64,000 nucleotides of DNA from Stanieria sp. NIES-3757. Lineage in GTDB: Bacteria; Cyanobacteriota; Cyanobacteriia; Cyanobacteriales; Xenococcaceae. The notes beneath the pieces were generated by a model. The model saw only the letters and a list, made by a program, of their open reading frames with translations, made no database searches and was not told the DNA's origin. The position numbers and the translations under genes were made by a program. The DNA is taken from positions 2,170,001 to 2,234,000 of the forward strand of contig AP017375.1 of assembly GCA_002355455.1 (NCBI GenBank). The letters run 5' to 3'. Shown in pieces: positions 1 through 64,000 of the stretch (within the stretch, counting starts at the first letter, position 1; the number at the start of each line of letters is the position of its first letter).

Positions 1-418
1 GTGTTCCTGCGGTTTCCGAAATTCCTTTTGCCCCTTCGATATGGGCAGTAGTCAAATCGACATCAGTAAGATTAGTATTGGTTAAATAAGTATTCCTTAA
101 ATCTGTTCCTGCTAAATTAGCCCCTGTCAAATTAGCCCCTGTCAAATTAGCACCATATAAAGAAGCTCCTGTTAAATTAGCACCGCTTAAATCAATTCCA
201 GCAAGATTAGCCTGACTGAGATTAGCGTTGACTAAATTAGCACCGCTTAAATTTCCTCCTGATAAATCAGCCATGACTAAACCAGAATTGGTTAAATCAC
301 ATTGAGAACAATTTTTAGTAGCTAATAATTGATTAAGCTCGGATAAATTTTCTGCTTGAGTGGAAATACTGAAAGAAATAATGCTGAGAGTAGTCGCGGT
401 GAATAGAAGATTTTTCAT
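1..418 (-). CDS. Exported pentapeptide-repeat protein, 3' end cut by the window
   Basis: The reading frame begins at ATG 418 on the minus strand and runs off the window after 139 codons without a stop. The first ~22 residues (MKNLLFTATTLSIISF then STQA) look like a Sec signal peptide with a cleavage site after an Ala. A Cys pair (NCSQC) follows near residues 37-41. From about residue 42 there are uninterrupted pentapeptide repeats of the A(N/D)LxG type, such as GANLT and GADLS-like units, which in this family fold as a right-handed quadrilateral beta-helix. Such proteins are very common in cyanobacteria, and most have no known function. Export to the periplasm or lumen is inferred from the leader. 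It is divergent from the AIM24 cluster. Confidence 0.85.
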   Translation of the reverse strand, partial: MKNLLFTATTLSIISFSISTQAENLSELNQLLATKNCSQCDLTNSGLVMADLSGGNLSGANLVNANLSQANLAGIDLSGANLTGASLYGANLTGANLTGANLAGTDLRNTYLTNTNLTDVDLTTAHIEGAKGISETAGT

Positions 419-771
419 AATCTTTACTATAGCTTTGGCAAAGATTCCGCTATTTTAGCCTCTTGTTTTAAAATCGCCAGGTAAACTTGTATTTAACAAT
501 CTCATTTAATTAATAAAATCATATTTGTACTTGGTAAACATAATTGATAAAATTAGTTTTTAATTAAAGACAATCCACAGTTTAAAAATTAATTTACCAA
601 AGCAATTAGTTAAATTTTTTACGCCAATCCAAAATAACCAAGTAATTTCTTTTTATTCCCAATAATTCTTCTAAAAATAACAATTAAATCTATTTAATTA
701 ATAAAAATTAACTTTTATTGACATCAATCAAATTCAGAACATACTGGTAATAAAAATCAGTAAAAAAAACC
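419..771. other. AT-rich divergent intergenic region
   Basis: This 353-bp gap separates the divergent pentapeptide gene and the first AIM24 gene. It is very AT-rich with many TTAATTAA-like stretches. It presumably holds both promoters, but I could not assign a convincing -35/-10 pair, and I see no RNA gene or repeat. Confidence 0.5.
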
Positions 772-1482
772 GTGCAGTGTGATATTAAATATAAACCAGC
801 ATTTGCTGCTATCTTCCTTACCCTCGAACCAGGAGAAAGCATTACTGCCGAAGCAGGAGCAATGGTAAGTATGGACAGCAGAATAACCTTAAAAACAGAA
901 TTTTCTGGTAGTTTTATTCCTGCTTTAATGAAGAAATTTTTTGGTCGAGAATCTTTATTTGTTAATGTTTTTAGTAACCAAACTAGACAACCTTTAAACT
1001 TAGTTTTAACTCAATCTGCGATAGGAGATATTGAAGTAATAGAACTAAAAGGTCAAGAAATTTGTTTTCAACCATCCGCATATATCGCCCATACTCCAGG
1101 GGTAAAAATCGGCGTTCGTTGGGCAGGTTTTGCTAGTTGGTTTGCAGGAGAAGGATTATTTAAATTGAAGTTAGCAGGAAAAGGACGTGTCTTTTTTGGC
1201 GCATACGGTGGAATTACCAAAAAAACTATTTCTGGAGATTTTATTGTCGATAATAGTCATTTAGTCGCCTACGAACCAGGAATTAAAATGAATATTCGAC
1301 TTTCTGGTGGTTTGATTGGTTCGATAACTTCGGGAGAGGGGTTAGTTAACCGCTTATCAGGCTATGGAGATATTTATCTCCAATCTCGCAGTATCAATGG
1401 ATTAGCTGGCTTTTTAACTCCCAAAATCCTGAAATTTAAGTCTAATGGACAAAGACTATCTCAAACAATCAATTTTAGTTGA
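772..1482 (+). CDS. AIM24 family protein (TIGR00266), copy 1
   Basis: This 236-residue protein belongs to the AIM24/TIGR00266 family (beta-rich, tryptophan RNA-binding attenuator-like fold). Seen: the family motif AEAGAMVSMD near residues 26-35, a RESLF motif near 62, and late GGLIGSITSGEGLV. The start is GTG at 772; an in-frame stop lies seven codons upstream and no good Shine-Dalgarno is visible, so a weak start is likely. Function is unknown in bacteria; the yeast namesake is a mitochondrial inner-membrane protein. It heads three same-strand paralogues, with only 14 bp to the next gene, so co-transcription is likely. Copy 1 is the most diverged: the usual GGESLF is here GRESLF. Confidence 0.85.
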   Translation: MQCDIKYKPAFAAIFLTLEPGESITAEAGAMVSMDSRITLKTEFSGSFIPALMKKFFGRESLFVNVFSNQTRQPLNLVLTQSAIGDIEVIELKGQEICFQPSAYIAHTPGVKIGVRWAGFASWFAGEGLFKLKLAGKGRVFFGAYGGITKKTISGDFIVDNSHLVAYEPGIKMNIRLSGGLIGSITSGEGLVNRLSGYGDIYLQSRSINGLAGFLTPKILKFKSNGQRLSQTINFS

Positions 1483-1496
1483 GGGATTTCTGAACC

Positions 1497-2174
1497 ATGA
1501 AAGTTGAACTTTTACATCAACCTGATAGTGCAGTAGCCCGTGTCATTCTTAATCATGGAGAAGAATTAATTGCCCAAGCAGGGGCGATGATTGCTATGAG
1601 TGACTCCATTCAAACTAGTACCACTCTACGACAAGGAAAAGGAGGCGGTATTTTAGGTGGTTTGAAACGAATGGTTGCAGGTGAATCTTTATTTTTAAGT
1701 GTGTTTCGTTCTTTTAGAGATGATAATGAAGTGTGGTTAGCCCCAAAATTGATTGGGGATTTATTAGTTTATGAAATGACGGGACAAGATTTAGTTGTGC
1801 AAGCAACTTCTTATCTAGCTTGTAGTTCCCAAGTAAATATTGATTTAGGTTTTCAGGGATTAAAATCAGTTTTTTCTGGCGAATCAATTTTCTGGCTGAC
1901 TATTTCTGGTTATGGGATGGCGTTGCTTACTTCTTTTGGCGGTATCTATGAAATAGAAGTTGATGGAGATTATATTGTTGATACGGGACACATTGTCGCT
2001 TTTGAAAAAAGTCTCGATTTCAATATTACAAAAGCTGGTTCGAGTTGGATAGATGCTTTTTTAGGGGGAGAAGGATTAGTTTGCTGGTTTCATGGCAAAG
2101 GAAAAGTTTACTGTCAAACTCATAACCCAGGTGCGTTTGGTTCTTTGGTTGGTGCTTTACTTCCACCACGTTAA
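1497..2174 (+). CDS. AIM24 family protein (TIGR00266), copy 2
   Basis: This is a 225-residue AIM24-family protein with an ATG start 14 bp after copy 1. Seen: AQAGAMIAM near residue 25, a Gly-rich turn KGGGILGGLKRM, the family hallmark AGESLF, and a second GESIF repeat about 80 residues later, consistent with the internal duplication typical of the family. The closing half carries GGEGLVCWFHGKGKVYCQT. No signal peptide or membrane helix is evident, so it is probably cytoplasmic or peripheral. The third copy starts about 95 bp further on. Role unknown. Confidence 0.9.
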   Translation: MKVELLHQPDSAVARVILNHGEELIAQAGAMIAMSDSIQTSTTLRQGKGGGILGGLKRMVAGESLFLSVFRSFRDDNEVWLAPKLIGDLLVYEMTGQDLVVQATSYLACSSQVNIDLGFQGLKSVFSGESIFWLTISGYGMALLTSFGGIYEIEVDGDYIVDTGHIVAFEKSLDFNITKAGSSWIDAFLGGEGLVCWFHGKGKVYCQTHNPGAFGSLVGALLPPR

Positions 2175-2175
2175 T

Positions 2176-2214
2176 CAGTTACCAATTATCAGTTTTTTAC
2201 TTTTTACTTTTTAC
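2176..2214. repeat. Short tandem repeats between AIM24 copies 2 and 3
   Basis: A CAGTTACCAATTATCAG segment, related to the CTGRTAA heptads seen elsewhere in the window, is followed by three consecutive TTTTTAC heptads (2194-2214). Heptanucleotide tandem repeats between genes are well known in cyanobacterial genomes. Confidence 0.6.
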
Positions 2215-2268
2215 TTCTGCCTTTACCTCCCAATAACTAGCTAATTAAATATTTATCAGTATTGAGTT

Positions 2269-2970
2269 ATGAACAATGAAATTGCGTACCAAATTGAACA
2301 TTCTCCTGCTTATGCTTCGCTGATTGTCAATTTGCAAGCCAATCAAACTATTTTAGTAGAAGCTTCAGCAATGGCTGCAATGGATTCCTCTCTCAAAATG
2401 AAGTCAAAAGTTAAGGGAGGATTAATGAAAGGCATTGGCAGAATGTTGGGAGGAGAATCTCTATTTATTAATGAATTTACTGCCCAAGGAAAAGGAGGAG
2501 AATTATATATTTCTCCTGGTGTTCCTGGCGATATTCAACATTACTATATTAATAATCAATGTAATTTGATGGTTCAATCTGCTGGCTTTGTGGCTTGTAG
2601 CAATACTATAGAAATAGATAGTAAGTTTCAGGGATTTAAAGGTTTTTTTAGTGGTGAATCTTTATTTTTATTAAAAGCAACAGGACAAGGAGATTTTTGG
2701 TTTAGTTCTTATGGTGGGATTATTGAAATTCCTGTAGCAGGCAATTATATAGTAGATACCAGTTATATTGTTGCTTTTGAAGATACTTTAAACTACAACG
2801 TTGAATTAATTGCTGGTCTTTCTTTTAATAATTTAAAAACAGGAATTTTAGGAGGAGAAGGTTTAGTTTGTCGATTTAGTGGACAAGGACGTTTATGGAT
2901 TCAATCTCGCAATCTTTATCCTTTACTAAACTTTTTAAATGCTTTTCGTCCCACTAAAAGTAGTGATTAA
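2269..2970 (+). CDS. AIM24 family protein (TIGR00266), copy 3
   Basis: This is a 233-residue AIM24-family protein with an ATG start. Seen: VEASAMAAMD near residue 31, KGGLMKGIGRMLGGESLF near 50-65, a second GESLF near 130 and the late motif LGGEGLVCRFSGQG. The two GESLF elements support the internally duplicated family fold. It is closer to copy 2 than to copy 1 across the Gly-rich region. The 95-bp gap before it holds short repeats and an AT-rich stretch that could contain its own promoter. No function can be given beyond family membership. Confidence 0.9.
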   Translation: MNNEIAYQIEHSPAYASLIVNLQANQTILVEASAMAAMDSSLKMKSKVKGGLMKGIGRMLGGESLFINEFTAQGKGGELYISPGVPGDIQHYYINNQCNLMVQSAGFVACSNTIEIDSKFQGFKGFFSGESLFLLKATGQGDFWFSSYGGIIEIPVAGNYIVDTSYIVAFEDTLNYNVELIAGLSFNNLKTGILGGEGLVCRFSGQGRLWIQSRNLYPLLNFLNAFRPTKSSD

Positions 2971-3048
2971 AATTTTTTGAAGAGATGAGATTAAACAACT
3001 TCTTTGATATTTGTAGATGATCTTTTTATGCGATCGCTCTAACTATTT

Positions 3049-4380
3049 TTAACCATTTAAATTTAACCATTGTCTAATTTCCCCCGCCAGCCAAACAGCC
3101 TCATCCTGACTCAAAGCACCACCAAGATTATAAGTATGATTGATTGTCCGAATCCCAACTTGAAAAATTGAACCAGTACGCTGAATAAAAATATCGATAA
3201 TTTCGGAATTAAAATAAGTTTGCTTACCGTATTTTTTGCCTAAAAAAGTTCTATGTAATTCTAAATTATCTTCTTCAAAATAAATATCAGTTTTAGTACC
3301 ACATAAAAGAGCAGCATAAACGCCTACAAAACTCCAAATAAATAATCCTATTGTTGGCGTAAAAGCACTCAGGATAAAACTAAAAGAAAATAATAAATAA
3401 TAAACAAATAATCCTCCACAACCAGCATTAAAAACCTCATTAAATCTGGCTAATCCTCCTGCGGGAATTTGAATTTTTAATTGACGTTCATTTTTTTCCA
3501 ATTGAATCCGACTCGTATATGGTTGAAATAACTTACTGAAAGATTTGGGCTTTTTAGTAGTAGAAATAAATCTACCAGATAATAAAGCTTCTAAAGCTAC
3601 TTCTGCGTTAGCAAACCGTTTTTCTACAGCTAATTCTGTGATTTTTTCTAACCAATTAATTAAATCTGGCTGAAGATTAACGCGATCGCGAAATTGAATC
3701 TGAGAATCTTGATGAGGTAAATCCGCAGGTGAGATTCCAGTAAGTAAATGAATTAAAGTTGCTCCCAAAGCATATAAATCAGAAGCAGCAACAGCACGTC
3801 CCCAAAACTGTTCTAATGGTGCATAACCACTTGTTCCCACCACTGTAAAAGTTACTCCTGTAACTGCTGCTTGGGCTTGTACCGCACCAAAATCAATTAA
3901 ATAAATATGTTCATCTTCTCCCAAAATTAAATTACTGGGTTTGAGATCGCGATGAAGCACAGGAGGACTCAATTGATGGAGATAGATTAATATTTTTAAG
4001 GTTTCTTCCGCAATTTTTCTAATTTTTGCTTCACTAAAACGTTGACCCTGTTCTAATAATTCTTGCAAAGAAAAACCTGGGATATAATCCTGTACCAGTG
4101 CAAACCAAGGCACTCCTTCACCAATTTGTTTATCTAAATCAAAATAAGCTCGATATTTGGGAATACGAAGATGATCTAATGTTTGTAATACTTGTGCTTC
4201 ACGCTCAAATAATTTTAGTTCTTCCCAATGCATTTGGGGACTGAAAGCTAATAATTTAATTGTTACTTTTTCGTTAGTGTTTAAATCATTTGCCAGCCAA
4301 GTTTGATGTCCTGCTGCGGTACGTCCTAACTGTTTTTGGAGTTGATATTTTTCTTGTAATATTTGTTGGTTAGTAAACAC
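3049..4380 (-). CDS. Serine/threonine protein kinase with C-terminal membrane segment
   Basis: This is a 443-residue Hanks-type kinase. Seen: the ATP-binding Lys at about residue 42 (VTIK), the catalytic HRDLKPSN at 143-150, the DFG motif at 163-165, and a GTSGYAPLEQ activation segment near 183. The kinase domain ends near 270. A linker leads to two closely spaced hydrophobic stretches (about 325-365), probably membrane-spanning, and then a ~75-residue tail resembling a small PH-like or DUF domain. The glycine loop is weak (LGRTAAGHQTW), as in several cyanobacterial Spk proteins. Substrates are unknown. It is convergent with the third AIM24 gene, so they do not share an operon. Confidence 0.9.
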   Translation of the reverse strand: MFTNQQILQEKYQLQKQLGRTAAGHQTWLANDLNTNEKVTIKLLAFSPQMHWEELKLFEREAQVLQTLDHLRIPKYRAYFDLDKQIGEGVPWFALVQDYIPGFSLQELLEQGQRFSEAKIRKIAEETLKILIYLHQLSPPVLHRDLKPSNLILGEDEHIYLIDFGAVQAQAAVTGVTFTVVGTSGYAPLEQFWGRAVAASDLYALGATLIHLLTGISPADLPHQDSQIQFRDRVNLQPDLINWLEKITELAVEKRFANAEVALEALLSGRFISTTKKPKSFSKLFQPYTSRIQLEKNERQLKIQIPAGGLARFNEVFNAGCGGLFVYYLLFSFSFILSAFTPTIGLFIWSFVGVYAALLCGTKTDIYFEEDNLELHRTFLGKKYGKQTYFNSEIIDIFIQRTGSIFQVGIRTINHTYNLGGALSQDEAVWLAGEIRQWLNLNG

Positions 4381-4453
4381 GGTTTTGAGAATGTGAGAGA
4401 TACGACAAAAATTGTATTTATATCTTCTGTCTTAACATTTATTGCTGTTCTCC

Positions 4454-4482
4454 AAAAAAATAGAGTGAGCAATACTCACCCT
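4454..4482 (-). terminator. Rho-independent terminator downstream of gnd
   Basis: On the minus strand an 8-bp stem, AGGGTGAG/CTCACTCT (one G-T pair), with a five-base loop is followed by TA and seven T. It sits 28 bp past the gnd stop. Confidence 0.75.
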
Positions 4483-4509
4483 AAAACTCTTGGTATTTAA
4501 TTGGCTAAT

Positions 4510-5964
4510 TTAATCAGTATGACCAGTTTGTAAAGACATTTCACTGGCTTTAGTCCATTCAGTATGGAAAAATTCTCCTCTAGGTTTATCTGTCCGTTCG
4601 TAGGTATGCGCGCCAAAATAATCTCTTTGGGCTTGAGTTAAATTTTGTGGTAGACTAGCCCGTCGATAGCTATCAAAATAGTCTAAAGAAGAAGTAAAAG
4701 CAGGTACGGGAATACCAAGACGGCTGGCTACCGCTAACACTTCTCGCCAAGCTTCTTGACGATCTAGAATAGTTTGTTTAAATTCGGGTGCTAGTAGCAA
4801 ATTAGGTAAGGAAGGATTTTCGTTAAAGGCTGTTTTGATTTTGTCTAAAAAACCAGCCCGAATAATACAACCACCTTTCCAAATTCGAGCAATTTCTGCC
4901 AAATCAAGATTATAGTTATATTCTGCTGAGGCTTTGGCTAGTAATGCCATCCCTTGAGCATAGGAACACATTTTCGAGCAGTAGAGAGCATCCCGAACTT
5001 TATTGATAAAAGCTGGTATATCACCTTCATATTTACCCGTTGGTCCAGTTAAAAGTTTAGCAGCAGCAACCCTTTCCGCTTTATAGGAAGACATGACTCT
5101 GGCATTAACCGCAGCATACATAGTTGGGATTGGTACGCCTAGTTCTAAAGAACTTACAATTGTCCATCTTCCCGTACCTTTTTGTCCTGCCGAATCGAAA
5201 ATTAAATCTACTAAGGGTAAATCAGTTTGAGGATCGATAAAAGTGAAAATATCGGCAGTAATTTCAATTAAAAAGGAATTTAACTCATCAGTGGTGTTCC
5301 ATTCTGCAAATACTTGGTGAAGTTGTAGATGATCTAATCCCAAGGCATTTTTGAGAATATCATAGGCTTCAGCAATTAATTGCATATCACCGTATTCAAT
5401 ACCGTTGTGAACCATTTTGACATAGTGACCTGCACCACGAGGCCCGATGTAGGTAACGCAAGGACCATCATTGACTTGAGCAGCAATTTTCGTAAGGATT
5501 GGTTCTAGTTCCCTATAAGCTGCTTCTGTCCCACCAGGCATTAAACTAGGGCCATTGAGTGCGCCTTCTTCACCGCCACTCACTCCCATACCAACAAAAC
5601 CGAGTCCAGTCGCTTCTAGTTCATTGGTGCGTCTTTCTGTATCTTCATATAGAGAGTTACCGCCATCAATAATCATATCTCCTTCATCAAGGAGAGGTTT
5701 AAGTTGTTCGATAACTGCATCCACGGGTTTTCCCGCCTTAACCATTACTAAAATCTTGCGAGGACGTTCTAAAGCTTGAACAAATTCTTCAAGAGAATAG
5801 GCAGCTTTAACGTCTTTGTCTTTGGCTCTTACTGCCATAAATTCTTCAGTTTTAGCTGCTGTACGGTTGAATACAGCAATAGGAAAGCCTCTACTTTCCA
5901 CATTAAGAGCTAGGTTTTCTCCCATTACGGCTAAACCGATTACGCCGAAAGTTCTTGGTGTCAT
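4510..5964 (-). CDS. gnd: 6-phosphogluconate dehydrogenase, decarboxylating
   Basis: This enzyme converts 6-phosphogluconate and NADP+ to ribulose 5-phosphate, CO2 and NADPH in the oxidative pentose phosphate pathway, the main night-time route of sugar oxidation in cyanobacteria. At 484 residues it has the normal size. Seen: N-terminal Rossmann motif GLAVMGENLA at about 10-19, substrate and catalytic block GAGHYVKMVHNGIEYGDMQ near 175-195 with the catalytic Lys, and the C-terminal helical region with QAQRDYFGAHTYER. The ATG at 5964 gives the expected amino end, TPRTFGVIGLAVMG. It stands alone with its own terminator. Confidence 0.97.
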   Translation of the reverse strand: MTPRTFGVIGLAVMGENLALNVESRGFPIAVFNRTAAKTEEFMAVRAKDKDVKAAYSLEEFVQALERPRKILVMVKAGKPVDAVIEQLKPLLDEGDMIIDGGNSLYEDTERRTNELEATGLGFVGMGVSGGEEGALNGPSLMPGGTEAAYRELEPILTKIAAQVNDGPCVTYIGPRGAGHYVKMVHNGIEYGDMQLIAEAYDILKNALGLDHLQLHQVFAEWNTTDELNSFLIEITADIFTFIDPQTDLPLVDLIFDSAGQKGTGRWTIVSSLELGVPIPTMYAAVNARVMSSYKAERVAAAKLLTGPTGKYEGDIPAFINKVRDALYCSKMCSYAQGMALLAKASAEYNYNLDLAEIARIWKGGCIIRAGFLDKIKTAFNENPSLPNLLLAPEFKQTILDRQEAWREVLAVASRLGIPVPAFTSSLDYFDSYRRASLPQNLTQAQRDYFGAHTYERTDKPRGEFFHTEWTKASEMSLQTGHTD

Positions 5965-6089
5965 AAGTAACGAGCTTGTTTGGAGGGTCTTATTATTTTC
6001 AGGCTAGCTCGTCTTTCTAAATTTTTGCCGTAAAAAAGGTATTAAATTTCTGAGAGTTTCCTAGGAAAGGTATGATTAATTACGGTTTT

Positions 6090-7274
6090 TTATTCTTCTT
6101 GTATTTTCAGTTGCATACTGAAAGCGATCGCTAGTAAGGCTAGTAAAAAAGATACGGTAGAACCGATCGAGCCTATATTGACAGTTATTTGTTCTGGTTG
6201 GGGAAAGACAAAGTTAAAACAACTAATTCCTCCTGCAAAACCACCAAAGTATAAGCCTGTTGCTAATCCAGAGTAGTTTGGAGGAACTACACTCAACGCA
6301 AAAGGTACAGGACTATTTAAAACTAAACTCAAAGCCAAAATTAACATAATTAAGATTAGACCAAAAATTATTTGATTGGAAATTAAAATCAATAGTTGTA
6401 AACAAAAGATGGTAGTGGCTAAACCAATCAATATTCCTAATGTATTACCTAGTTTTGTGCCTAATTTACCCATCGGAATAGCACTTAAACCTAAACTAAC
6501 AAAAAAGATGGTCATGGTAATTTTGCGGTAATTTTCTCCGATGATTAAACCAAAAATATTATTAAGAGTCGGAGTTAAAAATCTTAGTCCCCAAGCAATA
6601 CCAAGTCCAGTCATAAATACTAAAGCCAAAATAGGTAAAGAAGCAGATTCAGTTTGATTAGTGTTAGTGCTAGATGGCTCAGGAGGATGAAACCAGCGAA
6701 TTAATGCTACAGCAGCAAGTAAAGTAACTGAACCAATTGTAAAAGCAAAAGCTGGTCCTAATTTGAGAATTAATCCGTGAACATCAAATTTAAACGCACC
6801 AATTATTGCTGCTACTAAGGTTAAAATACTAGCAGCTTGGGGAAGTTGTTCAGTGGGGGCGCAATTGCGGAGTAAAGCCATAGCTGGAGAACGAAACATT
6901 GACATTGTAGTTGCCCAAGCGATCGCCATAAATGGTAACAGCCAACGCCAGATTTGATTTGGTTCTCCTAAAATTACTAGGGCTGGTATAGCTATAAAAA
7001 AAGCCGAAGCAAGAATTGCTCCCAAAGAAATAATTGGTACTCTAGTACCGAAACGTTGCTTTTGTTGATCGGACAAAGCTCCAAAAACAGGTTCTACTAA
7101 TGCTTCTATAGCGTGTTCGATAATTAAAATAGTAATACTTAAGACTTGGCTAAAACCAAACTTAACTAATAACGCGGGAAAATAAAGATCGTAGATCACC
7201 CAAGTTAAAGTAACTGCTGCTTGGATTGAAGCGATCGCCCAAACTTTTGACCAAAGAATATTATTTTTAGTCAT
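6090..7274 (-). CDS. MFS transporter
   Basis: This is a 394-residue membrane protein with about twelve hydrophobic segments. Seen: the first helix contains IQAAVTLTWVIYDLYFPALL; the loop after helix 2 holds EPVFGALSDQQKQRFGTRVP, the D(x)2-R-(x)G-R-R/T-type signature of major facilitator proteins. The start region resembles the glycoside/sugar-cation or BT1-like branches, but I cannot assign a substrate. The gene is flanked by gnd on the same strand (about 125 bp away) and divergent from the aminotransferase gene. A sugar or small organic solute is plausible but not shown. Confidence 0.75.
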   Translation of the reverse strand: MTKNNILWSKVWAIASIQAAVTLTWVIYDLYFPALLVKFGFSQVLSITILIIEHAIEALVEPVFGALSDQQKQRFGTRVPIISLGAILASAFFIAIPALVILGEPNQIWRWLLPFMAIAWATTMSMFRSPAMALLRNCAPTEQLPQAASILTLVAAIIGAFKFDVHGLILKLGPAFAFTIGSVTLLAAVALIRWFHPPEPSSTNTNQTESASLPILALVFMTGLGIAWGLRFLTPTLNNIFGLIIGENYRKITMTIFFVSLGLSAIPMGKLGTKLGNTLGILIGLATTIFCLQLLILISNQIIFGLILIMLILALSLVLNSPVPFALSVVPPNYSGLATGLYFGGFAGGISCFNFVFPQPEQITVNIGSIGSTVSFLLALLAIAFSMQLKIQEE

Positions 7275-7441
7275 TTTATAAAATCGTATCTATATGAAAA
7301 TTATTTATCAGAAATTTTTGGGCAAAATGGATAATTTAACTAATAAATCGGTTATGTAACTCAATTTTTATCTTTTGAATTTTAATTTTTAATTTTTGAT
7401 TTAACTCAACTAGAGTTTGAAAAACTTATACAAGAAGTTCC

Positions 7442-8254
7442 ATGTATTGGTATGATGGCAAACTAATTGAGCAAGATACGCTACAGATCAGTATTAATGA
7501 TCCTGGATTATTGTATGGAGCAACAGTTTTCACTACTATGCGAGTGTATGAGCAATCTTTAGCTCATCCTTTGACTCATTGGCAAGCTCATTGCGATCGC
7601 ATCAACCAAAGTATTCAAGCTTTTAAGTGGCAACAACCTGATTGGCAAAAATTAAAACAGGGCGCAAAATTATTATTAACCCATTATCCTATTCTCAGAA
7701 TAGCAGTATTACCTGATGGTAGAGAATTAATTGCAGGGCGTAATTTACCTGCCGATTTACCAGCAAGACAACAACAAGGAATTTCTGCTTGGGTAGCTGA
7801 GGATAATTTATTTCACCGCACTTTAACTGCATACAAAACGGGAAATTACTTAGGTTCGTATCTAGCTTTACAAAAAGCTCATCAATTAGGTGCTAAGGAA
7901 GCCATTTTAGTAGATAGTAATGGCAATTGGCTAGAAACCAGTACTGGTAACTTATGGGGCTGGCGCGATCGCTGTTGGTACACTCCTGCCTTATCAGTAG
8001 GTATTTTACCAGGAATTATTAGAGGGCAACTTTTAACTTGGTTGCGTAGTCAAAATATACCCGTCGAAGAAAATATTTGGAATCCTCAATTTGTTAGTAG
8101 TTTAGAGTTTATTGCCTATACTAATTGTGTAGTTGAAATAGTAGCGATTACCAAAGTTATTAATTTTAAAGCTAATTTCAATCAAAGCATTTATATCAAG
8201 CACATTAGAGATTTCAATAATTATTTTTTCAAAAATACTATATTTAGCACTTGA
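7442..8254 (+). CDS. pabC: Class IV aminotransferase, probable 4-amino-4-deoxychorismate lyase
   Basis: This 270-residue PLP enzyme of fold type IV (BCAT/DAAT/PabC family) probably releases pyruvate from aminodeoxychorismate to give p-aminobenzoate for folate. Seen: N-terminal INDPGLLYGATVFTTMRVY, the PLP Lys at 132 in AYKTGNYL, ETSTGNLW at 166-172 for phosphate contacts, and GILPGIIRGQLL at 187-199. Length fits PabC rather than the longer branched-chain aminotransferases. The last ~30 residues are unusually AT-rich and Asn/Phe/Ile-rich (DFNNYFFKNTIF), possibly an extended tail after loss of the original stop. A related D-amino acid aminotransferase activity cannot be excluded. Confidence 0.75.
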   Translation: MYWYDGKLIEQDTLQISINDPGLLYGATVFTTMRVYEQSLAHPLTHWQAHCDRINQSIQAFKWQQPDWQKLKQGAKLLLTHYPILRIAVLPDGRELIAGRNLPADLPARQQQGISAWVAEDNLFHRTLTAYKTGNYLGSYLALQKAHQLGAKEAILVDSNGNWLETSTGNLWGWRDRCWYTPALSVGILPGIIRGQLLTWLRSQNIPVEENIWNPQFVSSLEFIAYTNCVVEIVAITKVINFKANFNQSIYIKHIRDFNNYFFKNTIFST

Positions 8255-8308
8255 ATTAATAATGAACTAGAGAGATTTTCTTTTTTCAAACAAATAAAGC
8301 GATCAATT

Positions 8309-8336
8309 GTAGGGACAATTCATGAATTGTCTCTAT
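8309..8336. repeat. 28-bp dispersed palindrome, copy 1
   Basis: The left half is GTAGGGACAATTCA and the right half is its near-perfect complement, with a central ATTCATGAAT. The last base and one arm position differ from perfect symmetry. It shares length and arms with four other copies at 8404, 11603, 20750 and 56826. Confidence 0.85.
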
Positions 8337-8403
8337 TTTCTTATCCGTAATCATAACAAATTTCAATTAAATACCATGTTGCTCAATAAAACCGTCAAAC
8401 CCT

Positions 8404-8431
8404 GTAGGGGCAATTCGCGAATTGCCCCTAC
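8404..8431. repeat. 28-bp dispersed palindrome, copy 2 (perfect)
   Basis: This copy is a perfect inverted repeat with no loop: the left half GTAGGGGCAATTCG is followed by its exact reverse complement. It lies 67 bp after copy 1. As RNA it could form a long hairpin, but no T-tract follows, so it is not a standard terminator. Confidence 0.9.
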
Positions 8432-8826
8432 ATTATGGATAAATTCAACAAACAATACATAATTTATTAATCGACATAACAGATTGATCCATATCACAAC
8501 AATATATCGATTCTGATCGATTGTTTTTTGTTGAAAACTCAACCTATATTGTAAAGCTTAATTAAAATTTCAATTTAATAATCAGTATTTACACTAATTG
8601 CATAAAAAAAGTGTTTATTAGGCTAGAAATTTATCAAATTTGGCTCAATTACGATTTTCTTTATCTTAGCTTTATTAAAAAAAATCAGTGTTTTTATTAG
8701 TTTACTTTCACAGAAGATAATTGTTACTTTTGAAGTACTAAAGCAAGTAAATAAGCATTTAGATTTAATTTCCACAAAAACACAATACAAAAACTATTAA
8801 AAATTAAAAAGGATTCAGCAGGAAAA

Positions 8827-10422
8827 ATGTTCAATCTTATTAAATTAAAAAAAATTACAGCAATTAGTGTGCTAGGTATCTTAATGGCGGGTACCTGGAT
8901 AGTTGAACCAGCTACATCAAAAACCAAAAAAGATCCTTGCTTAAAAAATAATAACGGTATTGGCAACAATTACGAATTATCTTTAGTTTTGCCTACTAAA
9001 TCTACCAATCTCAATGATAGTAAAAACGAAATACTTGATATCCGAATCGACCCAGGTAATTCCGGTCAAGTGGCTAAGTTAAGAACTTATTTGGAAGGTA
9101 GAAATTTTAATGCAACTCAAATTACTTTTGTGATGAGTCAATTGCTGGATTTAGAAATCAAAACCACTAATAGTAATGGCAGTAAGAAGAAATGCGTTAG
9201 TGGTAGCACAACAGATAAAGATTTCACCACAATTACTTTAACTGGTAAAATTCGAGACTTCAAAGGTTATAGAGCAGGTAATGCTGGCAATTTAGTTAGT
9301 GGCGGTCATCCAGATTTTGAACGTAAAGCAGGTACCGACAAGAATCCTCAAGGTCAGACATTTAATTATGGTTCTGACAATAATATCGTTACCAATACTT
9401 TAGGTAGCGATTACAAACCAGTTTATGCTGGTGGCAGCTATTCTACTACAAACAAAGAAAATTTCGATCAATGGTATCGAGATGTATCTAGTGTTAATCA
9501 GAGTATGACTTACTCTATTGAATTAACAGATCCTGATGGAGATGGAATTTATACTTATGACGATCAGACATTTTTCCCAGTAGATAATCAGCTTTTTGGA
9601 AACGAAGGACGTTCTCAAAACTATCATTTTACCTACGAACTACATACTCAATTTACTTATCAAGGCGGAGAAAAATTTACTTTTATCGGTGATGATGATG
9701 TCTGGGTCTATATCAATGGTAAAAAAGTTGTAGATCTTGGTGGAGTTCACAGCGCACAAACAGGTTCAGTTAATGTTGATGCAGTTGCTAGTTCTTTAGG
9801 ATTACAAAAAGGTAAAACTTACGATTTAAACTTTTTCTTTGCCGAAAGACACACAACTGAATCTCATTTTCGCATTGATACTTCTTTAGCATTACAAACA
9901 GATACAAGTAAACTTAATACCCCTACCAATACTGATAGTGATAATGATGGCATTCCCGATTCTGTAGAAGGAACAGCAGATACTGATAAAGATGGTACTC
10001 CTGACTATCTAGATACCGATAGTGATGGCGATGGAGTTCTCGATTCTGTAGAAATAGGCTCAGATTATAAGAATCCAGTTGATACTGATAAAGATGGCAC
10101 TCCTGATTACAAGGATACTGACAGTGACGGCGATACTCTTTCCGATTCTGTAGAAGGGACAGCCGATACCGATAAAGATGGTACTCCTGATTACAAAGAT
10201 ACTGAAAGTGATAATGATGGTATTAGTGACGTTAATGAAAAAATTGGAGATGTTAACGGTGACGGTACACCCGATACTTCAAACGGTCAAGCTAATGATG
10301 ATGTCGATAATGACGGAGTAAAAAATTGGAAAGACACCGATAGTGATAACGATGGTTTACTCGATGGTAATGGTAATGGCAAAGACGGTGCTAATACCTA
10401 TAAACTAAACTATGCTGACTAA
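8827..10422 (+). CDS. Secreted fibro-slime domain protein with calcium-binding repeats
   Basis: This 531-residue exported protein has a signal peptide in residues ~1-31 (Lys-rich start, hydrophobic ISVLGILMAGTWIV, then EPATSKT). The central part (about 135-360) matches the fibro-slime domain (TIGR02148, PA14-related): a YRDV segment, DQTFFPVDNQLFGNEG, YELHTQFTY, then FTFIGDDDVWVYINGKKVVDLGG and a late HFRIDTSL. The tail (~370-531) is made of thrombospondin type 3-like Asp-rich repeats of the D-x-D-x-DG(I/T)PD type, known to bind calcium. No PEP-CTERM or LPxTG anchor is present. It probably acts at the cell surface or in the sheath, perhaps in carbohydrate binding or adhesion (inference). A terminator follows it. 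Confidence 0.85.
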   Translation: MFNLIKLKKITAISVLGILMAGTWIVEPATSKTKKDPCLKNNNGIGNNYELSLVLPTKSTNLNDSKNEILDIRIDPGNSGQVAKLRTYLEGRNFNATQITFVMSQLLDLEIKTTNSNGSKKKCVSGSTTDKDFTTITLTGKIRDFKGYRAGNAGNLVSGGHPDFERKAGTDKNPQGQTFNYGSDNNIVTNTLGSDYKPVYAGGSYSTTNKENFDQWYRDVSSVNQSMTYSIELTDPDGDGIYTYDDQTFFPVDNQLFGNEGRSQNYHFTYELHTQFTYQGGEKFTFIGDDDVWVYINGKKVVDLGGVHSAQTGSVNVDAVASSLGLQKGKTYDLNFFFAERHTTESHFRIDTSLALQTDTSKLNTPTNTDSDNDGIPDSVEGTADTDKDGTPDYLDTDSDGDGVLDSVEIGSDYKNPVDTDKDGTPDYKDTDSDGDTLSDSVEGTADTDKDGTPDYKDTESDNDGISDVNEKIGDVNGDGTPDTSNGQANDDVDNDGVKNWKDTDSDNDGLLDGNGNGKDGANTYKLNYAD

Positions 10423-10461
10423 GTTGATCTTTAACCAAATCTAGACCAAACCTTCTATCAC

Positions 10462-10494
10462 AAAAGCGATTCCATTAAAATGGGTCGCTTTTTT
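10462..10494 (+). terminator. Rho-independent terminator of the fibro-slime gene
   Basis: The outer stem AAAGCGA/TCGCTTT, extended by an inner CC/GG, closes an AT-rich loop. It is followed by a run of T with one C. It lies about 40 bp beyond the stop codon. Confidence 0.75.
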
Positions 10495-10581
10495 CTTATT
10501 TAGCTATTAAGGTAGACAAAGAGCGATCTTGGCTGCGACGAGGCGTGTAGCGATCGCGCTCAATAATAGCTATTATGAATC

Positions 10582-10599
10582 TAGTTTTAAAGCGATCGC
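10582..10599. repeat. 18-bp direct repeat, left copy, flanking the toxin-antitoxin locus
   Basis: TAGTTTTAAAGCGATCGC occurs here and again exactly at 11548-11565. Eight of the 18 bases are the HIP1 octamer GCGATCGC, which lowers the surprise, but the preceding ten also match. Confidence 0.55.
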
Positions 10600-10793
10600 C
10601 TTGGGCATAGCTTCGATGTCCGCTTTTTGATTCTTTTCGATAGCTTATACTAAGTTTGGCTTCTTTAGTAATCAAGATATTATACTTTAATTAAAGATGC
10701 TATCGGTATCAAGCAACGAAAATACCATAGTTTTTCCCTTTAATCTGCTCCCTGTAGTATCTATCAACCAAATCCATAACCCTGAAAAAATAA

Positions 10794-10997
10794 ATGAAAC
10801 CTAGTAGGTATCCTTTTGCCCAAGAATTGATTACTGATACCCAAGGTAATATCCGCAAAGTTGTTATTAACTTTGAAGACTATCAGCACTTATTAGAAGT
10901 CTTAGAAGATGAAGCACTTTATCAAGCCATGAAAACCACAACCAACGAAATATCAATGAATCGAGATGAAGCCTTAAAAGCACTCGAAGAAGAATGA
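10794..10997 (+). CDS. Type II toxin-antitoxin antitoxin, Phd/RelB-like
   Basis: This 67-residue acidic protein is a probable antitoxin that neutralises the downstream RelE-like toxin and represses their promoter. Seen: an N-terminal segment with TDTQGNIRKVVINFEDYQHLLEVLEDEALYQAM (quoted in parts: the VVINFEDYQHLLE piece is typical of Phd/RelB-type antitoxins) and an acidic tail NRDEALKALEEE that could wrap the toxin. The stop overlaps the toxin start by four bases (ATGA), the usual translational coupling of such pairs. No other function is suggested by context. Confidence 0.8.
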   Translation: MKPSRYPFAQELITDTQGNIRKVVINFEDYQHLLEVLEDEALYQAMKTTTNEISMNRDEALKALEEE

Positions 10998-11271
10998 AAA
11001 TTGAATATCTCCCCAGCTTTATCAAAGACCTAAAAAAACTCAAAAAAATACCTATCTATCCAGAAATTAAAACTCTAGTGTTTGAGATTATCCCCGTCTG
11101 CCAAAGTCTTACAGAAATTCCCAATCTAACAAAATTAAAGGACACAAAGACGCTTATCGGATTAGGGTTGGTGATTATCGTATCGGTATTTTTATTCAAA
11201 ATAAAACAATAACTTTTTCACGCCTACTTCATCGCAAAGATGTTTATCGTTATACCAATTCTCAAAAGTAA
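10994..11271 (+). pseudogene. RelE/ParE-like toxin, frameshifted
   Basis: Frame 1 starts at ATG 10994 (MKIEYLPSFIKDLKKLKK, typical RelE start) and as read ends at 11212 with an unrelated hydrophobic tail. From 11134 the -1 frame gives a classic RelE C-terminus: KGHKDAYRIRVGDYRIG, then SRLLHRKDVYRY, ending at TAA 11269-11271. Joining the two frames within ACAAAATT (11129-11136) restores about 92 residues, the normal size of a RelE mRNA interferase. So the toxin has either lost function by a one-base deletion in an A-run, is made by ribosomal slippage, or reflects a sequencing error. The antitoxin in front is intact. Confidence 0.8.
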
Positions 11272-11602
11272 CTGGAGACTTAGTTGAGTTAAATTTTTGA
11301 TATATCCTTATTTCAGGCTTGTTATCTATCTAGCGACTTTTAAGAAACGATATTATTTCCCCTAAAAGAAAAAAGGGAAAAAAAATTTATCTGTAGGATT
11401 TCATCAAGATTATTGATTGTGAGTAGACTTAGACCTAATGCAATTTTTGTAACTGCCGATACGTCTTTGGAAGGACAAGAGCATATTTTACTAAAGACAC
11501 TTTAATCCTAAACAAATCAAGAGAAGAATTGAGTTAAAAAGTTAATTTAGTTTTAAAGCGATCGCGTTTGCTGGAATTATTTAGCTTGATTAATGCGATA
11601 TT
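11272..11602. other. Intergenic region after the toxin remnant
   Basis: About 330 bp without a convincing gene. It holds the right copy of the 18-bp repeat (11548-11565). A 28-codon open stretch from GTG 11418 is too short and unrecognised to call. Confidence 0.5.
11548..11565. repeat. 18-bp direct repeat, right copy
   Basis: This is an exact repeat of 10582-10599; together the two bracket a ~950-bp segment that contains the whole toxin-antitoxin locus. Confidence 0.55.
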
Positions 11603-11664
11603 GTAGAGACGTAAACTGTTATGTCTCTACTGGTAACTGATAATTGATAACTGGTAACTGATTA
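11603..11664. repeat. 28-bp palindrome copy 3 fused to CTGRTAA heptads
   Basis: Positions 11603-11630 form an imperfect member of the palindrome family, with arms GTAGAGAC and GTCTCTAC. Its final C is also the first base of five consecutive heptads of the form (C/T)TGRTAA or close to it (11630-11664). The last heptad supplies the stop codon of the minus-strand histidine phosphatase gene. Confidence 0.8.
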
Positions 11665-12999
11665 CAACGCTCCTGCTGCGGTGCGGTCTAAAATCCCACC
11701 ACTCAAATGAGTAGTAAGATTAATCGCTTGTAACACTGGTTTATCTTCTAAACCTTTGGGGTAATCAATTACACTTACTGCACCATTGCCCTGTTTAATA
11801 TTCCAGAAATTATCTGGTTTTAATCCAAGCAGATAGCAAAGAATAACTTTATTAATCGCATCGTGTGCTACTACAATTCCAGTTTGAGGAGAATCAGAAT
11901 TGGCGTAGGTGGCAACAATTTCTTCCCAAGCTGCCACTGCACGATCCCAAACCTGTTGTAAATTTTCTCCTTCTGGCATTTGCACTGTTTCTGGTGCTTT
12001 TTGCCACTGAGATAACAGTCCGGGAAAATCTGCTTCGATTTCTGATTCCAGTTTTCCTTCCCACAAACCATGACAAATTTCTTGTAGTAGAGAATTAGTT
12101 GTCAGTTTCACGTCTGGATGATGTTTTAAGATAATTTCTGCCGTTTCTTTGGGACGTAACATTGGACTGGTAACAGCAAAATCAATCTCGACATCTTTGA
12201 GAAACTCACCAGCTTTTCTACCTTGTTCCTTACCATTATCATTAAGAGGAATATCGCGAATCCCTTGAAACCTAGATTCACGATTCCATTGAGTTTCACC
12301 GTGACGAATGAGTAGTAAACGAGGACCAAAATGGGGATTACGAGTTGAGGGGAGTGGAATACCTAAGTGAGAAGTTTGATTAAGAGATTCTAACTGAACT
12401 GGTTCACCATAGCCACCAGTAAAGTTTAAAATATTAATGCAACAGTTAGATTGTTGAATTGAGTGATATCTTTCGGGTGCAATACCAATCGCACTCATGA
12501 TTAAACAGCGATTAATGCCGTTATGAGCGACGATTAAAACAGTTTTGCCTTGGTATTGAGGTAGAATGTCTTGCCAAAATTGTTTTGCTTGCTGATAAAG
12601 AGAAAGGACAGGATAATGTTCTTTTCCGCCTGCCAATATCATTTTGAATTGGTGAGGATGTTGTTTCCAGGTACGATAATCTTCGGCGTGTTGTTCGGCT
12701 ACATCTTGTTTTTGAAGTTTTTCCCACAGAGGTAAATCAATTTCTAATAATTGTTCTGTAGGTTGTACAGGAGAAGGATTATCTAAATAATCATGAATAA
12801 CGTCTGCGGTTTTTTTAGCTCTTTGTAGAGGACTACAATAAAAAGCATCAATCTGAACACCACTAAGGGTTTTCCCTACAATTTGAGCATCTTCAATGCC
12901 TTTTTGGGTTAAAACTGACTCATCGCAACGACCTTGAATAATTTTTTGAGCATTATAGCTGCTTTGTCCGTGGCGAACAACAATCACGCGAGTAGCCAA
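11662..12999 (-). CDS. Two-domain histidine phosphatase (phosphoglycerate mutase-like)
   Basis: This 445-residue protein has two tandem histidine-phosphatase (PGAM/SixA superfamily) domains. Domain 1 (about 1-195) opens with VIVVRHGQSSYN, carrying the catalytic RHG, and has a second His in VAHNGINRCL. Domain 2 (about 228-420) opens with LLLIRHGETQWNRESRF and has VVAHDAINKVIL. Both catalytic sets look complete. Cyanobacterial relatives are annotated as GpmB-type mutases, and some members of the superfamily act as phosphoserine phosphatases, so the substrate is uncertain. The stop lies inside a heptad repeat. It is encoded next to glycolytic genes, which fits but does not prove a role in 3-carbon phosphate metabolism. 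Confidence 0.85.
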   Translation of the reverse strand: MATRVIVVRHGQSSYNAQKIIQGRCDESVLTQKGIEDAQIVGKTLSGVQIDAFYCSPLQRAKKTADVIHDYLDNPSPVQPTEQLLEIDLPLWEKLQKQDVAEQHAEDYRTWKQHPHQFKMILAGGKEHYPVLSLYQQAKQFWQDILPQYQGKTVLIVAHNGINRCLIMSAIGIAPERYHSIQQSNCCINILNFTGGYGEPVQLESLNQTSHLGIPLPSTRNPHFGPRLLLIRHGETQWNRESRFQGIRDIPLNDNGKEQGRKAGEFLKDVEIDFAVTSPMLRPKETAEIILKHHPDVKLTTNSLLQEICHGLWEGKLESEIEADFPGLLSQWQKAPETVQMPEGENLQQVWDRAVAAWEEIVATYANSDSPQTGIVVAHDAINKVILCYLLGLKPDNFWNIKQGNGAVSVIDYPKGLEDKPVLQAINLTTHLSGGILDRTAAGAL

Positions 13000-13300
13000 T
13001 TTTCTAATCCTCCTAGTATGTTAAGTATGAATTGTTTTAAAGGATATTTGGGAAATATTTTAGACTAAGTTTATTTGTGCCTTAGCTATTTTAGCCAGAA
13101 TTGGCACAGAAGAGAATAAGGAGAAGAGGAGAGAAGGAGAGGAGAAACCTAAGTATTATTGTTAATAAATTTATGTTTTCATCCTTGCATCTTTTCATCC
13201 TTACACCTCTAAATCTATCCCCTCTAACCTATCTGTAGTACCTGAAATCTGGAAAAATGGGATAATGCCAGTTGAATACATCAAAGTCCCTGGAGGATAG
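13000..13300. other. Divergent promoter region with a purine-rich tract
   Basis: About 300 bp between divergent genes. The notable feature is a nearly pure-purine stretch at about 13107-13147 (AGAAGAG- and GGAGA-type units). A GGAGG ribosome-binding site lies a few bases before ATG 13301. Confidence 0.5.
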
Positions 13301-14884
13301 ATGACTATCAAGCGATTGATTTTAGTTTTTTTGACAATTTTGGCTTTGGCTAGAGTAATACTTTCCTTAGGTGATAGTTTATCTCAGCCTCAGATTCAAA
13401 GTCGTTTAGAACTATACCAAACCAATTTAGTACTTCATGTCTCAGAATTTAAAACAGAGTTGCTTGATGAATCTATTCCTTCTAATCCTAATTTAACTAA
13501 AACGATTGAGTCTTTAATTGGTGAAGAGCCTTATTCGGCAGCACAAAAACAATATCAGAAAGCTAAAGAAGAAGTCCAAATAAGTCTGAAGAATTTTCAA
13601 GAGCAATTAGCAGAATTATTGGTTAAAGAAACTAACCCAAATCAAGATAACTCTCCAGTTCCGCTAAAGAGTCAAACAACGGATAGTCTTGCACTGAGAA
13701 AACAACAATTACAACAAGAAATTGCCAAAATTGAGAATTTTATTAATGAATTAGATTTAAAATTAGGAATTTTGCAAGCTGTTCAAAATGAACAGAAACA
13801 GGCTTTATTAACTTGGGATGATCTAATTGCTAGGGAAGACAATCAAATTTCGGAAACAGCAAAAGTTTTAAGAAATCTGTGGGATCAATATACCCAAGTT
13901 TTACCTGATGCTGAGAAAATTATTAATAGTAATTTAGATAGTTGGTTTCGTTATAAAGCTTTAGAAAGACTTTATCAAATTGAAGATTTTCAACAAGAAT
14001 TTAATCAATTACAACAGCAAGAACAACAACAGGCAAGTCAAGCAGTTTTCAAGTTAGCTTTAATTAGTGGTATTCCTGTTTTAGGCGGAATTAGCGGAAT
14101 TATTTTATTAATCTTTTTATTAATTCAGCTTGCTTTAAAACAAGAAAAATCTATTTTAGCAACCAATAGTAAAACTGGTTGGGAAACTCCTTGGAATTGG
14201 GAAATAGCTTGGCAAGTTTTAATTGTGGGCTTTTTCTTTATTGGTCAATTTGTATTACCAATTCTTTTAGGTCTTTCAGGAATAAGCCCTGCCAATAGTT
14301 CTTTAAGATTTAAAGCTTTATATGTTTTTGTAACCTACGTTTTAATGGCTATTAGTGGAATTGGTGTTTTATATTTGTCAATTAAATCTTTTTTACCTTT
14401 AACCAAAGATTGGTTTAAATTTAAGTTTTTTAGTAATTGGTTTATTTGGGGATTTGGTGGTTATTTGATTGCTTTACCTGCAGTCTTATTAGTCTCTTTA
14501 ATTAACCAACAAATTTGGCACGGACAAGGAGGAAGTAATCCTTTACTATTTCTGGCTTTACAAGCGCAAGATCGAGTTGCTTTAGCGATATTTTTTATTA
14601 CCGCTTCTATTGCTGCACCTTTATTTGAAGAACTAATGTTTCGAGGTTTCCTATTACCTTCTTTAACTCGTTATGTACCAGTTTGGGGAGCAATTATCAT
14701 CAGTGGTTTTATTTTTGCTGTTGCCCATCTCAGTTTATCTGAAGTTTTACCTTTAGCAACTCTTGGTATAATCTTAGGCATAGTTTATACGCGATCGCGA
14801 AATTTGTTAGCCCCAATTTTTCTTCATAGTCTTTGGAATAGTGGAACTTTATTAAGTCTATTTGTATTAGGAAATGGGATTTAG
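13301..14884 (+). CDS. CPBP family intramembrane glutamic endopeptidase
   Basis: This is a 527-residue membrane protease of the CPBP/Abi (Rce1-like) family. Residues 1-20 form a signal-anchor. Residues ~25-245 are extracytoplasmic and rich in Gln/Glu/Leu coiled-coil stretches. Several membrane helices follow from about 250. Seen near residue 445: the catalytic motif EELMFRGFLLPSL (Glu-Glu and Arg), then the second motif with His in FAVAHLSLSEVLPL and the third, FLHSLWNSGTL. Members cleave prenylated or other membrane proteins, or process peptides. The long N-terminal coiled-coil half is typical of cyanobacterial versions. Start supported by GGAGG eight bases upstream. Confidence 0.88.
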   Translation: MTIKRLILVFLTILALARVILSLGDSLSQPQIQSRLELYQTNLVLHVSEFKTELLDESIPSNPNLTKTIESLIGEEPYSAAQKQYQKAKEEVQISLKNFQEQLAELLVKETNPNQDNSPVPLKSQTTDSLALRKQQLQQEIAKIENFINELDLKLGILQAVQNEQKQALLTWDDLIAREDNQISETAKVLRNLWDQYTQVLPDAEKIINSNLDSWFRYKALERLYQIEDFQQEFNQLQQQEQQQASQAVFKLALISGIPVLGGISGIILLIFLLIQLALKQEKSILATNSKTGWETPWNWEIAWQVLIVGFFFIGQFVLPILLGLSGISPANSSLRFKALYVFVTYVLMAISGIGVLYLSIKSFLPLTKDWFKFKFFSNWFIWGFGGYLIALPAVLLVSLINQQIWHGQGGSNPLLFLALQAQDRVALAIFFITASIAAPLFEELMFRGFLLPSLTRYVPVWGAIIISGFIFAVAHLSLSEVLPLATLGIILGIVYTRSRNLLAPIFLHSLWNSGTLLSLFVLGNGI

Positions 14885-14960
14885 ATCAGTTACCAGTGTA
14901 TAATATACAATTTTTAAAATTTTCTACATAGAAGATTTTATGGCTTAAATTCCAATTATT

Positions 14961-14989
14961 AAAATTAAAAAGGTGGGTTTTTCCCACCT
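14961..14989 (-). terminator. Rho-independent terminator of pgm
   Basis: A perfect 7-bp stem AGGTGGG/CCCACCT (14971-14989) with a loop of five is followed, on the minus strand, by TTTTAATTTT. It sits 18 bp past the pgm stop. Confidence 0.8.
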
Positions 14990-15006
14990 CAATCAAAGAT
15001 TATTAA

Positions 15007-17033
<2,027 letters not shown>

Positions 17034-18245
17034 TTGATAGATTTTTTACAACCACTAAGATATTTATTGCTAGCCATTACTTATTTAGGATTGGCGTTAG
17101 GTAACCTGCCAGGTTTACGAATGAATAGATCTACTATTGCACTGGTAGGTTCAGCTTTATTGATGTTATTACAAGTAATTGATTTAGAAACTGCTTGGCA
17201 AGCGATCGATGCTAATACTATTTTATTTTTAATGAGCATGATGATCGTTAATGCTTATTTGGCTTATTCGGGTTTTTTTAATCTGGCTTTAGTTTATTTG
17301 ACTCACTTTGCTCGCAGTCCTTTTGGTTTATTAATCGTTTTAACGTTTAGTAGTGGAATTCTTTCCGCCTTTTTTCTCAACGATACGATCGCTTTAGTTT
17401 TTACTCCGCTAGTTTTAGATTTAACTAAAGGTTTTCAACTTAATCCTATTCCTTATTTATTAGCTCTTGCTGCTGCAACTAATCTAGGTTCAGTCGCTAC
17501 AATTAGTGGTAATCCTCAAAATATGTTAATTGGTTCTTTTGCTGAAATTAGCTATTTAGATTTTGCCAGATTTCTTACTCCAATTGCTTTAATTAGTTTA
17601 ATAATTCAAATTGGTTTAATTTGCCTATTTTATCCAGAAGTTAGGTCACATCAAACCTTAAAGCCAATTAAATCTATTCGCCCCAAGATATTACCAGGTC
17701 TATTAAAAAAAACGGTTTTAATTACAGTTGGTTTATTACTGGCTTTTGCTTGTGGATTTCCTTTAGGAGAATCTGCCTTAGTCGCAGCAGCGTTATTATT
17801 AATTACTCGGAGAATTAAAGCCGAAAGAATTTTAAAACAGGTCGATTGGAATTTATTAGTATTATTTTCTGGTTTATTTGTTCTCACCAAAGCAGTTCAA
17901 AACCTCGATCTCTTAGCAATTTTTAATCCTTTTACTACTACTAATTGGGGACTTTTAGGAACAGTAGCTTTGCTTTCTAATTTAATTTCTAATGTTCCTG
18001 CTGTATTACTAATGCAGCCTCTTTTAGAACATTTTGATACTCATGCTTGGTTACTTTTAGCTGCTGGTTCTACCTTAGCAGGAAATCTTACTTTATTTGG
18101 TTCAGTAGCTAATTTGATTGTGGCAGAAGCAGCCAATCAACTAGGTTATAAATTAACTTTTAGTGAGCATCTTCGTTTAGGTATTCCTCTCACCATTATC
18201 ACTTTAATAATTAGCTATGTTTATCTAGAAATTTTTTTAATCTAA
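17034..18245 (+). CDS. Anion permease of the ArsB/NhaD/SLC13 superfamily
   Basis: This 403-residue protein with about ten to eleven membrane helices belongs to the ion-transporter superfamily containing ArsB, NhaD and CitM. Seen: the re-entrant signatures FFLNDTIALVFTPLVLD near 113-130 and ATNLGSVATISGNPQNMLIG near 147-166, and the mirror motifs SNLISNVPAVLLMQPL and AGSTLAGNLTLFGSVANLIV in the second half, so the inverted-repeat fold is complete. The substrate (arsenite, sodium, dicarboxylate or other) cannot be decided from sequence. The start is a TTG at 17034 with only a weak GGG upstream, so the true start could be a few codons off. It ends shortly before heptad repeats. Confidence 0.82.
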   Translation: MIDFLQPLRYLLLAITYLGLALGNLPGLRMNRSTIALVGSALLMLLQVIDLETAWQAIDANTILFLMSMMIVNAYLAYSGFFNLALVYLTHFARSPFGLLIVLTFSSGILSAFFLNDTIALVFTPLVLDLTKGFQLNPIPYLLALAAATNLGSVATISGNPQNMLIGSFAEISYLDFARFLTPIALISLIIQIGLICLFYPEVRSHQTLKPIKSIRPKILPGLLKKTVLITVGLLLAFACGFPLGESALVAAALLLITRRIKAERILKQVDWNLLVLFSGLFVLTKAVQNLDLLAIFNPFTTTNWGLLGTVALLSNLISNVPAVLLMQPLLEHFDTHAWLLLAAGSTLAGNLTLFGSVANLIVAEAANQLGYKLTFSEHLRLGIPLTIITLIISYVYLEIFLI

Positions 18246-18323
18246 CTAGATGACATTATCTCTTTTTGTTTTTGATGGCTGGGCTAAAAGTATTGATAAT
18301 ATAGAAGACAAAAGACACAAAAA

Positions 18324-18369
18324 CTTATTACCTATTACCTATTATTTTTTCTTGGTAACTGGTAACTGA
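18324..18369. repeat. Heptad tandem repeats
   Basis: Three heptads of the form C(T/C)TATTA (18324-18344) are followed by TTGGTAA-CTGGTAA-CTGA (18352-18369). They lie between the convergent permease and TPR genes, just outside the TPR stop codon. Confidence 0.6.
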
Positions 18370-18371
18370 AA

Positions 18372-19295
18372 TTACCCCAATTGACTTAATTTTGATTGAG
18401 AAATAATTTGTTTTAGTTTTTCTTTAAGAGCAATAGTTCGTTGATAAGCTATGAGATCTTTTTGTTCTTGATAACGTTGTAAAGCTAGATTTAAATCTTT
18501 AAATGCAGCCTGTTCTAACCCTAATTGATGATACAACCAACTTCGATTGACATAAACTTGAGTTTGAGCAGAATTAAGTTGTAAAACTTGAGTAAAATCC
18601 TCAATCGCTGCCCAATAATTCCCTTGTTGATGATGACAACAAGCACGATTAAAATAAGCCCACTCATTTAGAGGATCGAGGTGAATTGCTTCATTAAAAT
18701 CTGCGTTTGCTTTGTCATAATTAGCTAACATTAGATAAGCTAAACCGCGATCGCTTGTAATCGCAATTCGATCTGCATTAGTAATTAAATTAGGAGATAT
18801 CAAAGCTGTATTATAATCAGTCACGGCTTGTTGATAATCTTGCAGAGCAAAATAAGCTAATCCTCGATTATAATAAGCTCGATAATTTTGTCCATTGCGG
18901 TTGATTATCTGTTGATATTGAGCAATTGCTGAATAATAATCGTTTAATTGATAATAAACTAAGCCCAAATTGAGCAAAGCTTCTAAATTCTCAGGATTTC
19001 TTTGGATAGCGATCGCACAATCAGATTTAGCAGCATGATAATTATCTAGCTGAAGATGCACTAAACAACGATTGCTATAAGCAGCTTTAACTAAATTTTT
19101 GTCTAAATTAATCACCTTAGTAAAATTGTCAAGAGCTTCTTGATATTTTTGTTGACGTACATTTTCTAAACCAAAATTAAATAATTCTGAAGCATTATGA
19201 CGCTCAATATAATCAGATGCAGCCAAACTTGGTTGTTGACCTAAAAAGGCTATAAATAATCCCAAAAGCAATAATATACGACAAAAGTAAGCCAT
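18372..19295 (-). CDS. Exported tetratricopeptide-repeat protein
   Basis: This 307-residue protein has a signal peptide (about 1-25: AYFCRILLLLGLFIAFLG, then QQPSLAA) followed by roughly seven TPR units. Repeats are recognisable by the W/L-G-Y-A-F-A-P pattern, for example AYSNRCLVHLQLDNYHAAKSD, LLNLGLVYYQLNDYYSAIAQ, AYYNRGLAYFALQDYQQAV and AYFNRACCHHQQGNYWAAIED (each ~34 residues apart). TPR arrays scaffold protein complexes; the exported location suggests a role in the periplasm or at thylakoid/plasma membrane surfaces, but the partner is unknown. It is transcribed alone, divergently from the GAPDH gene. Confidence 0.88.
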   Translation of the reverse strand: MAYFCRILLLLGLFIAFLGQQPSLAASDYIERHNASELFNFGLENVRQQKYQEALDNFTKVINLDKNLVKAAYSNRCLVHLQLDNYHAAKSDCAIAIQRNPENLEALLNLGLVYYQLNDYYSAIAQYQQIINRNGQNYRAYYNRGLAYFALQDYQQAVTDYNTALISPNLITNADRIAITSDRGLAYLMLANYDKANADFNEAIHLDPLNEWAYFNRACCHHQQGNYWAAIEDFTQVLQLNSAQTQVYVNRSWLYHQLGLEQAAFKDLNLALQRYQEQKDLIAYQRTIALKEKLKQIISQSKLSQLG

Positions 19296-20734
<1,439 letters not shown>

Positions 20735-20749
20735 TTGCTGCAATTGTCA

Positions 20750-20800
20750 GTAGGACAAGACACTGTTTTGCCCCTACTGGATAACTGATAACTGGTAACT
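20750..20800. repeat. 28-bp palindrome copy 4 fused to CTGRTAA heptads
   Basis: 20750-20777 is a degenerate palindrome of the same 28-bp length (ends GTAGGACAA and TTGCCCCTAC). Its last C begins CTGGATAA-CTGATAA-CTGGTAA-CT (20777-20800). The arrangement repeats that at 11603-11664. It lies 15 bp after the GAPDH stop. Confidence 0.75.
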
Positions 20801-20849
20801 AAAAAAGTGGTATGTTATCGGATTGCGTAGATTATTAAAAAAATATTAA

Positions 20850-22151
<1,302 letters not shown>

Positions 22152-22700
22152 GTTAAAATAGGGAATTTCTAAAGTCTGAAGTCTGAAGAAAAAACTTGAG
22201 ACTTTACACTTTAGACTTTAAACTTATTAGAGACTGACGAGGCGTGGGGGAATTATTTTAATCCTCAATCAAACCTTGACACGTCAGTAGATATCTATCC
22301 AACTGTAAAAGCATTGAATGATTTTGACAAGCACAATTAAACCTGTTGATCAAGTAAATTCAAAATCAACACTGATAATTTTTGATTTTTGACGCATTCG
22401 CTTGGACTCAGGGCATGCTTTTGTACAGACGCGACGGAACTTACAAGGGGAGAGGGCGATCGCAAAATTGAATTCCGCGATTTCCAACCTCTATACTGAA
22501 TTGAATTCAGTCCCCAGCCATTTAAATTTCGTGTTTCGACTACTATCAACTTGACCTAGGAACAACCGGCACGTGCCGTCTCCCGAGTTGAACTGGCGAA
22601 GTACTTGCCACTCAACCAAGAAAGTGAAAGTCAATGACTGATGCAAAAATCTATTGTTGCGCTCTTGAGCAGCAAGTTTAAACAATAATTAGAGAGCAAT
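22152..22700. other. Long leader region upstream of glycogen phosphorylase
   Basis: This 549-bp gap has two parts. The first 75 bp hold AAGTCTGA-AGTCTGA repeats and their complement AGACTTTA. The second (about 22400-22640) is clearly less AT-rich than the surrounding spacers and contains a perfect 12-bp palindrome at 22567-22578 (CGGCACGTGCCG). No protein frame here is convincing; a long 5' UTR or small RNA is possible. Confidence 0.5.
22567..22578. repeat. Perfect 12-bp GC-rich palindrome in the glgP leader
   Basis: CGGCACGTGCCG lies 122 bp upstream of the glgP start. It could be an operator or part of an RNA hairpin; no known regulator is assigned. Confidence 0.45.
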
Positions 22701-25295
22701 ATGGAAATGAATCTCTTTAACAATAAAGATGGTCACTCTGTGGAAAAAACCATCTCAATTCCAGAGTCTACCAATCTTAGCGTGGAAACTAACATCAAGA
22801 TTGAAGACGATCGCACGGGGATGAGTGTAGAAACTCTCAAACGAGCTTTTTCTGATAACTTATTTTATCTGTTGGGTAAAGATGAATCCAACGCTACACT
22901 AAGAGATTATTATGAAGCCTTAGCTTATACTGTCAGAGATAGACTGTTGCATCGCTTTGTTAAAACAGGAAGAACTTACTACGAAGAAAACGTCAAAGTT
23001 GTTTCCTATCTCTCAGCAGAATTTTTGATGGGTCGTCACCTAGAAAATAACTTAGTTAATCTAGGTATATATGAAAAAATGCAACAGGTAGTTTCAGAAT
23101 CTGGTCTAAATTTAGAAGAATTAATTGAACAAGAACCAGATCCAGGTTTAGGAAATGGTGGCTTAGGAAGATTAGCAGCCTGTTTTCTCGATTCTTTAGC
23201 TAGTCTGGAAATGCCTGCCATAGGTTATGGAATTCGCTATGAATTTGGTATCTTTCACCAAGCTTTACGAGATGGTTGGCAAGCAGAAATTCCTGATAAT
23301 TGGTTACTTTATCAAAATCCTTGGGAAATTATCCGTCCCGAAGACACCGTCGAAGTGAAATTAGGCGGACACACTGAAGGCTATCATGACGATAAGGGTC
23401 ACTACCGAGTTTACTGGATTCCCGATCGCATTATCCGAGCGATCCCCTACGATACTCCTGTACCTGGATACCAAACTAATACGGTTAATTCTCTCCGTCT
23501 TTGGAAAGCAGAAGCCAGTGAATCGTTCAACTTTGAAGCTTTTAACGCTGGTAACTATGACTCAGCCGTAGCTGAAAAAATTAGTTCCGAAACAATTTCC
23601 AAAGTACTTTATCCCAATGACAATACTCCCCAAGGGAGAGAATTAAGACTAGCACAACAATACTTCTTTGTCGCTGCTTCCCTCCATGATTTGGTTCGGA
23701 TTCATCTTCATTTACATCCAAATTTATCTAATTTCCACGAACGAGCAGCAATTCAACTCAATGATACCCATCCTGCGATCGCAGTAGCTGAATTGATGCG
23801 CTTGTTTCTTGATGAACATGGTATTGATTGGGATCAAGCTTGGGATATCACCCAAAAAACTCTGGCTTATACCAACCACACTTTGATGCCAGAAGCCTTA
23901 GAAAGATGGTCTGTGAAGCTGTTTGAAAAACTCTTACCCCGACATTTGGAAATTATCTACGAAATTAATCATCGTTTCCTAGAAGATGTTCGTACTTGGT
24001 TTCCTGAAGATGAAAACTTACTAAGCGCACTCTCCATTATTGAAGAAGGAGACGAAAAACAGGTCAGAATGGCAAACTTAGCCTGTGTAGGCGCGCACGC
24101 TATTAATGGTGTAGCAGCACTTCATACCGAACTACTCAAAAAAGATACCCTCAAAACTTTTGCTAGACTTTGGCCAGAAAAATTTATTAACAAAACTAAT
24201 GGGGTTACTCCTCGTCGCTGGATTCTTTTAAGTAATCCGAAATTATCGGAATTAGTAACAGAAAAAATCGGTGATGGCTGGCTGAAAAACTTAAACCAGA
24301 TGCGAAAAATTGAACAATTTCTTGACGATCCCGAATTTTGTCGGCGTTGGCGCGCAATTAAACGAGCAAATAAAGCAAATCTGGCTGCATATATCAAGAA
24401 AACCAGAAATATTGAAGTTAATGTTGATTCGATTTTTGATGTTCAAGTCAAACGTATTCATGAATACAAACGTCAGCATTTAGCTGTCCTTGAAATCATT
24501 ACCCTCTACAATCGCATTAAAATCAATCCTAATATTCAGATTGTTCCTCGTACCTTCATCTTTGGTGGTAAAGCAGCCCCTGGTTACTTTATGGCAAAAT
24601 TGATTATTAAATTGATTAATTCTGTCGCCGAAGTAGTCAATCGCGATCCTGATGTACGTGGTCGTCTTAAAATTGTCTTCTTGCCTAATTTCAACGTTTC
24701 TTTAGGACAAAGAATCTATCCTGCTGCTGACTTATCCGAACAAATTTCTACTGCTGGAAAAGAAGCTTCCGGTACAGGCAATATGAAATTTGCTATGAAT
24801 GGAGCATTAACAATTGGTACTCTGGACGGCGCAAATATTGAAATTCGTGAAGAAGCAGGGGAAGAAAACTTCTTCTTATTTGGTTTAACTGCTGAAGAAG
24901 TATACGAAATGAAAGCTCAAGGTTATGAACCAATGGATTATTACCAAAACAATCGCGAACTAAGAGCTGTAATAAATCGTATTTCTAGAGGAGATTTTAG
25001 TCACGGAGATACTAAACTGTTTAAACCAATCATCGATGCTCTTTTGTATCATGACCCCTATATGTTGTTGGCAGACTATCAAGCTTATGTAGATTGTCAA
25101 GACCGAGTTAGCAAAGCTTATCAAGATCAAGATAAGTGGACGCGGATGTCGATTTTAAACTCTGCCAGAATGGGTAAATTTTCTTCAGACCGGACTATTC
25201 AAGAATATTGTGATGAAATTTGGGGATTACAACCAGTTTCCATCGATCTTGAAGCTTACAGTCAACCAAAATCTGCTATTCACGCTGTTTCTTAA
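22701..25295 (+). CDS. glgP: Glycogen (alpha-glucan) phosphorylase
   Basis: This 864-residue enzyme removes glucose from glycogen as glucose 1-phosphate using PLP and orthophosphate. Seen: YLSAEFLMGRHLENNL near 102, EQEPDPGLGNGGLGRLAACF near 145, GYGIRYEFGIFHQ near 176, AIQLNDTHPAIAVAELMR near 350, NKTNGVTPRRW near 495, VKRIHEYKRQHL near 583, and the PLP-Lys block EASGTGNMKFAMNGALTIG near 690. These fit family GT35 throughout. The ATG at 22701 is followed two codons later by another ATG, so the start may be at 22707. The product feeds Pgm. A terminator follows. Confidence 0.96.
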   Translation: MEMNLFNNKDGHSVEKTISIPESTNLSVETNIKIEDDRTGMSVETLKRAFSDNLFYLLGKDESNATLRDYYEALAYTVRDRLLHRFVKTGRTYYEENVKVVSYLSAEFLMGRHLENNLVNLGIYEKMQQVVSESGLNLEELIEQEPDPGLGNGGLGRLAACFLDSLASLEMPAIGYGIRYEFGIFHQALRDGWQAEIPDNWLLYQNPWEIIRPEDTVEVKLGGHTEGYHDDKGHYRVYWIPDRIIRAIPYDTPVPGYQTNTVNSLRLWKAEASESFNFEAFNAGNYDSAVAEKISSETISKVLYPNDNTPQGRELRLAQQYFFVAASLHDLVRIHLHLHPNLSNFHERAAIQLNDTHPAIAVAELMRLFLDEHGIDWDQAWDITQKTLAYTNHTLMPEALERWSVKLFEKLLPRHLEIIYEINHRFLEDVRTWFPEDENLLSALSIIEEGDEKQVRMANLACVGAHAINGVAALHTELLKKDTLKTFARLWPEKFINKTNGVTPRRWILLSNPKLSELVTEKIGDGWLKNLNQMRKIEQFLDDPEFCRRWRAIKRANKANLAAYIKKTRNIEVNVDSIFDVQVKRIHEYKRQHLAVLEIITLYNRIKINPNIQIVPRTFIFGGKAAPGYFMAKLIIKLINSVAEVVNRDPDVRGRLKIVFLPNFNVSLGQRIYPAADLSEQISTAGKEASGTGNMKFAMNGALTIGTLDGANIEIREEAGEENFFLFGLTAEEVYEMKAQGYEPMDYYQNNRELRAVINRISRGDFSHGDTKLFKPIIDALLYHDPYMLLADYQAYVDCQDRVSKAYQDQDKWTRMSILNSARMGKFSSDRTIQEYCDEIWGLQPVSIDLEAYSQPKSAIHAVS

Positions 25296-25329
25296 ATAAA
25301 ATAATCAGAAACAATCAATATTTTATTTT

Positions 25330-25362
25330 AGGGATGTTGTGAGTAATATCCCTATTTTTTTT
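25330..25362 (+). terminator. Rho-independent terminator of glgP
   Basis: A stem of about nine pairs, AGGGATGTT/AATATCCCT (one G-T pair), is followed by TA and eight T. It is 34 bp past the glgP stop. Confidence 0.8.
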
Positions 25363-25466
25363 GATTGAGTAGTATAGCAACCGAATCTGTGTGTCCTAAT
25401 TGAAAAGCGTACTGCTATATCAAGCTAAAATGCGAGACCGCTTGAGTCAATTATTTTTTTTTACTT

Positions 25467-25922
25467 TTATCTAGCTTCACAATAATTATTAATGCCAGAA
25501 CTTAATTTTTTTTCCCATTCTCCAGCTAATTTAACATCTGCTTGAGCAGCTTGAACAGCTTCCAAATTTTTACTTTCTCTTGCTTTAACTATACTGTAAG
25601 TTGCTTCCGAATTAGTCCGATAAACTTTCACTAAATCCGATAAATAACTCAGAAGTTGAGGGTCTTTAATCGGCAAAGCTTCCATTTTTTCGGCTGCTTG
25701 TGTCATTATTTCAGCAGCATTTAACCAACTTTTTATTTCATTATTTTCTACTGATTTATTAGCAGTAATTTTTTTTGTTTCACTAGCTACACTATTGGCA
25801 AGAGTAATTATTTGTTTGCATTGAACGTACTTATTTTCTTCACAACTACTTAAAAGAAAGTTAATACCAAAAATAAATCCAATTAATAAATAATTATTGT
25901 CAGAAATATTTGTCAATTTCAT
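25467..25922 (-). CDS. Putative lipoprotein, alpha-helical
   Basis: This 151-residue protein has a hydrophobic N-terminus (NYLLIGFIFGINFLLSSC) that ends in a good lipobox, LLSS-C, giving a Cys at position 27 for lipid attachment, so it is probably membrane-anchored in the periplasm. The rest is predicted helical and charged (AAEIMTQAAEKMEALP, then AVQAAQADVKLAGEWEKKL), with a Cys near position 35 and one close to the C-terminus that could form a disulfide. I do not recognise a family. It is convergent with glgP and about 130 bp upstream of galE on the same strand. Confidence 0.75.
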   Translation of the reverse strand: MKLTNISDNNYLLIGFIFGINFLLSSCEENKYVQCKQIITLANSVASETKKITANKSVENNEIKSWLNAAEIMTQAAEKMEALPIKDPQLLSYLSDLVKVYRTNSEATYSIVKARESKNLEAVQAAQADVKLAGEWEKKLSSGINNYCEAR

Positions 25923-26056
25923 ATTCTCTAAATATCTTAATTACAGATATTTAAAAATGAATAACAATCAAGTTAAAAATTAAAAAATTACTTGATGATT
26001 ATCTTTGCTAAATTTTAACTACCCGTTTATTTTTTAAGAGTTTTCTTAATTATTAT

Positions 26057-27055
26057 TTATCGATGCCGTTGTTGATGCCATTGCCATGCATCTTTAATAA
26101 TACGTTGTAAATCTGGATATTGAGGATTCCAACCCAGGATACGCCTCGCTTTATCACTACTTCCCACCAAAATTGGTGCATCTCCAGCACGTCTTTCTGC
26201 TTCTACCGCTGGAATATCAAGTCCTGTAATTTGCTTGGCAGTTTCAATGACTTCCTTAACAGAAAAACCATTACCATTACCCAAATTAAATACTTCGCTT
26301 TCTCCTCCTTCTAGTAAATATTTCAGTCCCAAAACATGAGCATCCGCTAAATCACTAACGTGAATATAATCTCTTACGGCTGTGCCATCAGGTGTATCAT
26401 AATCTGTGCCAAAAATATAAAGATTTTCCCTTTTTCCTAAAGCAGTTAACAAAGCTAAGGGAATCAAGTGGGTTTCAGGTTGATGATCTTCACCTAAACA
26501 ACCACTTGGATCTGCTCCTGAAGCATTAAAATAGCGAAAAGCTACGGACTTCAGACCATCAGCCTCATCAAAATCCGCTAAGATGCGCTCTACCATATCC
26601 TTACTTGCAGCATAGGGACTTAAAGGATTGTGGGGATGTTGTTCTGTCATCGGAATTTCTTGAGGCATCCCGTATACTGCACAAGTAGAAGAAAAAACAA
26701 ACTTATTGACTCCTGCTGCAATCATTGCCTCTAGTAGATTGAGAGTACTAGAAACATTATTACGATAATAGTCACCTGGTTGTTTGACTGATTCTCCTAC
26801 CGCAATATAAGCTGCAAAGTGCATCACGGCAGCAATGTTATGAGTAGCAAAAAGTCGATCTAATAAATTGCGATCGCTTGTATCGCCTACAATCAACTCA
26901 ACTTTAACTACATCGTCAATTAATTCTCGATGTCCGTAAGACAAATTGTCTAGGACAACTACGTCATAACCAGCTTGTTTAAGAGCTAAAGCTGCGTGAG
27001 AACCGATATAACCTGCACCGCCCGTTACTAAAATAGTAGGTTGATAAGGTGACAC
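26057..27055 (-). CDS. galE: UDP-glucose 4-epimerase
   Basis: This 332-residue extended SDR enzyme interconverts UDP-glucose and UDP-galactose, giving precursors for lipopolysaccharide and exopolysaccharide. Seen: NAD-binding TGGAGYIGSHAALAL at 11-25, VVLDNLSYGHRE at 33-44, VMHFAAYIAVGES near 78, the catalytic Ser/Thr in FSSTCAVYG and the YxxxK pair in YAASKDMVE near 148, FRYFNASGADP, and GTDYDTPDGTAVRDYIHVSD near 220. All are standard for GalE. It lies 61 bp upstream of nothing recognisable as an operon partner except the polyprenyl synthase gene that precedes it on the same strand. Confidence 0.93.
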   Translation of the reverse strand: MSPYQPTILVTGGAGYIGSHAALALKQAGYDVVVLDNLSYGHRELIDDVVKVELIVGDTSDRNLLDRLFATHNIAAVMHFAAYIAVGESVKQPGDYYRNNVSSTLNLLEAMIAAGVNKFVFSSTCAVYGMPQEIPMTEQHPHNPLSPYAASKDMVERILADFDEADGLKSVAFRYFNASGADPSGCLGEDHQPETHLIPLALLTALGKRENLYIFGTDYDTPDGTAVRDYIHVSDLADAHVLGLKYLLEGGESEVFNLGNGNGFSVKEVIETAKQITGLDIPAVEAERRAGDAPILVGSSDKARRILGWNPQYPDLQRIIKDAWQWHQQRHR

Positions 27056-27116
27056 CTAAACTCCTTTAACTATTGCTTGAAGTTAACCAATAAATAATAA
27101 ATCGATTTAGTCAGTC

Positions 27117-28088
27117 TTAGTATAAACGGCTAAGGACATAATCGGTAAGGTCTTTCAAGGCTTGAGTAGAAGGAGAGGGAGTCAGACAAGTTATACTTTG
27201 CAGAGCCATCTGAGCATGATAAGTAGCTAATTGTCTAGTTCGCTCAATACTTTCACTTTCCCTAATGATAGTTAAGGCTTTTTCTAAATCTCCTTCTTCA
27301 CTAAATTCTCGCTCAATTAAAGTTTCTAAATAAGGTTTTTCTTCAAGTGCGTATAAAACTGGAGCAGTTAAATTACCACTGGCTAAATCAGAACCAGCTG
27401 GTTTACCTAAAACTTCTGTTGAACCAGTAAAATCCAAAATATCATCTACGATTTGAAAGGCTAATCCCAAATAACGACCATAATTATACAAAGAATCAGC
27501 TACTTCAGGAGCAACTTCGCTTAACAAACCAGCAGCTTTGGCACTATTGGCAATTAAAGAAGCAGTTTTATAATAACTTTTTTCTAAGTATTGTTCTATT
27601 GATAAATCGCTATTATATCTACTTAATCCCTGTAAAATCTCTCCTTCGGCAAAATCTCTAATGACCTCTGAGAGGAGTTTGACAACTTCTAGATTATCTA
27701 GATTGGCTAAATACCAAGAAGATTGAGCAAACAAAAAGTCTCCAGCTAAAACTGCAATTCGATTGTCAAATAAACTATTAACCGTAGGAACATTACGACG
27801 CAAATCGGCTTCATCGACTACATCATCATGAACCAAACTTGCTGTATGAATCATCTCCGTAATTTCTGCTAGGCGACGATGACGAGGAGTAATTTCTCGT
27901 TCTAACATGGTTGCCCGTGAAACTAACAAGACTACCGCTGGTCTAACTCGCTTGCCTCCAGCAGAAAATAAATGTTCTGCTGCTGCACCCAAAATCGGAT
28001 GACGCGCACCAATTAGTTTTTTTAGGTTATCTGTCAAGATACAAAGATCTGGATCAACAGGAGTAAATAAAGAAGTTGTTGATATCAT
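27117..28088 (-). CDS. sds: All-trans polyprenyl (probably solanesyl) diphosphate synthase
   Basis: This 323-residue trans-prenyltransferase adds isopentenyl units to make the side chain of plastoquinone. Seen: GGKRVRPAVV at about 44-53, the first Asp-rich motif HDDVVDEADLRR at 87-98, GDFLFAQSSWYLA near 117, KTASLIANSAKAAG near 173 and the second Asp-rich motif FQIVDDILDFTG near 212. The absence of bulky residues just before the first motif is in line with a long product, but chain length is not readable with certainty; a geranylgeranyl synthase is less likely since CrtE enzymes are shorter and differ in the chain-length region. It is about 60 bp upstream of galE. Confidence 0.88.
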   Translation of the reverse strand: MISTTSLFTPVDPDLCILTDNLKKLIGARHPILGAAAEHLFSAGGKRVRPAVVLLVSRATMLEREITPRHRRLAEITEMIHTASLVHDDVVDEADLRRNVPTVNSLFDNRIAVLAGDFLFAQSSWYLANLDNLEVVKLLSEVIRDFAEGEILQGLSRYNSDLSIEQYLEKSYYKTASLIANSAKAAGLLSEVAPEVADSLYNYGRYLGLAFQIVDDILDFTGSTEVLGKPAGSDLASGNLTAPVLYALEEKPYLETLIEREFSEEGDLEKALTIIRESESIERTRQLATYHAQMALQSITCLTPSPSTQALKDLTDYVLSRLY

Positions 28089-28673
28089 TGCTGAGCCAAA
28101 TTTGGCAATATAGTTAAGAAAGTTTACATAATCCTGTACTTATTTTAAGATAACCTCAGCTAAGAGCAAACTTTTGTTTTCTTTTTTGCTTTAAATGTAG
28201 ATTGGAAAATATTGTTATAACTATACTTGATCGGTTTAATATTTTTAATTCTTGTGTTATCTTGAATTATAGAAGTTTTAAGAAAATAGTAATAGTAAGG
28301 TAACTATACGTAAGTAATTCTGAGTACCTGATAGAAGCAGCAAGTAAAATTCAAAAATTATTACTCGCTAGCATGTGGTTGATCAGACTATTTTCGTTAG
28401 TGGTTCTCTTGGCTAATTTTTTGCCAGCAGAATTATCACTGTGAAGTTACCAGACTGGTTTACTCCTAGACTTAAAAGTCTAAAGCGAATTAAAAAATCA
28501 ACAACGGGTGTGAGAAAGAAGTAGTAATTACGTTGAGTTAATTACTAAGTGTAGGCATTGGTAACCGAAATTATAGCTAAAGTTACTGATGTTCAATCAT
28601 TTCAATCATTGTGTGCCTATTTTTAATTGCCTGAAATTGTTAACCATCTAGCTTCAACCAGTTGTCTTCCCCC
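28089..28673. other. Intergenic region upstream of a small membrane protein gene
   Basis: About 585 bp, AT-rich. Two very short frames, ATG 28373-28444 (23 codons) and GTG 28441-28524 (27 codons, start overlapping the previous stop), are present but have no ribosome-binding site, so I do not call them. Confidence 0.45.
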
Positions 28674-28817
28674 ATGAATTACGGAGAACTCCCTGTACTA
28701 ATTACCTGCCTTGCTGCAATCTATCTTATGAGTGTTTATGGCTTGCTCAAACTAGCCGAATTATTACTCAAAAGCGATCGCTCTTCTCCTGAAGAAGTGG
28801 GAAAAGCTAATAATTAA
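28674..28817 (+). CDS. Small single-pass membrane protein, 47 residues
   Basis: This short gene runs from ATG 28674 to TAA 28817. The product begins NYGELPVLITCLAAIYLMSV and continues through YGLLKLAELLL, a single membrane helix of about 22-25 residues, followed by a polar tail with a HIP1 site in its DNA (KSDRSSPEEVGKANN). Size and layout are like the small subunits of photosynthetic and NDH-1 complexes of cyanobacteria, but I do not recognise it as a specific Psa, Psb, Pet or Ndh subunit. It is convergent with murI, 32 bp away. Support: clean frame, sensible amino acid pattern and polar C-tail; no strong Shine-Dalgarno. Confidence 0.65.
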   Translation: MNYGELPVLITCLAAIYLMSVYGLLKLAELLLKSDRSSPEEVGKANN

Positions 28818-28849
28818 CGTAAGTTATTAATTGTTTGATGAGATTAATC

Positions 28850-29686
28850 TCATTCTATTGGTTTAAGAGTCATCGATGATAGAGATGACTCTTTTAAATA
28901 AACTTTGTCTACTTGAGGATAATAACCTAACCACTGTCGAGACAAATTAGCAAATTGTTTGGGAGAGCCACTAACGCAAAAACGGGTAGGTAAAGGCAAC
29001 TGATTATTTTTTAATCCCATCAAAGCTAGTTCTTTTTCCGCAGCAATTACAATATGTTCTGCTGGATCGACTATTTTAATTGTGCTAGGAATAATAGACC
29101 GAATAATTCCATCTAAATGTCGATAATGAGTACAGCCGTATACTAAAGTATCAATTTGTTTATGTAACAAAGGTTGTAAATATCTTTGGGCTACTTGTCT
29201 TGTATAAGAAGAATAAATACGGTTTTGTTCAATTAGAGGCACAAATTCTGGACATCCTACTTGCCATACCTGTGCTGTTTGGTCGATTTCTTGAATGGCT
29301 TGACGATAAGCGTTACTAGCAGCAGTTGCCAGAGTAGCAATGACACCAATATTTTTTCCCTGTTGAACGGAGGCCCTGGCTCCAGGTAAAATTAAACCTA
29401 AGATGGGTATATTGTATTCTTCTCTTACTATTTCTAGCGCAAGAGCAGAACTGGTGTTACAAGCCATAATAATCATTTTTACGCCTTGAGTTGACATCCA
29501 ATCGAGAATGTCTCGGACAAATTGTAAAATTTCTTCTGGTGAGCGATTACCGTAAGGAAGTCTAGCTGTATCTGCAAAATAAAGAATTGATTCTTGTGGC
29601 ATTTGTCGATAAATTTCTCTTAAAACTGTAAGACCACCGACACCACTATCGAACAAACCAATACGTAGACTTGAAGATTCTAACAT
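28850..29686 (-). CDS. murI: Glutamate racemase
   Basis: This 278-residue enzyme converts L- to D-glutamate for peptidoglycan. Seen: IGLFDSGVGGLTVLRE at 9-24, ADTARLPYGNRSPEEI near 38-53, the first catalytic Cys in IIMACNTSSALALE near 75, GLILPGARAS near 98, and the second catalytic Cys in TLVYGCTHYRHLDGII near 185. Both Cys are present, so it should be active. It sits 84 bp downstream of the cell-wall amidase gene on the same strand, a sensible functional pairing in peptidoglycan metabolism. Confidence 0.95.
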   Translation of the reverse strand: MLESSSLRIGLFDSGVGGLTVLREIYRQMPQESILYFADTARLPYGNRSPEEILQFVRDILDWMSTQGVKMIIMACNTSSALALEIVREEYNIPILGLILPGARASVQQGKNIGVIATLATAASNAYRQAIQEIDQTAQVWQVGCPEFVPLIEQNRIYSSYTRQVAQRYLQPLLHKQIDTLVYGCTHYRHLDGIIRSIIPSTIKIVDPAEHIVIAAEKELALMGLKNNQLPLPTRFCVSGSPKQFANLSRQWLGYYPQVDKVYLKESSLSSMTLKPIE

Positions 29687-29769
29687 TGATTGTAATTAAA
29701 AAAGATATTAAGTTGATGAGTGAAAATTGAAGGAAAGTATATAACATTCATTAACTACAGTAAATCTAC

Positions 29770-31701
29770 TTATAGTTTGTTTTGTTTAAGATACTCGATA
29801 ATGCCTCTAGCGATCGCTTGCGCCATTTGACTACGATGATTGGGGTCACGAAGACGAGGAGCATCTATTGCGCCAGTAACAAAACCGACTTCTACTAAAA
29901 CCGCAGGCATAGCAGAATGTCTTAACACATAGAATCTAGCTCTCCGAATCCCGCGATCGCTAATATTAACACTATTTAAAATACTCCAATGAATTACTTC
30001 TGCTAAACGACGACCACTTTCATAGTAGTAAGTTTCTAATCCATTAACATCGGGACGACTAAGGTTGATCGCATTAGCATGAATACTAACAAATAAATCT
30101 GCTTTGATTTTATTGGCGTAATCTGTTCTACCTTGAAGACTAATAAAATAATCGCTATCTCTAGTGAGTTTAACTTCTACCCCTTGTTCTTTAAGAATTT
30201 CAGCAACTTCTAGAGAAATAGGTAAAACGATATGTTTTTCCTGTAAACTACCAATTCCAATTGTGCCTGGGTCTTGTCCTCCATGTCCAGCATCAATAAC
30301 TACTAGTGGTTTATCGTAAGCAATTGGTGCACTAGGTAAAGGACGAGCTTGAAGTGTGGGAGTTAGAGCTGGTTGTGCTTGAGGTACATCTATAGTAATA
30401 GTTTGCTCAGGAGGAAATAGAGGAGCATCCTTTGGTGGCGGTGGAGCTAAACCTCTTTGAATAGGTAAGGCTACTAAATTATTTTCTGGTTGATTAATTT
30501 CTCCTAAACGAATTCCTAATTTAGTAGTAACGAGAATTACAACACCAGAACTTTCTTGGCGAACAACTAGCTCAGATACAGGACTATCAGCTTGTAATTG
30601 AGGCCCATCAAAAGGTTCTGCTAAGAAAGCATTATCAATCCTAATCTCATAAATGCCATTGCTGGTTTGTTGAGTTGTAGCTGTGACATTTTGATTAGCA
30701 TTAATTAAAAGTTGACTATCTCCATCAGTAAGGTCTACGGCGTTAATGATTGTTTTACCCACAGATAATGCAGTGGGAATTCTTTCACTACTACCAATAG
30801 CAGAAGAAACTCCGCCTCTAGGTACTAGAATTAAGCCTCTAATTCGACTAAAAGTAGCTAGCCAATCTGAACTATCTTCGCCCACTTTCAGACTAATTCT
30901 CGCTTGAGGGGGAGAAGTTGAAGTTTGAGTGAATTCTATCGAGCTTACTCCGTATTGATTAACTGCTACTGCTTGAGAAGCCAAATCTTGCGGTAAGATA
31001 ATACCTTCTAAGTCAAAATTAATCGCATCGCGATCGCGACTTTTTTGAATATCATAGTTTCTATTACCATCAATCCCAATAAAAAATCCATTGCGCGTCG
31101 CTGTTACATAAGAAGAATCAGCAACAGAAGTAACGTGGTTAACAGTAGCTGAAGGAGTATCGGCTACAGGGGTAACTTGCCTGATAGTAGTTGAAGAGGT
31201 ATCAGATACAGGAGTAATTCGCCTGGTAGAAGTTGGAATAGTATTTGACGTGATAGAAGGAATATCAATTGACTGCCCTTGACTCGATAAACGACTAACC
31301 CTAGATAGAGGTTCAATTCTCGGACTAGGAAAATCTACTGTCCATTGTGTGGCAGACAATCCCCGAAATTTAACTTCTTGAGGATCGATAGTATATCCAG
31401 GAGCTAATTCTATTACAATACGAGTAGTATCTTGATCAAATTGTCCTACGCGGAGGCTTCTGATGGTACCACTATATTGTTCTTTAACAGTTTGACTTCC
31501 TAGTGCAGTTTGAGGAAGATCAATAACTAAACGACTAGGATTAGCAAGTAACTGTGCTTTTGGTTGTATAGCTTCATCAGTAATAAATACTAAATGATTT
31601 TCGTCTGCTTGAAATTCCCAAGACAATAATTTTCCCGCTTTTGCGGGGGAACAAAAGAGGAAAATACTTAAACAACTCAGTGCTAGCCAGTGAAATCTCA
31701 C
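29770..31701 (-). CDS. amiC: N-acetylmuramoyl-L-alanine amidase with AMIN domains
   Basis: This 643-residue periplasmic enzyme cuts the amide bond between MurNAc and the stem peptide, and is needed in cyanobacteria for cell separation or communication. Seen: signal peptide (1-22); an AMIN domain at about 26-125 with NPSRLVIDLPQTAL; a low-complexity linker with three repeats (157-198); a second and probably third AMIN-like region (about 205-300, 320-405); a Pro-rich linker; then Amidase_3 from about 465 with Zn ligands in VVIDAGHGGQDPG, the Glu in LQEKHIVLP, SIHANAI, and the catalytic Glu in VLVEVGFVTG. AMIN domains target amidases to the septum. murI follows. Confidence 0.92.
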   Translation of the reverse strand: MRFHWLALSCLSIFLFCSPAKAGKLLSWEFQADENHLVFITDEAIQPKAQLLANPSRLVIDLPQTALGSQTVKEQYSGTIRSLRVGQFDQDTTRIVIELAPGYTIDPQEVKFRGLSATQWTVDFPSPRIEPLSRVSRLSSQGQSIDIPSITSNTIPTSTRRITPVSDTSSTTIRQVTPVADTPSATVNHVTSVADSSYVTATRNGFFIGIDGNRNYDIQKSRDRDAINFDLEGIILPQDLASQAVAVNQYGVSSIEFTQTSTSPPQARISLKVGEDSSDWLATFSRIRGLILVPRGGVSSAIGSSERIPTALSVGKTIINAVDLTDGDSQLLINANQNVTATTQQTSNGIYEIRIDNAFLAEPFDGPQLQADSPVSELVVRQESSGVVILVTTKLGIRLGEINQPENNLVALPIQRGLAPPPPKDAPLFPPEQTITIDVPQAQPALTPTLQARPLPSAPIAYDKPLVVIDAGHGGQDPGTIGIGSLQEKHIVLPISLEVAEILKEQGVEVKLTRDSDYFISLQGRTDYANKIKADLFVSIHANAINLSRPDVNGLETYYYESGRRLAEVIHWSILNSVNISDRGIRRARFYVLRHSAMPAVLVEVGFVTGAIDAPRLRDPNHRSQMAQAIARGIIEYLKQNKL

Positions 31702-32008
31702 AATGTTTGCTCCTCACAGAAAGTATGCAACCGACTCTAAATGGTTTTAATTTTGACCCCGTAGAACTCTATCATATCCGCTCTCTAATCCCGATCAACA
31801 GGGACGTAAATATAAAGTTTTAAGTTTCAAGATTATCAAAGAAATATAAAAGTAATCACTTAGGCGAATCACAAGAGGAGGTTGATAAATTTCTTATGAA
31901 CTTCGCCTAATTATGGTGTCATTCTATAATTTTGTCTACCTTTTTGAGCGGTTAAAATGTTGTCTCAGTTTAAAGTAGATGGAATTGATATTTTAGGCAA
32001 ATGGAGGA
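31702..32008. other. Intergenic region between antiporter and amidase genes
   Basis: About 307 bp with the promoter of the amidase gene on the minus strand. No repeat or small gene was seen. Confidence 0.4.
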
Positions 32009-33403
32009 CTAAGTAATTGTTTCAGGTTTGGTTTCTATTTCTTTAAACACCAACCTCAGTAAAGGAGGTGCAATAAAAGTAGTTAAAATAACCATCATAA
32101 TGATAGCTGCTTCCGTAGATTCTGAAAGAGCTCCACTAGCAGAGCCTACACCAGCAAATACAAGTCCTACTTCACCTCGAGGAATCATTCCCACACCAAT
32201 AGATAGTTTATTTAGATCGTTTTGACCAAAAAGAGTAAATCCAGTAATTACTTTACCCAGAATAGCAACCAAAATTAAAAATGTGGCAATAATTAATCCT
32301 TCTCGATTACTCGGAATCGCTGGATTAAGTACACTGAGGTCGGTTTTAGCTCCAACACAGACAAAGAAGACTGGTACAAGGATATCGGCTACGGGAATTA
32401 CTTGTTCTTCTAGCTCTTTACGTTTTTCTGTTTCTGCTAAAACTAAACCAGCAGCAAAAGCACCTAAAATAGCTTCTAATTGAATAGCTGTGGCGATATA
32501 AGACAAGGTAAAAGCAAAAATAAGAGCAGTCAATAAAACTTGACCGCGAGTTTTCATTTCATTTACCAAGCCGACAAAGTAAGGGCTTAAGAAACGACCG
32601 ATTAGAATAGCACCAATTAAGAAAGCACCTGCACTAATTATTAGGTATATAATATTGACTATTTGAACTTCTCCAGTTTTGACTAGACTGGCTACTACGG
32701 CTAGAACGATAATACCTAAAACATCATCAAGTACGGCAGCACCAATAATAATTTGTCCTTCTTTAGAACTGAGTTGTCCAAGTTCAGCTAATACTTTGGC
32801 AGTAATACCAATACTAGTAGCAGTTAAGGCTGCTCCTGCAAAAATAGCGGGGATTACAGGAACGTTAAAAAGATAAACTAAACCAGCCGTACCCGTGGCA
32901 AAAGGAGCAACTACTCCTACTACTGCGACTATAGCAGCTTGAGGCCCGACCCGAATTAACTCTTTAAGGTCTGATTCTAAACCAATTTCAAATAAAAGAA
33001 TAATTACCCCTAATTCGGCTAACAAAGAAATAACTTCACTTTGAGCAGCAAATACTGATTCTGTAGCTTCAGGGGTTAAACCAGCCGTGTTTTGTAAAAA
33101 GGTAATAATTAAAGAGCTTTCAGCCGTAGAACCACTTTCAGGAAATACTAATAAATGAAAAGCCGATACTCCAACTAAGACACCACCTACTAATTCACCT
33201 AAAACGGGCGGAAGATTGATCCGAGCGCAAATTTCACCGCCCAATTTACTAGCAAAATAAACTATAACTAAACTAAGTAATACTCCTGCTAGGACTAAAG
33301 TACTATTTGAGGTTTCTGATTCTTTGGCTGTCGCTAATAGAGGAGTAAACCAAGATAGTGAGGAAAAAGAATTTAAATTCATCCAAGAAAAAAGATTGGT
33401 CAT
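32009..33403 (-). CDS. nhaS3: Na+/H+ (or K+/H+) antiporter, CPA2 family
   Basis: This 464-residue protein with about twelve to thirteen membrane helices belongs to the cation:proton antiporter-2 family. Seen: FASKLGGEICARINLPPVLGEL and GGVLVGVSAFHLL near 55-85; LFEIGLESDLKELIRVGPQA near 137, the conserved acidic transport core; FAGAALTATSIGITAKVL, SKEGQIIIGAAVLDDVLGI near 210-225 with the Asp pair; IPRGEVGLVFAGVG near 410. Overall it resembles the thylakoid antiporter NhaS3 of Synechocystis, essential there, but this ortholog call is from memory of family features and not from an alignment. N-terminal ~30 residues may be cleaved. Confidence 0.82.
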   Translation of the reverse strand: MTNLFSWMNLNSFSSLSWFTPLLATAKESETSNSTLVLAGVLLSLVIVYFASKLGGEICARINLPPVLGELVGGVLVGVSAFHLLVFPESGSTAESSLIITFLQNTAGLTPEATESVFAAQSEVISLLAELGVIILLFEIGLESDLKELIRVGPQAAIVAVVGVVAPFATGTAGLVYLFNVPVIPAIFAGAALTATSIGITAKVLAELGQLSSKEGQIIIGAAVLDDVLGIIVLAVVASLVKTGEVQIVNIIYLIISAGAFLIGAILIGRFLSPYFVGLVNEMKTRGQVLLTALIFAFTLSYIATAIQLEAILGAFAAGLVLAETEKRKELEEQVIPVADILVPVFFVCVGAKTDLSVLNPAIPSNREGLIIATFLILVAILGKVITGFTLFGQNDLNKLSIGVGMIPRGEVGLVFAGVGSASGALSESTEAAIIMMVILTTFIAPPLLRLVFKEIETKPETIT

Positions 33404-33524
33404 GTTGTGGGCATAGAGATCGCTTTATCTAATGTATAAGCTTATCGGTTGATAGTGATTAATCTGGTATTAGTTTTATCTAGTTTTTGGTGAAGGATTT
33501 AAACTTATATACTACAAACAAACA

Positions 33525-33547
33525 AAGGTTTGACTATGCCAAACCTT
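33525..33547 (-). terminator. Probable terminator after cynS
   Basis: A perfect 8-bp stem AAGGTTTG/CAAACCTT with a loop of seven. On the minus strand it is followed by TTGTTTGTTTG, a T-rich but interrupted run. It lies 46 bp beyond the cynS stop. Confidence 0.45.
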
Positions 33548-33592
33548 ATCTCTGCAAGCTTTTTAATATATATTTAAGCCGTTATAAAAGTT

Positions 33593-34036
33593 TTACCACT
33601 TCTTATATGGTAAAAATTTACCACACATAATAACTTGAACGCGATCGCCTTTGGGATCTTCGACTTTTTCGACTTCAAGGGTAAAGTCAATTGCACTCAT
33701 AATGCCATCGCCAAATTTTTCGTGAATTACTGCTTTGAGTGGCATTCCATAAACTTGCATAATTTCATAGAAACGATAAATTAAAGGGTCAGTGGGAATA
33801 GTGGGTTCAAGAGAACCTTTGAGGGGAGGTACGGTTAAAGGTTCAGCCATTGATGCTGGTAAATCTAAAGCAGTGACAATTTTAGTAGCTTCTTCAATGT
33901 CAGCACTAGCTTGACGGTAGATTACTGAAGCAATCCATGTTTCATCCCTACCGACAATTTTTTCTAAATCTTCAAAGGTGATCCCTTTAGCTTTTTTGGC
34001 TGCTAAAAGTTTTTCTGTGATTTCTGCGGTTGCCAT
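33593..34036 (-). CDS. cynS: Cyanate hydratase (cyanase)
   Basis: This 147-residue enzyme decomposes cyanate with bicarbonate to ammonia and CO2, so it detoxifies cyanate and supplies nitrogen. Seen: N-terminal helical DNA-binding-like domain with [20 protein letters not shown]; the catalytic domain with [32 protein letters not shown] (quoted in parts: Arg of LIYRFYEI near 87, Glu of [10 protein letters not shown], and Ser of IMSAIDF, the known catalytic triad) and the C-terminal [19 protein letters not shown] lies eight bases before the ATG. In cyanobacteria cynS is known to be nitrogen-controlled through NtcA. A DUF1348 gene lies 63 bp upstream on the same strand. Confidence 0.97.
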
Positions 34037-34052
34037 AATTAAGTTCTCCTTA

Positions 34053-34066
34053 ATAAGCTAAATTAC
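34053..34066 (-). promoter_or_regulatory. NtcA-box-like sequence upstream of cynS
   Basis: On the minus strand GTA-N8-TAT occurs just upstream of the cynS ribosome-binding site, one base from the NtcA consensus GTA-N8-TAC. With such a short, partly degenerate pattern a chance match is quite possible. Confidence 0.25.
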
Positions 34067-34099
34067 ACTGTTAAATTAAATTTTTTTAATTTGGTTAAT

Positions 34100-34528
34100 C
34101 TAAGGCTGACGTTCCCAACGAAGCTTTCGTTCAGATTCTTTAATCGGCACATCATTAATACTGGCTTCTCGTCTTCTCATCAAACCATTTTCGGCAAATT
34201 CCCATTGTTCATTGCCATAGGCGCAATACCAGAATCCAGAATCATCATGCCATTCGTACTCAAAACGCACAGAAATACGATTATCGGTAAAACTCCACAA
34301 TTCTTTTTTGAGACGATAATCTAATTCTTTAGCCCACTTGCGTTGAAGGAAAGCCTTAATTGCTTCTCTACCGCTGAAAAATTCAGCACGGTTGCGCCAC
34401 TGAGAATCTTCGGTATAAGCTAGAGCAACTCGCTCTGGATCTCTAGTATTCCAAGCATCTTCAGCAGCTTGTACTTTTGCTTTAGCAGTTTCTAAAGTAA
34501 ATGGTGGCAGAGGTGGCTTACTTTCCAT
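34100..34528 (-). CDS. DUF1348 / SnoaL-like (NTF2 fold) protein
   Basis: This is a 142-residue protein from ATG 34528. An upstream in-frame ATG at 34600 would add 24 residues, but the family begins directly with the motif [20 protein letters not shown], so the shorter start is preferred. Seen: [38 protein letters not shown], the aromatic C-terminal stretch with [19 protein letters not shown], and [13 protein letters not shown] at the end, all hallmarks of DUF1348 (nuclear transport factor 2 fold). Members may bind or degrade small molecules; function unproven. It lies 63 bp upstream of cynS and may share its transcript. Confidence 0.85.
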
Positions 34529-34636
34529 AGGAACTATTGCAAAATTTTTATGTATGTTACCAGCCACACTCAAAATTTGACATTGGATTATTTTTCGCAA
34601 AAATAGGATTTTTTTTCGCTAGTTGCAATTTAAAAC

Positions 34637-36289
34637 TTAGGAAACTTTTAAAGGAATTTGCACTGTAACGGTAGTTCCTACTCCCACTTCACTATCAATT
34701 GTGAGCTTTCCCTGTAGTAGTTCAACAAATCGCTTAACGATATTTAAACCCAAACCAGTTCCAGGGATATTACTAACATTTTTCCCTCGCTGAAAAGGTT
34801 CAAAAATATGTTTGAGATCTTGAGGTGGAATTCCTAAACCGCGATCGCTTATAGTAAAAATTATTTCGTTATTTTGACAGGCTAACTTAAATGCGATCGC
34901 ACTATCATTCGGAGAATATTTAATTGAATTAGAAATAATATTAGTCAAAATTGCATGAAGTAAGTTTGGGTCTGTCTCAGCAATAATTTTAAGTCTATCG
35001 CTCGCAAATTCAATGGTCTTATTCGTAAGAGAAGTTTGAAATTCTTCAATTAAATTTTGACAGAATTCAACTAAATTTATAACTACAGGTTTAATGATAA
35101 TTTTTTCTGTATCAATTTTGCCAATTACTAACAACTCATCAATCATTTGAGTCATCCGATTGACATTAACTTCCATACCTGATAAATAATCAAATTTTTC
35201 TTCTAACGAAAGTTTAGAGTCATACCTTTTTAAAAAAGAGATTGAAAAAGCAATATTATTTAAAGGATTGCGAAATTCATGACAAACCATCGAGACAAAA
35301 CGCGATCTTAATTCACTTAATTCTTTCAATTGTTCGTTAGCTTGAGATAGTTCGGCAGTTCTTTCTTGTACTTTTAATTCCAACTCTTCATTAGCTCGTT
35401 GTAAAATAGTTTCACTCCATTTACGTTGAGTAATATCGCGAAAAGTAACAACTGCCCCAACTAATTTACCCTGTTCGTCATGGATCGGGGTGCTAATATA
35501 TTCTACTGGAAAGTTACTGCCATCTTTACGCCAAAATACTTCATCTTCAACTCGATGTACAATTCCATCCTTAAAAGCTGCATAAATCGGACATTGTTCC
35601 CGAGGATAAGAAGTATTATCTGCATGAGAATGATGTAAAACAGTATGCATTGATTTACCAATTAAGTCTTTAATGTCCCAACCAATCATTTTGGCAGCAG
35701 CGGGATTAACAAAAGTGGTATTTCCTTGTGAGTCTAAACCATAAACTCCTTCACCAATGGAATTAAGAATAAGTTGATGTTGACGACGTAGATTAGCTAA
35801 TTCTACATTTGTTTGTTTAGCAATTTTTGGTTGAAGCAAACGAAAATAAATTTGCCATAAATCATAAACATTAATTAATCCTATTTTAAAATTGGACTTA
35901 ACTACAACAGGTTCATAAACATCAAATAAACTTCGTTTATTGATACGGTTAATGGCTTCATCAATAGAATAATCTTGGTCAATTAATAAATAATCTTGCG
36001 CTTGTAACCACCATTCTTTACAAGTACTAAATGATTTTTTTTTGACTTGTTGCCATTTTTGAGTTTGAGATTTCCACTGCCACCAACGTTGACGAGAAAT
36101 CATTCCCATGATTTGATTTTCATTAATAATTAAAATACCAATAGCAACAGAATTTTGTTCAAAATAATTAGCTAAATCTTGATATGTATTTTTTGATGAA
36201 AATATATTTGTTTTAATCTGAACTTCTGTCAAAATTTGACTAATCGAAATTTTATTGAAAATGTCAATTTGAATTTTTTTCATGCTCAC
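34637..36289 (-). CDS. Sensor histidine kinase with CBS-like and PAS domains
   Basis: This 550-residue cytoplasmic kinase has three parts. Residues ~1-150 form a paired-CBS-like module (VAIGILIINENQIMGMISRQ, then IDQDYSIDEAINRI, VYEPVVVKSNFKIGLINVYDLW). A PAS domain lies at ~168-290, with LDSQGNTTFVNPAAAKMIGW and VTFRDITQRK. A coiled coil leads to HisKA with H337 in VCHEFRNPLNN and the HATPase (N box NIISNSIKYSP, G1 DRGLGIPPQD, G2 GTGLGLNI). No membrane helix was found. It is divergent from the AraC-type response regulator 426 bp away, which is its likely partner. The stimulus is unknown. Confidence 0.9.
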   Translation of the reverse strand: MSMKKIQIDIFNKISISQILTEVQIKTNIFSSKNTYQDLANYFEQNSVAIGILIINENQIMGMISRQRWWQWKSQTQKWQQVKKKSFSTCKEWWLQAQDYLLIDQDYSIDEAINRINKRSLFDVYEPVVVKSNFKIGLINVYDLWQIYFRLLQPKIAKQTNVELANLRRQHQLILNSIGEGVYGLDSQGNTTFVNPAAAKMIGWDIKDLIGKSMHTVLHHSHADNTSYPREQCPIYAAFKDGIVHRVEDEVFWRKDGSNFPVEYISTPIHDEQGKLVGAVVTFRDITQRKWSETILQRANEELELKVQERTAELSQANEQLKELSELRSRFVSMVCHEFRNPLNNIAFSISFLKRYDSKLSLEEKFDYLSGMEVNVNRMTQMIDELLVIGKIDTEKIIIKPVVINLVEFCQNLIEEFQTSLTNKTIEFASDRLKIIAETDPNLLHAILTNIISNSIKYSPNDSAIAFKLACQNNEIIFTISDRGLGIPPQDLKHIFEPFQRGKNVSNIPGTGLGLNIVKRFVELLQGKLTIDSEVGVGTTVTVQIPLKVS

Positions 36290-36715
36290 GAAGTTTAGAT
36301 ACGCTCAAAAATTATCTTAGTTTATCTATTACAATTAATTTAAAATTTTAGTATTTCAAATATTTACTGCGCTTTTCAATTTGTCAGAATGCGAATTACA
36401 AAGCTAACAGCTAATAATTTATTTAGAATATCCTTCCAAGATAAAAATTGCTGTTAATTTCATTTTAATTAAACTGTCTCAACTGTCTCACTTGATTTAT
36501 TGTATATTTTGTTACTGCTAAGACATAAATTAAATTGTTAAGTAAAAAGAACAGTATTGTAGTTTTTACTTAATGAAATACGCCTAAAACCTTATTAAAT
36601 ATTAATTATTCAGCCTTAATACTTAATTAAAATAAATCTGATTAATTTGAAAAACCCTAAACAAATTAAAAATATTTTTTTACTTCTGATTGATTATTAA
36701 AGATTTAATTTTAAA
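36290..36715. other. Divergent intergenic region between kinase and regulator
   Basis: About 426 bp, strongly AT-rich, with no gene. It must hold both promoters. A TGTCTCAACTGTCTCA direct repeat occurs at about 36475-36490, a possible regulator site. Confidence 0.45.
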
Positions 36716-37483
36716 ATGAAAACAATTCTTGTCATTGAGGATGAGACACAAACTCGTAAAATTTTGCTTAATTGTCTACGATTTGAAGGCTTTCATGCAC
36801 TTGAAGCCGATAATGGCATAACAGGAATAAAATTAGCCCAAACTCATCAGCCAGATTTAATTATTTGCGATATTATGATGGCCGAAATGGATGGCTATCA
36901 AGTAATTTCTGCATTACGCCAACAATCTTCTACTGCTACTATTCCTTTGATATTTTTAACGGCAAAAGTATCTCTTTTTGAGCTTCGGTTAGGGATGGAG
37001 TTGGGTGCGGATGATTATCTAACGAAACCTTGTACTGTGGAACAATTTTTAGCTGCAATTACAGCAAGATTAAAACGACAAGAACAATTAAAAGAAGTAT
37101 ATAGTAATAATTCTAAAATTTTGTCTACTTCAACTACTATTTTTCCTAATTGTCCCAGATTAAATGTAGTTTTTAATTTTATTGAACATTATTATTTTCA
37201 ATCAATTAGACTCCAAGATGTTGCTCAAGCAGTTGGATATTCTCCTGCTTATTTAACTAATTTAATGCAGGAGCTAACTGGACGAACAGTTAAACAATGG
37301 ATTATTGAACGCAGAATGTTTCACGCTCGTGAACTTTTACTGAATACTGAACAATCAATAACTCAAATTGCTGAGGCTACCGGCTATCTAGATACAGGTT
37401 ATTTTATTCGTAAATTTCGTCAACTTCACGGAATTTCTCCGCAAGTGTGGCGCAAAAATTCACATGCCTATTTAGATAATTAA
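36716..37483 (+). CDS. Response regulator with REC and AraC-type DNA-binding domains
   Basis: This is a 255-residue regulator. The receiver domain spans 1-120: IEDE acidic pair at 7-10, phospho-acceptor D52 in LIICDIMM, Thr in LIFLTAKVS and Lys in YLTKPC. After a short linker, residues ~142-250 form an AraC/XylS double helix-turn-helix: LQDVAQAVGYSPAYLTNLMQ and ITQIAEATGYLDTGYFIRKF, then HGISPQVWR. REC-AraC architecture is less common than OmpR or NarL types but is known in cyanobacteria. It is divergent from the histidine kinase at 34637-36289. No Shine-Dalgarno is clear. Confidence 0.92.
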   Translation: MKTILVIEDETQTRKILLNCLRFEGFHALEADNGITGIKLAQTHQPDLIICDIMMAEMDGYQVISALRQQSSTATIPLIFLTAKVSLFELRLGMELGADDYLTKPCTVEQFLAAITARLKRQEQLKEVYSNNSKILSTSTTIFPNCPRLNVVFNFIEHYYFQSIRLQDVAQAVGYSPAYLTNLMQELTGRTVKQWIIERRMFHARELLLNTEQSITQIAEATGYLDTGYFIRKFRQLHGISPQVWRKNSHAYLDN

Positions 37484-37571
37484 AGTGTTTTGATTAGCTA
37501 TCTAAATCAATTTTTTTATAAATTAACTTTTGTAAAGAAAAGTATGGTAATATTAAGTAGATAGAAATCAT

Positions 37572-37611
37572 AAAAAACTCGCGATCGCAAGATAATTGCT
37601 TAGACCGCGAG
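37572..37611 (-). terminator. Terminator downstream of psaJ, stem built on a HIP1 site
   Basis: On the minus strand CTCGCGGTC pairs with GATCGCGAG (nine pairs, one G-T) and is followed by six T. One arm contains the HIP1 octamer GCGATCGC. It is about 170 bp past the psaJ stop and could also act weakly for the converging response regulator gene. Confidence 0.75.
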
Positions 37612-37623
37612 CTAATCTTTAAC

Positions 37624-37652
37624 AAGATATTTTGTTCGACTAATTATGTCAA
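37624..37652 (-). promoter_or_regulatory. Sigma70-like promoter in the psaJ 3' region
   Basis: On the minus strand TTGACA, a 17-bp spacer and TATCTT form a near-consensus promoter. Its predicted start is only about 45 bp before the T-tract of the terminator at 37572-37611, so any product would be a very short RNA. It may be a chance match. Confidence 0.35.
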
Positions 37653-37781
37653 CACATTGGTTGAACAAGCTAGACGGGGTGTACAAGGGTCTGAACCAAG
37701 TTCAAACTAAACTATACCCCCCTGGAAACTCAAGCATCTCCCAATTTCAAACTGCAACACAACAGCGAGTTTTAACTTTTC

Positions 37782-37904
37782 CTATGGGTGGAAGAGTAAA
37801 TCAGGATGAGCATAGTTAAATACAATCAACCAGACTGCTGTTTCCGCTAGCCACAACATGAGAATGACCGGAGCCAAAGAAAAGAATTTTTGCAAACCTT
37901 CCAT
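37782..37904 (-). CDS. psaJ: Photosystem I subunit IX
   Basis: This 40-residue small hydrophobic subunit of photosystem I lies next to PsaF and helps to bind antenna chlorophylls and carotenoid. Reading frame: ATG 37904 to TAG 37782. Seen: EGLQKFFSLAPVIL, then MLWLAETAVWLIVFNYAHPD and the end LLFHP, the typical PsaJ pattern of one membrane helix with a conserved N-terminal LxxFLSxAP-like element. It follows psaF by 38 bp on the same strand, the usual psaF-psaJ operon in cyanobacteria. Confidence 0.96.
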   Translation of the reverse strand: MEGLQKFFSLAPVILMLWLAETAVWLIVFNYAHPDLLFHP

Positions 37905-37942
37905 GAAATATTCTCCAAAAAACTTTACTAAGCAAAACTAAA

Positions 37943-38440
37943 TTAGCGAGGGGAGACGGGAACTTCAGAGTCTTTGACAGTTAACTTGCCAGTCGTCCAT
38001 TCACCAAAAGCAGCTAAAGGCCAAGCAGCAGAAGCAATCATACTTTTGACAGCTAAAGGCACATCAAGTATGACTTCTTTCATTTCGGGATCTTTGTCAT
38101 TACGGATCGCAATTAAATAAGAGCGACCAGCCCAACCAATACAGCCGGTGATATAAAGGAAGAGAACACTAGGAATAAAGAAATCTCCAATGTGTGACCA
38201 ACGACCATCAACAATTAGATGAGGATAGCCTTCTGGACCACAAAGAGCCTCTGCATAGACTGCAGCACGTCTTTGACCAGAGAGAGGATCGGAGGTAGTG
38301 TTAAGAAAATTCTTTGACTTTTGCTGATAAGCAGGGTTATCAGCACAGCGAGTCAAACCGGCAACCCCGTCTGCTGAAGCAGAAGGAGCAAAATTAAACC
38401 ACAAGGTAGCTACTAAAATTAAAGCAAACAATCGTCGCAT
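37943..38440 (-). CDS. psaF: Photosystem I subunit III (plastocyanin-docking)
   Basis: PsaF is a membrane subunit of photosystem I on the lumenal side. I chose ATG 38440 (165 residues), because the ten extra codons from 38470 precede a natural signal peptide that starts [13 protein letters not shown] and ends at SASA; AAGGAAA lies ahead of this ATG. Mature part: [19 protein letters not shown], then [20 protein letters not shown], a membrane helix [22 protein letters not shown], and a C-terminal segment [20 protein letters not shown]. These match the PsaF family. psaJ follows; tsaD is divergent upstream, a conserved cyanobacterial neighbourhood. Confidence 0.97.
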
Positions 38441-38464
38441 GGATTTGTTTCCTTTTATTACATA

Positions 38465-38493
38465 ATACAAAGGTGTTTATACAAAAGCGTCAA
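38465..38493 (-). promoter_or_regulatory. Candidate psaF promoter
   Basis: On the minus strand TTGACG, 17 bp and TTGTAT precede the psaF start. A transcription start near 38458 would give a leader of about 18 nt before the ATG at 38440, which still includes the AAGGAAA site. Confidence 0.4.
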
Positions 38494-38589
38494 GATATCA
38501 TTGATACTCAGAAGTAATCTTACTCTGACCCATGAGTCGAGTAAAGCTTCCGTGAAGCAAGATAGTCTTTTACAACAACTTATCAAAGG

Positions 38590-39636
38590 ATGGGGACAAT
38601 TTTAGCAATCGAAACAAGTTGTGACGAAACATCGGTCGCAATTGTAAAGAATCGTCAAGTTTTAAGTAACATTGTGGCTTCTCAAATTCAGCTACATCGC
38701 ACTTATGGCGGTGTTGTACCAGAATTAGCCTCGCGTCAACATTTGGAAACAATAAACCCCTGTATAACAGAAGCTCTAGCTGAGGCAGGAAAAAATTGGC
38801 AAGAAATTGATGCGATCGCAGCTACTTGCGCGCCTGGTTTAGTAGGGGCATTATTGGTGGGAGTAACCGCAGCGAAAACATTGGCGATGTTGTATCAAAA
38901 ACCTTTTTTAGGAATACATCATCTTGAAGGACATATCTATGCTTCTTATCTGAGTGAACCTGAGCTACAACCACCTTTTTTATGTTTGTTAGTTTCTGGT
39001 GGTCATACGAGTATAATTTACGTCAAGGATTGTGGTTTATATCAAATGTTGGGATCGACTAGAGATGATGCTGCTGGCGAAGCTTTTGATAAGGTAGCAA
39101 GATTACTCAAGTTGGGTTATCCAGGTGGTCCAGTTATTGATAAACTAGCTCAACAAGGGAATCCTCAAGCATTTAAATTGCCAGAAGGTAAAATTTCTTT
39201 ACCAGAAGGTGGGTATCATCCTTATGATTCTAGTTTTAGTGGTTTAAAAACGGCAGTGTTAAGGTTAGTTCAAAAACTCGAACTAGAAGGTGATTTACCA
39301 GTGGTAGATTTGGCTGCTAGTTTTCAAGATACAGTAGCTAAAGTTTTAACCAAAAGAACAATTAAATGCGCTCTTGATTATGGTTTAAATAAAATTGCGA
39401 TCGGTGGTGGTGTTGCAGCCAATAGTGGTTTAAGAAAACATCTTTTAGCTGAGGCTCAAAAACACAATTTACAGGCTTATTTTCCTCCTCTTAAATTATG
39501 TACAGATAATGCAGCAATGATTGGTTGTGCAGCTTCTGAGCATTTTGCTCGCGGACATACTTCTGATTTGAATTTAGGAGTGCAATCTCGTCTAGAAATT
39601 ACAGAAGTAATGAAATTGTATGGCAAATCTAATTAA
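38590..39636 (+). CDS. tsaD: tRNA N6-adenosine threonylcarbamoyltransferase
   Basis: This 348-residue enzyme transfers threonylcarbamoyl to A37 of tRNAs that read ANN codons. Seen: [16 protein letters not shown] at 4-19, [13 protein letters not shown] near 45-57, the metal-binding [12 protein letters not shown] near 118, [15 protein letters not shown] near 140, [19 protein letters not shown] near 160, [11 protein letters not shown], and [15 protein letters not shown] near 278. All ASKHA/Kae1 signatures are present. ATG 38590 fits the family start. It is divergent from psaF. It was formerly called gcp. Confidence 0.97.
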
Positions 39637-39789
39637 ATTAGAGAAAATAGAAATAGATTGCTTTTGTCAGTAGTTAAAAGTTAATTTTAGGCTCAATTTT
39701 TTTTGGTATATAGCTAGGAACAAAAATTGAAATCAGTGTTTTTCTGACCTTGTAATTATCGACAATCGAGATTGATAGGAGTAGATAAC

Positions 39790-40944
39790 TTGCAACAGGA
39801 AGATCGAGTTTTTTTAACAGAAGAAGAGGAAGAAGAAAAAGAAGATTTATTTGACTATGCTTATGAAAAACCTGGTAGTTTACCAGGTACTTTAAGTATA
39901 GAAGAAGATGCTCAACCACCCGAAATTGTATTAATTGATTATAACGCTAAGTATGCTACTAGAATTAATAATCTTACTCCTGAAGAATGTGCTAGTTACT
40001 TAGATACCGAATCAGTTTCTTGGGTTGATGTTTGTGGATTAGGTAGTGAAGATATTCTGAAGCGATTGGGCAAAGTTTTTAAACTTCATCCCTTAGTTTT
40101 AGAAGATGTAGTTAATGTTCCTCAAAGACCAAAAGTTGAAGATTATCAAGACCAATTAGTTATCATTACTCAAATGGCAGTACCTAAACCAAAAGGAGAA
40201 GGTTTTTGGTTAGAACAAGTTAGTTTGATTGTAGGTAAATATTATTTATTAACTGTACAAGAAGAACCAGAGAGAGATTGTTTTCATCCAGTTCGGAGGA
40301 GAATTAGACTCAAACAAGGCAACATTAGAAGTAAAGGTTCTGATTATTTGGCTTATTCTTTATGGGATGCAATTATTGATGGGTTTTTTCCTATTTTAGA
40401 AAGCTACGGTGAAAAAATTGAAAATTTAGAAGATGAAGTATTATTTAATCCTAGCAGTCAAACTTTGGGTAAAATCTATCAAGTTAAACGGGAATTATTA
40501 GCTTTACGAAGGGCGATTTGGCCACAAAGAACAGCAATTAATATTTTAATTAGAGATGGTAGTTCTTTAATTACTGATGATGTTCTAGTTTATTTACGCG
40601 ATTGTTACGATCATATTATTCAAATTATTGATGTAATTGAAACTTATAGAGAATTAGCTTCCAGTTTAACCGATGTTTATCTTTCTGCTGTTAGTAATAA
40701 AATGAATGAAGTGATGAAATTACTAACGGTTATTTCTACTATTTTTATCCCTTTAACTTTTATTGTTGGTGTTTATGGCATGAATTTCAATACAGAAATT
40801 TCTCCTTGGAATATGCCAGAGTTAGATTGGTATTGGGGTTATCCTTTGTGTTGGCTTATTATGATTGCGATCGCAAGTGGATTAATTTATTTCTTTTGGC
40901 GTAAGGGGTGGTTTAATAATAATTCTTTTTATAAAGAGGATTGA
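39790..40944 (+). CDS. corA: Magnesium/cobalt transporter CorA
   Basis: This protein of about 384 residues forms a pentameric Mg2+ channel. Start choice: TTG 39790 has AGGAG (39777-39781) at a spacing of eight bases, so it is favoured over the TTG at 39772, which would add six residues and contain the ribosome-binding site. The amino end is very acidic (TEEEEEEKEDLFDY), followed by the cytoplasmic funnel domain (VDVCGLGSEDIL, HPLVLEDVVNVPQRPKVEDY) and the long stalk helix. It ends with helix TM1, with the selectivity signature VGVYGMNF near 335, and TM2. The C-terminus is short and basic. All features fit CorA (CorA/Mrs2 family). Confidence 0.94.
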   Translation: MQQEDRVFLTEEEEEEKEDLFDYAYEKPGSLPGTLSIEEDAQPPEIVLIDYNAKYATRINNLTPEECASYLDTESVSWVDVCGLGSEDILKRLGKVFKLHPLVLEDVVNVPQRPKVEDYQDQLVIITQMAVPKPKGEGFWLEQVSLIVGKYYLLTVQEEPERDCFHPVRRRIRLKQGNIRSKGSDYLAYSLWDAIIDGFFPILESYGEKIENLEDEVLFNPSSQTLGKIYQVKRELLALRRAIWPQRTAINILIRDGSSLITDDVLVYLRDCYDHIIQIIDVIETYRELASSLTDVYLSAVSNKMNEVMKLLTVISTIFIPLTFIVGVYGMNFNTEISPWNMPELDWYWGYPLCWLIMIAIASGLIYFFWRKGWFNNNSFYKED

Positions 40945-41016
40945 GTCTTGGGGGAAACAAGCTAATAGTTGATTAATTGTTTTTTTAATAACTAATTAAG
41001 AAATTAATTTTAAATT

Positions 41017-41964
41017 TTATTTTTGCTGCAAAAATTTACTTATTTTTTGCCTAATTTCAAAAGTACCCAAAACAATTACCGCTATTAAGAAAGGAAATAA
41101 AAAATAAATTCCTCGATAAGCGAGTAAAGAACCCAAAACATCTGGAGTAGAAATTGATTCTGGCAATAAATATAAAATTACAGTTTCAAATATTCCTAAC
41201 CCTCCAGGTACATGACTGATAATTGCTGCAGTAATTGCTAGTAAATAAATGCCGAAAAAAGCTAAATACGATAATGAGTTGTGACTTGGCATAATCACAT
41301 AAAGCACCGCTGTTGCTAATGCCCAGTCTAAAGCCGATATCAAGATTTGTGCTAAAGAAATGGGAAGCGAAGGAAAACTCAGAATTTGTTTATGAAAATT
41401 TAAAGTTTTTTTATGCCAACAGAAATAAAGATAAACTCCTACTACTACTAGAAAAAATATGCCTAAAGGTCGTACAGTTAAAAAATGAAAGTGGAGGAAT
41501 CTAGGCACAGGAAGTGGTTCAAAAATAAAAGTTATTCCACTTACGGCAAATAGCCCTAGCCAAAAACTTAAATTAGCAAATCCAATTACTTGAGCAATTT
41601 TTTTAGTTGGTACTTGCCAACAAGAATAATAACGATAACGAATTCCTCCTCCAATAAATAAAGCAAATCCTGTTGTATTACTAATGGCGTAGCTTAAAAA
41701 AGCAGTCAGCATGATTTTAACAACGGACAAAGAATAGTTAAGATGGCAAAAAGCGATAACTTCATAAAAAGTAATTACTAAATAGCTAATAATAGTTAAA
41801 CTTACGGCTATTAATAAGTTTTTTCTGCTAATTGTTAATAAACTTTTAAGAATTTCTTGAGGTGGATGATGTTGTAATTCTTGATGTAAAATCCACCAAG
41901 AAAGCACCAGCAAAATCACACTAAAACTAACTAAAATAAACTTGTACCAACGATTGTGTTTCAT
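41017..41964 (-). CDS. Lysylphosphatidylglycerol synthase TM-region family protein (UPF0104)
   Basis: This 315-residue integral membrane protein with about eight helices belongs to the UPF0104/LPG_synthase_TM family (MprF flippase domain, YbhN relatives). Seen: SYLVITFYEVIAFCHLNY near 60, FLSYAISNTTGFALFIGGGIRYRYYS near 90-115 (given as landmark GFALFIGGGIRYRYY), and the family signature SHVPGGLGIFETVIL near 250-265. No synthase domain follows, so it cannot by itself make lysyl-phosphatidylglycerol; a lipid-flipping or related role is inferred from the family only. It is convergent with corA. Confidence 0.85.
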   Translation of the reverse strand: MKHNRWYKFILVSFSVILLVLSWWILHQELQHHPPQEILKSLLTISRKNLLIAVSLTIISYLVITFYEVIAFCHLNYSLSVVKIMLTAFLSYAISNTTGFALFIGGGIRYRYYSCWQVPTKKIAQVIGFANLSFWLGLFAVSGITFIFEPLPVPRFLHFHFLTVRPLGIFFLVVVGVYLYFCWHKKTLNFHKQILSFPSLPISLAQILISALDWALATAVLYVIMPSHNSLSYLAFFGIYLLAITAAIISHVPGGLGIFETVILYLLPESISTPDVLGSLLAYRGIYFLFPFLIAVIVLGTFEIRQKISKFLQQK

Positions 41965-42240
41965 GCTATTAATCTTGGCTGCAACACTAATACTTAATTT
42001 CAGTCTTGCTTGTTAATAATTATTGCCCTTATCGCTAATCGCTTAGATTGAGCTTAAAGTTTGAGCATTTCATCAGTTTATCAGTTGTTACCGTGTCTGG
42101 CTTATTACTATAAGTAACTATGCAGAATTGATTACACTTTGTGGCATTAGTCAAGGAAATGGGAAAAGGATTTCCTTTAACCCTCAACCTTGCTTTGAAT
42201 TTTCAACAATTATTTTTTGATTAGGAAAAATATTCAACCA

Positions 42241-43311
42241 ATGATTCGACTCTTTAACAAATCAAACTTCTGGTTAAATTGGGGTTTAGTGTTTCCCCTA
42301 ATTATTCTTAATTTAGCTTTATTAATTTTTTGTTTTTATTATTTACAACCAGCTTTAACAATTATAATTACTGCTGCTTTACTTGCTTTTTTATTAAATT
42401 ATCCAGTTCGAATTGTAAATTCAATTATTCCTCGACGTAGCTATGCAGTAGCAATTGTATTTATTTTAGCTATAACAATTTTTGTGACTTTAGCAATCAC
42501 TTTATTTCCTTTAATAATTCAACAACTAGAAGAATTCACTAAACGTCTTCCTGCTTGGATTGATTCTGGTAGTATTCAATTACAGCTTTTTCAAGAATGG
42601 GCAATTGCTAAAAATCTGCCAATTAATGTTAGTACAGTTGCCAATCGATTAGAAGAACATTTAGCTAATGAACTGCAATTATTACCTAATCAATTTCTTA
42701 ATTTTGCCCTAGAAGCATTTGACAGTACAATTGAAATTTTAATTGTCGTTGTTTTAACTTTTTATCTGCTATTATATGGCGATCGCTTTTGGAATGATTT
42801 ATTTCAAGGACTACCTCTAGAAATAAGTCAAGTAATTAAACTTGCCTTGCACCAAAGTTTTCGTAATTATTTTCTCGGACAATTCGCGATCGCAGTTTTG
42901 ATGGGATTGACTTTAACTACTACTTTTTTACTGCTCAAAGTTCCCTTTGGATTATTATTTGGTTTAAGTATAGGAGTTTTAGTTTTAATTCCTTTTGGAG
43001 ATATTTTAGGAATTATTAGTGTCAGTGTTTTAATTGCTTTAAAAAGTGTTTGGCTAGGAGGAGAAGTTTTAATTATAGCTGCAATTATCGATCAAGGAAT
43101 AGATAATATTCTCGCTCCTAGAATTTTTGGTACTTTAGTTGGTTTAAATCCAGTTTGGATTATTATTTCCCTACTTTTAGGAGCAAAAATTGGTGGACTA
43201 TTAGGATTAGTTATTGCAGTACCAATCGCAGGAACAATTAATCTTAGTTTTGATTACTTTAAAAAACAATCAATAGATTTGAATCATGGATTAAATTACT
43301 TGAAAAAATAA
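42241..43311 (+). CDS. AI-2E family (PerM/UPF0118) membrane transporter
   Basis: This is a 356-residue protein from ATG 42241. A TTG at 42217 would add eight residues, but it lies within the putative ribosome-binding region. Seen: two helices near the N-terminus (WGLVFPLIILNLALLIF, then LTIIITAALLAFLLNYPVR), an extracytoplasmic stretch with LEEFTKRLPAWIDSG, helices near 165-190 (TIEILIVVVLTFYLLLYG), the family core GQFAIAVLMGLTLTTTF, and the C-terminal IDQGIDNILAPRIFG and GLVIAVPIAGTI. The AI-2E name comes from E. coli TqsA; substrates vary, including Na+ or small molecules. Confidence 0.88.
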   Translation: MIRLFNKSNFWLNWGLVFPLIILNLALLIFCFYYLQPALTIIITAALLAFLLNYPVRIVNSIIPRRSYAVAIVFILAITIFVTLAITLFPLIIQQLEEFTKRLPAWIDSGSIQLQLFQEWAIAKNLPINVSTVANRLEEHLANELQLLPNQFLNFALEAFDSTIEILIVVVLTFYLLLYGDRFWNDLFQGLPLEISQVIKLALHQSFRNYFLGQFAIAVLMGLTLTTTFLLLKVPFGLLFGLSIGVLVLIPFGDILGIISVSVLIALKSVWLGGEVLIIAAIIDQGIDNILAPRIFGTLVGLNPVWIIISLLLGAKIGGLLGLVIAVPIAGTINLSFDYFKKQSIDLNHGLNYLKK

Positions 43312-43374
43312 TGTTCAGATTTTTTGCTCTCAATTAAATTGAGCCTTTCAACAGAAGGAATCCAACTAACAGCT

Positions 43375-44049
43375 TTAATAAGCACCTTTACGAGCTAATA
43401 CAACAGCTATAGTTTGTAGAATTAGATAAAGATCGTATAAACAAGACCATTGTTGCTGATATTTTAAATCCATGCTGACAATTTGCTCAAAGTCAGTGAT
43501 ACGAGAACGTCCTCTTACTTGCCATTCTCCAGTAATTCCAGGTTTAACTTGAAGACGTTGGCAATGAGATGCTTGATATTGAGTAACTTCATCAGGAGTA
43601 GGAGGACGAGTTCCAACTAAACTCATTTCTCCTTTAAGTACATTCCAAAATTGAGGAAATTCATCTAAACTAGTCCGACGTAACCAACGACCTACACGGG
43701 TAATACGAGGATCGTTTTCATTTTTAAAAATATGCCCTTTAGCCTGATTAAAAACTAAATGTTTTTGTTGCTCGGCATTAACAATCATCGAGCGAAATTT
43801 CCAAATCCGAAACGGTTGACCATATAAACCACAACGAATTTGACTATAAAAAACAGGACCAGAATCTTCTAATTTAATCGCGATCGCAATAGGAATAGCA
43901 ATAAGAATAGTAAAGATTAAACCTAACAAAGCTCCGATAATATCAAGCAATCTTTTAGTTTTACTAATTACAGAAGGATGAATTTGTAAATTTTTATTTG
44001 ATGTTTGATTTTTATACCAAATAATTGCTGAATTATCCCAAAAATTCAT
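43375..44049 (-). CDS. Sugar transferase, polyisoprenyl-phosphate hexose-1-phosphate transferase family
   Basis: This 224-residue protein probably starts assembly of a cell-surface polysaccharide by moving a sugar-1-phosphate from a UDP-sugar to undecaprenyl phosphate. Seen: a membrane segment LLDIIGALLGLIFTILIAIP at ~33-52, the catalytic block DSGPVFYSQIRCGLYGQPF near 62-80, WKFRSMIVNAE near 83, GRWLRRTSLDEFPQFWNVLKG near 116, and the signature EMSLVGTRPPTPDEV near 138. It is the short form that lacks the N-terminal four-helix domain of WcaJ/WbaP. It is alone; no glycosyltransferase cluster is beside it. Confidence 0.9.
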   Translation of the reverse strand: MNFWDNSAIIWYKNQTSNKNLQIHPSVISKTKRLLDIIGALLGLIFTILIAIPIAIAIKLEDSGPVFYSQIRCGLYGQPFRIWKFRSMIVNAEQQKHLVFNQAKGHIFKNENDPRITRVGRWLRRTSLDEFPQFWNVLKGEMSLVGTRPPTPDEVTQYQASHCQRLQVKPGITGEWQVRGRSRITDFEQIVSMDLKYQQQWSCLYDLYLILQTIAVVLARKGAY

Positions 44050-44445
44050 ACTTGTTGATTTGATTAAAGTAATTAATTAAATAATCTTGTTTAATCAGTA
44101 ATTTTACGCATGATTGGGCAACAAATGGTCTATTGCTAGAGTTAGTTCATTAAAACTTTAAAATCAAGTGCTTGTTTTTAAAGTTTTTGTATCTTAAATA
44201 TTAAAAATATTATTCAACGCTTTTGAATTGTTGCGATTCTGATCGTTAACATTTTAATTTAATCTAATTTATTTTTATCTAGAGCTATTTTCAATGAGCC
44301 ACTGTCGCTACGAGATCAATACCAAGGCAATTCAATCAAGGCAGGTTATAGTTGAAATACCTCTAACTAGGTTTTTTTTCTTTATTTTCAAGACATAAAA
44401 CATCTGTGATTGTTAGATTTGTATCCTGACAGAATTCTGCTGCTT
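44050..44445. other. Divergent intergenic region
   Basis: About 396 bp between the divergent sugar transferase and Crp-type genes; no repeat or small gene was recognised. A TTAACATTTTAATTTAATC stretch at about 44246 is AT-rich promoter-like DNA. Confidence 0.4.
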
Positions 44446-45174
44446 ATGGAAAACCAATACAAATACATCGAAGATCAACCAAAATACCTAGAACATCATG
44501 CCGAACTTGGAGAACTAATTGAATCAGTACCTTTTTTCGCTGGGTTACCAGAAGATAGTCTCCAAAAAATCAGCACTCATTTTGTTACTCTCAGTCATCC
44601 TCCCAATCAAATCATACTGTTAGAAAACGACTGGGGCGGGTCAGTTTATTTTATTTTGGAAGGTTGGGTCAAAATTCGGACTTATAATTTAGATGGCAAA
44701 GAAGTAACTCTTAATATTATTGGTCAGGGTGAAATCTTTGGCGAAATGGCAGCATTAGATAAAATGCCCCGTTCGACAGATGCTATTACCCTCACACCGA
44801 CAATTATTGGTAGAATTCCCTCTCAAAAATTTGTAGATTTAATCACTACTGAACCTTTAGCAGGAGTCCGTTTAGCTCAATTGATGGCCAAACGCTTGCG
44901 TCAAGTTAACCGAAGACTACAATTACGGGAAGCCAACAGTACTTCAAGAGTAGCAGATGCAATTTTATTCCTCGTCGAAGGCCAAGGAAAAATAGGAGAA
45001 ACAGGAACAGCAATTCCTAATTTACCTCATCGAGAAATTAGTAGTCTGAGTGGATTAGCCAGAGAAACTGTAACCCGAGTCCTCACCAAATTAGAAAAAA
45101 GAGGAATCATTAAAAGAGATGCAGATTTATTAACAATTCCCGATTTACCAGCCTTAGAGAATATGATTCTTTAG
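44446..45174 (+). CDS. Crp/Fnr family transcriptional regulator
   Basis: This is a 242-residue regulator from ATG 44446; a TTG at 44410 would add twelve residues but is not well supported. Residues ~20-140 form the cyclic-nucleotide-binding fold (SVPFFAGLPEDSLQKI, NQIILLENDWGGSVYFILEG, GEIFGEMAALDKMPRSTDA). Residues ~170-240 form the winged helix (LPHREISSLSGLARETVTRV, LEKRGIIKRD). It differs from NtcA in the recognition helix, so a distinct regulator is implied. GEMAALDKMPRSTDA is close to the cAMP-binding GE(MA)-x8-RSA/T-type pocket, so a cyclic-nucleotide ligand is plausible. DUF2232 follows in the same direction, 47 bp on. Confidence 0.88.
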   Translation: MENQYKYIEDQPKYLEHHAELGELIESVPFFAGLPEDSLQKISTHFVTLSHPPNQIILLENDWGGSVYFILEGWVKIRTYNLDGKEVTLNIIGQGEIFGEMAALDKMPRSTDAITLTPTIIGRIPSQKFVDLITTEPLAGVRLAQLMAKRLRQVNRRLQLREANSTSRVADAILFLVEGQGKIGETGTAIPNLPHREISSLSGLARETVTRVLTKLEKRGIIKRDADLLTIPDLPALENMIL

Positions 45175-45221
45175 ATAATTTAGACTAAATCCATATTATT
45201 AAGTATGATAGTCATCGGCTT

Positions 45222-45992
45222 ATGTCTAATGAAAACCAAGAAAACCAATTACCTGCATCTACTTCAGATTCTTGGATAGAAGATACTAATTGGGTTGATG
45301 GTGATGAGCAAGAGAACGTCTTAGGACAATCATCAGTCGTAAGTCATCAATTAAAAAAACCAATCAAAAATACGACTAACACCGTGATTGTAGTTGAAAC
45401 AGCTTTTTTAGCTAGTACCGCTAGTTTAATCTGGCTAATCAACTATTATTTTCCTCTTGGTCCTTTATTAAAAATCTTCTTTCCCATCCCTATTGCTTTG
45501 ATCTGTTTGCGTCGAGGACTCCGCGCTTCGTGGATGGCTGCTTTAGTATCTGGACTGCTTTTATCAGTATTGATGGGTCCTACTCGCAGTATTGTCTTTC
45601 TCATGCCTTATGGTTTGATGGGAGTACAATTGGGAGTTTGTTGGCTGAGAAGAGCAAGTTGGTCGATTTCGATTTTGATTGGCTCTTTGATCGGTACTTT
45701 TGGTTTATTTTTCCGTTTTTGGCTGTTTTCAGTTTTATTAGGTGAAGATCTTTGGATTTATGTTATTACTCAGATTACTGAATTAACCGATTGGATTTTT
45801 CTCAAGCTTGGTTTGCTCGCACAACCAAGTTTTGTGATGATTCAAATTTTAGCGATCGCAATGATCTTAATCAATAATTTAGTTTATTTGTTCGCTGTTC
45901 ATCTAGTAGCTTTGATTCTTTTAGACCGTCTCGGTAATCCTATTTCGCGTCCTCCTCAATGGGTACAAGTTATTTTGGATTACGAAGATTAA
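45222..45992 (+). CDS. DUF2232 family membrane protein
   Basis: This 256-residue protein has a ~55-residue polar N-terminus followed by six to seven membrane helices (VIVVETAFLASTASLIWL, PIALICLRRGLRASWMAAL, MGVQLGVCWLRRASWSISI and others). The arrangement PIPIALICLRRGLRASW with the downstream helices matches the DUF2232/YybS-like family, thought to be related to ECF-transporter S components; a substrate-binding role in vitamin uptake is only a hypothesis. It lies 47 bp after the Crp-type gene and only 6 bp before the CobT-like gene, so the two latter genes are probably one transcript. Confidence 0.8.
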   Translation: MSNENQENQLPASTSDSWIEDTNWVDGDEQENVLGQSSVVSHQLKKPIKNTTNTVIVVETAFLASTASLIWLINYYFPLGPLLKIFFPIPIALICLRRGLRASWMAALVSGLLLSVLMGPTRSIVFLMPYGLMGVQLGVCWLRRASWSISILIGSLIGTFGLFFRFWLFSVLLGEDLWIYVITQITELTDWIFLKLGLLAQPSFVMIQILAIAMILINNLVYLFAVHLVALILLDRLGNPISRPPQWVQVILDYED

Positions 45993-45998
45993 TAATCA

Positions 45999-47120
45999 AT
46001 GATATATCTTTACACTCAATTACAGCAGGGACAAAGGTGGCTTAGAAGATATCAAGGAAAAACTCCTACTTTTGCTTGTATTTTAGGATTTACCGCCACT
46101 GGCTTGATTCCTGACATTTCTGCTGCGGGAATCACTCCTCAAGCCAGAGAATATACAGCGATCGCAGATGCTGAGTTTTTATCCTTAGGAGTACAACCAA
46201 AGCCTCGTCAATCTCTTCCTCTGCTCACGGCTGGTAGTTCACCCGTATTTATTTCTCGGGCTGTAATTGAATCTTTTGATTTACCTTACTTTTTATTTAA
46301 TGCTGGCTTGCTTCATCCTTTAACTGTAGACCATATTGACCTCGAAGGAAAAGCTGCCAATTGTCTTACTTCTGGTAAAGCCATGGGGATTGAAACAGTA
46401 AAGCATTTATTTCAAAAGGGTTTAGAGTGGGGCAAAAAATTAGCCCAACAAACCGATTATTTAATTATTGGTGAATGTGTAGTTGGAGGAACTACTACGG
46501 CACTTGCCATACTAACTGGTTTAGGAATAGATGCGGTTGGTAAGGTAAATAGTAGTCATGTTCATTGCAATCATGCTCAAAAATGGTCAATTGTAGAGGC
46601 AGGACTAAAACAGGGAGGATTTTTACCTTCCACTCAAAATCTCATCATTAATCCCTTAAACTTAGTAGCTGCGGTGGGAGATCCCATGCAAGTTGTAGCT
46701 GCTGGAATGACTATTGCTGCTAGTCAGATTACTGGTGTCATGTTAGCTGGTGGTACTCAAATGCTAGCAGTATATGCTCTAGCAAAAGCAATTAGCCATT
46801 ATTTTGACTTAGAAATCACACTAGAACAAATTGTAGTTGGTACAACTCGTTGGGTAGTAGAAGATTCAACAGGAGATACAGTAGGGTTAGCTCGAATAAT
46901 TGATGGAGTCCCACTCTTAGCGACTGGGTTAAATTTTACTACTTCCCGTTATCCCAGTTTTCGCCTTTATGAACAAGGATACGTAAAAGAAGGGGTTGGT
47001 GCAGGAGGTTGTGCTATTTCTGCTCACCTCAAACAAGGTTGGACTCCAACTCAATTACTAACCGCCATAGAAACTCTATTTACCAGTTATCAAAATTTAG
47101 GATTGAATTCTGTAAGTTAG
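45999..47120 (+). CDS. CobT-like nicotinate mononucleotide-dependent phosphoribosyltransferase (TIGR00303)
   Basis: This 373-residue member of the archaeal/cyanobacterial branch of the CobT superfamily may act in cobamide lower-ligand activation (transfer of phosphoribose from nicotinate mononucleotide). Seen: FACILGFTATGLIPDISAAG near 26-45, PLLTAGSSPVFISRA near 74, FNAGLLHPLTVDHIDL near 100, LIIGECVVGGTTTALAILTG near 155, VGDPMQVVAAGMTIAASQ near 228, MLAGGTQMLAVYALAKA near 250, and GGCAISAHLKQGWTP near the end. The preceding DUF2232 gene is 6 bp upstream. The 3' end overlaps 24 bp with the convergent gene at 47097. Confidence 0.87.
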   Translation: MIYLYTQLQQGQRWLRRYQGKTPTFACILGFTATGLIPDISAAGITPQAREYTAIADAEFLSLGVQPKPRQSLPLLTAGSSPVFISRAVIESFDLPYFLFNAGLLHPLTVDHIDLEGKAANCLTSGKAMGIETVKHLFQKGLEWGKKLAQQTDYLIIGECVVGGTTTALAILTGLGIDAVGKVNSSHVHCNHAQKWSIVEAGLKQGGFLPSTQNLIINPLNLVAAVGDPMQVVAAGMTIAASQITGVMLAGGTQMLAVYALAKAISHYFDLEITLEQIVVGTTRWVVEDSTGDTVGLARIIDGVPLLATGLNFTTSRYPSFRLYEQGYVKEGVGAGGCAISAHLKQGWTPTQLLTAIETLFTSYQNLGLNSVS

Positions 47121-47480
47121 CAATTGTTCTTCTAAAGCAGCGATACGGTTATAGGCTGCGGTTAGCTGTGCTGTTAGTCGACGAATTTGAATATCTGGCG
47201 ATAATTCCTGTTCTTTAGTAGCAGTAGTACTAGTTTGGCTGCGATCATCATCCATTAAAATATCTTTGTGAGCCAAATTATAATCTCCTGCTTCATAATA
47301 AGAACGAGTAGATTTATTCCCTAGTTGAGAAACAGCAGACAAAGAATAAGCAATTGGTTCAGAAGGTTTTTGTTTAGCTGCCATTAATGCGTTGACTTGA
47401 GAACTAATTCGTTCGACCATTTGGTGAAGTTGGTCAATTTTTTGATTAAGTTCTGTGATTTGTAATTGTAGAGTGTCCAT
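47097..47480 (-). CDS. Coiled-coil hypothetical protein
   Basis: This is a 127-residue protein. The N-terminal third has a clear heptad coiled coil (TELNQKIDQLHQMVERISSQ). The middle is Ser/Thr-rich and polar (ATKEQELSPDIQIRRLTAQL begins the second helix). The C-terminus ends with an amphipathic helix (AALEEQLLTYRIQS). I recognise no family. Its stop overlaps the CobT-like gene by 24 bp tail to tail. Evidence for coding: normal protein-like heptads, an ATG start and no alternative gene in the space. Confidence is moderate. Confidence 0.6.
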   Translation of the reverse strand: MDTLQLQITELNQKIDQLHQMVERISSQVNALMAAKQKPSEPIAYSLSAVSQLGNKSTRSYYEAGDYNLAHKDILMDDDRSQTSTTATKEQELSPDIQIRRLTAQLTAAYNRIAALEEQLLTYRIQS

Positions 47481-47747
47481 AAATTTATGAAGTTGATTGA
47501 CTGATCTTTTCTCATGCTAAAAGCAACCTCAAAGAAATGTGTAACTATTCCCGATTCATTTAATATTTGTTTGCTTAACTTTAGTTGCAAAAATATCCTC
47601 TTTCTTGGCAGTAATTAGTTTAAATAATCTAAATTGAAAAATTAATTTGGGTAGATGAATTCAGCTATTGTGAGATAAGCTCCAATAAAAGCCAAAAAAT
47701 GTCCAATTATCCTTATTTTTTTAATATATTTTCTATAAAATAAAATT

Positions 47748-48899
47748 ATGCTCGACCGTCGTTCTTTCTTGATTAGTGCAGCAACTTTAACTCTAGGGCA
47801 ATTAGTTTCTGGTTGTACTCAGAATGCTGGAGACTTAAAAGTATTGTTACTACAAGGTTCAATTCCACCTCAACTAACCAACGATTTTCGTAAAAATATA
47901 AATTTAGAAAAAAAAATTAATTTTCAACCAGAAGTACAAATCAAAAAAATTTATAATTGGTTAGAAAATTGGCAAAATCAAGGTAAAAACACTCAAAACT
48001 TATTTAGTTGGTTTGCTAAAGAAAATGACTTAAGCAAAACCCCATCTTTGGTTACGTTAGGAGACTCTTGGTTAGCAAAAGCAATTCAAGAAAAATTAAT
48101 TCAACCTCTGGATTCAACTCAGTTATCTGCTTGGAAAAGTTTAGATTCAAGATGGCAAAATTTAGTTAAACGCGATCGCAGTGGACAATTAGCCGAAAAT
48201 GGTGAGGTGTGGGGTGCGCCTTATCGTTGGGGTAATACGATCATTGTTTATCGTCGGGATAAGTTTCAAAATCTGGATTGGCAACCAAAAGATTGGAAAG
48301 ATTTGTGGCATGAAGATTTACGCGATCGCATTTCGATTGTCGATCAACCTAGAGAGGTGATTGGTTTAACTTTAAAAAAACTTGGTTATTCTTACAACAC
48401 TACTGACTTAACCACAATTCCTAATTTGTCATCGGAATTAGCATCATTGCATCAACAGATTAAATTTTATAGTTCTGATCATTATCTTGAACCTTTAATT
48501 ATTGGTGATACTTGGTTGGCTGTTGGTTGGTCTACGGATATTTTACCTTTAAGTAAACGTTACTCTAATCTCGGTTTTGTTGTGCCACAATCGGGTACAT
48601 CTCTATGGGCAGATTTATGGGTACAACCACGATTACCTGAGAGTAATTTGGGGGAATTATCTCAATGGATCAGTTTTTGTTGGCAACCCTTAGCAGCCAA
48701 TCAAATTTCTTTATTTACTAATGCAATCTCACCAATTACCAATACTATGAAGCCTACAGAATTACCCCAAGATTTACAAAAAAATTCTTTCTTGCAAGCT
48801 TCTCTGAAAAGTTTTGCTCGTAGTGAATTTCTTGCTCCTCTATCTTCGGAAACAAATCAACAATATCAAGAACTTTGGCAAAAAATTCGTCAAGCTTAA
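47748..48899 (+). CDS. Extracellular solute-binding lipoprotein, PotD/spermidine-like
   Basis: This 383-residue protein has a twin-Arg-like lipoprotein leader: RRSFLISAATLTLGQLVSGC, with lipobox LVSGC and Cys at about 22. The body resembles bacterial type-1 extracellular binding proteins (SBP_bac family, PotD/Fbp-like): TPSLVTLGDSWLAKAIQEKL near 102, GQLAENGEVWGAPYRWGNTI near 145, LWHEDLRDRISIVDQPREVI near 188 and WLAVGWSTDIL near 258. It binds a small solute, but polyamine, iron or other cannot be told. Unlike normal uptake systems there are no permease or ATPase genes nearby. A second binding protein follows 33 bp later. Confidence 0.82.
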   Translation: MLDRRSFLISAATLTLGQLVSGCTQNAGDLKVLLLQGSIPPQLTNDFRKNINLEKKINFQPEVQIKKIYNWLENWQNQGKNTQNLFSWFAKENDLSKTPSLVTLGDSWLAKAIQEKLIQPLDSTQLSAWKSLDSRWQNLVKRDRSGQLAENGEVWGAPYRWGNTIIVYRRDKFQNLDWQPKDWKDLWHEDLRDRISIVDQPREVIGLTLKKLGYSYNTTDLTTIPNLSSELASLHQQIKFYSSDHYLEPLIIGDTWLAVGWSTDILPLSKRYSNLGFVVPQSGTSLWADLWVQPRLPESNLGELSQWISFCWQPLAANQISLFTNAISPITNTMKPTELPQDLQKNSFLQASLKSFARSEFLAPLSSETNQQYQELWQKIRQA

Positions 48900-48932
48900 T
48901 TATTTAACAATTAATTGGGTGAAGAGGACAAG

Positions 48933-50336
48933 ATGTCACAGAAAAATGAAACAGGAATTTTATTATTATCTTTATTAATTACGATTGGTTTAATTGGAGG
49001 TGGATGGTGGTGGTTTCAAAAAAATAAACCTTTCCAATTTAATTCTGCTAACAATCAATCTCGCTCTAACAATACTCCAAGCAGTTCAAGTGATAATTTA
49101 TTAAGTCAGGGCAATCAGGTTTTAATTACTCAAAACGCTACGCCAGAAAAACAAGCGGCAACAGAAGCGATCGCAAATAATAATTATGCCGAAGCAATAT
49201 CTCAGTTAGAAGCATCTCTCAAAAAACAGCGTAACGATCCAGAAGCCTTAATTTATCTCAATAATGCTCGGATTGGTACTCAAAAAGCTTATACTATTGC
49301 TGCTGCTGTCCCGATTGATGCCGAAACCAATGCTGCTCAAGAAATTCTTAGGGGAATTGCTCAAGCCCAAACTGAAATTAATAATCGGGGTGGTATTAAT
49401 GGCGTACTTCTCAGAGTAATTATTGCTAGCGATCGCAATAATGTAGATACGGCTCAACAATTAGCTCAAACTTTGGCACAAAATTCCGAAATTTTAGGAG
49501 TTATCGGTCATTTTTCCAGTGATACAACTGCTTCAGCTAGTCAAGTTTATCAAAAGGCTGGTTTAGTGATGATTTCGCCTACTAGCACCTCTGTAGACCT
49601 TTCTGGCGTAGGTAATTATATTTTTCGGACTGTACCAAGCGATCGTTTTGCAGGTAATGCTTTAGCTCAATATTTACTTCAACAACTCAAGCTACAAAAA
49701 GCTGCGGTTTTTTATAATTCTGCGAGCAGTTATAGTAACTCGCTCAAAAATATTTTTACTACCGATGTTTTTGCTCAAGGCGGAGATGTAGTTGCTGAAT
49801 TTGATTTAGGCAATAGTAGTTTTAATGCTGCTAATGCTATTCGACAAGCACAACAACAAGGAGCGCAAACCCTAGTCTTATTAGCTAATTCTGCCACTCT
49901 AGATCCAGCATTGTTAGTAATTCAGGTTAACAATCGTCAATTGCCTCTACTGGGAGGTGACAGCCTTTACAAACCTCAAACTCTTCAAATTGCAGGGGAT
50001 GAAGCAGTTGATCTTGTCTTAGCTGTACCTTGGCATATTTTAGCTAATCCCAATTCTTCCTTTCCTCAAGCAGCCACTCGCTTGTGGGGTGGAGAAGTAA
50101 ACTGGCGTACTGCTTTAGCTTATGATGCTACCCAATCCTTAATCACTGGACTTGAGCGCAATCCTACTCGTCAGGGACTCCAACAAGCTTTATCCGCAGC
50201 AGATTTTGTGGCTGATGGTGCTTCAGGAAAAATCCGTTTTCTGCCTTCAGGCGATCGCAATCAAGCCGTTCAATTAGTTAAAGTTATTAAGGGAAACCGC
50301 TCTGGTTTTGGTTATGATTTCGTTCCCTTACGCTAA
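48933..50336 (+). CDS. Membrane-anchored LivJ-like binding protein with TPR-like segment
   Basis: This is a 467-residue protein; ATG 48933 follows AAGAGGAC and is preferred over a TTG at 48915. An N-terminal helix (TGILLLSLLITIGLIGGGWW) is probably an uncleaved anchor, followed by a Ser/Asn-rich linker. At about 75-115 lies a TPR-like hairpin (NNNYAEAISQLEASL, DPEALIYLNNARIG). The rest is a type I periplasmic binding domain (Peripla_BP_6): AQEILRGIAQAQTEINNRGG, VRIAS-like LRVIIASDRNN, GVIGHFSSDTTASASQVYQK, YIFRTVPSDRFAGNALAQYL. Amino acid or urea-type ligands are typical. It is likely co-transcribed with the preceding binding protein. Its stop overlaps the convergent SGNH gene by nine bases. 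Confidence 0.86.
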   Translation: MSQKNETGILLLSLLITIGLIGGGWWWFQKNKPFQFNSANNQSRSNNTPSSSSDNLLSQGNQVLITQNATPEKQAATEAIANNNYAEAISQLEASLKKQRNDPEALIYLNNARIGTQKAYTIAAAVPIDAETNAAQEILRGIAQAQTEINNRGGINGVLLRVIIASDRNNVDTAQQLAQTLAQNSEILGVIGHFSSDTTASASQVYQKAGLVMISPTSTSVDLSGVGNYIFRTVPSDRFAGNALAQYLLQQLKLQKAAVFYNSASSYSNSLKNIFTTDVFAQGGDVVAEFDLGNSSFNAANAIRQAQQQGAQTLVLLANSATLDPALLVIQVNNRQLPLLGGDSLYKPQTLQIAGDEAVDLVLAVPWHILANPNSSFPQAATRLWGGEVNWRTALAYDATQSLITGLERNPTRQGLQQALSAADFVADGASGKIRFLPSGDRNQAVQLVKVIKGNRSGFGYDFVPLR

Positions 50337-51041
50337 ATTTTTAAAAGCTTGCCAGGTCAAAATATCCTGTAATAAAGATTGATATCCTTGCACATTTGGA
50401 TGAAGTCCATCATCACCTAATTGGGTTTTGAGCCAATGTTCACCTCTAGCTAACCACAGATCAAAAATATCTAAATAAGGAATATTTTTTTGTTGACAGG
50501 CTTGTAAAGTAGCTTCTTTGTAATGGTATTGATCGCTACGATTGTAATACAAACAATCAAAAAAGGGCATTTTGGTTTCATCTACTGGTGTCATCCCAAT
50601 AAACATTACAGGGCAAAGACTTTGGGCTTCATCAAGTAAATGGTTAATTTGTTGCTTAAATTCAAAAAAATCCGTAAATAAGCGACCATTTTGTTTACCC
50701 AAGCGGGGTGAGTCATTAGTACCAACAGATAATAAAATTAAATCTGGCGTACGATTACGCAACTCTCCGCGACAGCGAAACTCTTGCTCTAAACGTTGAG
50801 TTACTTGAAGGGCGCGATCGCCTCTAACTCCTAGATTATATAAAACATGACCCGAACTTTTAGGAGACATCCATTGACGACGCAACCTTTCTACCCAACC
50901 CCCACCAACAAAATCGCCATAACCGTAAATCAGACTATCTCCTAAAGCAATAATTTTTAAAGGATGTTGATTTTTAAATGACAAACTAGAGTTCAGAGAG
51001 TTACTTACAGAAGTCAAATGATTAGAATAAACAGCCTGCAT
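50328..51041 (-). CDS. SGNH/GDSL-type esterase
   Basis: This 237-residue hydrolase has no obvious signal peptide. Seen: block I IIALGDSLIYGYGDFVGGGW with nucleophile S36, block III LLSVGTNDSPRLG near 105-117 with the oxyanion Asn, and block V DGLHPNVQGYQSLL near 213-226 with the Asp-His pair. The catalytic set is complete. It probably acts on an acyl or acetyl ester; the substrate is unknown. It is convergent with the LivJ-like gene, overlapping by nine bases. Confidence 0.9.
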   Translation of the reverse strand: MQAVYSNHLTSVSNSLNSSLSFKNQHPLKIIALGDSLIYGYGDFVGGGWVERLRRQWMSPKSSGHVLYNLGVRGDRALQVTQRLEQEFRCRGELRNRTPDLILLSVGTNDSPRLGKQNGRLFTDFFEFKQQINHLLDEAQSLCPVMFIGMTPVDETKMPFFDCLYYNRSDQYHYKEATLQACQQKNIPYLDIFDLWLARGEHWLKTQLGDDGLHPNVQGYQSLLQDILTWQAFKNLA

Positions 51042-51301
51042 AGATAGAGTTAAGATTTATCTAAAATTTAATGTTGATAAAATTGACATTTTTAAACATT
51101 AATAACAATATTAATGGCAAATTAGTAGCCAATCATAACTGATGGACATCAAAATGTACCATCGATCTAACATCAATATGTTCAAACGTTGATACGACAA
51201 TGATTCAACCATCGTAATCCTAGAACTGCTAAACTAGGAGTGATGTAGCAAAAGCTACGCTCAACATATTTGCGTCAATCGTTTGGAGATAAAAAATATC
51301 A

Positions 51302-51529
51302 ATGCAAAGACGAAGCTCGTTTGACTCTTCTCAAATCATGTATCGTGCTGATGAATTAATGAATGCAGCTTCTAATCGTTATAAAATTACGGTTCAAGTA
51401 GCTAATCGTGCCAAACGTCGTCGCTATGAAGAAATGGATAGTTTAGAAGATCCAATGATGAAACCAGCTATTCGCGCCATCATTGAAATGTCTGATGAAC
51501 TCACTCAACCAGAGATTATTGGCGATTAA
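51302..51529 (+). CDS. rpoZ: RNA polymerase omega subunit
   Basis: This 75-residue protein matches the cyanobacterial/plastid-type Rpo[21 protein letters not shown], then [18 protein letters not shown] and [20 protein letters not shown]. Omega aids folding and assembly of the beta' subunit. GGAG lies about 12 bases before the ATG. The length is normal. The next gene on the same strand starts about 110 bp after it. Confidence 0.95.
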
Positions 51530-51641
51530 TCGAAAGAATCTAAAAATTTTATTATAATAACTCTCCATAGCTTTGATACTAGTGCGATTGTTAAAGCTAG
51601 GGAGTTTTAAAGCAATTGCTTGCTTAAGTCTGATGGGTGCT

Positions 51642-52211
51642 ATGAAAATCCAAAACTTATTAATTGCGGTTAGTTTGGGAATGTTATTTCCCATCATCGA
51701 AGTAGATTTTTTAGCTAATCACAGCATAAATTCAGTTTCCGCTCAAAATCTTCGTCCAGAAATGGCAGCAGCAGAAGTTTATCAAAAACTACAGCAATTT
51801 CCGCAAGCAAATCAATACCAAAGAAAAGAAACAGGAAAAATCGCTCTAGATAATACTTTAGTCAGTCGCATCATTCGTTATCATCAATACGTTAAAAGTC
51901 GTCCCGTTAATTATCGACTTGATTGGCAATTGACTATGGCTGATTATTTTGGAATTAACGAACCCATTTCAGATTCTCGTTATCCAGGTAGTCAAACTTT
52001 AACAGTCAATCCACTCCAGAGCGATCGCAAAATTATTCAAGATTTAACTCGCACTCAAAGAAGCAAATTAATCGATACCTTGGTTAGTATTTACAATCCT
52101 CAAACTTCTTCTACTAGCAATTCAAACTCTTCACAACCATCAGTTCCCTCAAACTCCAACTCTCAACCAAAACTTCCTCAACCAGGAGATGCACAATTAC
52201 TCTTACCCTAG
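51642..52211 (+). CDS. Putative exported protein of unknown function
   Basis: This is a 189-residue protein if started at ATG 51642. Starts at ATG 51633 or TTG 51573 would add three or 23 residues. The chosen start gives a natural signal peptide (KIQNLLIAVSLGMLFPIIEV, then cleavage after SVSA). The mature N-terminal part contains a helical, basic region (AAAEVYQKLQQFPQANQYQR, DNTLVSRIIRYHQYVKSRP). The C-terminal part is low-complexity Ser/Asn/Pro-rich (TSSTSNSNSSQPSVPSNSN), then PQPGDAQLLLP. I know no family; conserved cyanobacterial proteins of this kind exist near rpoZ, but this is not proven here. Confidence 0.65.
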   Translation: MKIQNLLIAVSLGMLFPIIEVDFLANHSINSVSAQNLRPEMAAAEVYQKLQQFPQANQYQRKETGKIALDNTLVSRIIRYHQYVKSRPVNYRLDWQLTMADYFGINEPISDSRYPGSQTLTVNPLQSDRKIIQDLTRTQRSKLIDTLVSIYNPQTSSTSNSNSSQPSVPSNSNSQPKLPQPGDAQLLLP

Positions 52212-52263
52212 AAAAATAGTAATTCTCAGTGAATTTAAATCTCAAAGATTACCAATCCAAATA

Positions 52264-52284
52264 CTGATAACTGATAACTGAATT
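52264..52284. repeat. CTGATAA heptads directly before a start codon
   Basis: CTGATAA-CTGATAA-CTGAATT ends one base before the ATG at 52286, so the repeat fills the place where a ribosome-binding site would be. Confidence 0.65.
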
Positions 52285-52285
52285 A

Positions 52286-52651
52286 ATGGCACGTTTACTT
52301 AAAACTGGTAAAGGTTGGCGGATTGGGTGGAATCCCGAAGCAGAAACATATCCAGGATTAGTAGGAAGTGATGATTGGGCAATTGAACTTACTGAAGCCG
52401 AATTAAACGATTTTTGTCGTCTTTTACTTCAGTTAGTTGAAACTATGAATCAAATGAAAGCAGAATTGATGGATGAAGAAAAAATTAGTTGTGAAGCAGA
52501 AAGCGATTTACTCTGGTTAGAAGTAGATGGTTATCCTCATGCTTATTCTTTACGTTTGATTCTCAATTACAATCGGCGTTGTGAAGGCAACTGGAAGGAA
52601 GGAGTAGCTCCAGAATTAGCCGAAGTTGCCAGCCGATTAAAAGTATTTTAA
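52286..52651 (+). CDS. DUF1818 family protein
   Basis: This is a 121-residue protein of the DUF1818 family, found in cyanobacteria and plastid-bearing eukaryotes. Seen: RLLKTGKGWRIGWNPEAETY at 3-22, LVGSDDWAIELTEAELNDFC near 25-44, the aromatic strand LLWLEVDGYPHAYSLRLILN near 75, and RRCEGNWKEGVAPELAEVAS near 97. The length is typical. No Shine-Dalgarno site is present because heptad repeats abut the ATG. Function is unknown; soluble and probably cytoplasmic. A tRNA-Pro gene follows about 55 bp downstream. Confidence 0.88.
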   Translation: MARLLKTGKGWRIGWNPEAETYPGLVGSDDWAIELTEAELNDFCRLLLQLVETMNQMKAELMDEEKISCEAESDLLWLEVDGYPHAYSLRLILNYNRRCEGNWKEGVAPELAEVASRLKVF

Positions 52652-52705
52652 AAATTTACTTGCTTAATATGGGTAATAAGGTGTATTATGATAATCCGTG
52701 AGCTT

Positions 52706-52779
52706 CGGGGCGTAGCGCAGCTTGGTAGCGCACCACTTTGGGGTAGTGGGGGTCGTGGGTTCAAATCCCGCCGCTCCGA
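52706..52779 (+). tRNA. tRNA-Pro, anticodon GGG
   Basis: This 74-nt cloverleaf is complete: acceptor CGGGGCG pairs with CGCTCCG (one G-T), D arm GCGCAG with GGTAGCGC, anticodon stem CCACT/AGTGG with loop TTGGGGT (anticodon GGG at loop positions 3-5), variable GGGTC, and T arm GTGGG-TTCAAAT-CCCGC. Discriminator A is at 52779; CCA is not encoded. It reads CCC and CCU codons. Confidence 0.95.
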
Positions 52780-52882
52780 TTAAGAGAGAGCAAGGGTTTC
52801 GGCGATTTCTTGAAAGGGAATTAATTGAATTATTTCTATAATATCCCCAACTAATCCCCACTTGAAACAGTTTACGAAACCT
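52780..52882 (-). pseudogene. Gene remnant abutting the tRNA-Pro 3' end
   Basis: A frame on the minus strand ends at TAA 52780-52782, one base beyond the tRNA. It is open for about 33 codons, ending GDIIEIIQLIPFQEIAETLA-LS, and is closed upstream by a stop. It looks like the C-terminal end of a protein without its start. I cannot name the family. This may be debris of an element that used the tRNA as a target, or a fortuitous frame. Confidence 0.35.
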
Positions 52883-52898
52883 TTATCTACTCAAGACA

Positions 52899-53033
52899 TT
52901 AAGCTACAGTTTTTATAGGTAAGGTCATTACATTCTGCCATCTTCTAGCGTTCTTAATGCTACTAATAGTTTCTCTCGAAACATTAAACTGAGAACTGAT
53001 CGCTTTATAGTTAAGAGCTAATTTAATTTTCTT
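52899..53033 (-). pseudogene. Helix-turn-helix C-terminal remnant
   Basis: The minus-strand frame from 53033 to TAA 52899-52901 has 44 codons and no start. It reads LNYKAISSQFNVSRETISSI followed by KNARRWQNV, a recognisable DNA-binding pattern like the modular C-termini of HNH/GIY-YIG homing endonucleases or other mobile-element proteins. Its upstream end overlaps the 3' end of the P-loop gene by 16 bases. It is a truncated fragment. Confidence 0.45.
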
Positions 53034-53518
53034 TCATTAGATAAATATTCGATTTTTTCGCCTACAAAATCCTCAAATAATTGCCGATGACTTTTAAGAG
53101 AAAATTCATCATCTCTTGTCTCGTATTCTTTTACCCAATCGAGTAACATGGTTAAATTTTTATTCTGAGCTTCTGGAGAAGGATATTTATGAGGTTCCCA
53201 GGAACGAGCGAGACAGTTTTGCACACAAATATCAATCCCAGGATTAAGAAAAATCAACTTGGTACAGTGACGAATAGCTTCTTTTAACAAACTCGAATAG
53301 CAACCTTCAATTACCCAATTCTCATGAGTTTTAATAAACTCAAATAAATCTTTTAAACTATTTTCAAGTTTTCTCCTAACAGTAGGATTCTCTACCTCCC
53401 AAGCTAAAGTATCTAGATCGAGATGTGCTAATTCGTATTTCTGCCTCAAAGCTATTGCCATTGTAGATTTTCCTGAACCGGAATTTCCCATAATGACTAT
53501 CTTGTTGATTGTGAACAT
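53018..53518 (-). CDS. P-loop nucleoside/shikimate kinase-like protein
   Basis: This is a 166-residue protein. Seen: a Walker A motif in IVIMGNSGSGKSTMAIAL at ~8-25 and a short Asp motif HLDLDTLAWEV near 33-43. ENWVIEGCYSSLLKEAIRHC near 66-85 and a KLIFLNPGIDICVQNCLARS block near 88-107 are typical of the small AAA/adenylate kinase-like 'topology modulation' (FlaR/P-loop) family. The product is presumably a small-molecule phosphotransferase or nucleic-acid-related ATPase; the substrate is unknown. Start ATG 53518. Its 3' end touches the helix-turn-helix remnant. Confidence 0.8.
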   Translation of the reverse strand: MFTINKIVIMGNSGSGKSTMAIALRQKYELAHLDLDTLAWEVENPTVRRKLENSLKDLFEFIKTHENWVIEGCYSSLLKEAIRHCTKLIFLNPGIDICVQNCLARSWEPHKYPSPEAQNKNLTMLLDWVKEYETRDDEFSLKSHRQLFEDFVGEKIEYLSNERKLN

Positions 53519-53674
53519 TGTTTCTCACCTGAGTAAAGTTCTTAAAAATACTTGAGAGCAAGAAAAATTGATTAAACTAATTATAAGAATTGAATCGATT
53601 GCGATTTAACGCTTAGAGAATTTGGTGTTTTGCCCAATTATCTAAAGAAAAGTTATTTTTGGAAAACAATTTTC

Positions 53675-54379
53675 ATGACTCAATCTCAAAGCGATCGCTC
53701 TTCTCAATTAATTAAAGATCAGTCTGAGAAAGCATTAAAAGATATCTATTTTATTAGTGGTTTAGGTGCCGATAAACGTGTTTTCCAACGACTGGAGTTT
53801 AAAGGATATCAGCCAGTTCACATTGATTGGTTAGACCCAAAACCTAATGAAGCCCTTGCTGATTATGCTCAACGTCTAACAAATCAAATTAAATCCGATC
53901 ATCCCATCATTATCGGATTATCGTTTGGTGGCATAGTTGCAGTGGAAATTGCTAAACAAATTCAAGTAGATCATCTAATTCTAATTTCTAGTACTAAAAA
54001 TAGAGCAGAAATCCCTTTCTATTTCAAAATTTTACGTTGGTTTCCTATTCATCGTATTTTTCCTTATCAAACCTTTCTTTTTATAGGATATTCGTTGGTT
54101 AAATGGTTTTTTGGTTTAGAAAACAAAGAAGAATGTCAGTTACTCAGAGCAATTTTATTTGATACTGATGCACACTTTATTAAGTGGGCAATTCATCGAG
54201 TAGTTATTTGGAACAATCAAACTATTCCCGATCATCTCTATCATATTCATGGCATGAGCGATCGCATTTTTCCCATTCGTTTTGTTAAACCAGATTGTGC
54301 GATTGAAAAAGCAGGGCATCTAATGGTTTTGAACCGAGCCTTTCAAATTTCAAAACTGATCGAAAAAGTTATTAACTAA
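53675..54379 (+). CDS. Alpha/beta-fold hydrolase
   Basis: This is a 234-residue protein from ATG 53675; a TTG at 53630 would add 15 residues with no family support. Seen: DIYFISGLGADKRVFQRLEF near 27-46 (oxyanion region), the nucleophile elbow IIIGLSFGGIVAVEIA near 80 (Ser), an Asp in HGMSDRIFPIRF near 205, and the catalytic His in KAGHLMVLNRA near 222. The triad is complete. The cap is short with aromatic helices (YFKILRWFPIHRIFPYQTF). The substrate is unknown. Confidence 0.82.
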   Translation: MTQSQSDRSSQLIKDQSEKALKDIYFISGLGADKRVFQRLEFKGYQPVHIDWLDPKPNEALADYAQRLTNQIKSDHPIIIGLSFGGIVAVEIAKQIQVDHLILISSTKNRAEIPFYFKILRWFPIHRIFPYQTFLFIGYSLVKWFFGLENKEECQLLRAILFDTDAHFIKWAIHRVVIWNNQTIPDHLYHIHGMSDRIFPIRFVKPDCAIEKAGHLMVLNRAFQISKLIEKVIN

Positions 54380-54650
54380 TCAATCATCAACTTCAGCAAA
54401 AGCTCTAGGCGCGATCGCTACAGTCCTTTCTTGACTGGCTTGAGTTGAATCTTGTCATCAAAACCTAAGATTTTTTTAAGAATATTGACCTTTTCATTTT
54501 TCATAAAAGTGTTAGTATAGTTTTTGAGAATAAAGATAAGAGATAGAATTTGTATTCAGTATTGATAGGTTTTTCCCATAGAGTATTGATAAGCTTCTCT
54601 CCTAGATCTTCGCTCTCTACACAACTTATGATTAAGGAGACAATTAATCT

Positions 54651-54941
54651 ATGTCAATTTATGTAGGCAATTTAGACTACGCGGTTACTCAAGCTGACCT
54701 TAGCGATGTTTTTGCCGAGTACGGCAGCGTTAAGCGCGTTCATCTCCCTACCGACCGTGATACAGGGAGAGTAAGAGGCTTCGCCTTTGTAGAAATGGGA
54801 ACAGAGGCAGAAGAAGATAAAGCCATTGATGCTCTTAATGGGGCTGAATGGATGGATCGTGAGTTAAAAGTTAATAAAGCTAAACCTCGCGAAGATCGAA
54901 ATTCGTTTGGTGGTGGTGGTCGCAAAAATTACCGCTTCTAA
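54651..54941 (+). CDS. RNA-binding protein with a single RRM (Rbp family)
   Basis: This 96-residue protein is of the cyanobacterial Rbp family, typically cold-induced. Seen: RNP2 SIYVGNLDYAV at 2-12, RNP1 GRVRGFAFVEMG near 40-51, and a short Gly-rich tail SFGGGGRKNYRF. It binds single-stranded RNA; in Synechocystis Rbp proteins are involved in mRNA localisation and cold response. The 5' leader (about 270 bp to the preceding gene) is long and AT-rich, as in cold-shock genes. A strong hairpin follows, then a small basic ORF. Confidence 0.93.
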   Translation: MSIYVGNLDYAVTQADLSDVFAEYGSVKRVHLPTDRDTGRVRGFAFVEMGTEAEEDKAIDALNGAEWMDRELKVNKAKPREDRNSFGGGGRKNYRF

Positions 54942-54965
54942 GCTTTTAGTTTAAGTTAAATAAAG

Positions 54966-55016
54966 CTTCTGGGAATCAAACGGATTAATTCCACTGGCAC
55001 TTCCCAGAAGTTTTTT
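54966..55016 (+). terminator. Terminator or attenuator between rbp and a small basic ORF
   Basis: CTTCTGGGAA pairs with TTCCCAGAAG (ten pairs) around a 25-base loop and is followed by six T. An alternative short stem is possible: GGAAT (54972-54976) with ATTCC (54988-54992). A 55-codon ORF starts 23 bp downstream. Confidence 0.7.
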
Positions 55017-55038
55017 GTTGTATCAATGAGGAATCATA

Positions 55039-55206
55039 ATGTCTCGACGTCGTAATGCTAAAAAAGAAAAAGCGGAAAGAAACAAAGTTAATGCTCGAAA
55101 GTTCCGCAAAGCATCTTCTTCTAATTACTCGCGAAGGAATAATAGATACTCTAATAGCGAACAAAAATCTTCAGAAAATGAAGAAAACAAATCTTCTTCT
55201 GTCTGA
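55039..55206 (+). CDS. Small basic protein, 55 residues
   Basis: ATG 55039 to TGA 55206. The protein starts SRRRNAKKEKAERNKVNARK and ends in a Ser/Glu/Asn-rich tail (SSENEENKSSSV). GAGGA lies seven bases before the ATG, good support for translation. The basic, helical start suggests nucleic-acid or ribosome association. In several cyanobacteria an rbp gene is followed by rpsU, but this protein lacks the bS21 sequence, so it is a different small protein. It lies after a terminator-like hairpin, so expression could depend on read-through. Confidence 0.7.
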   Translation: MSRRRNAKKEKAERNKVNARKFRKASSSNYSRRNNRYSNSEQKSSENEENKSSSV

Positions 55207-55236
55207 ACCTACTTTTAGTATCTAGCTCTACTTAGT

Positions 55237-55428
55237 GCTTGCTGAATAAGTTATAGCTTTTTATTTATAAGGAGTTTGAGAATTGAGGACGGCAAAAAGT
55301 GCAAGGTTTTTGAATCAATAAAAGGGGTATGCTTGTAAAAAATATTATTAATACTCCAATTTGCACAAAAGCCAATAGCTAAAAGCTTTTTCAGCAATAT
55401 ATCCTCCTCTCTCAGTTTTTCAGCAAGC
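55237..55428. mobile_element. MITE-like element with terminal inverted repeats
   Basis: This segment of about 192 bp begins with GCTTGCTGAATAAG and ends with GTTTTTCAGCAAGC, which gives 14-bp inverted ends (12 matches). Internally, GGCAAAAAGTGCAA is matched by an inverted TTGCACAAAAGCC. It has no coding capacity. Clear target duplications were not found (CTTAGT on the left against CTTACT on the right). Confidence 0.55.
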
Positions 55429-55604
55429 CTTACTTCAACGCTCAAGGTATGATAATTAGTATTTCTACTTCACGATAGATATCTAAAATCGTAATTCTAC
55501 TTATCATACTTAGTAGAGTGAAACCAACTCGCTCTAAATTGTCTTTGGTTTATTGATTGATCTGGCTGGTTTGACCAAAATAACAGCTAAACCAATAGCT
55601 GAAC

Positions 55605-55956
55605 ATTTGGCGTTGCTAATTTAAGGTATGAATCGAATATCATCATGCTAAATTTGGCAAGTTCTGATCGACTCTTTACTTTGTTGAAGAGTATTTATGA
55701 AACAACCAAAGTATCTAGCAAGGTTCTGATAAAACTATCGCTGGCAATATCTAGGATGGGTTTTATCACCAAAAAACTTCGACTTGTTTTTGGAAAAGTT
55801 GTTTTAACTTTCAATTTCAAAAGCCAACTCTTTGTTTAACAGTTTAGTTGCTTTAGTTCTTTCGCTTGCCTTCAGGACTATGATTAGCATGAAAAGTTCG
55901 TCCTGTTCAACCACTGTGTTGACAATTCACACTGTTTAAATTTAGCAACGCCAAAT
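55605..55956. mobile_element. Relic of an insertion element with inverted ends
   Basis: This segment of 352 bp starts ATTTGGCGTTGCTAATTTAA and ends with its inverted counterpart TTAAATTTAGCAACGCCAAA plus a T (20-21 bp, one indel). The interior has no intact transposase, so it would be a MITE or an internally deleted insertion sequence. Confidence 0.6.
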
Positions 55957-56007
55957 ATCTTTTCAACAAAAACCATTGCAATTTAAAGGTTTATACAGGA
56001 AACAATT

Positions 56008-56811
56008 ATGGATTTTGGAATTAAAGGTAAAGTCGCAGTAATTACTGGTGGAGATTCAGGTATAGGTAAGACAACGGCTAAATTACTTGCAGCAGAAGGA
56101 GTAAAAATTGCTTTACTTGATAAAACTATTGAACCTCTCAAAGAAACTGTAGAGGAAATCAACAAAATTGGTGAAGCTTTTCCCGTTTCAGCAGATTTAA
56201 GAAATTTAGAAGAAGTTGAAGCAGCTAAACAACAAATTATTGAGCGATTTAGTACAGTTCATATTTTAGTTAATTGTGCAGGTATTACTGGTTCGACTAA
56301 AGAATTTTTAGAATTAACCGATCAAGATTGGTACGAAACTATTGATATAGATTTTATGGCTGCGGTAAGAGTGTGCCGTGCTTTTATTCCAGTAATGCAA
56401 AAAGAAGGTTGGGGACGAATAGTTTTAATTGGTTCCGAGGATGCTGTTCAACCTTATCCTGATGAAATGCCTTATTGTGCAGCTAAGGCAGCGATTTTAA
56501 ATCTTGCTAAAAATTTATCTAAAGTGTACGCTAAAGACGGTATTTTAGTTAACTCTGTTTCTCCAGCTTTTATCGCTACACCGATGACAGACAAAATGAT
56601 GGAAAAAAGAGCAGAAAAACAAGGTGTCAGTTTTGATCGAGCAATTGAAAGTTTTCTGGAAGAAAAGCGTCCTCATTTAGAATTAAAACGCCGTGGAAAA
56701 GCACAAGAAGTAGCAGCAGTAATTGCATTTCTGTGTTCCCAACATTCTAGTTTTGTTGTAGGTGCTAATTATCGAGTTGATGGCGGTTCAGTTGCTACCG
56801 TATGTAATTAG
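56008..56811 (+). CDS. SDR family oxidoreductase
   Basis: This 267-residue enzyme is a classical short-chain dehydrogenase/reductase. Seen: TGGDSGIGKTTAKLL at ~13-27 for cofactor, VSADLRNLEEVEAAK near 53, LVNCAGITGS near 87, Ser in RIVLIGSEDA near 140, and catalytic Y-x3-K in YCAAKAAILN near 155. The signature VSPAFIATPMTDKM follows. The Asp after the beta-2 strand (ALLDKT) suggests NAD(H) preference. The substrate is unknown. It stands alone just beyond the insertion relic. Confidence 0.92.
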   Translation: MDFGIKGKVAVITGGDSGIGKTTAKLLAAEGVKIALLDKTIEPLKETVEEINKIGEAFPVSADLRNLEEVEAAKQQIIERFSTVHILVNCAGITGSTKEFLELTDQDWYETIDIDFMAAVRVCRAFIPVMQKEGWGRIVLIGSEDAVQPYPDEMPYCAAKAAILNLAKNLSKVYAKDGILVNSVSPAFIATPMTDKMMEKRAEKQGVSFDRAIESFLEEKRPHLELKRRGKAQEVAAVIAFLCSQHSSFVVGANYRVDGGSVATVCN

Positions 56812-56825
56812 TAAGTTTAATTCCA

Positions 56826-56853
56826 GTAAAGATAATTCATGAATTATTTCTAC
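56826..56853. repeat. 28-bp dispersed palindrome, copy 5 (degenerate)
   Basis: This 28-bp unit starts GTAAAGATAATTCA and ends TGAATTATTTCTAC, an imperfect inverted repeat with the same centre ATTCATGAAT as copy 1. It lies 15 bp after the SDR stop. Confidence 0.65.
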
Positions 56854-56869
56854 AAATCAAATGTAATTT

Positions 56870-57304
56870 TTATAGTTTTTTGCTCATCTTAATATGAGCA
56901 ATACCTGCCTCTTGAAAAGTTTTACTAACCTGCTCAAAGCCTAATTGTAAATATAAATCTTTAATATATTCTTGAGCATGAATTATTACTGCTTGATAAT
57001 GGTCATTACTAATTATTTTTAAAGCTTTTTCCATTAATTTTTTACCAATACCTTGACCTCTAGCTTCTGGTAAAACAGCCAATCTTTCTATTTTAACTGT
57101 TTGCTCGTCTATGTTTCTGATGCGGGTTGTACCTACTGGTTGCTGATTCAAATAAGCTAAAAGATGTTGAGCTTTTTCATCTAAGCCATCAAATTCTAAT
57201 TCTTCTTTAACCCCTTGTTCTTGTTGGAAAACTTTAGTTCTAATTTTATTAATTTCTGAAAATTTGTTCTGATAATCAACAACTTCTATTTGTAGAATTT
57301 TCAT
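56870..57304 (-). CDS. GNAT family N-acetyltransferase
   Basis: This is a 144-residue protein from ATG 57304. The upstream ATG at 57394 would add 30 residues that lie outside the fold. Seen: the domain start KILQIEVVDYQNKFSEINKI, the acceptor region FQQEQGVKEELEFDG, the acetyl-CoA loop LPEARGQGIGKKLMEKALK near 83-101 (R-G-Q-G-I-G), and AVIIHAQEYIKDLYLQLGFE near 112. The resemblance is to ElaA/YjcF-type acetyltransferases. The substrate is unknown. It is convergent with the SDR gene. Confidence 0.88.
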   Translation of the reverse strand: MKILQIEVVDYQNKFSEINKIRTKVFQQEQGVKEELEFDGLDEKAQHLLAYLNQQPVGTTRIRNIDEQTVKIERLAVLPEARGQGIGKKLMEKALKIISNDHYQAVIIHAQEYIKDLYLQLGFEQVSKTFQEAGIAHIKMSKKL

Positions 57305-57433
57305 TATTTTAAACTGATAAACTTCTAATTGCCGTAACTGAATTACCAAATATTTGTAACCAAAATCTTGTGAATAAAAAGTTTGATTAACCAATCGCAG
57401 TTACAATTTTCTTGGCAACTTATCTAGTTTGAT

Positions 57434-58504
57434 ATGCAACTTAACAGTCAGACAAACCCAATTTACGATCGCTTGTTTGATACTATTAGTGAATTAGTTT
57501 TACATCACTCTCCTAGTGGAGTTGAAGCCCAAATCGATCGCTTACTACTAGATCGTTTTGCTACACTCGGGGTAGGATCTTGGCAAGACAGGGCAGGAAA
57601 TATTATTGCCAAAATTCCTGGAAACAACTCATCAAGAGCAATTGCCATTACGGGGCATAAAGATGAAATTGGGGCAATTGTCAAATCTATTGATTATCGT
57701 GGCTGTTTACAAGTAAGAAAATTAGGCGGCTCTTTTCCTTGGGTATATGGAGAAGGTGTCGTAGATATTTTGGGTGACAAGGAAATAATTAGTGGGATAC
57801 TTTCCTTCGGATCGCGTCATGTTTCCCATGAGTCTCCGCAAAAAGCCCAACAAGAAAATGCGCCTTTAAATTGGGAAGATGCTTGGGTAGAAACCAAATT
57901 AACTTTAGAAGAGTTAGAAGCTGCTGGAATACGCCCAGGTAGTCGAGTGGTAGTAGGCAAACATCGTAAACAGCCAATTCGCCTCAAAGATTATATTGGT
58001 AGCTACACGCTTGATAACAAAGCTTCGGTAGCAATTTTACTGGAACTTGCCGAACAAATCAAAGAGCCAGCCGTTGATATTTATTTAGTAGCTTCTGCTA
58101 AAGAAGAAGTCGGGGCAATTGGCGCATTATACTTTACTCAAAATCAAGCTTTGGATGCTTTGATTGCTTTAGAAATTTGCCCTCTTGCTACGGAATATCC
58201 CATTGAAGCAGGAGAAATTCCAGTCTTACTTTCTCAAGATGGTTATGGCATTTATGATGAAAATTTAAACTCTGAATTGGTAAAAGCAGCCAATCAAGCG
58301 AAGATTCCCTTACAATTTGCTGCAATCAGTGGTTTTGGTAGCGATGCTTCCATTGCCATGAAATTTGGTCATGTAGCAAGGGCTGCCTGTCTCGGCTTTC
58401 CTACAGAAAATACTCACGGCTATGAAATTGCTCATTTAGGTGCGATCGCAAACTGTATTAATGTACTTCAAACTTACTGTCATAGTTTAGAAAATTTTGT
58501 TTAA
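57434..58504 (+). CDS. M42 family metallopeptidase
   Basis: This 356-residue protein is of the M42 aminopeptidase/cellulase family. Seen: HHSPSGVEAQIDRLLLDR near 22, the metal ligand His in AITGHKDEIGAIV near 73, VVGKHRKQ near 176, metal Asp in YTLDNKASVAILLELAEQ near 193, the catalytic Glu pair SAKEEVGAIGAL near 228, ALIALEICPLA (metal Asp replaced by Glu here), GFGSDASIAM and the last His in FPTENTHGYEI near 335. M42 enzymes are tetrahedral aminopeptidases acting on short peptides. The stop overlaps by four bases with the convergent 58-residue gene. Confidence 0.9.
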   Translation: MQLNSQTNPIYDRLFDTISELVLHHSPSGVEAQIDRLLLDRFATLGVGSWQDRAGNIIAKIPGNNSSRAIAITGHKDEIGAIVKSIDYRGCLQVRKLGGSFPWVYGEGVVDILGDKEIISGILSFGSRHVSHESPQKAQQENAPLNWEDAWVETKLTLEELEAAGIRPGSRVVVGKHRKQPIRLKDYIGSYTLDNKASVAILLELAEQIKEPAVDIYLVASAKEEVGAIGALYFTQNQALDALIALEICPLATEYPIEAGEIPVLLSQDGYGIYDENLNSELVKAANQAKIPLQFAAISGFGSDASIAMKFGHVARAACLGFPTENTHGYEIAHLGAIANCINVLQTYCHSLENFV

Positions 58505-58677
58505 ACCATTTCCATTTCTTTGCTTAATTCACGAAAAGGAGATACATATAAAGGACAAGCTTGCCAACGCCCTTCAACTGCTACGCCCAGTTTTTGACAA
58601 TTGCCTGATTTTCTGCCCAGCAATTGATAATTACGACAATAAACACAAATACGTTGCTCGGAATTATTAAGTTTCAT
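58501..58677 (-). CDS. Small cysteine-containing protein, 58 residues
   Basis: The frame runs from ATG 58677 to TAA 58501. The product has four Cys: ICVYCRNYQLLGRKSGNCQK (Cys at 10, 13 and 23) and WQACPLYVSPFREL (Cys at 40), spacing suited to a small zinc or iron-sulfur site. I recall similar conserved cyanobacterial proteins of this size but can name no function. Its last bases overlap the M42 stop. The clean frame and conserved-looking motifs favour a real gene. Confidence 0.75.
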   Translation of the reverse strand: MKLNNSEQRICVYCRNYQLLGRKSGNCQKLGVAVEGRWQACPLYVSPFRELSKEMEMV

Positions 58678-59353
58678 TGCCTGTTTTTTCCAGTTTTAAT
58701 TAAATTGTTTTTGAAGTTTGAGATCTACTTTCTAGAAGCTCGATCCCTGAAAAAATAAATATTAAATCTATTTAAAAAATATTATGAGTAGGTAGGAAGT
58801 TAAATCTACCTAAAGATACAGTTTTCACTTATGTCCATGAAGTTGAAGGAAAACCTAAATTTTTAAATAAATAACCCGACGAGTCCAAATATGTAAAAAA
58901 CTTATTTTTATTATTCATTTGTTTTTTAGACTTGATCCCTTAAGTTAATTTGATTTGGCAAAGCAGTTCTTAAATAGGCTTTTTTCAACTGAAATAATCT
59001 AATTATTTATAGGTTTAACGACGAAAAAATTTATCAAAAAAAGCTACTCAAATAAGTAACAAAAAAAATGATTGTTACTTAAATGTAGAAATTGATCGGA
59101 TAAAATCAAGCAGAAAAATAATTTTGTTTTCCAAAAAAATAAATTAGATTATTTTTAATAATTACAATAAAATTAAATCTATCCAAAGATATAAAAAACT
59201 TGTAGCGAAAGCAGGATGGGTAAAGAAATATTAATTTCTTAAACTAAAAAAAACTATTTCGTTTAACTAGAAAATAACCGTAAGGATTTCAAAAGATTAC
59301 AATAACTGGAGGCATCCTAAAACAAAAATGCTTAGAACTATTTAAAAACTTAA
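58678..59353. other. Long AT-rich intergenic region
   Basis: About 676 bp with no recognisable gene. It contains a direct repeat TAAATCTACCTAAAGATA (58801-58818) against TAAATCTATCCAAAGATA (59174-59191), 18 bp with three mismatches. It is flanked by the divergent small Cys gene and the ABC1 kinase gene. Confidence 0.5.
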
Positions 59354-61003
59354 ATGTTTGCACTTACTCAAAAAACTGCCCGTCAAAGAGAAATTGTTGA
59401 GGTTGTCTTCCGCAATGGTTGGGGCTATATGCGAGGTTTACTCACTGGTGGCAAACCCGATGAACCTCGGTTACCTTCTCCCACAGTTCTCAAAAAAGTT
59501 TTAATTGAATTAGGTCCTGTTTATGTCAAACTAGGTCAACTGCTTTCTACTCGTCCCGATTTATTGCCAGGAAGATACGTCGAAGCACTGACAGATTTAC
59601 AAGCAAGAGTTCCTCCTGTAGCTTGGAATCAAATTGAAAACTTAATTCAACAGGAACTAGGAAAACCAATTGATACCGTTTTTGCTAGTATCGAGCCACA
59701 AGCGATCGCAGCAGGTTCGATTGGTCAGGTTCATTATGCTACCCTTGTTAATGGTCAACCAGTAGCCCTTAAGGTTCAACGTCCTGGAATCGATGTTGTG
59801 GTTGCTCAAGATGTTGCTTTGATTAGAAATTTAGCAGAGTTAGTGTCTTTAACTGAGGTTGGCAAAGATTTTGATATTGTTGCTTTGGCAGACGAATTTA
59901 TTATTGCCATCAAAGCAGAATTAGATTTTACTTTAGAAGCTCAGTATACAGACCAATTACGTCGCAATCTTAGTGCTAGTCGCTGGTTCGATCCTCAACA
60001 ACTGAGTATTCCGCAAGTTTATTGGGATATCACCACCCCTAAGCTATTGACCCTTGAGTGGTTAGAAGGCAAACCAATTTTAGAAGCACAACTACCAGCA
60101 ATAAGCGAAGATAAAGACCAAGATACGCAACGTCGAGAGATTACCACTCTATTATTTCGGTCTTTTTTCCAACAAATTTATATCGATGGTTTCTTTCATG
60201 CCGATCCTCATCCAGGCAATATTTTTTACCTTAATGATGGCAGAGTTGCTTTACTTGATTGTGGAATGGTAGGGCGATTAGATCCTCGTACTCAGCAGAT
60301 TTTAACCGAGATGTTGCTGGCAGTAATAGATCTTGATGCTAAAAGATGCAGTCAGCTAACTTTAGAATTAGCCGAATCAAATAAACCAGTTATTTTAGAA
60401 CGCCTGACCAATGATTATGAGCGGATGTTACGCAAATACTTCAATCTCAGCCTAGCGCAGATTAACTTTAGCGAAGTGTTTTATGAGATTTTGCAAGTAT
60501 CTCGTGACAATCGCATTCGTTTACCCAGCAATCTGGGTTTGTATGCCAAAACCCTTGCCAATTTGGAAGGAGTTGCCAGAGGTTTCGATCCACAGATTAA
60601 TCTACTCGATCAAATTAAACCCTTAATGGCGGATTTGTTTCGTCGTCAACTGTTGGGTGATAGTCCTCTTGAAACTTTACTACGAACTGCGATCGATCTC
60701 AAAAGTCTATCTTTGCGATCGCCTCGTCAAGTAGAATGGTTACTAGACCGAGTAGCTTCAGAAACTCTGAAGTGGAATATTAGTATTCGCGAGTTAGATT
60801 CTTTAAGCCATACTTTAGATGATTCAGCTAACCGACTTTCTTTTAGTATTTTGGTAGGTTCTTTGATTATGGGAGCAGCGATTATTTCTGCTAATGCTTC
60901 TACTAATCAATTATCGATTCTCAGTGATATTTTGTTTGCTGCTGCTAGTTTTTTAGGTATTTGGCTGATTATTAGTATTTTGCGATCGGGAAGATTAAAG
61001 TAG
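59354..61003 (+). CDS. ABC1/UbiB family atypical kinase
   Basis: This 549-residue protein is of the AarF/ABC1/UbiB family, which in plastids and cyanobacteria is linked to prenylquinone metabolism. Seen: the KxGQ motif in YVKLGQLLSTRPDLLP near 57-72, the Ala-rich nucleotide loop AAGSIGQVHYA near 119, the Lys in VALKVQRPG near 136, the catalytic DGFFHADPHPGNIFYL near 281 and metal Asp in VALLDCGMVGRLD near 301. Two hydrophobic stretches at the C-terminus (LSFSILVGSLIMGAAIISAN, then SFLGIWLIISIL) are a membrane anchor. Typical length. Confidence 0.92.
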   Translation: MFALTQKTARQREIVEVVFRNGWGYMRGLLTGGKPDEPRLPSPTVLKKVLIELGPVYVKLGQLLSTRPDLLPGRYVEALTDLQARVPPVAWNQIENLIQQELGKPIDTVFASIEPQAIAAGSIGQVHYATLVNGQPVALKVQRPGIDVVVAQDVALIRNLAELVSLTEVGKDFDIVALADEFIIAIKAELDFTLEAQYTDQLRRNLSASRWFDPQQLSIPQVYWDITTPKLLTLEWLEGKPILEAQLPAISEDKDQDTQRREITTLLFRSFFQQIYIDGFFHADPHPGNIFYLNDGRVALLDCGMVGRLDPRTQQILTEMLLAVIDLDAKRCSQLTLELAESNKPVILERLTNDYERMLRKYFNLSLAQINFSEVFYEILQVSRDNRIRLPSNLGLYAKTLANLEGVARGFDPQINLLDQIKPLMADLFRRQLLGDSPLETLLRTAIDLKSLSLRSPRQVEWLLDRVASETLKWNISIRELDSLSHTLDDSANRLSFSILVGSLIMGAAIISANASTNQLSILSDILFAAASFLGIWLIISILRSGRLK

Positions 61004-61038
61004 TTAAATTAATTTGTAATTGCAACTAAGATCAACCT

Positions 61039-61812
61039 CTACTCAAACTTAAGTGGTAAACCATCCTGAAATACCAGCAATTCCCCCGATTGAATTGGTG
61101 TCCAAACTTCGTTGTCGGTAAGAGGAGTAGTCGCAATCACAGCAACGCGATCGCTTGGGGTGGTTAACTCCTGAAAGTCTACTGTTATATCTTCATCAAT
61201 CAAATGAGCAGCAGCAAAGGGTGCTTGACGGACAATATAGCTAAGTTTGGTCGAACAATAAGCAAACAAATGTTCTCCATCTGACAATAAATAATTAAAA
61301 ATTCCCTTGCTTGACAGTTGTTGAGTAATCTCTTGGAGAATTAGATCCAACTTTTCTAAAGGTGGTTTACTTTCAGGAAAGTTTTGACGTAAAGTATTCA
61401 AAATTAAACAAAAAGCTCGTTCGCTGTCAGTATTGCCTACAGGACGATAAAATTCTTCACTCTCAGGCGGAAAATTTAATAAATCTCCATTGTGGGCAAA
61501 TACCCAATAACGCCCCCACAATTCTCTTTGAAACGGGTGACAATTTTCTAGAGCAACTTTTCCTACAGTCGCTTTGCGAATATGAGCAATGACATTGGTA
61601 GAGTGAATGGGATAGCGACGCACCAACTCTGCGATGGGAGAGTTAGCAGAAGGCTGAACATCCAAAAACATTCGGCAACCTAAACCTTCAAAGAAGGCAA
61701 TGCCCCAGCCATCACGATGTTCATCTGTATTTCCGCCTCGCGCACAAAACCCCTCGAAGGAAAAACAAATGTCCGTTGGCACATTGCAATTCATTCCCAA
61801 CAGTTGACACAT
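61039..61812 (-). CDS. Class II glutamine amidotransferase (YafJ-like)
   Basis: This is a 257-residue protein. ATG 61812 was chosen because it gives a protein starting M-CQLLGMNC: removal of Met leaves Cys as the N-terminal nucleophile, as class II amidotransferases need. The ATG at 61833 would bury it. Seen: HRDGWGIAFFEG near 32-43, ATVGKVALENCHPF near 82-95, WVFAHNGDLLNFP near 100-112, and GNTDSERAFCLILN near 127. It is related to YafJ/EgtC; glutamine hydrolysis may be coupled to a partner or used on a gamma-glutamyl compound. The neighbours give no clue. Confidence 0.9.
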   Translation of the reverse strand: MCQLLGMNCNVPTDICFSFEGFCARGGNTDEHRDGWGIAFFEGLGCRMFLDVQPSANSPIAELVRRYPIHSTNVIAHIRKATVGKVALENCHPFQRELWGRYWVFAHNGDLLNFPPESEEFYRPVGNTDSERAFCLILNTLRQNFPESKPPLEKLDLILQEITQQLSSKGIFNYLLSDGEHLFAYCSTKLSYIVRQAPFAAAHLIDEDITVDFQELTTPSDRVAVIATTPLTDNEVWTPIQSGELLVFQDGLPLKFE

Positions 61813-61968
61813 GAGAATTGAATTATAAAACATCTAAACTACACTTACAAATCGTAGCATTAAATATTGATAGGACAAATCCCGACCACTTTGATTTATC
61901 GTTGTGAAGCGAAAAACAATTAATCACCAAATTGCAACAAACACGAGAAAATTTGGATTGAACTAGAT

Positions 61969-63798
61969 CTAAGCAAGACGATTCATAATACGATTAGCAA
62001 GCTGTTTAGCTACAACAGGTTTATCGACAAAGTCGTCTGCACCACTGGCAAAAACTTGATTGCGAATAGCTACGTTGTTATGAACACTCAGAAACATTAC
62101 TGGTAATTTGCGCCAATAAGGATGAGTTCGCAGCACCTTACACAGTTCAATTCCGCTCAAGTGAGGCATTTCAATATCTAACACCAGCAGATTAGGGTTG
62201 ACTGCTTGGAGGACATCCCAAAATTGCCGAGGATCGTGCAAGGTAGTGAGTTTGAATCCCCAAGGATGTAAGAGAGATGGTAAAACTTCTAATAATTCTA
62301 AATCGTCATCTACGATCATAACTTTTTTGCCTTGAGAAGAACGCTGAAAAACTTCCTGGCAAAAACTGATTATTTCTGAGTGGGTTAGAGGTTGTTTAAG
62401 ATAGAAATATCCTCCATGTCTAGCAACTTTGAGCCTGTCTTCAAAGCGATCACGATCTGCTAAAACAATCGTTGGAATAGATGGTTCGAGTAGACTAAAT
62501 TCCGCAATTAAGGAAAAATTATCCCATTGAAAGGGAAGCTCGGATTCTGATTCGCTCAAGGTGAGTTTCAGCAAAACAGCATCGGGAAGTTGTTCTAGTG
62601 ATTGTTCTTCGAGCCACATTCTAGTTGATTCAGGATTGGTTAAGACTAAGGTTTTAATACCTTTGCTGTTGGCATAGTCAATTAATTGTTCGCTAGATTT
62701 AGGGTCAGGATCGATGATTAAGAGAAAAGGAGAATGTTCTCTCAGTTGACAAGCGATTTTGGGAAGAGTATTCTCTTCTGTAGCTAATTCTTGGCGTAAA
62801 ACTTGAATAATAGCTTCCAATTGCCAGATTTTTTCTTGATTAATTTGTTCAGTTAATACTTGTTCTAATTCTCTAGCTAATTGAGAAGCTTCATCAAAAC
62901 CAAAGAGTCCCAGATTGCCAGCTAAACTGTGAGCTGTTAACAAAGCAGTTTGGCGATCGCGTTCGCTAAAATTGCCTTGTTGCCAAGTTACAACCATTGT
63001 CTCTAAAGTTTCTAATTGTTGATGACTTTTGGAGCGATATTTTTCCCAAGCTACACTTAAAGCGTTTAAATGTCGCGATCGCTTGTTTTCTGGAGTTTCC
63101 AGTTCGACATTCAACTCTTCCTGGGGTAAAGATTTGAGGGAATAACCCCTACCAGGAACGGTTTCGATCAAATCTTCAGGTAAACCAGCTAGTTTTAATT
63201 TTTGTCGTAAATATCTTAGATGAGAACGAACAGTTGCTTCGGCTGGATATTCTGCCGATGACCATAAACTTTCAATAATTTCTTCAATGCTTAAAACTTC
63301 TTGACTATGACGCAAAAATAACTCTAATAAGCTGTATTCTTTAGCAGTCAGGGATATAGTTTCTCCTTGATAGGTCACTTCAGCGTTACAGGGATTGAGT
63401 TGTAATTCTCCCCAACTCAAGACAGGTAAAAAGTCACAGTTGAGACGACGCAATAAAGCACGGATCCGAGCCGTTAATTCGTCGATATCAAAAGGCTTAC
63501 AAATATAATCATCTGCTCCCGCATCAAGTCCTTTGATCTTATTTTGACTCCCGTGACGAGCGGTAAGTAACAAAATCGGCATTTCATAGCCATTAGCGCG
63601 AAAACGCTGACATAAACTAATCCCATCGAGCTTAGGCAAAGACCAATCGAGGATAATTAAATCGTAGTTATAGGTTGAACCATATAGCCAACCTTGTTCT
63701 CCATCAGTAACTGCATCTACGGCATAGTTTTGTTCTGCTAGACTTCTTGAAAGGACATCTATTAAAGTTTGATCATCATCAACTAATAAAATTCTCAT
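61969..63798 (-). CDS. Multidomain response regulator REC-OmpR-HPt-REC-REC
   Basis: This is a 609-residue regulator with five modules. REC1 at 1-118: LLVDDDQ, D51 in LIILDWS, T79, K101. OmpR-type winged helix at ~125-224: LTAKEYSLLELFLRHSQEVL and a VPGRGYSLKS wing. HPt-like helical bundle at ~255-345 with H290 in TAHSLAGNLGLFGF. A second receiver-like domain at ~355-480 lacks the phospho-acceptor Asp in its usual strand (DAVLLKLTL). REC3 at ~490-609 has IVDDD and D541 in LLVLDIEMP. It is cytoplasmic and binds DNA. The pattern resembles cyanobacterial regulators with internal phosphorelay. A further REC gene lies upstream. Confidence 0.9.
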   Translation of the reverse strand: MRILLVDDDQTLIDVLSRSLAEQNYAVDAVTDGEQGWLYGSTYNYDLIILDWSLPKLDGISLCQRFRANGYEMPILLLTARHGSQNKIKGLDAGADDYICKPFDIDELTARIRALLRRLNCDFLPVLSWGELQLNPCNAEVTYQGETISLTAKEYSLLELFLRHSQEVLSIEEIIESLWSSAEYPAEATVRSHLRYLRQKLKLAGLPEDLIETVPGRGYSLKSLPQEELNVELETPENKRSRHLNALSVAWEKYRSKSHQQLETLETMVVTWQQGNFSERDRQTALLTAHSLAGNLGLFGFDEASQLARELEQVLTEQINQEKIWQLEAIIQVLRQELATEENTLPKIACQLREHSPFLLIIDPDPKSSEQLIDYANSKGIKTLVLTNPESTRMWLEEQSLEQLPDAVLLKLTLSESESELPFQWDNFSLIAEFSLLEPSIPTIVLADRDRFEDRLKVARHGGYFYLKQPLTHSEIISFCQEVFQRSSQGKKVMIVDDDLELLEVLPSLLHPWGFKLTTLHDPRQFWDVLQAVNPNLLVLDIEMPHLSGIELCKVLRTHPYWRKLPVMFLSVHNNVAIRNQVFASGADDFVDKPVVAKQLANRIMNRLA

Positions 63799-63829
63799 CC
63801 GTAACTAGAATCAACCTCCCGTAACTAAC

Positions 63830-64000
63830 TTAAATTTTCCATCGCAAAATAGAAGCAATTCGACTAGCAAGAGTCATCGAATTAAAAGGCTTAGTAATTA
63901 CCCCTGCTACTCCCAACCCTTGTAATTGATTTTTGTCCGCAGCTTGGATTTTAGCTGTGAGAAAAATCACTGGAATCGACTGAGTTTTAGGATTCGCTTG
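63830..64000 (-). CDS. C-terminal end of a response regulator receiver domain, cut by the window
   Basis: The frame enters at the window end and stops at TAA 63830-63832; 56 codons are visible. The sequence QSIPVIFLTAKIQAADKNQL, then GVAGVITKPFNSMTLASRI, holds the conserved Thr and Lys of the receiver fold, so this is a CheY-like domain. It is 31 bp upstream of the multidomain regulator on the same strand and probably in one operon. Confidence 0.85.
   Translation of the reverse strand, partial: QANPKTQSIPVIFLTAKIQAADKNQLQGLGVAGVITKPFNSMTLASRIASILRWKI

Follow-up and report, generated by a model that had tools for sequence, protein, structure and literature searches.

The cyanobacterium Stanieria sp. 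NIES-3757 carries, behind a gene for a single-RRM RNA-binding protein (rbp) and ahead of a gene for a small basic protein, an RNA hairpin that, by sequence comparison, is an unusually well conserved terminator-like element of rbp 3' ends in cyanobacteria. The locus lies in a window of 64,000 nt (contig AP017375.1, 2,170,001 to 2,234,000) of the 5.46-Mb host genome, and its features are listed in table 1. The reading that we favor, with moderate confidence, is a single operon of rbp and the small ORF, transcribed from the rbp promoter, in which the hairpin would act as a leaky intrinsic terminator ending most rbp mRNAs.

Table 1. Features of the rbp locus in window coordinates; the genomic copies of the hairpin are given as positions on contig C1.
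Feature	Position	Strand	Basis
Probable rbp promoter, extended -10-like motif TGTTAGTAT	54510..54518	+	by-eye conservation
rbp 5' leader, two AGTATTGATA blocks	54525..54650	+	identity and alignment
rbp gene, single-RRM RNA-binding protein, 96 aa	54651..54941	+	Pfam, NCBIfam
Conserved bipartite hairpin, rbp 3' end	54962..55014	+	fold, covariation, four genomic copies
Inner small hairpin GGA-UUAAU-UCC, in loop	54982..54992	+	fold; support weaker than for outer stem
U-rich tail TTTTTTGTTGT	55011..55021	+	sequence
GAGGA ribosome-binding site of small ORF	55028..55032	+	sequence
Conserved small basic protein gene, 55 aa	55039..55206	+	homologs, pN/pS
Hairpin copies, contig C1	2224961; 90218 (minus strand); 4107781; 2604893		

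An earlier note on this DNA had placed an RNA-binding protein gene before the hairpin and a 55-residue basic ORF with a good ribosome-binding site behind it, and both assignments were borne out. The upstream protein matches Pfam RRM_1 (E-value 5.3e-21) and, with 114.3 bits, exceeds the curated cut-off of 100 of the NCBIfam model NF058537 Rbp_regulator; its sequence identifies it as a cyanobacterial Rbp-type protein. The 5' leader is strongly conserved among paralogues and family members: the 110 nt before the start codon have a mean pairwise identity of 0.74, against 0.48 after shuffling (20 loci), and the -10-like motif is kept, by eye, in a 19-locus leader alignment that includes loci with a broken or missing RRM. 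Transcription would start near 54525, and the leader is a candidate counterpart of the cold-regulatory leader of Anabaena rbpA1, which reportedly exists, judging from the title of a paper. Elsewhere in the locus, mean pairwise identity over 20 of the 30 family loci is 0.77 for the RRM gene, 0.67 for the hairpin, 0.62 for the 20 nt that immediately precede the small ORF, and 0.83 and 0.56 for the core and the tail of that ORF, while the flanks (220–330 nt before rbp, and the sequence behind the small ORF) are at shuffle level (0.48 and 0.45–0.48).

We regard the small ORF as a genuine gene because homologs were found in 26 of the 27 family genomes and because pN/pS is 0.09 over its first 24 codons (378 pairs from 28 loci). 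These 24 residues also contain all of the 11 invariant and nine nearly invariant columns in an alignment of 21 members; the whole ORF compared with its nearest relative alone (L009) gives a weak signal from few changes (pS 0.09, pN 0.05). A profile search of 386 genomes sampled across the phylum retrieved the small ORF in 174, of which only four carry a label from outside the class. Among the 20 misses listed of 212, 13 belong to the same order, three to the same class and four to other parts of the phylum; as the list is ordered by kinship, the other 192 probably fall outside the class. No relative of the 55-aa protein of the window was found in Pfam, NCBIfam or PDB, and the 21 members reached two families with one member each, at E-values of 0.055 and 0.3, which we took as chance. 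The small ORF represents a widespread cyanobacterial family of small basic proteins that bears no Pfam or NCBIfam name. Of 53 loci, chosen rather than sampled at random, 28 have an RRM domain whose end lies no more than 900 nt before the small ORF; 24 showed no RRM in an upstream search of roughly 800 nt or more, and one yielded no small ORF. Together with the profile counts, these figures indicate that the gene itself is widespread and that its linkage to rbp is confined to part of the order. A tree of 79 RRM domains (81 columns), built to date the linkage but poorly resolved, requires seven changes of linkage, at least four of them forced by supported branches.

Two further segments were observed downstream in the window. 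The first (55237–55428), about 190 bp long with 20-nt inverted repeats at its ends, recurs at G000:C1:2059399 (74% copy), with three further matches that are short and partial, and looks like a MITE. The second (55605–55956) is 352 bp long, has 18-nt terminal inverted repeats (94% complementary) and occurs once in the genome; it looks like the relic of an insertion element.

The strong hairpin with a run of six T that had been described behind the RRM gene was confirmed. The 63-nt element folds at -21.7 kcal/mol, against -9.95 +/- 2.59 kcal/mol for 200 dinucleotide shuffles (z -4.54, 0/200 as good), and the T6 is at 55011–55016; a stable stem is followed at once by a U-rich tract, as in intrinsic terminators. 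For the whole 97-nt gap between rbp and the small ORF, z is -2.72, with two of 200 shuffles as good. A simple hairpin scan omits this terminator, its loop being longer than the scan allows, and at Rfam gathering scores only a tRNA is found in the 64-kb window. In an alignment of 52 elements (A3), which leans towards the stem of the model because its rows are covariance-model matches, the 12-pair outer stem is paired in 94.7% of cells, with nine pairs changed on both sides; the 5-pair inner stem is paired in 63.3%, and all five pairs show some both-side changes. Covariation over both stems reaches 0.393, against 0.274 after shuffling (0/500 as high) and 0.119–0.200 with the partners slid, although the shuffle test is inflated by relatedness and the rows were found with an outer-stem model. 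A3 consists of 51 of 65 model matches plus L011; the 14 excluded matches either have neither RRM nor small ORF (L097, L123, L124, L125, L126, L129), are copies or near-copies (L070, L075, L088, L111, L117), are short (L093) or were left out without good reason (L083, L085). In alignment A2, the loci came from small-ORF matches and were trimmed at arm and tail motifs, with no use of pairing; it has 10 pairs, four of them with both-side changes. Its seed is 20 of 30 fetched family loci, after removal of three duplicates and of seven loci without the simple motif or with inserts (L013, L014, L015, L021, L025, L029, L033). At L025 (1297–1500), from an uncultured Pleurocapsa-type genome, an insert of some 100 nt seems to interrupt the hairpin loop between outer arms that are retained.

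The competing stem, GGAAT at 54972–54976 with ATTCC at 54988–54992, by which the earlier note would have had the terminator disrupted, fared differently: the letters are present, but both conservation and energy fail. Over the 52 elements, it is paired in 64.0% of cells, against 65.8% in shuffles (455/500 as high), and its covariation is 0.225, against 0.231 (313/500 as high). Moreover, the best fold containing it has -11.0 kcal/mol, about 10.7 worse than the -21.7 kcal/mol of the terminator fold. With a behavior like that of shuffles and such a cost, this antiterminator was rejected, and want of conservation of the alternative stem is one of the outcomes that the earlier note named as refuting; the conservation of the terminator outer stem stands.

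A first covariance model, built from 20 family hairpins, located the element at four places in the host genome, each directly behind an RRM gene, and the small ORF is present at only two of them (2224961 and 90218). In the order, a second model (17 pairs) matched 52 of 291 genomes (E <= 0.05), including 26 of the 27 family genomes; a phylum-wide draw gave matches in 34 of 373 genomes, many of them short and outside the class. The context of all 87 matches in the order with E <= 1e-3 was analyzed. An RRM lies upstream of 77; the small ORF comes next in 39 of these and is absent from the other 38. Only two matches have the small ORF alone (L078, with a broken RRM, and L087, with the RRM further upstream). 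Eight have neither, three of them with just 138–211 nt of contig upstream and five (L191, L193, L204, L206, L207) with other sequence upstream of the hairpin. At L193 and L207, the hairpin stands behind a gene with an EAL-like end (a label given by eye) and no RRM, perhaps as a relic of a lost rbp copy. Where a small ORF is present (41 matches), it begins 13–24 nt past the element. Because the hairpin is equally present behind rbp copies that lack the small ORF (38/77), we assign it to the 3' end of the rbp gene; its placement between both genes, as earlier described, is correct, but it does not belong to the pair as such.

Four loci in relatives bear on how the small ORF is transcribed; all come from metagenome assemblies, so that L139 could reflect a single sequence error. 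In L139, the RRM start codon is immediately followed by a stop and the remainder is drifting, and in L147 (G007) frameshifts have destroyed the RRM frame; both broken genes lie some 480 nt before the small ORF, neither locus has lost its rbp leader, hairpin or small ORF, and each genome has one small-ORF match (completeness 97 and 90%). In L136 and L137 (G004 and G005), an rbp-type leader is fused directly to the small ORF (1–160 nt upstream of it), and there is neither RRM gene nor hairpin; in both genomes, a further small ORF follows an intact rbp (L140, L142). Taken together, the four loci argue that the small ORF uses the rbp promoter, and that the hairpin can persist without a working RRM gene and would not be indispensable.

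Such rbp-type leaders, kept for the small ORF where the RRM is broken or absent, speak against a promoter of its own inside or behind the hairpin, which would reduce the hairpin to a mere rbp terminator and which we consider unlikely. In the window, no TANNNT motif occurs at 54965–55038, and no + strand promoter-like site is listed in the gap, though the scan in question overlooks the probable rbp promoter as well. On the other side, loci without a linked RRM (24/53) must have a promoter of their own, and hexamers matching TATAAT in at least five of six positions occur inside the element in 12 of 41 cases with the small ORF (5.7 expected) and in 3 of 46 without it (9.0 expected). By eye, these hexamers are mostly the TATGAT of genus g7, and a separate promoter is therefore kept alive as an explanation there.

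Under a single operon with partial termination, transcription would begin near 54525 and cover both the conserved leader and rbp. At the 3' end, the long hairpin with its U-rich tract would serve as an intrinsic terminator, ending most transcripts and leaving a short, abundant rbp mRNA; some polymerases would read through and yield a two-gene mRNA, from which the small protein would be translated from its own ribosome-binding site. The small gene would thus probably be made by leaky read-through, the hairpin setting a ratio of much Rbp to less small protein under common control, and this mechanism would have no need of the competing stem. In Nodularia, rbpA2 and rbpA1 occupy the second and third rows of a table in PMC3610870, that is, are among the most used start sites, and a damped downstream gene is therefore plausible.

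Several findings count against such a terminator. Tails before a small ORF are not clearly weaker than others: neither T-run length (p 0.39) nor U-score (p 0.057) differs significantly between elements with and without it, the latter over 54 distinct elements, with the tail of L121 located wrongly and seven dropped because they were short (L093) or lacked context (L097, L123, L124, L125, L126, L129). The hairpin is absent from L136 and L137, where the small ORF is nevertheless present, and seven of the 30 family loci lack the simple hairpin motif or have inserts. Of 21 linked loci, which come from several families, 13 show gap hairpins with z <= -2.5 (12 shuffles each) and eight are above -2.5, hence without a hairpin clearly better than shuffles; these eight, and the intercistronic hairpins without a U tract in genera g28 and g20, indicate that the hairpin is not universal in the operon. 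The g28 and g20 hairpins (z -3.1 and -3.7, 12 shuffles) would suit a processing or stability element, the long transcript being cut near the hairpin, which protects the rbp mRNA 3' end. We find this very improbable: in the lineages sharing the element the tails stay U-rich, with T at position 4 in 90–91% and at position 7 in 70–83% (the first three T being present by the way tails were located), and termination therefore fits better than processing.

The earlier note read the locus as an attenuator. Its terminator-like structure and its two genuine co-directional genes stand, and read-through is likely; the competing-stem switch is lost. An autogenous or temperature-responsive attenuator might still operate without that stem, with Rbp or cold acting on the inner loop or the U-rich tail, but we judge this quite improbable. 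The inner hairpin is partly conserved, the hairpin is retained in the two loci with a broken RRM, and the tail form T3-6-R-TTGT is found in 26 of 41 elements with a small ORF and in 11 of 46 without (Fisher p 2.4e-4, a value too small because the sequences are related); in addition, a related RRM protein, Rbp3, is reported in the title of a paper to bind mRNA 3' ends. Against these points stand the failure of the competing stem, the occurrence of the same element behind rbp copies without a small ORF (38/77), and a modelled gain in stability of the terminator fold in the cold. Rbp itself might control read-through. We would give little credence to its extension, in which Rbp proteins would sense their own abundance at the shared 3' hairpin and set read-through into a second RNA-binder gene, co-regulating RNA-binders.

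With partial termination at the rbp 3' end as the favored reading, these data define a conserved RNA element at cyanobacterial rbp 3' ends and link RRM regulators to a widespread unnamed small protein. A literature search, with most subscription papers outside its coverage, found no title or abstract start on the hairpin or the gene pair. Intrinsic terminators and attenuators between genes, such as the rpoBC leader, set beside an E. coli attenuator in an excerpt of PMC1242208, have in common with the rbp hairpin a stem, a U-rich tail and likely differential expression of the neighbors. Unlike in these, the sequence and inner loop of the rbp hairpin are conserved across paralogues and families, and its GGAAT/ATTCC alternative fold is not. 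The small protein may be of the Ssr3189/Asl3888 type, a comparison made by length and occurrence only: Ssr3189 is listed as a 55-aa hypothetical protein among cyanobacteria-specific proteins in an excerpt of PMC2823733, and the family member L211 (G101), likewise cyanobacterial, has 55 aa. According to excerpts of PMC12475003, Ssr3189 shifts with RNase and its homolog Asl3888 is RNA-binding in a PNK assay. Were the small protein of this type, two RNA-binders would share a promoter in several lineages, their ratio being built in.

The closest known arrangement is the rbpA-rpsU operon of Anabaena variabilis, where an RRM gene also precedes a small basic protein gene. It is said to be cold-regulated, in work attributed to Sato in 1994 and to Sato et al. 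in 1997. An excerpt of PMC4424878 mentions cold induction of rbpA-rpsU in Anabaena. As in that operon, the RRM gene of the window lies upstream in the same direction; the difference is that the downstream gene does not code for S21, and the idea of a degenerate S21 was rejected, none of the 21 members matching PF01165 at E <= 1. The host has rpsU genes elsewhere, and one of these (S21) comes after another RRM gene as a classical rbp-rpsU pair, on the minus strand at G000:C1:223222–223989 (L005, L236). Should the small protein prove to be of the Ssr3189/Asl3888 type, its pairing with rbp would parallel rbpA-rpsU and give direct access to the question of its function.
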